A program made the position numbers and the translations under genes. The notes below the pieces were generated by a model. That model saw nothing but the letters and a program-made list of their open reading frames with translations, was not told the origin of the DNA and made no database searches. Source: a virus. From it: a stretch of DNA of 20,396 bases. Location of the stretch: IMG/VR virus record IMGVR_UViG_3300045999_002623, positions 1-20,396 of that record, one strand, 5' to 3'. Below are positions 1 through 20,396 of the stretch, in pieces; the first letter of the stretch is position 1; each line of letters opens with the position of its first letter.

Positions 1-1
1 A

Positions 2-91
2 GCCAGTCGGCAGAAGTTGACTAGTCTAAAGCTGGATGACAAAAAGGAAGATCCGTTCGCCAAAATCATGGCAAGAATGGGGCGAGGATGA
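2..91 (+). CDS. Terminase small subunit, C-terminal end (partial)
   Basis: The frame starting at base 2 is open from the window edge to TGA at 89-91 and encodes the last 29 residues of a protein ending DPFAKIMARMGRG. The stop overlaps the start of the terminase large subunit as ATGA, the coupling normal for small/large terminase pairs. The residues themselves are not diagnostic; the call rests on position and overlap. The small subunit would recognise the packaging site on phage DNA and load the large subunit. The body of the gene, and any cos or pac site near it, lies outside the window. Confidence 0.6.
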   Translation, partial: ASRQKLTSLKLDDKKEDPFAKIMARMGRG

Positions 92-1797
92 AGCGTAAAA
101 GCGACACACATAAGGCCGTTGATAAGTACGTGAAAGACGTGCTGAGCGGTCGCATTGTGTCGTGTGTTTCGCATCGGGCAGCAGTGCAGCGATATGTGGA
201 CGATCTTGAGCGTCAGAACAGTCCAGAGTTTCCGTATTACTTTTCGCTCGATGTGGCGTCGGCCTGCTGCGACTTCTTTCCTGAAATCCTAAAGCACTCA
301 ATCGGCAAATGTTCCGGAAAACCGTTTGAACTGGAGCCGTGGCAGTTGTTTGGCGTGTGGAATATCTTTGGCTGGAAGCGATGTGAAGACCGCACAAGAC
401 GCTTCCGCAGATTCTTTTGGACGATGGCACGCAAGAACGGCAAATCAACGCTCGGAGCTGGGATCGCACTACTTGGAGCGATGTCAGACGTAAATCCATT
501 CACCGGGCGGCCAGAAGATGTGGCAGAAGTTGTACTTTGTGCCACCAAAAAGGAGCAGGTTCAGAAAGTGATGTATGCCGAGATTGAGCGAATGCGGGGC
601 CAGTCGGAACACGTCAAGGCTCTTTCGACACCGATCAACAAGCAGATCACGTTCAATCACAACAAGGGCTATATCCATTGCATCGGAAGTGACAAACCGT
701 TTGACGGCTTGAATCCTCATATGGTGTTGATGGACGAGAAGCACGCATGGAGAGAGCATCACCGGAAGTTCTACGATACGATGATGACTGGATCTGGGAA
801 CCGCTCGCAGCCATTAATCGGGGACTTTACGACGGCCGGAGATGACACAAGCCAGTTGTGGCAGGAAGATTACGACTACGCAACAGGTGTTGTTCGTGGG
901 GAGTTCGTTGACGAGTCATACTTTTCGTACATTTTTGAACTCGATGAAAACGACGATGCTTTGAATGAGTCGTTGTGGCCAAAGGCAAACCCGAATATCA
1001 ATGTCTCAATTGGTCTTGAGTCTCTGCGAGAGGCAGCAACAAAAGCCAAAACATCACCTGTAGAACTGAATAGATTTACCAGGTATCACTGCAATCGCAA
1101 GGTTTCAGCGTACGAGCGATTTATTCTGCCTGCCGAGTGGGACGACATGGCAGAGACGCTTGCATCCTGGCGACATGCGGACGCGATCACTGCAGGAATT
1201 GACCTCGGCGGCCGTGATGACCTTGCATCGTTTGCTGTGGTCGCTCGGTTTCCAATCGATGAAGATGAGGAAGGCAAAATCATTTGGCGTTATGAGGCTT
1301 TCACGCGATCCTTCATTGTCGATGAAACAAAACGCGATTTGAAAAAACAGCCGTGGGCCGGTTGGGTCGCTGGAGGTGAACTGACCGTGTCTCGTTACGT
1401 GGTAGCCGCACTGCGAGATGACTTTCTACAAGTGGCAGAAGAGCTGGGCGTTCGGGCGGTCGCATATGACCCGTATAACGCTGCACAACTCGGCGATGAG
1501 CTGTCGCAGGCAGGTTTAGAGGTTATTAAAATGCCTCAGAACTGCTTTCAGTTCCACGAACCCATGCAGGAACTGTCCGCAGCGATTAGAGAAAATAGGT
1601 TCGTACCAGAGAAGTCTGACAACATCCTGCGTTGGTGTGCTCTAAACATGATGACAACCAGCAACGCACAAGGTAAAATGATGCCAGATAAGCGGAATTC
1701 GAGCGAGAAGATCGACGCTGCCGTGGCTTTGGTGATGGGCATTAGATTGGCCATGCTGGCTCCATCGCGTCCGACAGGTTCTTTATTCATCGTTTGA
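88..1797 (+). CDS. terL: Phage terminase large subunit (ATPase/nuclease)
   Basis: This is the DNA-packaging motor that cuts concatemeric phage DNA and pumps it into proheads. The 569-residue length is normal for the Terminase_1 (HK97-like) family. The ATPase domain has a Walker A motif ARKNGKST at residues 114-121 and a Walker B motif HMVLMDE at 211-217. The C-terminal RNase H-like nuclease domain shows the three expected acidic positions: D372 in AGIDLGGRDD, D461 in AVAYDPYNA and D543 in EKIDAAVAL. All key residues are present, so the enzyme looks intact. The ATG overlaps the stop of the preceding gene (ATGA). The portal gene follows after 10 bases, the classical gene order for this family. 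Confidence 0.97.
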   Translation: MKRKSDTHKAVDKYVKDVLSGRIVSCVSHRAAVQRYVDDLERQNSPEFPYYFSLDVASACCDFFPEILKHSIGKCSGKPFELEPWQLFGVWNIFGWKRCEDRTRRFRRFFWTMARKNGKSTLGAGIALLGAMSDVNPFTGRPEDVAEVVLCATKKEQVQKVMYAEIERMRGQSEHVKALSTPINKQITFNHNKGYIHCIGSDKPFDGLNPHMVLMDEKHAWREHHRKFYDTMMTGSGNRSQPLIGDFTTAGDDTSQLWQEDYDYATGVVRGEFVDESYFSYIFELDENDDALNESLWPKANPNINVSIGLESLREAATKAKTSPVELNRFTRYHCNRKVSAYERFILPAEWDDMAETLASWRHADAITAGIDLGGRDDLASFAVVARFPIDEDEEGKIIWRYEAFTRSFIVDETKRDLKKQPWAGWVAGGELTVSRYVVAALRDDFLQVAEELGVRAVAYDPYNAAQLGDELSQAGLEVIKMPQNCFQFHEPMQELSAAIRENRFVPEKSDNILRWCALNMMTTSNAQGKMMPDKRNSSEKIDAAVALVMGIRLAMLAPSRPTGSLFIV

Positions 1798-1807
1798 AGG
1801 CCCAAAT

Positions 1808-3406
1808 ATGGAACTGTTTCGACGTTTTATCACACGAGTTGGCTCAGGTTTGGGTGCCTTTTTCGGCACTTCGCCGGAGTTTGGCACTGCTAAGTTAACG
1901 CCACGCAGGGCGATCGAATATGCACCAGTTTGGTATGCAGTAAACAAAATTGCCGGGCACTTTTCGCAACTGCCTATCAACTGCCATCGCAGGCTGGAAC
2001 GCGGCAGCAGCATTGAGCGTTCTCATGCCGGCCATAAGATCGTGCACACGCGGCCAAACGACTACCAGACTGCTCCAGAGTGGAAAATGTTCGGAGCACC
2101 AAGCCTTCTGTTGTACGGCAACTGGCGATGCGTTGTTGAGCGCGAAGGCGGACGGCCAGTTGCGTTGTGGCCAATGTTGCCAGACCGCTCAAGCAGCGAA
2201 TGGTTCGAGGGCAAGCGATGGCACGGCACTGTTTTGTGTAAGCACGAGCCATTAGCGGCAAAACTCGGAGTGACCGAGGATAGTCAAACGGTTTGGTTTC
2301 CGGATGAAGATGTGTTTTTTGTGCATGGCCTGAGCTTTAATGGCCTTGCTGGATTAAATGCGTCTGCGGTCATGAGCAACAGTCTTGACGCCGGATTATC
2401 GGCGGAGGATCAAGTTCGAAACCTTGCCAAAAAGGGATTCAGCGGATCTCTAATTCTCGAAGCTCCTGGCGGAATGTTCCGTAATGAAGAGGAAGCAAAG
2501 AAATTCTTATCTATGTTTCGCGAAGCTCACGACGGGGCAGAGAACACTGGCAAAACGGCGATGCTTCGCGAAGGTATCAAGGCAAACATGGTTTCCATGA
2601 GCGGCAAGGATTCGCAGTGGATTGAGCAACGGCTATTTCAGCGGCAAGAGGCTGCGATGTGGTTCTGTCTGGAAGAGATTCTTGGCGACGATTCAAGCGT
2701 GTCTTACAACAGTCTCGCAGAAAAGCATTTGGCATACCTGACGAACTGCCTCAACCGATGGTTGGTCCACATTGAAGCTGCGTGCAATCGATCACTGCTG
2801 ACGGAACGCCAGTTGACGAGCGAAACGCACTATTTCAAGTTCAACACAAACGCACTTATGAGAATGGACCCGCTGAAACAGGCCGAATACCTGACGAAGC
2901 TAATTGCGGCAACGGTGATCAGCCCGAATGAGGCACGCGAAAAACTGGACATGAATCCCTATGACGGCGGGGATGAATATCAGAATCCAGCAATCACAGT
3001 GACGGCACCAATGGAAGAGGATTCGCCGGACGTTCCAGAAGATCCTGAGCCGGAGGACGATTCAGAAACAGAAGCAGTGCAACGAATGGCCGTAGTCTCT
3101 CGGCTACGTCCTTTGCTGGCTATTGAGCAGCAGCGAGTGGCAGCAGCGGTCAAAACAAAAACGCCGATTCAGTCGGTTGAAAAGTTTTACGCAAAATGGC
3201 AACACACGCTGGGAGATGTTTGCGAACAACTCGGAGGAACGCCATACGCGGCCGCTGAGCACTGCCGAATCTCACAGGATGCCTTGATTGAAGTCATGAG
3301 CAAGACGGCAGCAAAGGCACTCCCAGATGCAGTTGGGGAACTCACGGCATCGTGGGGCGAGCGGGTTGAGGATTTGGCGGACTACATACTTGGAGCGACA
3401 GTATGA
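1808..3406 (+). CDS. Phage portal protein (HK97 type)
   Basis: It would form the ring at one capsid vertex through which DNA enters and leaves and to which the tail attaches. The 532-residue protein shows the usual HK97-portal pattern: N-terminal EYAPVWYAVNKIAGHFSQLP (about residues 38-57), a central AEDQVRNLAKKGFSGSLILE segment (about 199-218), and a late stretch IEQRLFQRQEAAMWF where portal families carry the region bordering the stem and clip. An acidic, Pro/Glu/Asp-rich linker (about residues 395-425) precedes a helical C-terminal tail, so the protein is somewhat longer than the core family. AAGG lies upstream of the ATG. The stop overlaps the next gene as ATGA. Confidence 0.95.
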   Translation: MELFRRFITRVGSGLGAFFGTSPEFGTAKLTPRRAIEYAPVWYAVNKIAGHFSQLPINCHRRLERGSSIERSHAGHKIVHTRPNDYQTAPEWKMFGAPSLLLYGNWRCVVEREGGRPVALWPMLPDRSSSEWFEGKRWHGTVLCKHEPLAAKLGVTEDSQTVWFPDEDVFFVHGLSFNGLAGLNASAVMSNSLDAGLSAEDQVRNLAKKGFSGSLILEAPGGMFRNEEEAKKFLSMFREAHDGAENTGKTAMLREGIKANMVSMSGKDSQWIEQRLFQRQEAAMWFCLEEILGDDSSVSYNSLAEKHLAYLTNCLNRWLVHIEAACNRSLLTERQLTSETHYFKFNTNALMRMDPLKQAEYLTKLIAATVISPNEAREKLDMNPYDGGDEYQNPAITVTAPMEEDSPDVPEDPEPEDDSETEAVQRMAVVSRLRPLLAIEQQRVAAAVKTKTPIQSVEKFYAKWQHTLGDVCEQLGGTPYAAAEHCRISQDALIEVMSKTAAKALPDAVGELTASWGERVEDLADYILGATV

Positions 3407-4035
3407 CGGAAGGATTTGTGGCCGATCGGCCTGAGTTCGAGTGGCTGACAAAAACGTCAGGCGGTTGGCAATTCGGTGAACAGGGAATTTTAGTTGCGTT
3501 GGCGAACCTAATTAACCAGCCGGGCCAGTGCGTTGAGGTCGGGGCTGGCGACGGAGAAGGACTGCCGTTGACGATCGAGCCGTTTTACAATTACGGGCTT
3601 GATTGCGTGCTGTTTGAAAGAGATGAAGATTCAATCATGCAACTGGCTTCTAAGTTTCCAAAGGCCAAAATACGTGGAGAGTATGCTTTCGAAACAAGTT
3701 CAAATCTCGACGCAAAGGTGATGCTTTGTGTCATTGATGTGGACAGCATCGACAGTCTTATTATGGAGCATGTGTTGAGCAATCATCAGGCGAGCATCCT
3801 GATGGTAGAACATTTTGACAAATGCCATCCTGCAAATACGGATGATGTAGGGCGTGTTCCAGCGTGGCTGCTAGGCATTGAGATCGATGGAGGTTTCAAG
3901 ATTCAAGACAACGCCGAAACCATTTATTCGATTGCTTGTGATTTCAATTACACGCGACTCGGGACGACACGAGTCAACTCAATTTTCGTTCATAATTCCT
4001 TAGTCGAAAAGGTTGCCAACCATGTACCAAGCTGA
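3403..4035 (+). CDS. SAM-dependent methyltransferase-like protein (FkbM-like)
   Basis: The 210-residue protein resembles a class I methyltransferase. VEVGAGDG at residues 44-51 matches the glycine-rich SAM-binding motif I. The acidic pair in VLFERDEDS (about 69-77) suits the end of strand beta-2. IDVDSID (111-117) and ILMVEH (132-137) look like strands beta-4 and beta-5. The general pattern recalls FkbM-type enzymes, which methylate sugar hydroxyls, but the substrate cannot be read from sequence. Unusually, it sits between portal and head protease, two genes normally adjacent; it overlaps the portal stop by ATGA and the protease start by 14 bases. A catalytically dead fold reused for structure is possible. 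Its company in this operon (three glycosyltransferases) suggests modification of virion sugars. Confidence 0.6.
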   Translation: MTEGFVADRPEFEWLTKTSGGWQFGEQGILVALANLINQPGQCVEVGAGDGEGLPLTIEPFYNYGLDCVLFERDEDSIMQLASKFPKAKIRGEYAFETSSNLDAKVMLCVIDVDSIDSLIMEHVLSNHQASILMVEHFDKCHPANTDDVGRVPAWLLGIEIDGGFKIQDNAETIYSIACDFNYTRLGTTRVNSIFVHNSLVEKVANHVPS

Positions 4036-4690
4036 TCAGGAAACCGGCGAAATCTTTCTCTACGACGCAATCGGATCTTCCATGTGGGGAATGATTGACG
4101 CGGCAACAGTATTGCCAGACCTTGCAAAGATGTCAGGCCGAAGAGTCACATTGCGAATTTCATCTCCTGGCGGGAGCGTGGACGAAGGTCGGGCAATCTT
4201 TAACGCACTAAAGCGACATCAGGGCGGCGTCGATGTTGTCGTCGATTCGTCGGCGTATTCAATTGCCAGTTATATCGCAATGGCTGGTGATCGCGTGGTA
4301 ATGGCAAAAAACGCAATGATGATGGTTCACAATCCGTGGACGATGGCGATGGGAAGTGCCGCCGAGCTTCGGAAGACGGCTGACGTTCTCGACAAGTACC
4401 GTGACTCGATTATTGACGCTTACACGGATAGAACGAAAAAAGACCGCAAGAAAATGGTTGCAATTCTCGATGCCGAAACATGGTACACGGCACAGGAGGC
4501 TGTGACTGCTGGGTTTGCCACGGAGGTCGGCGACATAATCGTAGACGCTCCATCGTTTGCCAAAGCGATGTACGGTTGCAAGCAAGAAAATGAACAGCTA
4601 AACCAACCAGCAGCAGGAAGTCGAACTCCTGCAAGAATTGCATCGCGCGAAATCCGATTGCAGCAGATTAAGGCGATGTTTGGGTGTTAG
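4022..4690 (+). CDS. ClpP-like head maturation protease (S14)
   Basis: This serine protease should trim the scaffold segment from the capsid protein during prohead maturation. The 222-residue product has a ClpP-like core: VTLRISSPGGSVDEGRAIFN (42-61) with the oxyanion-type PGG, the nucleophile region DSSAYSIASYIAMAGD where S80 is the likely catalytic serine, H103 in MMMVHNPW, and an acidic residue in ILDAETWYTAQEA (D150 is the likely third member). I chose ATG 4022 because it is a normal start with AAAAGG about 9 bases upstream; a TTG at 4013 is in frame but less likely. It lies just before the capsid gene, as expected. The charged tail after residue 190 is probably flexible. Confidence 0.93.
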   Translation: MYQADQETGEIFLYDAIGSSMWGMIDAATVLPDLAKMSGRRVTLRISSPGGSVDEGRAIFNALKRHQGGVDVVVDSSAYSIASYIAMAGDRVVMAKNAMMMVHNPWTMAMGSAAELRKTADVLDKYRDSIIDAYTDRTKKDRKKMVAILDAETWYTAQEAVTAGFATEVGDIIVDAPSFAKAMYGCKQENEQLNQPAAGSRTPARIASREIRLQQIKAMFGC

Positions 4691-4704
4691 TGCAAAAAAA
4701 GTAA

Positions 4705-4733
4705 TTGACAACTAAGACGGCATCTGCTTAGAT
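4705..4733 (+). promoter_or_regulatory. Possible sigma-70-like promoter ahead of capsid gene
   Basis: A perfect TTGACA (4705-4710) is followed after 17 bases by TTAGAT (4728-4733), which matches TATAAT at only three positions. The -10 overlaps a small hairpin. It could give the capsid gene extra transcription, but the -10 is poor and could be chance. Confidence 0.3.
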
Positions 4734-4758
4734 GCACTCACGCGGGGAGAAATCCCGC
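4720..4758 (+). other. Two tandem hairpins in the capsid-gene leader
   Basis: Hairpin 1 is GCATCT-GCTT-AGATGC (4720-4735), a perfect 6-bp stem with a 4-base loop. Hairpin 2 (4742-4758) pairs GCGGG with CCCGC; in the alternative drawing it has a bulged G and closes on a GAAA (GNRA) tetraloop. Both lie in the non-coding gap between protease and capsid genes. Confidence 0.5.
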
Positions 4759-4788
4759 ACCGAACACAACCTTTCTGAGCAACTCGTT

Positions 4789-4845
4789 AGCGGCCGGAAA
4801 AGTCAAAGCGAAAACATTTCGCCGACTTTTTGCGCCGCTGTTTTA
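4789..4845 (+). terminator. Long terminator-like hairpin before the capsid gene
   Basis: Nested complementary arms pair AGCGGC (4789-4794) with GCCGCT (4834-4839), GAAAAGTC (4797-4804) with GACTTTTT (4824-4831, one G-T pair), and GCGAAA (4808-4813) with TTTCGC (4817-4822) around an ACA loop. GTTTTA follows at 4840-4845. It may be a partial intrinsic terminator or an RNA stabiliser. GCCGAC at 4821-4826 can also pair with GTCGGC at 4854-4859, which would break the long hairpin, so an attenuator-like choice is possible. No gene lies in 4691-4886. Confidence 0.5.
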
Positions 4846-4886
4846 TGGCCTGAGTCGGCATCACACCGATTTAAGGAACTGTAAAA

Positions 4887-6233
4887 ATGATTTGGAGTCT
4901 CAAGGTAATTCGGGAACAGATCGACGAAGAGCTAGCAAAAGTAGATGCCATCGTCGCTCTTGCAAAAGACGAGAGTCGCGACTTTACGCCAGAAGAAGCG
5001 GCAGAAGTCGATCGCATTCAGGGCACTGACGACAAGCCCGGCGTTTTGCAGAAACTGTACGCCGACGAAAAAAGAGCTGCTCGCGTCGAAGCAAACTCAG
5101 CAGCCCGTGTTCGCGCTATCGGCAGCATTCCAGTGGCCGGTCAGTCAAGCAAGGGGCCAGAGTCATCTGAGTTGCCTCGCGTAAAGGTGCCAGCAACTGC
5201 CAAGCGTCATGGCAGCGTAAAGCATTTCAAAGGGCCGGATGCAGAGGCAAACGCTTATACTGCAGGCCGCTTTTTGATGGCGGCAATTAACAAGCACGAG
5301 CCGTCGAAAATGTGGCTCAAAGATCATGGCATTCAGATGGCTGGCTCCAGCGACGATAACAGCAAAGGCGGTTATCTGGTTCCAGATGTGCTTGAAAATG
5401 CAATGGTTGACCTGAAGGAAGAGTACGGGCAGTTTCGCCAGTACGCTCGAAACTGGCCAATGTCGTCTGATGTGTCGTTGATTCCTCGCCGCGTGAGTGG
5501 GTTCACAACCTATTTTGTCGGCCAGAATGACACAATCACAGCATCCGATGCGGCAATGGATCAGGTTCGATTGGAAGCGAAAAAACTGGCAGCGATGACT
5601 CAGTTTTCCAGCGAATTGAACGAAGACGCAATTATCGCTGTCGCTGACTTCTACGCTCGCGAGTTTGCCTATGCACTCGCTGTCAAAGAAGACCAGTGCG
5701 GATTCCTCGGCGATGGTACCAGCACCTACGGCGGCATTGTCGGGCTCGATGGTGCTTTGCTGGCTGGCTCAATTGCAACGGCGACTGCCATTACAACGGC
5801 TGCCGGGCTGACTATCGGCAACTTCGAAGCAGTCGTTGCAAAGCTGCCTCGTTTCCCCGGAATTCAGCCGCGTTGGTACATGCACAACAGCATCTTCCAC
5901 ACGACTGCCGGCCGTCTTCAATTTGCGGCTGGTGGAAACGCTGTGATGGATATTGCTGGGGCACGGCCATTGCAGTTCATGGGATATGAAGTTGTCCTTG
6001 TTAACGCCATGCCATCAACAGCGGCAACTGGCGTAAAGGTCGCGTACTTTGGCGACCTGAGCATGGCTGCAACGATGGGTACTCGTCGCGGCGTCACACT
6101 GCGAGCTGACGAATCTATCTATTTTGCTCAGGACGCATTGGCGTTGCGAGTGACGGAACGATTCGACATCAGCATTCATGAACGCGGAACGGCATCTGTT
6201 GCCGGGCCAATCGTAGCTCTACAAATGGGCTGA
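4887..6233 (+). CDS. Major capsid protein (HK97 fold)
   Basis: This is the main shell protein of the virion head. The 448-residue product has the two-part layout of HK97-type capsid proteins. The N-terminal ~100-130 residues form a charged, coiled-coil-rich scaffold (delta) domain beginning with VIREQIDEELAKVDAIVALA, presumably cut off by the upstream protease. The mature shell domain contains family-like segments such as GGYLVPDVLENAMVDLKEEY (E-loop/N-arm side), FLGDGTSTYGGIVGL (about 271-285) and a C-terminal RGVTLRADESIYFAQDALAL strand pattern. The exact cleavage site cannot be fixed. AAGGA lies 9 bases upstream of the ATG, and a structured leader precedes it. A terminator follows, suggesting a separately tuned, highly expressed gene. 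Confidence 0.94.
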   Translation: MIWSLKVIREQIDEELAKVDAIVALAKDESRDFTPEEAAEVDRIQGTDDKPGVLQKLYADEKRAARVEANSAARVRAIGSIPVAGQSSKGPESSELPRVKVPATAKRHGSVKHFKGPDAEANAYTAGRFLMAAINKHEPSKMWLKDHGIQMAGSSDDNSKGGYLVPDVLENAMVDLKEEYGQFRQYARNWPMSSDVSLIPRRVSGFTTYFVGQNDTITASDAAMDQVRLEAKKLAAMTQFSSELNEDAIIAVADFYAREFAYALAVKEDQCGFLGDGTSTYGGIVGLDGALLAGSIATATAITTAAGLTIGNFEAVVAKLPRFPGIQPRWYMHNSIFHTTAGRLQFAAGGNAVMDIAGARPLQFMGYEVVLVNAMPSTAATGVKVAYFGDLSMAATMGTRRGVTLRADESIYFAQDALALRVTERFDISIHERGTASVAGPIVALQMG

Positions 6234-6253
6234 TAATTGAGCCACTCGTCGCT

Positions 6254-6301
6254 CCGGGTGGACCCGGCCGGAACGCTGGTTCGCTGGCGTTCCGGTCTTT
6301 C
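6254..6301 (+). terminator. Tandem-hairpin terminator after the capsid gene
   Basis: CCGGGT-GG-ACCCGG (6254-6267) is followed directly by CCGGAACGC (6268-6276), a 10-base loop and GCGTTCCGG (6287-6295), then TCTTTC. The second, 9-bp GC-rich stem with a T-rich tail looks like an intrinsic terminator placed 20-60 bases after the capsid stop. Confidence 0.75.
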
Positions 6302-6338
6302 AGAAATCACACAAATCAATTTTGCATAAGGTGTAAAA

Positions 6339-6782
6339 ATGAAACCGAACATGACGACAAGTGCAGTCATCGCATTGTCAAGCCAGACGGCTGCTGCTAC
6401 AGCAACAGTGGCTGGAACAATCGTAGACATGAAACACGCGGACTTTGCCACAATAATTTTGACAACCTCAGTGGCAGCCAACACAAATGCCGCTCCTGTT
6501 GTGGTCAAGATTCAAGAATCAGACACAACCACCACGACCGATTTCACGGACATCAGCACCAGCACGATGCAGTTGTCTGTCACGTTGTCCACTTCAGCAG
6601 GTCGCGTTGCAAAATTCCACGTTAACAACGATGGAACACGCAAGCGGTATATCCGGTTGTTTGCAACGCCGGGCACACACACGACAAACAGCGTGGTTTC
6701 GCTCAGCGCAGTAGCTGATGTTGTTTTGGACGTGAGCCCATCCGGAACGACCGGACAGGCTGATTTTGTTGCAATTGGCTAA
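6339..6782 (+). CDS. Small Thr/Ser/Val-rich virion protein, unrecognised
   Basis: This 147-residue protein is not recognised. It is rich in Thr, Ser, Ala and Val with alternating hydrophobic residues, as in beta-sandwich virion proteins. A short Thr run (DTTTTTDFTDIST) lies near residue 60, and it has almost no charged helices. AAGGTG lies upstream of the ATG. It sits between the capsid terminator and a glycosyltransferase gene, where many phages encode head decoration or stabilisation proteins; that role is inferred from position only. Its Thr/Ser content also makes it a candidate acceptor for the phage-encoded glycosyltransferases. Confidence 0.75.
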   Translation: MKPNMTTSAVIALSSQTAAATATVAGTIVDMKHADFATIILTTSVAANTNAAPVVVKIQESDTTTTTDFTDISTSTMQLSVTLSTSAGRVAKFHVNNDGTRKRYIRLFATPGTHTTNSVVSLSAVADVVLDVSPSGTTGQADFVAIG

Positions 6783-6809
6783 TCACCCCTAAACACCCGG
6801 AGCAAACGA

Positions 6810-7472
6810 GTGACCTCAAAATCTGTAAAAGTGTGCGGCATGATGACATCGCCGCGTTACATCAACGGCCTTTGCCGAGATTACATCGATGCCGCGTTTG
6901 TAGCGGCAAAAATACCGCTGCAGGACTCGCAAGGCGTGTTCTATGGGCAGTGTATGCAGAGGATGTTGCAGCAAGCCGTTGAAAAGGAATGTGATATTGC
7001 CGTGATTTGTGATGGTGATTCGCTGTTTACGGATTCTGACATTATGCGTTTGATCGAAACGCTGGAGGCAAATCCGCACATTGACGCACTAGCGTCGATG
7101 CAAATTCGGCGGGGCAACAAAACCATGTTGGCCAGTATCAAGGGCAAGTCGTCAGTAGAAGTCACAGGCGAACCTCTGCAGGTATCAACAGCACATTTCG
7201 GCCTGACAGTGATTGACCTGCGTAAGCTCAAGAACGTCCCGAAGCCGTGGTTTTGGTCACAGCCGGACGAAAACGGAGAGTGGGGCGACCTGCGAATCGA
7301 TGACGATATCTGGTTTTGGAAGCAGTGGGAGAAAGCTGGAAACACAGTCTACCTTGACCCACAGACGCGAATAGGACACTTGGAAGAAATGGTTGTCATG
7401 GTCGAGCCACGAACATACGAGGCGGTTCACGCATACCCGAACGAATGGATCGAATCATGCAGGTCGAATTAA
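6810..7472 (+). CDS. Glycosyltransferase-like protein (GT-A fold)
   Basis: The 220-residue protein looks like a compact nucleotide-sugar transferase. IAVICDGDSLFTDSDIMRLI (64-83) has the DxD-type D68-G-D70 expected to bind metal and sugar nucleotide, within the strand-helix context of GT-A enzymes. Downstream are LRIDDDIWFWKQWEKAGNTV (166-185), like the catalytic acidic/helix region, and RIGHLEE, with a metal-ligand-type histidine. The GTG start is chosen because GGAG sits 7 bases upstream. The gene is embedded between capsid-associated genes and the head-tail connector, not in a cell-wall locus, so it probably acts on a virion protein or on host sugars during infection. Donor and acceptor are unknown. 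Confidence 0.72.
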   Translation: MTSKSVKVCGMMTSPRYINGLCRDYIDAAFVAAKIPLQDSQGVFYGQCMQRMLQQAVEKECDIAVICDGDSLFTDSDIMRLIETLEANPHIDALASMQIRRGNKTMLASIKGKSSVEVTGEPLQVSTAHFGLTVIDLRKLKNVPKPWFWSQPDENGEWGDLRIDDDIWFWKQWEKAGNTVYLDPQTRIGHLEEMVVMVEPRTYEAVHAYPNEWIESCRSN

Positions 7473-7708
7473 TTCAGGACTGGCGAGGCTATCGCGTTGG
7501 GGCTCGTTTCCCGATGGAAGTGATTGGCGGAGGTGTCTTCGATGTTTTGCAACGGAACAGAGTGGCTCGATTACTATCCGAGCCAAACGACCAGAGTGAA
7601 GGATCAGGAGATTCGGAGCACTGTCAGAGTGGTGACACCACCAACGAGCGAGCCAGTGACGATCGCAGAGGCCAAGGCTCAACTCAGCATCGGGGCAAGC
7701 GACGTTAG
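7457..7708 (+). CDS. Small head-region protein upstream of connector
   Basis: The first ~45 residues, beginning MQVELIQDWRGYRVGARFPM and continuing through GGGVFDVLQRNRVARLL, match the pattern of short proteins many phages carry between capsid and head-tail connector genes (an 'RDWRGY..G..v...GGG..v.LirrGvA' type). The remaining ~38 residues are Gly/Ser/Asp/Arg-rich, look unstructured and overlap the connector gene in another frame. ATG 7457 overlaps the glycosyltransferase end by 16 bases; an in-frame ATG at 7445 is an alternative start. Function is unknown. The odd tail could be a natural overlap or the result of a lost stop codon. Confidence 0.6.
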   Translation: MQVELIQDWRGYRVGARFPMEVIGGGVFDVLQRNRVARLLSEPNDQSEGSGDSEHCQSGDTTNERASDDRRGQGSTQHRGKRR

Positions 7709-8174
7709 TCACGACACGGAGGTGGCTTCGCTGATTGCGGCTGCTCGCGAGGAATGGGAACGAGACACCTCAATCGCATTGATCACGCGAACGCTGGAAC
7801 ATCGACTACCGAAGTTTCTGTCAACGGTTGTTCTTTCGGTCAGACCGGCAATCGCCATTTCTTCAGTCACCTACGTGGACACGGCAGGTGCAACGCAAAC
7901 AGTCGCTTCGTCAAACTATTACTTGGACGGAGACGAAGTAAGGTTTCTTGACACGTTCGTCAGGCCATCTGTTCAGGACAGAAGCGAAGCGGTCAAAATT
8001 ACTTACACGGCAGGATACGGCAGCGATTCTCGCGCGTGTCCGGAGCTTGACCGCATGGCAATCAAGCTGAGCTTGGCTAATCGATTTGAAGATCGCGACA
8101 TGATTGCGGCATCAGGCGAGCGAAGAGCCTATGAAGCACTTGTGGCAAAGAAAATGAGGGCAAGTTATCCATGA
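7629..8174 (+). CDS. Head-tail connector protein (gp6-like)
   Basis: This protein should form the first adaptor ring under the portal. The N-terminus VVTPPTSEPVTIAEAKAQLS is the recognisable opening of the phage gp6-like connector family, followed by the helical EVASLIAAAREEWERDT segment, a hairpin with SYVDTAGATQ-type residues, and KITYTAGYGSDSRACPELDR, typical of the family's GY motif before the final helices. The reading frame is open further upstream, but the homology-like part starts here. GTG 7629 has GGAG about 10 bases before it and gives 181 residues, the usual size. GTG 7632 is nearly as good. The stop overlaps the next gene as ATGA. Confidence 0.85.
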   Translation: MVTPPTSEPVTIAEAKAQLSIGASDVSHDTEVASLIAAAREEWERDTSIALITRTLEHRLPKFLSTVVLSVRPAIAISSVTYVDTAGATQTVASSNYYLDGDEVRFLDTFVRPSVQDRSEAVKITYTAGYGSDSRACPELDRMAIKLSLANRFEDRDMIAASGERRAYEALVAKKMRASYP

Positions 8175-8518
8175 CCTTCCGCCCTGAACGAAAATTCCGA
8201 CTTGGCACAATGCGACACCGCATTACGGTGAGCGTGGAAGGAACGACACAGGACGAAGCCGGGCAGCCAGTTGTGACACTTACGACGTGGCTGAACGATG
8301 AGCCAGCAAAGTACGAGCCGACAACAGGCGGAGAAGGGGCACGAGGGCGACAAGTGGAGGCCGGAATCAGTGCCATATTTACAGTTAGATATCGAAGCGG
8401 ATACACGCCGAAAATGGCGATCGACATTGACGGGCAACGTTTCTGGATCGTCTACGTCAAAGCAGTTCAGGGCATGGATCGCTATCGAGAACTTTATTGC
8501 AAATCGGTGGTGCTGTAA
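8171..8518 (+). CDS. Head-tail joining / head closure protein
   Basis: The 115-residue protein resembles the phage head-tail adaptor family (SPP1 gp16 / HK97 gp7 type). It begins with a basic segment then MRHRITVSVEGTTQDEAGQP, continues with a WLNDEPAKYEP strand and closes with FTVRYRSGYTPKMAIDIDGQ and FWIVYVKAV, all matching the order of that family. It would close the head once DNA is packaged and bind the tail. ATG 8171 overlaps the connector stop (ATGA). The next gene starts at its stop (TAATG). Length and context are normal. Confidence 0.87.
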   Translation: MTFRPERKFRLGTMRHRITVSVEGTTQDEAGQPVVTLTTWLNDEPAKYEPTTGGEGARGRQVEAGISAIFTVRYRSGYTPKMAIDIDGQRFWIVYVKAVQGMDRYRELYCKSVVL

Positions 8519-9027
8519 TGGCTCGAGTTTCGATTGGGATGGAACTTATTGATGGCAACAAATTTCTCAAACAATTAGAGCAACTGGAAACGATCATTCG
8601 AAGCACAGTTATTGAGGACGCCATACAGGCTGGAACAGTGCCAGTCGAGGTGGCGATGATCGCTAACACACCACAGAGTGATGGGTCACGCAAAAAACAA
8701 TCGAGCAAAACCAAACGCCGCTGGAGTGGTGCAAAACAACTTAAAACCACGATTCGATCAGTAGTAAGGCCAAAGAAAAAACTGGGTGTGTTGATTGGCC
8801 GGATTGGTTTGGTAGGGCCGTCATACAGCGACGGTGGCGGACACGGAAATCTGTTTTCAAAGGATCATAAGCGAAAGGTTTTGTGGGGTCGTGATGCTGG
8901 AACAATTCGAGCCGTGAATCAGTTCGTGAAGAAAACGGCGGACGAAACCAGAGCAGCAGCATCAGCGGCCGTCACTTCAACCTTGAAGTCTGGAATCGAA
9001 GCAGCAGCAAATCGGATGGCAAAGTAA
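8518..9027 (+). CDS. HK97 gp10-like tail-completion/neck protein
   Basis: The 169-residue protein fits the HK97-gp10 family (neck or tail completion). It has an N-terminal amphipathic helix (IDGNKFLKQLEQLETIIRST), a central cationic stretch and a beta-rich core (VLIGRIGLVGPSYSDGG), then an Ala-rich C-terminal helix. The Ser/Lys/Arg-rich insert SDGSRKKQSSKTKRRWSGAK (about 57-76) is probably a flexible, positively charged loop. ATG 8518 is used because it overlaps the previous stop as TAATG; an in-frame ATG at 8497 would overlap the closure gene further. Family assignment is moderate; position between closure protein and tail terminator supports it. Confidence 0.75.
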   Translation: MARVSIGMELIDGNKFLKQLEQLETIIRSTVIEDAIQAGTVPVEVAMIANTPQSDGSRKKQSSKTKRRWSGAKQLKTTIRSVVRPKKKLGVLIGRIGLVGPSYSDGGGHGNLFSKDHKRKVLWGRDAGTIRAVNQFVKKTADETRAAASAAVTSTLKSGIEAAANRMAK

Positions 9028-9455
9028 TGGCGGATCTCGGTAGTGCAGTGCGAGGATATTTGGCGGCAAATACGGGTGTTTCTGCACTCGTGTCGACTCG
9101 TATATTCCCGGACGTTCTACCGCAGGGATACACCATCAAGACTGGCGGTGCGTTGACCTATACGGTGATAAGCACGACGCACGATCACCTGATCAACGGG
9201 CTTTCTGGTATTGCCAGAAGCCGAATCGAGTTTACCGCATTTGCCTCCACGCGGGCCGGTGCGAACCTAATTGCAGAAGCAGTCAGGGCAAGCGATTTAC
9301 AGGGTTACACCGGAGCAATGGGCGGCGTGTCGATTGAATCTGTAATGATCACAGGAGGCATCCAGACGCTGGATGAGCGGCCGACTGATGGATCACAGGA
9401 GCATCGATATTTAACGATTTTTGACTATATGATCGCTTATCAGGAAACGGTGTAA
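9027..9455 (+). CDS. Tail terminator protein (DUF3168-like)
   Basis: The 142-residue protein matches the DUF3168 / gpU-like tail terminator pattern. It opens with MADLGSAVRGYLAANTGVSA and a TRIFPDVLPQG loop (about 25-35), followed by ALTYTVISTTHDHLINGLSG and RSRIEFTAFASTRAGANLIA, then a C-terminal strand ending in DYMIAYQE. Such proteins cap the tail tube when it reaches full length and join it to the head. The start overlaps the previous stop (TAATG), and the major tail protein begins one base after its stop. Length and order are normal for siphoviruses. Confidence 0.83.
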   Translation: MADLGSAVRGYLAANTGVSALVSTRIFPDVLPQGYTIKTGGALTYTVISTTHDHLINGLSGIARSRIEFTAFASTRAGANLIAEAVRASDLQGYTGAMGGVSIESVMITGGIQTLDERPTDGSQEHRYLTIFDYMIAYQETV

Positions 9456-9456
9456 A

Positions 9457-9909
9457 ATGGCAACGGGAACACGATTTAAGACCGGCAACACAGCAACGAT
9501 TACACTGGGTGGAGCACAGACGACCGGCATCACTACAGCGTGGGCGGGAAATGTTGTTTCCATTAATCCAGGGGAATGGACGCTTGGTGAGCGCGACGTG
9601 ACATTGCTGGCAGACACTGGATTCACCCGAAATGACCCACACGATTTGGCTACGCCAAACGAGATTAGCGGCGTGGTTCGGTTCAGTCCATCTTTGGGAC
9701 TGCCGCCAATTGACGGAACAGTCGCAACTGTGACTGTCACGCTTCCGCAGCTCAGCACAGCAACCAGCGGAGTAACACGCGGAACGATCACAGGCAAGGC
9801 GTTCTTCAGCCGTGTTGCGTTTCCTCAGTTGGCAAACAACGAAACGATGGATTGTGAGTTCACCTTGAAAATGACTGGCGAAACCCTATCACAGACACGA
9901 GAGACATGA
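9457..9909 (+). CDS. Probable major tail (tube) protein
   Basis: The 150-residue protein is beta-rich with almost no helices and begins MATGTRFKTGNTATITLGGA. Features expected of a tail tube subunit are the many alternating Thr/Val strands (VATVTVTLPQ, about 88-97), a possible tube-like loop at ISGVVRFSPSLGLPP, and a small aromatic content. AGGAAA lies upstream. Position between tail terminator and assembly chaperones, where siphoviruses place their major tail protein, is the strongest argument; no motif is decisive. The stop overlaps the next gene as ATGA. Confidence 0.75.
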   Translation: MATGTRFKTGNTATITLGGAQTTGITTAWAGNVVSINPGEWTLGERDVTLLADTGFTRNDPHDLATPNEISGVVRFSPSLGLPPIDGTVATVTVTLPQLSTATSGVTRGTITGKAFFSRVAFPQLANNETMDCEFTLKMTGETLSQTRET

Positions 9910-10172
9910 TGCAAATCAAATTGATTGACCACATCGGCGAAGCTCCTAACGGATCGCCAGTGGATCACGAGCAATGGATCGTGTTTTGCGATGACGTGCA
10001 GGTCGGATACTTGCCGAAATCGCCCGACGCATGGCTGCAGTGCATTGTGTCATTCAGCGAAACAACAAAGGCTGAATTGATTCAGGCTGTGAATGAAACA
10101 GCAGCGTTAAAAATCGGCGGCGTTGTTATGCCGGTCGATCCCGATCTCGAACCAAACGAGGATGAAGAGTAA
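9906..10172 (+). CDS. Small acidic protein between tail tube and chaperone genes
   Basis: This 88-residue protein is not recognised. It begins MMQIKLIDHIGEAPNGSPVD, contains an aromatic/hydrophobic core (EQWIVFCDDVQVGYLPKSPD), and ends in the very acidic tail PDLEPNEDEE. Short acidic proteins in this position could help tail assembly or be a tail-associated cofactor. Tight coupling on both sides (ATGA before, TAATG after) supports a real gene in the tail operon. Confidence 0.75.
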   Translation: MMQIKLIDHIGEAPNGSPVDHEQWIVFCDDVQVGYLPKSPDAWLQCIVSFSETTKAELIQAVNETAALKIGGVVMPVDPDLEPNEDEE

Positions 10173-10570
10173 TGACACTAACGAGAGCGACGTTAGGAAA
10201 GTTGACGAAACGAGCAACAAAGGACATCGAAGTCTGCGGGCATAAGGTCAGGCTTCAGCGACCAACGCCGCTGGAGCACTCGCAATACCAGATGTCATTG
10301 GTCGACAAAGATGGCAAATGGAATGCAACGAACCTAAACGATGCAATCATGCTGCTGACTGCACGCATGTGGATCGACGAAGAAGGCGAGCGGCTGTTCA
10401 AGGACACGGAAACAAAACAGCTTGGGTCGATCGATCTGGCGTTCTATCAGCAGTTGTCGGAGCAGTGCCAGAAGTTTGCCATCGTTAGTGAGGCGTCGAC
10501 AACGCTGGGGGAGTCCGACAAAACCACCGTCTCAGATTTGCCTGCCGAGTCTGCCTTGAGCTTGGAATAG
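10172..10570 (+). CDS. Tail assembly chaperone, G-like part
   Basis: The 132-residue protein has the layout of lambda gpG-type chaperones: a basic N-terminus (RATLGKLTKRATKDIEVCGH), a VRLQRPTPLEHSQYQMSLVD segment, a helical body, and a short Ser/Thr/Glu-rich tail ending at TAG 10570. These proteins bind the tape measure during tail assembly. The gene directly precedes a second, -1-frame ORF resembling gpT, which is usually made as a fusion by programmed frameshifting. Position before the tape measure gene is exactly as expected. Confidence 0.83.
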   Translation: MTLTRATLGKLTKRATKDIEVCGHKVRLQRPTPLEHSQYQMSLVDKDGKWNATNLNDAIMLLTARMWIDEEGERLFKDTETKQLGSIDLAFYQQLSEQCQKFAIVSEASTTLGESDKTTVSDLPAESALSLE

Positions 10571-10608
10571 ACGATCCAGAGGCGTGGTTAGATTCAATAT
10601 CGGATCGG

Positions 10609-10872
10609 GTGTTTGATGTGTGGTGGGCGTATTACCAGTGCGAGCCGTTCGGATCTCACTGGGAACAGGCGGCCTCTCTGTCGGCAATGATTCACAGCAA
10701 CACTGTGATGATGGCGGCAACACGAGGGGCAAAGATTGAATCGCTGAGTGTGGTCGACTTCATGCCAGCCGATTCAATGAGGTGGCAGAAACGGACGAAG
10801 CTCAAATCGCGTGGCATTAAGCATCCAAGGGCACAAGCGGATATCCTCAAGCGAGCATTTGGTTTCTCATGA
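10609..10872 (+). CDS. Tail assembly chaperone, T-like part (probable -1 frameshift product)
   Basis: From GTG 10609 the -1 frame relative to the G-like gene encodes 87 residues, including VFDVWWAYYQCEPFGSHW, a W-x-A-Y-x-x-x-E-P-(W/F)-G motif typical of gpT-like chaperone segments, and VVDFMPADSMRWQ. The family-like part begins earlier, at LGIDDPEAWLDSISD (from about 10561), in front of any normal start codon, which favours expression as a G-T fusion. That frame is open from 10492, so a shift would have to occur between 10492 and 10570. No good ribosome binding site precedes GTG 10609. The stop overlaps the tape measure ATG (ATGA). Confidence 0.75.
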   Translation: MFDVWWAYYQCEPFGSHWEQAASLSAMIHSNTVMMAATRGAKIESLSVVDFMPADSMRWQKRTKLKSRGIKHPRAQADILKRAFGFS

Positions 10873-12608
10873 CAACAATTACCGCACTCAATGTCCGTCT
10901 CGGGATGGACGTATCAAACTTCAGCGAGGGGGCAAACCTTGCGAAGAGCGAGGTAACAAAAGTCGCGACGATAATGCGGCAATCGGTGCCTCCTGCTGAA
11001 AAGTTTAAGCAGGAGCTGGGACTGCTGAATCGTGCTTTCAGCGAATCTGGTAAGAAGTCAGTTGAGTATGCAAACGCGGTAGAACATTTGAAGCGAAAGC
11101 ATGAGCAGGCTATCCCAGCCATCCGCGAAGCGGGCAAAGCTTCAAAAGAAGCGGGGGTATCGTCATCATCGGCAATTGCTTCCATCAAAGGCATGGCAGC
11201 AGCCTACCTGAGCGTCCAGACCGTCGCAAAGTCGATCAATCTTGCATCACAGGTCGAGGATGCCACGATCGCGTTTGAGGTTTTGACGGGCAGTGCAAAA
11301 GACGGACAGTTGCTATTTGAGCAGATTCGCAAGTTCGCGGCAGAATCTCCAGTCACGTTCAGCAATGCTGCAGACGCCACAAAAACAATGATGAGCTTTG
11401 GCGTGGCTGCTCAGGATGTGCAAAAGAATCTGCAAATGCTGTCAGATGTCACAGGTGGCAACAACGATAGATTCAAGATGCTGTCGCTGGCATTCTCTCA
11501 GACGACCGCAGCCGGTCGACTGATGGGGCAGGACTTGTTGCAAATGATTAACGCGGGCTTTAATCCGCTGCAGCAGATCAGCAAGACCACCGGCGAATCG
11601 ATGATTGAGCTAAAAAAGCGGATGGAGGACGGCGGGATATCGGCTGATGAAGTGCGAAGGGCATTTGAAGACGCGACGGAAAAGGGCGGCATGTTCCACG
11701 GCATGACCGAACGATTAGCTGGTACGGTCAGCGGAAAGCTCAACATCGCACTTAGTGACATGGAGCAGCGACTTGCAGCAGTTGGCCAAGAGCTTGGGCC
11801 ACTCATTACACAGTTGCTTGATGCCTTAAACGACATGAAGCCCGCTATAGATTTATCAGTTAAGTCTGTCGGAGTTCTGGCCCAGGCTGTCGGATTCATC
11901 ATCGCGGCAGTGCAAGATTTAGCAGACGCGAGAAAGTTTAAATTCGACTTTGAAAATCTCAACACGTTTTTAGATGTTCGGGAGCAGCGAGAACGCGAAG
12001 CCGAAGCGGCAAAACGAGATGCTATCAACAATGAGTTTCAGCAAAAGAAAACTGTGGTAAATCAGGTTGCCATTGCGGAACGCAAGGCTGCTGAAGACGC
12101 TGCAAAGTTTCGAGCGGACATGATCGAGAAGCAAAAGAAAGCAATGGAAGACACTCAGAAACAGCACGAGAAGAACATCGAAAAAGAAAAGTCAGCTCGG
12201 CTGAAGGCTATCGAAGACGCAAGGAAGGCTCAGGAGCGAGCAGCACAGCAAGCCGAAGAGCGATTTGAGCGTGACATGGAAACGGCTCGCAAGGCTGCAA
12301 TGGATTACTTCGCGCAGCAGGAAGAAAAGAACAAGCAGCGACGGGCAGACGTGGCGGCCGGTCCCGGTGCTGGTATAGAAGTTGGATCGGCAGAGGCGGC
12401 CAAGTTTTCAGCAGATCAAATCAATCGTCAGATGAGCGTGGCGGCAGTCCCGGATCAGCCTACACCGGGCGAAGTGCAGATTGCTTGGAAGGCAGAGCAA
12501 CTTTTTAAAGAGCAGCAGGCAGCGAACGCATTGGCGACGCGGCAGATTGCGATCATGGATAGCCTGCTAAGAGAAGCAAAAGAAAATGGATTCAGGAGAA
12601 TTCGATAA
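10869..12608 (+). CDS. Tape measure protein
   Basis: The 579-residue protein sets tail length and may leave the tail during infection. The N-terminus (LNVRLGMDVSNFSEGANLAK) and AAESPVTFSNAADATKTMMS with the following GRLMGQDLLQMINAGFNPLQ (about 220-239) match the tape measure domain family. A hydrophobic stretch lies around residues 325-350 (VLAQAVGFIIAAVQDL). Residues about 370-495 form a long Ala/Glu/Lys/Arg coiled coil. By the usual rule of about 0.15 nm per residue the tail would be roughly 85 nm. ATG 10869 overlaps the chaperone stop. Confidence 0.95.
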   Translation: MTTITALNVRLGMDVSNFSEGANLAKSEVTKVATIMRQSVPPAEKFKQELGLLNRAFSESGKKSVEYANAVEHLKRKHEQAIPAIREAGKASKEAGVSSSSAIASIKGMAAAYLSVQTVAKSINLASQVEDATIAFEVLTGSAKDGQLLFEQIRKFAAESPVTFSNAADATKTMMSFGVAAQDVQKNLQMLSDVTGGNNDRFKMLSLAFSQTTAAGRLMGQDLLQMINAGFNPLQQISKTTGESMIELKKRMEDGGISADEVRRAFEDATEKGGMFHGMTERLAGTVSGKLNIALSDMEQRLAAVGQELGPLITQLLDALNDMKPAIDLSVKSVGVLAQAVGFIIAAVQDLADARKFKFDFENLNTFLDVREQREREAEAAKRDAINNEFQQKKTVVNQVAIAERKAAEDAAKFRADMIEKQKKAMEDTQKQHEKNIEKEKSARLKAIEDARKAQERAAQQAEERFERDMETARKAAMDYFAQQEEKNKQRRADVAAGPGAGIEVGSAEAAKFSADQINRQMSVAAVPDQPTPGEVQIAWKAEQLFKEQQAANALATRQIAIMDSLLREAKENGFRRIR

Positions 12609-13012
12609 TGGCTGATCTCAGCGGAATTACGGCGGTTAGGCCGACAGCAACAACGCAGGTTCGCACCTTGCAATACGGCGGCACCGTAGCAGTCGGGCAG
12701 CCAGTTTCCCTTAGCTCCAGCAAGTACGTCGCATCGGACGCGAACGCATCGGCAACGCTGGCAGCAGCGACAGGAATCGCAATGACGCCTGGCGTGACAG
12801 ATGGCTATGGACTTGTTGCCGTTGGCGGATCGATCATTCTTGTCGGCACGACAATGACAGTCGGCGAAACTTATCTTGTGTCCGACACGGCTGGAGGAAT
12901 CATGCCGAACGCTGACAGATCGACGGGCGACTATGTGACGAGACTTGGGACAGCATCGACGGCAACGCAACTTGACTTGGCAATTCAAGCGACAGGAATA
13001 CAGGTTCCGTAA
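12608..13012 (+). CDS. DUF2190-like (capsid cement/fibre) beta protein
   Basis: The 134-residue protein resembles DUF2190-type phage proteins: VGQPVSLSSSKYVASDANAS, then a GLVAVGGSIILVGTTMTVGE strand block, ETYLVSDTAGGIM and a closing STGDYVTRLGTASTATQLDL motif. Relatives are usually head-decorating ('cement') proteins encoded near the capsid gene, although similar repeats occur in fibres. Here it lies directly after the tape measure gene (overlap TAATG), so a tail or fibre role is equally possible. It is Ser/Thr/Ala/Gly-rich with hardly any helix. Confidence 0.65.
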   Translation: MADLSGITAVRPTATTQVRTLQYGGTVAVGQPVSLSSSKYVASDANASATLAAATGIAMTPGVTDGYGLVAVGGSIILVGTTMTVGETYLVSDTAGGIMPNADRSTGDYVTRLGTASTATQLDLAIQATGIQVP

Positions 13013-13875
13013 TGGCAACGACACTGCGAGGCGAAAAAAGCGAGGGCAAGTCCAGCATTCGATCATCCGGCGGGATCGCGGTGCTGGAAGAGGAGTATCA
13101 CTTTCTTGTCGAGTGCGACTCGGTGAACGTGTCGCGGCTGGAGGTGCTTAACACCACTGGCTTGCCGATTGTCAACGTTAGCACATCATCCAGCGGGTTT
13201 TGCATCTGCCGTGGACTTGACGCGACGCGAAGAGAAGACCAGCGAAAACTTTGGGATGTTAGTGCAACGTTTAGCTCCGAGGTGTCTGAAGGTCAGTCGT
13301 CTACGGCGTCATCTGGAACGAGCGTCAGTTCCGATCCGACTGAGTGGGTTCCGATTTACGAAACGAAGTTCGAGCGGCAGCAATCTATAGCGAGTTTCGA
13401 CCAAAGCGCAGTCGCCATCGCAAACAGCGCCGGTCAACCATTCGAAACGGGCATCACGATTTCAAGATTTATTCCCATTTGGGAGTTGTATCAATTTGAG
13501 TCCGATTCAATCACGGATGAGAATGTCATCGATCGAAACGAAGTAGTAAATAACGGCACATTTAAGGGGAAGGCCGCAAAAACGCTTTTGTGTACAGTGC
13601 TGTCATCGGTAGTCGGCTTTTACTACGGATCACGAAGACGATTAACGCGATATGCGTTGCGATACAGAAGCGGCACTTGGAAGCACAAGCGGCTAGATGT
13701 TGGGACTGTTTATCTCGACGGCGGAAAGCTTAAGCCATATTTAGACGACAATGGAAACGTGATTCTTGGCGGGCTAAACGGATCAGGCGGGAAAGTCGCA
13801 GCGGGAACCGCACCAAGCACATTGGAATTTGATATGTATCCAGAGGTGTCGTTTAGCAGCTTCCTGAGAGGCTAA
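13012..13875 (+). CDS. Tail-region protein, unrecognised
   Basis: The 287-residue protein is not recognised. It begins MATTLRGEKSEGKSSIRSSG, has a Ser-rich low-complexity segment (SEVSEGQSSTASSGTSVSSD, about 89-108), and a C-terminal half with mixed strands and aromatic residues (ISRFIPIWELYQFESDS, KTLLCTVLSSVVGFYYGSRR, EFDMYPEVSFSSFL). Position after the tape measure gene suggests a distal tail or baseplate component. Its hydrophobic patch near residue 192-205 is probably buried, not a membrane helix. It is coupled to its upstream neighbour (TAATG). Confidence 0.8.
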   Translation: MATTLRGEKSEGKSSIRSSGGIAVLEEEYHFLVECDSVNVSRLEVLNTTGLPIVNVSTSSSGFCICRGLDATRREDQRKLWDVSATFSSEVSEGQSSTASSGTSVSSDPTEWVPIYETKFERQQSIASFDQSAVAIANSAGQPFETGITISRFIPIWELYQFESDSITDENVIDRNEVVNNGTFKGKAAKTLLCTVLSSVVGFYYGSRRRLTRYALRYRSGTWKHKRLDVGTVYLDGGKLKPYLDDNGNVILGGLNGSGGKVAAGTAPSTLEFDMYPEVSFSSFLRG

Positions 13876-13876
13876 C

Positions 13877-14251
13877 ATGCCAGATGAACGAACATATGGA
13901 TTCAACGCAGACGATGCGGCTTCATTGCTGCAGTCGATTGGCACTGGGGAAACGACCTACGCTGAGATTCGACCACGCGGCGGAATGAGCCGCCTGCAGG
14001 TTGTTTTAACGTCAGACCTGCCAGCGGCCGTTAACACCAAGCGAGATCCTAGCACAGCAACGGCTAGAATTCTTCGCAGAAAGACGGATGGAGACCTCAC
14101 GCTGTCCACTGACTCAATCACAATCGTAAATCGCTTTACGCAAATCTCAATTGACTCAGGCACATACGCCAAGGTGGAAATGATCGACGGCGAATGGCAA
14201 CTATACGCGGCTGATTGTCCAGGCGGCTCAGCATCGTCAGGGAGCGTCTAA
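13877..14251 (+). CDS. Small tail-region protein, unrecognised
   Basis: The 124-residue protein is not recognised. After MPDERTYGFNADDAASLLQS it contains TTYAEIRPRGGMSRLQVVLT and STDSITIVNRFTQISIDSGT, strand-rich segments, and ends in DCPGGSASSGSV. The Gly/Ser tail directly precedes a Ser-rich protein made from the next gene, whose ATG overlaps this stop as TAATG. A structural role in the tail tip is inferred from position only. Confidence 0.75.
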   Translation: MPDERTYGFNADDAASLLQSIGTGETTYAEIRPRGGMSRLQVVLTSDLPAAVNTKRDPSTATARILRRKTDGDLTLSTDSITIVNRFTQISIDSGTYAKVEMIDGEWQLYAADCPGGSASSGSV

Positions 14252-14916
14252 TGTTGCTAGGATGCTGCCATTGTGGCGAAACGCCGAGCGAGTCAACTCC
14301 TCCAAGCGTAAGCCAGTCACTGCCGCCTAGCGGATCGCTCTCAGCATCTGCTTCCGCATCTGCTTCCGCATCGTTTGGAATCGCTGGCTGCAACGCTTGT
14401 GATTCAAACGTGATGCCAACGCGGTATACGATTGCATCGACGAAATCGGCCGGAAGTTTGTTTGCTGGATGTAACGCAGAATACACGGGGAATTTCACCG
14501 TGTATCACATGCCGAGCGGCTTGACACCTTTACCAAGTGCAGGGACTCCTGCCTTCCCGAACATCGGCGGAACTGATTGCCAGTTCTACAGCACGGAGTT
14601 AGCCCTGAAATTTCGAACGGCGACATGTGCTGCGACGACAAATGTCAGCGGTCGACGGTTCACCGCTTCGATAGTACGCACGGATCTTGGAGGCAGTTAT
14701 CGGTACGCATTCAATGTGGCGATACAATACTGGGTCGATTTCGGCCTTGGGCCGTCATATGAGTCGATGACGTATTCTGTGCAGCAGGACGATATTCTGG
14801 TCCCAAATGACAATGCGTTTAATTGTTTATCAACGTTCACACTTCCACGGACGGGCGGAACGCGTTCTCTAGCACAGACAGGGTTTCCTTCATCTATTAC
14901 GGCGACACCAGGATGA
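14251..14916 (+). CDS. Ser/Ala-repeat, Cys-containing tail-region protein
   Basis: The 221-residue protein starts MLLGCCHCGETPSESTPPSV: a CC-x-C cluster followed by a Pro/Ser/Ala low-complexity linker (about residues 11-38, SLSASASASASASF at its end) and then a globular, beta-rich domain with several more cysteines (GIAGCNACDSN, FAGCNAEYTGN). I chose ATG 14251 because it overlaps the previous stop as TAATG; a TTG at 14215 in frame is less likely. Function is unrecognised; it resembles Ser-rich minor tail proteins I associate with planctomycete phages (memory only). The Ser-rich linker, next to two glycosyltransferase genes, is the obvious candidate for sugar attachment. Confidence 0.75.
   Translation: MLLGCCHCGETPSESTPPSVSQSLPPSGSLSASASASASASFGIAGCNACDSNVMPTRYTIASTKSAGSLFAGCNAEYTGNFTVYHMPSGLTPLPSAGTPAFPNIGGTDCQFYSTELALKFRTATCAATTNVSGRRFTASIVRTDLGGSYRYAFNVAIQYWVDFGLGPSYESMTYSVQQDDILVPNDNAFNCLSTFTLPRTGGTRSLAQTGFPSSITATPG
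14344..14367 (+). repeat. Two tandem 12-base repeats in the Ser/Ala linker
   Basis: GCATCTGCTTCC occurs twice in a row, with a partial third copy (GCATC) after it, encoding the Ser-Ala repeat. Such repeats can expand or contract by replication slippage in 12-base steps, leaving the frame unchanged. Confidence 0.85.
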
Positions 14917-15989
14917 TGAAACCCTGCACCTACCGTGGGCTGGTATCCGATACGCATTGCGAATGCTTCAATTTCGAAGACCTTTCGCACTCGGGAATGG
15001 TTCCTTTGAAAATCTGTCAGATTTGCCCCTATGCAACTCCTCCCGCAGTCGGATTCTTCGCTCAGACGCAGCAACTACTTGTACAAAAAGCACGTCGCGG
15101 AGAAATTACAGTAGCGGCAAAGCCATGCGGCGGATGCGGCGAAACAAAACACCGAGTGCCCGAACCTGAAGTCACGCAGTTCGTATGGCCGTATTGGGAC
15201 GGTGGGGCACAAGCTGACGAGCTTCGATGGTCCATTCGATCAGTCGAGACATTCTTCCAAGGACGTGCGAAGATTACAATCATCGGTGATCGCCCGGACT
15301 GGTATCACGGGCATGTCATTATCAAAAAGAGAGTCTCGCACACGAAGCCGAATCGAGCGTTTCGCGACATGCTCGGCAAGGTGTTCTATATCGCCACTCA
15401 TGCCGAGATTGATCCTGAGTGCGTGTGGATGATGGATGACATCTATTTCCTGAAGCCATTCACATTAGACGACATCAAGACCCCTCGCGCGGAACCGTGG
15501 CGGCCGGACGAGAGCAACAGTTGGCAGAAGCGTAAAACGGCGTCGATGGAAGCACTGGCGGCCCGTGGATTAACTCAACACGACTACGCGACGCATCTTC
15601 CGCACTGGCTCGAGAAAGACAAACTGCGGGCGATGTTCGACGACTTTAATCTGCACGAGCATACCATGCTTTGGGAAGTGCTGTACGGCAATGTTTACCG
15701 AGGCACTCCGCAACGCACGAAACCATTCTTTGCGCGGTTTCAGCATCAGGCAGACAAAGAAACATACCAGCGACTGACAGCGAACACGACCGTCATCAAT
15801 AACACTGAGCCAGCGTGGTGCGATGGCCTACGCGACTTTCTTGCTGAACTGCTGCCTACTCCTTCAATCGTTGAAGCTGAACATGAGGAGTCGAAGCCGG
15901 TTTACATCATCACGAAAAAGGGGCCACGAATTGTGAAGCGGCGACCACTGGAAACGCACAGAGACTACATCGAGAAGCAAGCTCAATGA
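14913..15989 (+). CDS. Glycosyltransferase-like protein with Cys-rich N-terminus
   Basis: The 358-residue protein begins with a zinc-binding-like region: C5, C16, C18, C35, C38 then C72 and C75 (PCGGCGE). The catalytic-like region follows: VTQFVWPYWDGGAQADELRW (88-107), ITIIGDRPDW (121-130) and VWMMDDIYFLKPFTLDDI (171-188), where D175-D176 fits the DxD/DD metal-sugar site of GT-A enzymes and recalls Stealth-like sugar-phosphate transferases. I chose ATG 14913 because it overlaps the previous stop (ATGA). The frame is open further upstream, but that part lies inside the Ser-rich gene. Acceptor and donor are unknown; the Cys-rich region may bind a partner protein. The next glycosyltransferase gene overlaps its stop. 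Confidence 0.68.
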   Translation: MMKPCTYRGLVSDTHCECFNFEDLSHSGMVPLKICQICPYATPPAVGFFAQTQQLLVQKARRGEITVAAKPCGGCGETKHRVPEPEVTQFVWPYWDGGAQADELRWSIRSVETFFQGRAKITIIGDRPDWYHGHVIIKKRVSHTKPNRAFRDMLGKVFYIATHAEIDPECVWMMDDIYFLKPFTLDDIKTPRAEPWRPDESNSWQKRKTASMEALAARGLTQHDYATHLPHWLEKDKLRAMFDDFNLHEHTMLWEVLYGNVYRGTPQRTKPFFARFQHQADKETYQRLTANTTVINNTEPAWCDGLRDFLAELLPTPSIVEAEHEESKPVYIITKKGPRIVKRRPLETHRDYIEKQAQ

Positions 15990-17392
15990 TTCCTCACATC
16001 ATGATCATTCAGTCGGCTTACACTGACCGCAGGCTATCAGAGCGACGGCTGGAGATTTCTCGACACACTGCGATACCATCGCTCGCATACCAGACCGTCA
16101 AGCCGATCATTCACATTACGGTCAATCCTGATGATCCGTTTCTGGCCGAACGGCTTGACGCATTCCGGTCGACTGGCTGCGAGGTTAAGCCGCTTTACAG
16201 GCCCAACTGGAAACTCTACCGAGAGAACTGGGAGCTTCCAGAGGGGCGAAAGATCGTCAGCCGCATGGACGATGATGACGTGATCTGTAAAGAGTATTGC
16301 GAACGGACACGCGAAGCCGCCCCAGAGTCCGGCGAATGGAATCTGATCTGGCCAAACGGTTACGTCTTCTGGCGTGAGACGTGCTACCTGTTGCATCATC
16401 CCGGCATACAGTTTGTGACGCTGGTGACGGATCACGACAAAGATCCACACCAAGAGCAGCACTGGGGATACCACAAGCGATGGCAAACAAAGGTCGTTTC
16501 CGATGCGGTCGGTTGGATCTGGGTTCGTCATGGTGACGCGGCATCGTCAACACTGCCGAGATATCGCAAAGTCAAAAAAAGCGGCATTGATTCAAAGCGA
16601 ATTCCAATCAACCTGAGAGCGATCCTGAGAGCCATAGCGGACTCTGGGACAGCCAGCGGGAACTATACGGAACATCGCAATCCGGCACTGTTGGCCCATG
16701 TGCTACAGCAAAACAAACGGCACGAACCGGCAACACCAGCGGGGCCGCGTTTTCTGGTCGTAGTCCCGACACATCGACTGGACGTTGCTCAGGCGACAAT
16801 TGACGAGCTGCAAATGTCGTTTACGTACCCGACAGAGTTTCACATTCTCGACGGCACGCCCTCGAAGTGTCACGCACTCAACAAGGCTCTGGCCGAACTG
16901 CTTGACCCTGCAAGGCATGACATCTACGTAACGATCGACGACGACATTCTGCCAGGGGAAAACTGGCAGCACTTCATTGCATGTGCATTCGACCGCATTC
17001 CGAAGCTCGGAGCGTGCGGAGTCGATTACAGCGGGACTGAAGAAGGCCGGACGCTAATGGCCAACGCCATGAACTCACCAGTTCAGCAGGTTAGAGACAT
17101 CCAGTTCCGCGACGCTACAGGCTTTATGAATCTGGCTGGAGGTTGCTTTGCGATCAGGTCCGCACTAGCCAAGGAGATTGGCCCGTATCCATTCGCGGAC
17201 GATGGCAGACAATACCATGCCGATGAGGATGGATGGCGATCGCATCAGGTCACGCGGCGTGGCTGGCGGGTCGGCTATGTCACGAATCCCAATGAGCCGG
17301 TCAGGATGATTACGCACGTCAACACAGAGCAGTATATCGAGACGAAAGCCAAGGACGTAGAGGCGTGGCAAGCGAGGCCAGTCTGGTCATGA
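15986..17392 (+). CDS. Tandem two-domain glycosyltransferase
   Basis: The 468-residue protein carries two glycosyltransferase-like halves. The first (about 1-190) resembles rhamnosyltransferase-like enzymes: IIHITVNPDDPFLAERLDAF (41-60) and IVSRMDDDDVICKEY (90-104) with D95-D98 as the metal/nucleotide site. The second (about 255-468) opens with RFLVVVPTHRL, has IYVTIDDDILPGENW (313-327) with D318-D320 as a classical DxD, and continues with GFMNLAGGCFAIRSALAKEI and HADEDGW, as in GT2-like enzymes. Two active sites suggest that two different sugars are added in sequence, or that one protein builds a disaccharide. It overlaps the preceding glycosyltransferase gene by ATGA and ends the + strand tail operon. 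Confidence 0.75.
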   Translation: MIPHIMIIQSAYTDRRLSERRLEISRHTAIPSLAYQTVKPIIHITVNPDDPFLAERLDAFRSTGCEVKPLYRPNWKLYRENWELPEGRKIVSRMDDDDVICKEYCERTREAAPESGEWNLIWPNGYVFWRETCYLLHHPGIQFVTLVTDHDKDPHQEQHWGYHKRWQTKVVSDAVGWIWVRHGDAASSTLPRYRKVKKSGIDSKRIPINLRAILRAIADSGTASGNYTEHRNPALLAHVLQQNKRHEPATPAGPRFLVVVPTHRLDVAQATIDELQMSFTYPTEFHILDGTPSKCHALNKALAELLDPARHDIYVTIDDDILPGENWQHFIACAFDRIPKLGACGVDYSGTEEGRTLMANAMNSPVQQVRDIQFRDATGFMNLAGGCFAIRSALAKEIGPYPFADDGRQYHADEDGWRSHQVTRRGWRVGYVTNPNEPVRMITHVNTEQYIETKAKDVEAWQARPVWS

Positions 17393-17430
17393 AGTCATAG
17401 TTACGGCCCCGGCGTCATGAACCGGACCAA

Positions 17431-17475
17431 CGCAGCCTGGGAAGATCCTGAGCCGATCGGTTCAGGATCGCTGCG
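17431..17475. terminator. Large inverted repeat between convergent genes
   Basis: The 26-base near-perfect palindrome 17444-17469 (GATCCTGA ... TCAGGATC, with CCGATCGG in the centre) is extended by CGCAGC (17431-17436) and GCTGCG (17470-17475), leaving a 7-base bulge on one side. It lies between the tail operon and a minus-strand gene that converge on it, so a bidirectional terminator is plausible. There is no long T-run on either strand, so a protein-binding or structural role remains possible. Confidence 0.5.
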
Positions 17476-17485
17476 TTTGATGGAC

Positions 17486-17701
17486 TCATGTTTTGCTTCC
17501 GGCGAAAATCTTGGCTCCCCAGAAAAACAACGCAAGACCAGCGATAGCCCCAAACGTGCCGACCCATCCGATGCAGTCGTAATAAAAATCATCGGACGGA
17601 GACCCGACTTTGTTGCCTGCATAGGATGCGACTTGGCCGAAGACGACGACCATCGCAATGCCGCCCACAAGCATAAAGCCCGCACCAGTCTTTGAGACCA
17701 T
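17486..17701 (-). CDS. Small two-helix membrane protein (holin-like size)
   Basis: The 71-residue minus-strand protein has two predicted membrane helices: AGFMLVGGIAMVVVFGQVAS (about 7-26) and CIGWVGTFGAIAGLALFFWG (about 43-62), joined by a polar loop with DDFYYD and ending in a short basic tail. Size and two-helix topology suit a holin or a small inner-membrane modulator, but no endolysin gene is visible nearby, so the role is open. ATG 17701 is chosen because GAGGG lies about 8 bases upstream; longer GTG starts exist. Its start overlaps the stop of the 31-residue ORF upstream on the same strand (TGATG). A + strand ORF antisense to it looks like a shadow. Confidence 0.65.
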   Translation of the reverse strand: MVSKTGAGFMLVGGIAMVVVFGQVASYAGNKVGSPSDDFYYDCIGWVGTFGAIAGLALFFWGAKIFAGSKT

Positions 17702-17796
17702 CACGCACACCCTCTTGCGAACCACATCAGCAGCAGAATCGGGCCTGCGACAATGCAGGCTTTGAGGTCACGGGCGATTCGGCGGGACGGGTTCAT
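17701..17796 (-). CDS. 31-residue membrane peptide
   Basis: A minus-strand ORF of 31 codons begins MNPSRRIARDLKACIVAGPI and ends LLLMWFARGCA. It has a basic N-terminus and one hydrophobic stretch, the layout of a tiny single-span membrane peptide. Its TGA overlaps the ATG of the next minus-strand gene as TGATG, which suggests coupling; that is the main argument, since no clear ribosome binding site precedes it. A leader peptide or regulator of the holin-like protein is possible. Confidence 0.4.
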   Translation of the reverse strand: MNPSRRIARDLKACIVAGPILLLMWFARGCA

Positions 17797-17926
17797 GGGG
17801 GACAGGATTGACGCGGACGGGCGAAAAGTCAAATGACTAGCCAGCCGCGAGCCGTTCGGCGGTCATGCTGACCAGAAGACCTAATAAAACACGGGCAAAA
17901 CAAAATCTTTTCCACAATCCTGCAAA
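17797..17926. other. Intergenic stretch without a recognised gene
   Basis: I see no convincing ORF, tRNA or repeat here. The minus strand has TTGACT (17832-17827) with a poor -10 17 bases on, so a weak promoter for the minus-strand pair is possible but not supported. An A-rich segment (17884-17908) precedes the operator pair. Confidence 0.4.
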
Positions 17927-17936
17927 ATGATATCAC
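17927..17936. promoter_or_regulatory. Operator half-pair, upstream copy (ATGATATCAC)
   Basis: ATGATATCAC contains the 8-base palindrome TGATATCA and is the exact reverse complement of GTGATATCAT at 17961-17970; the two palindrome centres are 34 bases apart. It lies just upstream of the -35 box, where a repressor or activator could bind. The protein that reads it is not identified. Confidence 0.65.
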
Positions 17937-17942
17937 CATCCA

Positions 17943-17970
17943 TTGACGCCCCTGCCGATAGTGATATCAT
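17943..17970 (+). promoter_or_regulatory. Sigma-70-like promoter of the 18043 gene
   Basis: TTGACG (17943-17948) and TATCAT (17965-17970) are separated by 16 bases and match the consensus at 5 of 6 positions each. This is the best promoter seen in the window. The predicted transcript starts near 17977. The -10 lies within the downstream operator. Confidence 0.7.
17961..17970. promoter_or_regulatory. Operator half-pair, downstream copy (GTGATATCAT)
   Basis: It contains the same TGATATCA palindrome and covers the -10 box of the promoter at 17943-17970. A protein bound here would block RNA polymerase; with the copy at 17927-17936 it could loop or bind cooperatively across the -35. Confidence 0.65.
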
Positions 17971-18014
17971 GCCCGCACGGAGACGCAGTGTGTGACTCGG
18001 ACGCAAACCAAAGT

Positions 18015-18029
18015 GAGGCCGCAAGCCTC
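18015..18029 (+). other. Short leader hairpin before the 18043 gene
   Basis: GAGGC-CGCAA-GCCTC forms a 5-bp stem right before the GGGGAG ribosome binding site (18030-18035). It could shade the site or stabilise the 5' end; chance is possible. Confidence 0.4.
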
Positions 18030-18042
18030 GGGGAGAATTGAA

Positions 18043-18411
18043 ATGGCTTTTGTATCACAAGACGATAAAGCAAAGTTGGCTCCAGCGATTAAGGCAGTTT
18101 TGAAGAAGCATGGAGTTAAGGGTTCGATCGGCGTTCGTCATCATTCAACGCTGGTTGTCACGCTTCAGTCAGGTTCAATCGATTTCGGAAATGATTACAT
18201 TCAGGTCAATCACTACCACATCGAGACAAGCGAACGCTACAGTCCAGAAGCGAAAGCATTCTTGACGGAACTTGTGGCAGCGATGTACAGCGAAGACTGG
18301 TTTGATCGCAGTGATTCGCAAACCGATTACTTTCACTGCTCATATTATTTGTCTGTCAATGTTGGCAAATGGAATAAGCCTTACATCTGCACTGCTCCAG
18401 TAGCGTGCTGA
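18043..18411 (+). CDS. Conserved phage hypothetical protein
   Basis: The 122-residue product starts at ATG 18043, which has GGGGAG 7 bases upstream. It opens MAFVSQDDKAKLAPAIKAVL and contains GVKGSIGVRHHSTLVVTLQS (24-43), SIDFGNDYIQVN (45-56), DRSDSQTDYF (88-97) and SVNVGKWNKPY (104-114). I recall a family of short phage and mobile-element proteins with this same order of motifs (RHHSTL, DRSDxQxDYF, NVGxWNKPY); its function is unknown to me. It has its own promoter with operators and its own terminator, so it is an independent unit, probably early and highly regulated. Confidence 0.88.
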   Translation: MAFVSQDDKAKLAPAIKAVLKKHGVKGSIGVRHHSTLVVTLQSGSIDFGNDYIQVNHYHIETSERYSPEAKAFLTELVAAMYSEDWFDRSDSQTDYFHCSYYLSVNVGKWNKPYICTAPVAC

Positions 18412-18417
18412 TTCCCT

Positions 18418-18487
18418 CGCCAGTCCGGTGCAGCCATAAGCAAGCTGCACCGGCCTTGGCTGGTTCAATCCGGACTGGCGACTTTTC
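18418..18487 (+). terminator. Two-tier terminator after the 18043 gene
   Basis: CGCCAGTCCGG (18418-18428) pairs with CCGGACTGGCG (18470-18480), followed by ACTTTTC. Inside, CCGGTGCAGC (18425-18434) can pair with GCTGCACCGG (18444-18453). The inner and outer helices share CCGG, so they form either a nested structure or two exchangeable forms. The T-rich end supports an intrinsic terminator 7 bases after the stop. Confidence 0.8.
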
Positions 18488-18501
18488 AAGACTGACCGCA
18501 A

Positions 18502-18615
18502 ATGCCAACACTCGCAACAATCCGCAATCTGCAAGCCCGCATTATCTACGCCACGAACGACGGCAACCACGCCGAAGTTTTGCGGCTAAAAAAGGAACTG
18601 GAGAACGTGAAGTGA
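18502..18615 (+). CDS. 37-residue coupled peptide
   Basis: ATG 18502 opens a 37-codon ORF: MPTLATIRNLQARIIYATND through HAEVLRLKKELENVK. The C-terminal half looks like an amphipathic helix. It ends with TGA overlapping the GTG of the next gene (GTGA), the same type of junction used throughout this module. No good ribosome binding site precedes it; it begins 15 bases after the terminator T-run. It may be a small protein or mainly a translational leader for the ribbon-helix-helix gene. Confidence 0.5.
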   Translation: MPTLATIRNLQARIIYATNDGNHAEVLRLKKELENVK

Positions 18616-18767
18616 CAAAGAAAGTCAAAGGCAATCCTCAACTGCTGCTGCGTGTTCCACCGGAACTTCAAAAGCCGTTAGCGGATGAATCAGCGAAGAC
18701 CGGCGAAAGTCGGCAGGGCGTGTTGTGGCGGATCGCGGCAAAGTACTTTAAGGGGCGGAAAGCGTGA
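18612..18767 (+). CDS. Small ribbon-helix-helix DNA-binding protein
   Basis: The 51-residue product begins MTKKVKGNPQLLLRVPPELQ. A short strand (PQLLLRV, 9-15) followed by two helices (about 16-29 and 32-47, with a GES turn between) is the shape of Arc/CopG-type repressors, which dimerise and insert the strand into the DNA major groove. The frame is open much further upstream, but only this part is protein-like, and GTG 18612 overlaps the previous stop as GTGA. It is a candidate repressor for the TGATATCA operators at 17927-17970; that is inference from proximity. Confidence 0.72.
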   Translation: MTKKVKGNPQLLLRVPPELQKPLADESAKTGESRQGVLWRIAAKYFKGRKA

Positions 18768-19120
18768 ACTACCGCACTCTCTTCGACATCCCCGAAACAA
18801 CGGCCCCAATCGCTCGCCACAGCGATCCAATCACAAGCCAGAAAGCCGCCGAACGAATCCAGCCAACAGTCACCGCCCGTCAACTGCAATGCTTGGAAGT
18901 TCTCCGCCAACACGGTCAGCCAATGACATCAAACGAACTGGCTGAAGCGTGCTGTGATCGGTTCTGCTCAGATCTCAAAGTTGATCCTGTGCAGTACGCA
19001 AAGAAGCTTGACAACTTCCGGAAGCGGGCTGACGAGATCAAGCGAAACGAAGACCTGTGCATTCGGCTGGATGCGGAGCGGGATGGCGGGCAGTTGTTTA
19101 AGGCAAAGGACGGCAAATGA
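18764..19120 (+). CDS. Winged-helix-like phage protein
   Basis: The 118-residue protein starts at GTG 18764 (GTGA overlap). It contains DPITSQKAAERI (21-32), a motif common in small phage proteins with a winged-helix domain, then TARQLQCLEVLRQHGQPMTS (37-56) and NELAEACCDRF, a plausible helix-turn-helix, and ends in a basic helical region. Regulation or replication-associated DNA binding is likely; the exact job is unknown. The stop overlaps the next gene as ATGA. Confidence 0.7.
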   Translation: MNYRTLFDIPETTAPIARHSDPITSQKAAERIQPTVTARQLQCLEVLRQHGQPMTSNELAEACCDRFCSDLKVDPVQYAKKLDNFRKRADEIKRNEDLCIRLDAERDGGQLFKAKDGK

Positions 19121-19398
19121 TTATTCCGCAAAGCAAGTCAAAGCCACCAGTCCCACATAAGGATTCGCGATTGACGCCGATTGTTTGCTTGGGAGTTATC
19201 AAGATTCGACGGTCAGGAGGCGGAGGGCGACCGATTTGGAAGTGCCGGTGTGAATGCGGAAACGTCATCCTGACAGCACGCCACCGAATCCAAAACGGTG
19301 AAACCAAGTCATGTGGATGCCTGCGAAAAGAAATGTCACGCGACGCGATCAAGCACGCTCAACAAGTTAGGAGAGACAAGTATGCCGCTATTAAATGA
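19117..19398 (+). CDS. Zinc-ribbon-like DNA-binding protein
   Basis: The 93-residue protein has C43, C45 and C47 (WKCRCECGN) and C66, C68 (KSCGCL), a zinc-binding layout that phage HNH- and AP2-type proteins carry as a separate DNA-contacting module. No HNH or AP2 catalytic part follows, so the protein is a stand-alone module or a remnant of a homing nuclease. Basic residues before and after it fit nucleic acid binding. ATG 19117 overlaps the previous stop (ATGA), and the gene overlaps the next one by 17 bases. Confidence 0.7.
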   Translation: MIIPQSKSKPPVPHKDSRLTPIVCLGVIKIRRSGGGGRPIWKCRCECGNVILTARHRIQNGETKSCGCLRKEMSRDAIKHAQQVRRDKYAAIK

Positions 19399-19528
19399 AA
19401 TCATCGCAACAGTGTTACTTATTGTTTTGGCGTGGTTTGCGGCTGGATCATCGCAACTCGCTGACGAGCGAAGCCAGATCAAGCGTGGGAACAAGTGGGT
19501 GCGGGACAACTACCCGCCAACATACTAA
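19382..19528 (+). CDS. Small single-span membrane protein
   Basis: The 48-residue protein starts at ATG 19382 with AGGAGA about 8 bases upstream, a strong ribosome binding site that decides the start. It has one membrane helix (IIATVLLIVLAWFAAGSS, about 7-24) followed by a basic/polar tail ending WVRDNYPPTY. It overlaps the zinc-ribbon-like gene by 17 bases in another frame. Possible roles are membrane modulation or superinfection exclusion; nothing in the sequence decides. Confidence 0.75.
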   Translation: MPLLNEIIATVLLIVLAWFAAGSSQLADERSQIKRGNKWVRDNYPPTY

Positions 19529-19692
19529 CCGGCGAGAGCAAGGGCTCACCGGATTAAATCGGAACGGGCAGTTCGTTTCTGTCCGGCCCGCTGTCAACGG
19601 CGGCGGGCGAATCTCCCTCAGAGCCTGCTGCATTGGAAAATGATTTTCAACGGCTGGCCCCCGCAAGCCAATGAAGGCGCGGCAGGCTCTGA
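19529..19692 (+). ncRNA. Highly structured non-coding region (possible leader RNA)
   Basis: Several helices can form here. CCGG...CCGG with one mismatch spans 19529-19552. GCCCG (19586-19590) can pair with CGGGC upstream (19565-19569) or CGGGC downstream (19604-19608), mutually exclusive choices. TCAGAGCCTGC (19618-19628) pairs with GCAGGCTCTGA (19682-19692), 11 bp, enclosing hairpins such as TTGGAAA-ATGA-TTTTCAA (19633-19650) and ATTGG/CCAAT. Together with the terminator 10 bases on, this looks like a leader or small RNA. Class unknown; no known riboswitch motif recognised. Confidence 0.5.
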
Positions 19693-19701
19693 TTTGTCAC
19701 T

Positions 19702-19766
19702 CCTGCGAACAGTCACCAAGGGTTCGGCGTTTCCAGCAGTCACGCCGAGACTGTTCGCAGGTTTTT
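19702..19766 (+). terminator. Very strong terminator in front of csrA-like gene
   Basis: CCTGCGAACAGTC (19702-19714) and GACTGTTCGCAGG (19749-19761) form a perfect 13-bp stem; inside it, TCGGCGT (19724-19730) pairs with ACGCCGA (19742-19748). Five Ts follow (19762-19766), then a further T/C-rich tract. The stem ends only 28 bases before the csrA ribosome binding site, so the csrA transcript would have to read through it. Confidence 0.85.
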
Positions 19767-19800
19767 CTCTCGTGTTTTTCTTTCTCTACGGAGGTGTGCC

Positions 19801-20079
19801 ATCTTAGTTTTAACTCGGAAGCTTGACGAAAAAATCATCTTCGACATTCCAGCATCGTCAGTGCCTCAGCAAATCACTCTGAACGTGAATGAGATTCGAG
19901 CTGACAAAGTAAGGCTCGGAATCATCGCTGACAGATCAATCACGATTGACCGCAAAGAGATTGCGGATTCGAAAGCAGTTCACGGAGTCTGGAAGAAGCC
20001 AGAGCGTCCGGAGATTTCATCCGTCGTACGAATCGGTGAACGACTTCCCGGCGAACTAATGCGGAGAAAACCGCAATGA
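19801..20079 (+). CDS. csrA: CsrA-like RNA-binding regulator with ATC start
   Basis: The frame from 19804 encodes LVLTRKLDEKIIF directly, the CsrA N-terminus without its initial Met, so the start codon would be ATC at 19801. GGAGG (19790-19794) lies 6 bases upstream, ideal spacing. Further CsrA features are ITLNVNEIRADKVRLGIIAD (25-44), matching the family's strand and R-x-G-I-x-A core, and ITIDRKEI with R51 at the position of the RNA-contacting Arg44 of E. coli CsrA. A DIPASSVPQQ loop adds about six residues over E. coli CsrA, and the tail (to 92 residues) is extended. The next in-frame conventional start, GTG 19861, would remove the first strand and R6. It should bind GGA-containing RNA hairpins and alter translation; its own ACGGAGG is a possible self-target. 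Confidence 0.85.
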   Translation: MLVLTRKLDEKIIFDIPASSVPQQITLNVNEIRADKVRLGIIADRSITIDRKEIADSKAVHGVWKKPERPEISSVVRIGERLPGELMRRKPQ

Positions 20080-20327
20080 CACGACGCAAGAAAGCCGGAA
20101 AGAAATCCAACAGGCTACACGCTCCAACAGGCCACAAGCCAATGACGCGAGATCCATCCTTGGAAGAGATCTGGGGCACTGAAACAACGATCGGGCTGGC
20201 GGAAATGATACGGATGGAACGGCCTGACTTGCCGCAGAACAAAGGGCTGCATCGGCCATCACAGATTCGTGAGTGTTCGACGCGAATGCTGCCGGGCGGC
20301 AGGGGCGTATTGAGGGGGCAGGGATGA
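20076..20327 (+). CDS. Small basic protein, unrecognised
   Basis: The 83-residue protein is not recognised. It opens with a basic stretch (MTRRKKAGKKSNRLHAPTGH), then DPSLEEIWGTETTIGLAEMI, a more ordered middle, and a polar C-terminus (RGVLRGQG). It lies between the CsrA-like and RuvC-like genes and overlaps both (ATGA at each end), so it may be a nucleic-acid-binding partner. Low-complexity ends limit confidence in any function. Confidence 0.65.
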   Translation: MTRRKKAGKKSNRLHAPTGHKPMTRDPSLEEIWGTETTIGLAEMIRMERPDLPQNKGLHRPSQIRECSTRMLPGGRGVLRGQG

Positions 20328-20396
20328 AACTACCAGCATGGATCGGAATTGATCCGGGAGCATCGGGAGCCATTGCAGTCGTATTTGGTTCGGGCA
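20324..20396 (+). CDS. RuvC-like Holliday junction resolvase, N-terminus (partial)
   Basis: The ATG overlaps the preceding stop (ATGA). The 24 visible residues begin MKLPAWIGIDPGASGAIAVV: GIDPGxSGA is the first-strand motif of RuvC-type RNase H-fold resolvases, with the aspartate as a catalytic metal ligand. Phages use such enzymes to resolve branched DNA before packaging. The gene runs off the window, so the other catalytic acids cannot be checked. Confidence 0.8.
   Translation, partial: MKLPAWIGIDPGASGAIAVVFGSG

Follow-up and report, generated by a model that had tools for sequence, protein, structure and literature searches.

The csrA-like gene of this phage contig is preceded by an array of structured RNA modules, one of which is a new RNA motif seen only upstream of csrA. 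The array occupies positions 19529–19766 of the window (the whole stretch of 20,396 nucleotides analysed here), on the + strand of a phage contig that also encodes terminase, portal, capsid, and tape-measure proteins on that strand. This arrangement suggests that RNA cassettes placed before csrA set the amount of CsrA late in its operon.

Modular architecture of the csrA leader

We confirmed that structured RNA is present at 19529–19766 beyond chance: the region 19520–19800 has a minimum free energy of −123.7 kcal/mol (z −5.15), and 0 of 200 shuffles were as stable. Relatives were collected via CsrA and separately, without reference to csrA, via motifs of C, D, A, and C'. Comparison with ~60 phage contigs shows the span to be composed of four distinct RNA modules, A–D, with individual fold z-scores of −2.3, −3.6, −4.2, and −6.5, respectively. 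The sequence-only reading had described a switch-like leader; a conserved, covarying RNA with a terminator-like hairpin before csrA is supported, the competing-helix switch it placed in module B is not, and the region is refined into a composite of four exchangeable modules, of which C also occurs in distant phages.

Module A (19529–19553, +) begins directly after a small membrane-protein-like ORF of 48 residues (19382–19528, +) that has no Pfam or PHROG match and whose stop codon abuts the module. A is a hairpin of the form CCGG-cga-GAGC-AAGG-GCUC-a-CCGG, and pairing is kept among its stem variants (GAGC/GCUC, GCGC/GUGC, GGGC/GUCC, and GAGC/GUUC). Module B (19558–19612, +) consists of two adjoining hairpins (19565–19585 and 19586–19608), the same two being predicted for all six variants. 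These had been read as mutually exclusive helices, with 19586–19590 (GCCCG) pairing upstream or downstream. The competing-fold test, which addressed this proposed alternative, speaks against it: the minimum fold holds both hairpins together, and pairing of 19586–19590 with 19565–19569 is absent in L016, L047, L026, L009, and L031, all of which retain both hairpins.

Module C is a conserved four-helix RNA

Module C (19618–19692, +) folds into four helices marked by compensatory changes. P1 (19618–19631/19679–19692) closes the multibranched structure with 14 bp; the closing helix was correctly placed by the sequence-only reading, at a length of 11 bp that we revise. Within it lie P2 (19633–19639/19644–19650), P3 (19651–19653/19661–19663), which exposes the loop CUGGCCC, and P4 (19667–19669/19676–19678), all on the + strand. 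Changes on both sides of a pair occur in 19 of the 27 pairs, versus 8.9 pairs in shuffles, and 96% of cells are paired, versus 82% in shuffles; 0 of 500 shuffles matched the observed alignment. The covariation score is 0.385, against 0.130 shuffled and ≤0.059 slid, in an alignment fitted to the model; an unfitted MAFFT alignment from close relatives likewise lies above its shuffles. P4 is singled out by a double change between L047 and L054, where GCC/GGC becomes UCC/GGA.

A model of C trained on close relatives only (R1) retrieves copies in L012, L026, L058, L155, L166, L151, and L141 at E values from 1e-16 to 6e-7. These seven copies are much more divergent than the training set, and all lie directly upstream of csrA. 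G-U cells outnumber A-C cells by 26:2 in C and by 29:0 in D, an excess that shows the + strand RNA to be under selection. An RNA on the minus strand was considered, and this polarity speaks against it; the matches of a minus-strand model are echoes of the same stems. Conservation extends to unpaired bases, namely the UGGCC loop and a CAA linker, and the inside of C is more conserved than a plain terminator requires.

No Rfam model matches the window at its gathering score, the best match at E ≤ 10 reaching 13.3 bits against a cut-off of 37.8, and a search of GenBank phages and plasmids gave no match. C is a new structured RNA motif outside Rfam. As a kind, the array belongs with terminator and attenuator arrays, and C is its new motif.

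Module C is linked to csrA

Every copy of C, those of distant phages included, sits just upstream of csrA, once per phage record, and searches that ignore csrA recover the same link. It stands alone before csrA in L018, L024, L141, L151, L155, and L166. None of 62 loci that carry the primary motif and are unrelated to csrA folds into C, nor does any of 24 bacterial genome contigs with the core motif. C is also absent from 392 genomes in the phylum of G001 (titled Planctomycetota), in a search whose phage-record positive control worked. Terminase matches for host assignment reach only ~30% identity.

The array as a whole follows the same rule, with csrA downstream of it in every contig that has a readable csrA, across several CsrA subtypes. 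The distance from array end to csrA is 20–113 nt, a further module, E, occupying the longer gaps in several contigs; from the last hairpin, the spacing is about 20–40 nt and near-constant regardless of hairpin type. The csrA genes of Vibrio phages are tightly packed in operons without such a leader. An unrelated phage csrA (L126:2851–3000) has a leader of a different kind with very high stability (z −6.0), and other phage csrA genes may have structured leaders of their own.

The csrA-like gene (19801–20079, +; 92 codons; Pfam CsrA, 1.2e-11) follows a Shine-Dalgarno sequence, GGAGGT (19790–19795, +), and has an apparent ATC start, with no in-frame ATG, GTG, or TTG before 19861 (codon 21). The ATC is common to eight contigs; a 70% identical gene in L008 has ATG. 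Initiation at such a weak codon may contribute to csrA control.

A terminator-like hairpin and a putative upstream promoter

Module D (19702–19766, +) resembles an intrinsic terminator in both covariation and fold (−34.2 kcal/mol, z −6.5), with a GC-rich stem followed by a U tract. The 13-bp two-tier terminator of the sequence-only reading is recovered exactly: an outer stem (19702–19714/19749–19761), inner hairpins, and then T5 (19762–19766), which ends 23 nt ahead of GGAGGT. All 13 bp of the outer stem are paired in 19 of 19 sequences, and six pairs have changed on both sides, so that the covariation expected of a conserved RNA is found in D as it is in C. The tract is short (T5 in the window and T3–T8 in relatives found through CsrA), which weighs against termination; its conservation was judged on these loci only because the motif scan for D itself demanded TTTT. 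Most last hairpins (D, D', E, C', and J) carry a U tract, for example T3–T8 in D, GUGUUUUU in D', and up to T7 in C'. The C modules of L155 and L166 have no T tract and continue with UUGAAACAAC or UUCUAACAAC, which means that intrinsic termination cannot apply to all last hairpins. We infer that D stops RNA polymerase.

Other structured spots occur elsewhere in the window. A strong hairpin with a UUU tail directly follows the capsid gene (6265–6300) and is likely a terminator within the structural genes. Another strong hairpin (4788–4850) separates the protease-like and capsid genes, and 4721–4840 has the lowest + strand z-score of the window (−5.5).

Of 33 distinct loci, 31, the window among them, have no −10-like TANNNT in the stretch from the last hairpin to csrA. 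In the window, its absence from the 44 nt before csrA agrees with the earlier remark that terminator and gene leave no space for a promoter. A putative operon promoter lies farther upstream (17928–17970, +), with TTGACG (17943–17948), a 16-nt spacer, TATCAT (17965–17970), a TG extension, and paired TGATATCA operators at 17928 and 17962 (+). A promoter scan of 15900–20396 found 2 sites versus 2.6 by chance, and the block is singled out by conservation only: a single copy is present in the window and in each of ~35 related records, the divergent L018, L106, and L151 among them, 0.5–4 kb upstream of csrA, in the same orientation, and before differing first genes. In L018, the order is promoter, two small genes, C, and csrA. 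The block probably acts as a regulated promoter for an operon of accessory genes. A phage-specific promoter may also be hidden inside the hairpins.

Exchangeable modules occupy slots

Each of 42 distinct islands contains exactly one of C, C', or J, and C and C' never occur together (Fisher p 3e-7). The co-occurrence count was used for C versus C' only, as its pattern overlooked most copies of D, and four islands that the pattern left unassigned were set by eye or model (L018 as C, L071 and L075 as J, and L105 as a C' variant). D or D' comes next after this slot in most islands. C lacks D in L018, L024, and L026, and elsewhere D accompanies C' or J in place of C. E lies behind D in some islands and is also detected by the D model at ~27 bits (L012 and L048). 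The stems of the array are near-palindromic.

Between A and B, relatives carry insertions of more modules, tRNA, tRNA-like RNAs, and whole genes. Extra structured modules lie between A and B or C in L046, L035, and L049, and ahead of B in L039, L042, L043, L046, and L066; one extra module has ends that covary, and it may form a pseudoknot (AACCACAGCGAC...GCUGUGGCAGGGCGUCC / AACUAAGUGC...GCACUUAGCAGGCGGG). The window has no tRNA. In L014, a tRNA-like gene (5702–5769; Rfam tRNA, 48.7 bits) with an anticodon loop seemingly cut to three bases lies between A and C', and ARAGORN called no tRNA in the same phage (L073 and L076). Other tRNA-like RNAs, with anticodon arms odd or missing as judged by eye, are present in L008, L038, L039, L042, L043, and L046.

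Discussion

The lack of a local promoter motif, together with the shared upstream block, makes a single transcription unit running through the array the simplest reading. On balance, we lean towards exchangeable RNA cassettes within one operon, with termination by D, csrA expression by read-through or processing, and modulation by C. Transcription would start at the operator-flanked promoter (17943–17970), and polymerase would cross a stretch of variable small genes before reaching the cassette array. D, or in other phages D', E, C', or J, would halt most RNA polymerase by intrinsic termination, and csrA and the genes behind it would come from the read-through fraction or from 3' fragments processed beside the last hairpin. 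The csrA-linked domain C would probably modulate the termination or read-through step. Read-through was one of two options offered by the sequence-only reading, and a conserved terminator-like hairpin with no promoter room behind it matches it; the other option, a separate small RNA, may still apply. That dissimilar hairpins replace one another in the same slot speaks more for a simple shared property, a hairpin with a U tract, than for a ligand switch, while the conserved inside of C suggests an additional role beyond that property.

Other readings account for parts of these data. The modules could be independent stable noncoding RNAs with D as a common terminator and csrA merely the next gene, a view that draws on the Rfam tRNA between A and C' in L014, the additional modules before B in five contigs, and the interior conservation of C; we regard it as unlikely, since it leaves unexplained both the constant csrA neighbour of several subtypes and the presence of C alone beside csrA in L018, L155, L166, L141, and L151. 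The near-constant 20–40 nt spacing for any hairpin and the tractless C of L155 and L166 would also fit a last hairpin that shields or sets the 5' end of a csrA mRNA processed in the manner of RNase III, with termination minor. This is somewhat less likely still, given the U tract on most last hairpins.

Tandem terminators typically mark unit boundaries, and D with its neighbours might simply end the upstream unit while csrA is served by a promoter of other than sigma70 type lying across the hairpins, which a different sigma factor of the host may recognise. Yet the distance from last hairpin to start codon is mostly 26–40 nt without TANNNT, and a promoter would be needed within each of several different hairpin families, which makes this improbable. 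Least probable of all, to our judgment, is a ligand-binding riboswitch with C as aptamer and D as expression platform. Its attraction is a C with conserved unpaired bases before one gene type, but the two modules can occur apart (three contigs have C and no D, others D with C' or J), and no conserved alternative pairing emerged from the comparison, which addressed the one proposed for 19586–19590.

Returning to cassettes in one operon, the array resembles intrinsic terminators and attenuators in its GC-rich stem and U tract between promoter and downstream gene. It differs in having multi-branched, sequence-conserved interiors, in occurring two to three in tandem, and in being exchangeable between phages, and, unlike attenuators, it has no detected leader peptide or antiterminator pairing. 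GOLLD and ROOL, ornate noncoding RNAs known also from phages (PMC12286853), are likewise structured, but they span several hundred nucleotides, whereas the array modules measure 25–80 nt, are tied to csrA, and have no Rfam match. The cyanophage manA and wcaG motifs are candidate cis-regulatory RNAs upstream of phage-borne host-like genes (PMC2864571), a position the array shares; here the gene is csrA, Rfam matches are absent, and the motif is one among several exchangeable cassettes. Like the CsrA-sequestering RNAs of the CsrB/RsmZ type, the array is a structured RNA beside csrA, but A–D lack the repeated GGA hairpin loops of those RNAs. A CsrA sponge was accordingly rejected: direct reading of 19529–19766 gives three GGA, none conserved in a loop of A–D, and the GGA in P2 of C is missing from L018 and L141. 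By eye, the C' of some relatives shows AGGAA in a small hairpin loop.

Phages often carry csrA, and its control by phages is little described in the literature that we searched for phage-encoded CsrA. A bolder and rather doubtful extension is that C represents a novel type of cis-regulatory RNA devoted to phage csrA, which might respond to a protein, RNA, or metabolite during infection, with cassettes A, B, C/C'/J, D/D', and E swapped by recombination. A conserved RNA motif confined to the region ahead of phage csrA offers a direct way to study the timing and mode by which phages use this global regulator, and the exchange of RNA cassettes in defined slots would be a concrete example of modular evolution in transcription control.

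Follow-up and report, generated by a model that had tools for sequence, protein, structure and literature searches.

Proteins of the CsrA/RsmA family are dimers that bind GGA-containing RNA. Natural AUC and AUU starts are very few in bacteria and their viruses. Non-standard start codons under IF3 control have been described for infC, which starts at ATT in E. coli and at ATC in Streptomyces, and for Streptomyces sigR, which starts at GTC (PMC5472188). HNH endonucleases have been found inside phage genes, with mobE in nrdA of phage Aeh1 and mobA in the topoisomerase gene of T4 (PMC2988022). In T4 gene 60, whose bypass has been described (PMC3014915), the 50-nt bypassed insert may have protected against endonuclease cleavage (PMC5009743). 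A near-cognate start codon as a work-around to an endonuclease insertion was not found described in the open-licence literature searched.

The locus analysed here lies on the IMG/VR phage contig IMGVR_UViG_3300045999_002623, the whole 20,396 bases of which are referred to as the window. This contig encodes a terminase and a portal protein according to profile matches, and its terminase shares about 33% identity with the nearest cultured terminases among the matches listed. It probably carries a functional phage csrA that starts at AUC 19801, with a Shine-Dalgarno (SD)-ATC arrangement that would be the scar of an HNH homing endonuclease, inserted and later lost.

The csrA start in the window

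The features of the locus are as follows.

19702–19766, + strand: terminator-like hairpin and T-run just 5' of csrA, kept across the family, with compensatory changes
19787–19807, + strand: out-of-frame triplets TAC GGA GGT GTG CCA TCT TAG (YGGVPS*), counterpart of the overlap HGGVSF* in locus L378 and a putative remnant
19790–19796, + strand: SD GGAGGTG, with GGAGG (19790–19794) at a 6-nt spacer from ATC; –13.3 kcal/mol with the anti-SD
19790–19808, + strand: 19-bp start module GGAGGTGTGCCATCTTAGT, with the same letters in locus L298, there 3' of an HNH endonuclease gene
19801–19803, + strand: ATC start codon, kept in 7/7 close contigs, with no alternative in-frame start
19801–20079, + strand: csrA-like gene of 92 codons, ATC start and TGA stop (20077–20079), with a PF02599 match and under purifying selection
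19861–19863, + strand: GTG, codon 21 and first conventional in-frame start; the preceding codons vary silently only
20076–20327, + strand: next gene, in ATGA overlap with the csrA stop; L378 has a homologue after csrA

The predicted protein matches the CsrA profile PF02599 from residue 2 and over profile positions 2–50 of 53, scoring 44.8 bits where the cut-off is 27. Its translation contains T5-R6-K7 and SITIDRKEI; R6 and the arginine of the VHRxEI-like motif are presumably the RNA-binding residues. No CsrA match to this protein was found among cultured phages. At the nucleotide level, positions 19790–19803 read GGAGG-TGTGCC-ATC and are followed directly by LVLTRKLDEKII. The preliminary description had placed the family N-terminus LVLTRK at 19804, behind ATC 19801 and with GGAGG at 6 nt, and these coordinates proved exact. 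It was equally right that GTG 19794 (10 codons) and GTG 19796 (3 codons, GTG CCA TCT TAG) both lie in other frames, and that GTG 19861 is the first conventional in-frame start, the use of which would drop the first strand and R6. After the preceding stop, no in-frame ATG, GTG or TTG occurs before codon 21. Gene finders restricted to ATG, GTG and TTG would therefore call this csrA 20 codons short, or miss the gene.

The SD of csrA is the strongest among the 27 window starts scored, the remaining 26 ranging between +0.7 and –8.3 kcal/mol. Among the scored leaders of the relatives L008–L022, GAAAGGA, at about –5.7 kcal/mol, is found where the ATC clade has GGAGGTG. The local fold at the csrA start is no stronger than that of shuffled sequences, which gives no sign of SD sequestration by local structure. 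An SD of this strength is at least as suggestive of compensation for a weak codon as of a start that is weak by design. Initiator tRNA would read AUC 19801 as fMet, and the near-perfect GGAGGUG at 6 nt would offset the weak AUC, giving a modest and probably IF3-sensitive output.

Conservation and selection at the ATC start

Scanning IMG/VR with the window csrA protein yielded 30 loci. In the six nearest (L002–L007), which lie on contigs with different metagenome IDs and differing upstream genes, the start invariably reads GGAGGTGTGCC-ATC. Among the relatives with 70% identity, L008 starts with ATG and L009 with GTG, and L010–L031 start with ATG. The alignment of related phages proposed in the preliminary description has thus been carried out, with ATC kept in 6/6 close relatives and ATG or GTG found in more distant ones. 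In the window clade, this conserved non-standard codon is the sole usable start of csrA.

Comparison with L005, the most diverged close relative, revealed 19 silent changes and one amino-acid change over the whole csrA (dN 0.005, dS 0.357, dN/dS about 0.014). Within codons 2–20, 5' of GTG 19861, three silent and no amino-acid changes were counted. Such a pattern of substitution would not be expected of a gene that lacks a usable start. A dead or mis-sequenced gene, the main alternative of the preliminary description in the form of a single-base disabling mutation, has in its favour that ATC is the least expected start codon in gene finding; it is nonetheless very unlikely, since seven contigs agree on ATC and the dN/dS ratio, together with the silent-only variation of codons 2–20, indicates purifying selection. 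On this sequence evidence, translation of the window csrA must begin near ATC.

A start elsewhere, either by frameshifting from GTG 19796 or at GTG 19861, appears quite improbable. In its favour, GTG 19796 and the SD share one short stretch, the mini-ORF opened by this GTG overlaps with the start of csrA, and codon 21 is indeed a GTG. Against this, no slippery heptamer occurs in the sequence, and a codon-21 start would lose the first strand and R6, while the silent-only changes before GTG 19861 argue against its use as the sole start. A frameshift or mini-ORF from GTG 19796 was rejected, as the ATT-starting alleles L302, L304 and L086 have no such GTG frame.

Near-cognate starts in other csrA lineages

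A further IMG/VR scan, with a pattern of SD, ATH and CsrA-like start in that order, recovered ATT- or ATC-starting csrA genes outside the window clade in L291–L294 (the same loci as L076/L078/L088/L093), L299 (L089), L298 (L087), L302 (L090), L304 (L094), L086, L082 and L074, the full context of which is L378. This sample of ATY alleles is small, with about 11 distinct csrA sequences and few independent lineages. In some of these genes a conventional start is possible, at a TTG in codon 2 (L082) or a GTG in codon 3 (L291-type, L302-type and L378); the window clade, L298 and L299 have no such alternative near ATY. The sequence GGAGGTGTGYC-ATY-TTA-GT is common to the window clade, L291–L294, L298, L299 and L378 despite widely differing proteins, and the window and L298 are identical across 19 bp. 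A search of IMG/VR for the exact 14-mer GGAGGTGTGCCATC was uninformative among the matches listed. A second viral scan, covering AGGA-type SDs and xNE/xDE proteins only, gave nothing beyond known loci, all of them endonuclease-plus.

Among 84,980 species, with one genome each, the first pattern identified real CsrA ORFs only in Adhaeretor mobilis and a Clostridiaceae MAG. The csrA of A. mobilis has ATA followed by an in-frame TTG at codon 2. Planctomycete chromosomes were consequently rejected as the home of ATH-start csrA, with 1/392 genomes positive and that copy carrying the codon-2 TTG; the genome of this planctomycete (G001) holds thirteen CsrA-family matches. In the Clostridiaceae MAG (L224 and L317, one genome), an ATA-start csrA lies two bases 3' of the stop of a fliW-like gene, with no other start nearby and no endonuclease. 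It represents either a near-cognate start that arose independently or an error confined to this MAG.

Endonuclease junctions at the csrA start

The group B loci, which encode closely related csrA proteins (six distant matches in cultured phages), include both ATG and ATY alleles. In L331–L336, the ORF directly 5' of the ATY csrA matches a phage HNH endonuclease (phrog_374, 5e-42) and has no Pfam match above the cut-off. It opens with sequence that belongs to csrA itself, the leader and initial codons cacGGAGGYtacag-ATG-YTN-GTG, after which the endonuclease follows. Its end reads TCA-TAA-GGAGGTGTGCC-ATY-TTA-GTN and runs on into csrA codon 4, so that a second, near-cognate csrA start lies 11 nt 3' of the endonuclease stop, behind a new SD. 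The uninterrupted alleles L295–L303 have ATG-CTT-GTN joined directly to codon 4. Comparison of these junctions places the insertion within the first csrA codons, with the endonuclease taking csrA's ATG. A group I intron was rejected for this site, as the endonuclease ORF fills the insert and the splice-site bases do not fit. All seven endonuclease-plus contigs have ATY, and the 31 uninterrupted relatives (L008–L030 and eight group B loci) have ATG or GTG. Furthermore, L302, L304 and L086 combine the native leader with ATT-TTA-GTG and lack the endonuclease, a pattern that recombination between the two SD regions, with deletion of the endonuclease, would be expected to leave. The csrA start is also broken at L305:2315-2405, where a group B csrA lacks its first codons after an upstream rearrangement.

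In L378, the HNH ORF is a different one; its end is AP2-like at E 1.7e-6, which does not reach the Pfam cut-off. The last codons of this ORF, GGA-GGT-GTG-TCA-TTT-TAG, double as the csrA SD and ATT-TTA-G. Over 79 bp each, L378 shares with the window the hairpin, here 5' of the endonuclease (83.5%), and the gene that comes next after csrA (78%). These shared features make L378 the counterpart of the window locus in endonuclease-plus form. A homing-endonuclease insertion with uninterrupted alleles in relatives is thereby found both for L331–L336, relative to L295–L303, and for L378. In the window itself no endonuclease gene lies directly 5' of csrA, and none of the 30 IMG/VR loci combines the csrA allele of the window with an endonuclease. 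The window leader gave no significant sign of further endonuclease remnants, its likeness to endonuclease 3' ends beyond the 19-bp module being no greater than that of shuffles (p 0.2–0.7).

Neighbourhood of csrA and cassette exchange

Equivalents of hairpin 19702–19766 occur in L005, L008–L023 and L388, in the last of these 5' of an endonuclease. Five of its 16 predicted pairs have changed on both sides with pairing kept. A consensus scan detected no promoter between this hairpin and csrA, and an Rfam search of 19300–20396 gave no match at E up to 1. A second strong hairpin (19617–19692, CAGAGCCTGCTG...CGGCAGGCTCTG) lies 5' of the first and likewise has no Rfam match. Two ORFs 5' of csrA, a zinc-ribbon ORF (19117–19398) matches the HNH endonuclease family phrog_374 at 2.5e-13, over only 50 of 617 profile positions. 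Compared with L010, the csrA body at 19771–20029 is a swapped cassette between flanks that are 90–97% identical on both sides, and the conserved csrA tail RIGERLPGELMRRK forms its right boundary.

Origin of the start module

The favoured origin can be laid out as a series of steps. An HNH homing endonuclease gene would have entered the csrA start, where it took over the native SD and ATG or pushed them aside. csrA would then have restarted at the SD and ATY at the 3' end of the endonuclease, likely by termination-reinitiation coupling while the endonuclease was present. Later loss of the endonuclease in the window lineage would have left csrA preceded by the SD-ATC module and, further 5', by the native hairpin.

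The earlier interpretation of ATC as the start is supported by its conservation and by purifying selection that extends to the codons before GTG 19861. Its second element, that such a start could serve to hold CsrA at a low level by way of IF3, fares less well. The occurrence of the ATY module at endonuclease junctions and apparent remnants points to another origin; low or IF3-dependent csrA expression may instead be a consequence. In its fuller form, the SD-ATY would be an older csrA leader, selected to be weak or IF3-dependent, as in infC, so that a dose-sensitive RNA-binding regulator stays low, with endonucleases merely landing beside it and the leader spreading through csrA cassette exchange. 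This is possible but rather doubtful. The position of the module outside the endonuclease ORF in L331–L336, the exchange of csrA bodies as cassettes among otherwise 90–97% identical phages, the ATA start of the Clostridiaceae MAG, which has no endonuclease, and the known IF3-controlled near-cognate starts of regulators (PMC5472188) speak for it. However, the ATY alleles of group B carry an endonuclease or an apparent scar while the uninterrupted alleles have ATG, and the SD of the ATC clade is the strongest rather than a weak one.

A bolder extension of the endonuclease origin, proposed here tentatively and on balance unlikely, is that the HNH endonuclease and SD-ATY together form a mobile start-codon cassette that takes the host ATG. 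ATY would take the place of ATG in the replacement start, since an intact ATG-YTN-GTN would stay open to cleavage. Endonuclease-free ATY alleles such as that of the window would then be homing-resistant survivors whose immunity comes at the price of a near-cognate start.

Altogether, the related alleles, with ATG, with ATT or ATC and an endonuclease, and with ATT or ATC alone, constitute a natural experiment on the replacement of a start codon in a gene that is kept. They make it testable whether a very strong SD alone suffices for translation of a phage regulator from AUC.

Comparison with known systems

The window protein resembles the CsrA/RsmA family (PF02599) in its core domain, LVLTRK start, R6 and DRKEI region, and its gene differs in being phage-borne, in its long conserved tail and in its ATC start. 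As in infC and sigR, a regulatory gene has a non-standard codon as its only usable start, and the known cases are IF3-sensitive (PMC5472188). Their codons serve autoregulation or dose control, whereas that of the window would mark a mobile-element junction and has a near-perfect SD. T4 mobA and gene 60 and Aeh1 mobE would offer a second parallel, in which a phage gene invaded by an HNH homing endonuclease still yields its product through an unusual arrangement. In csrA, the work-around consists of a new SD and a near-cognate start, in contrast to the ribosome bypass or split protein of T4 gene 60 and Aeh1 mobE. Unlike T4 mobA and Aeh1 mobE, the csrA arrangement recurs across several lineages and seems to outlast the endonuclease. 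The csrA alleles would thus provide a start-codon counterpart to T4 mobA and the gene 60 bypass.
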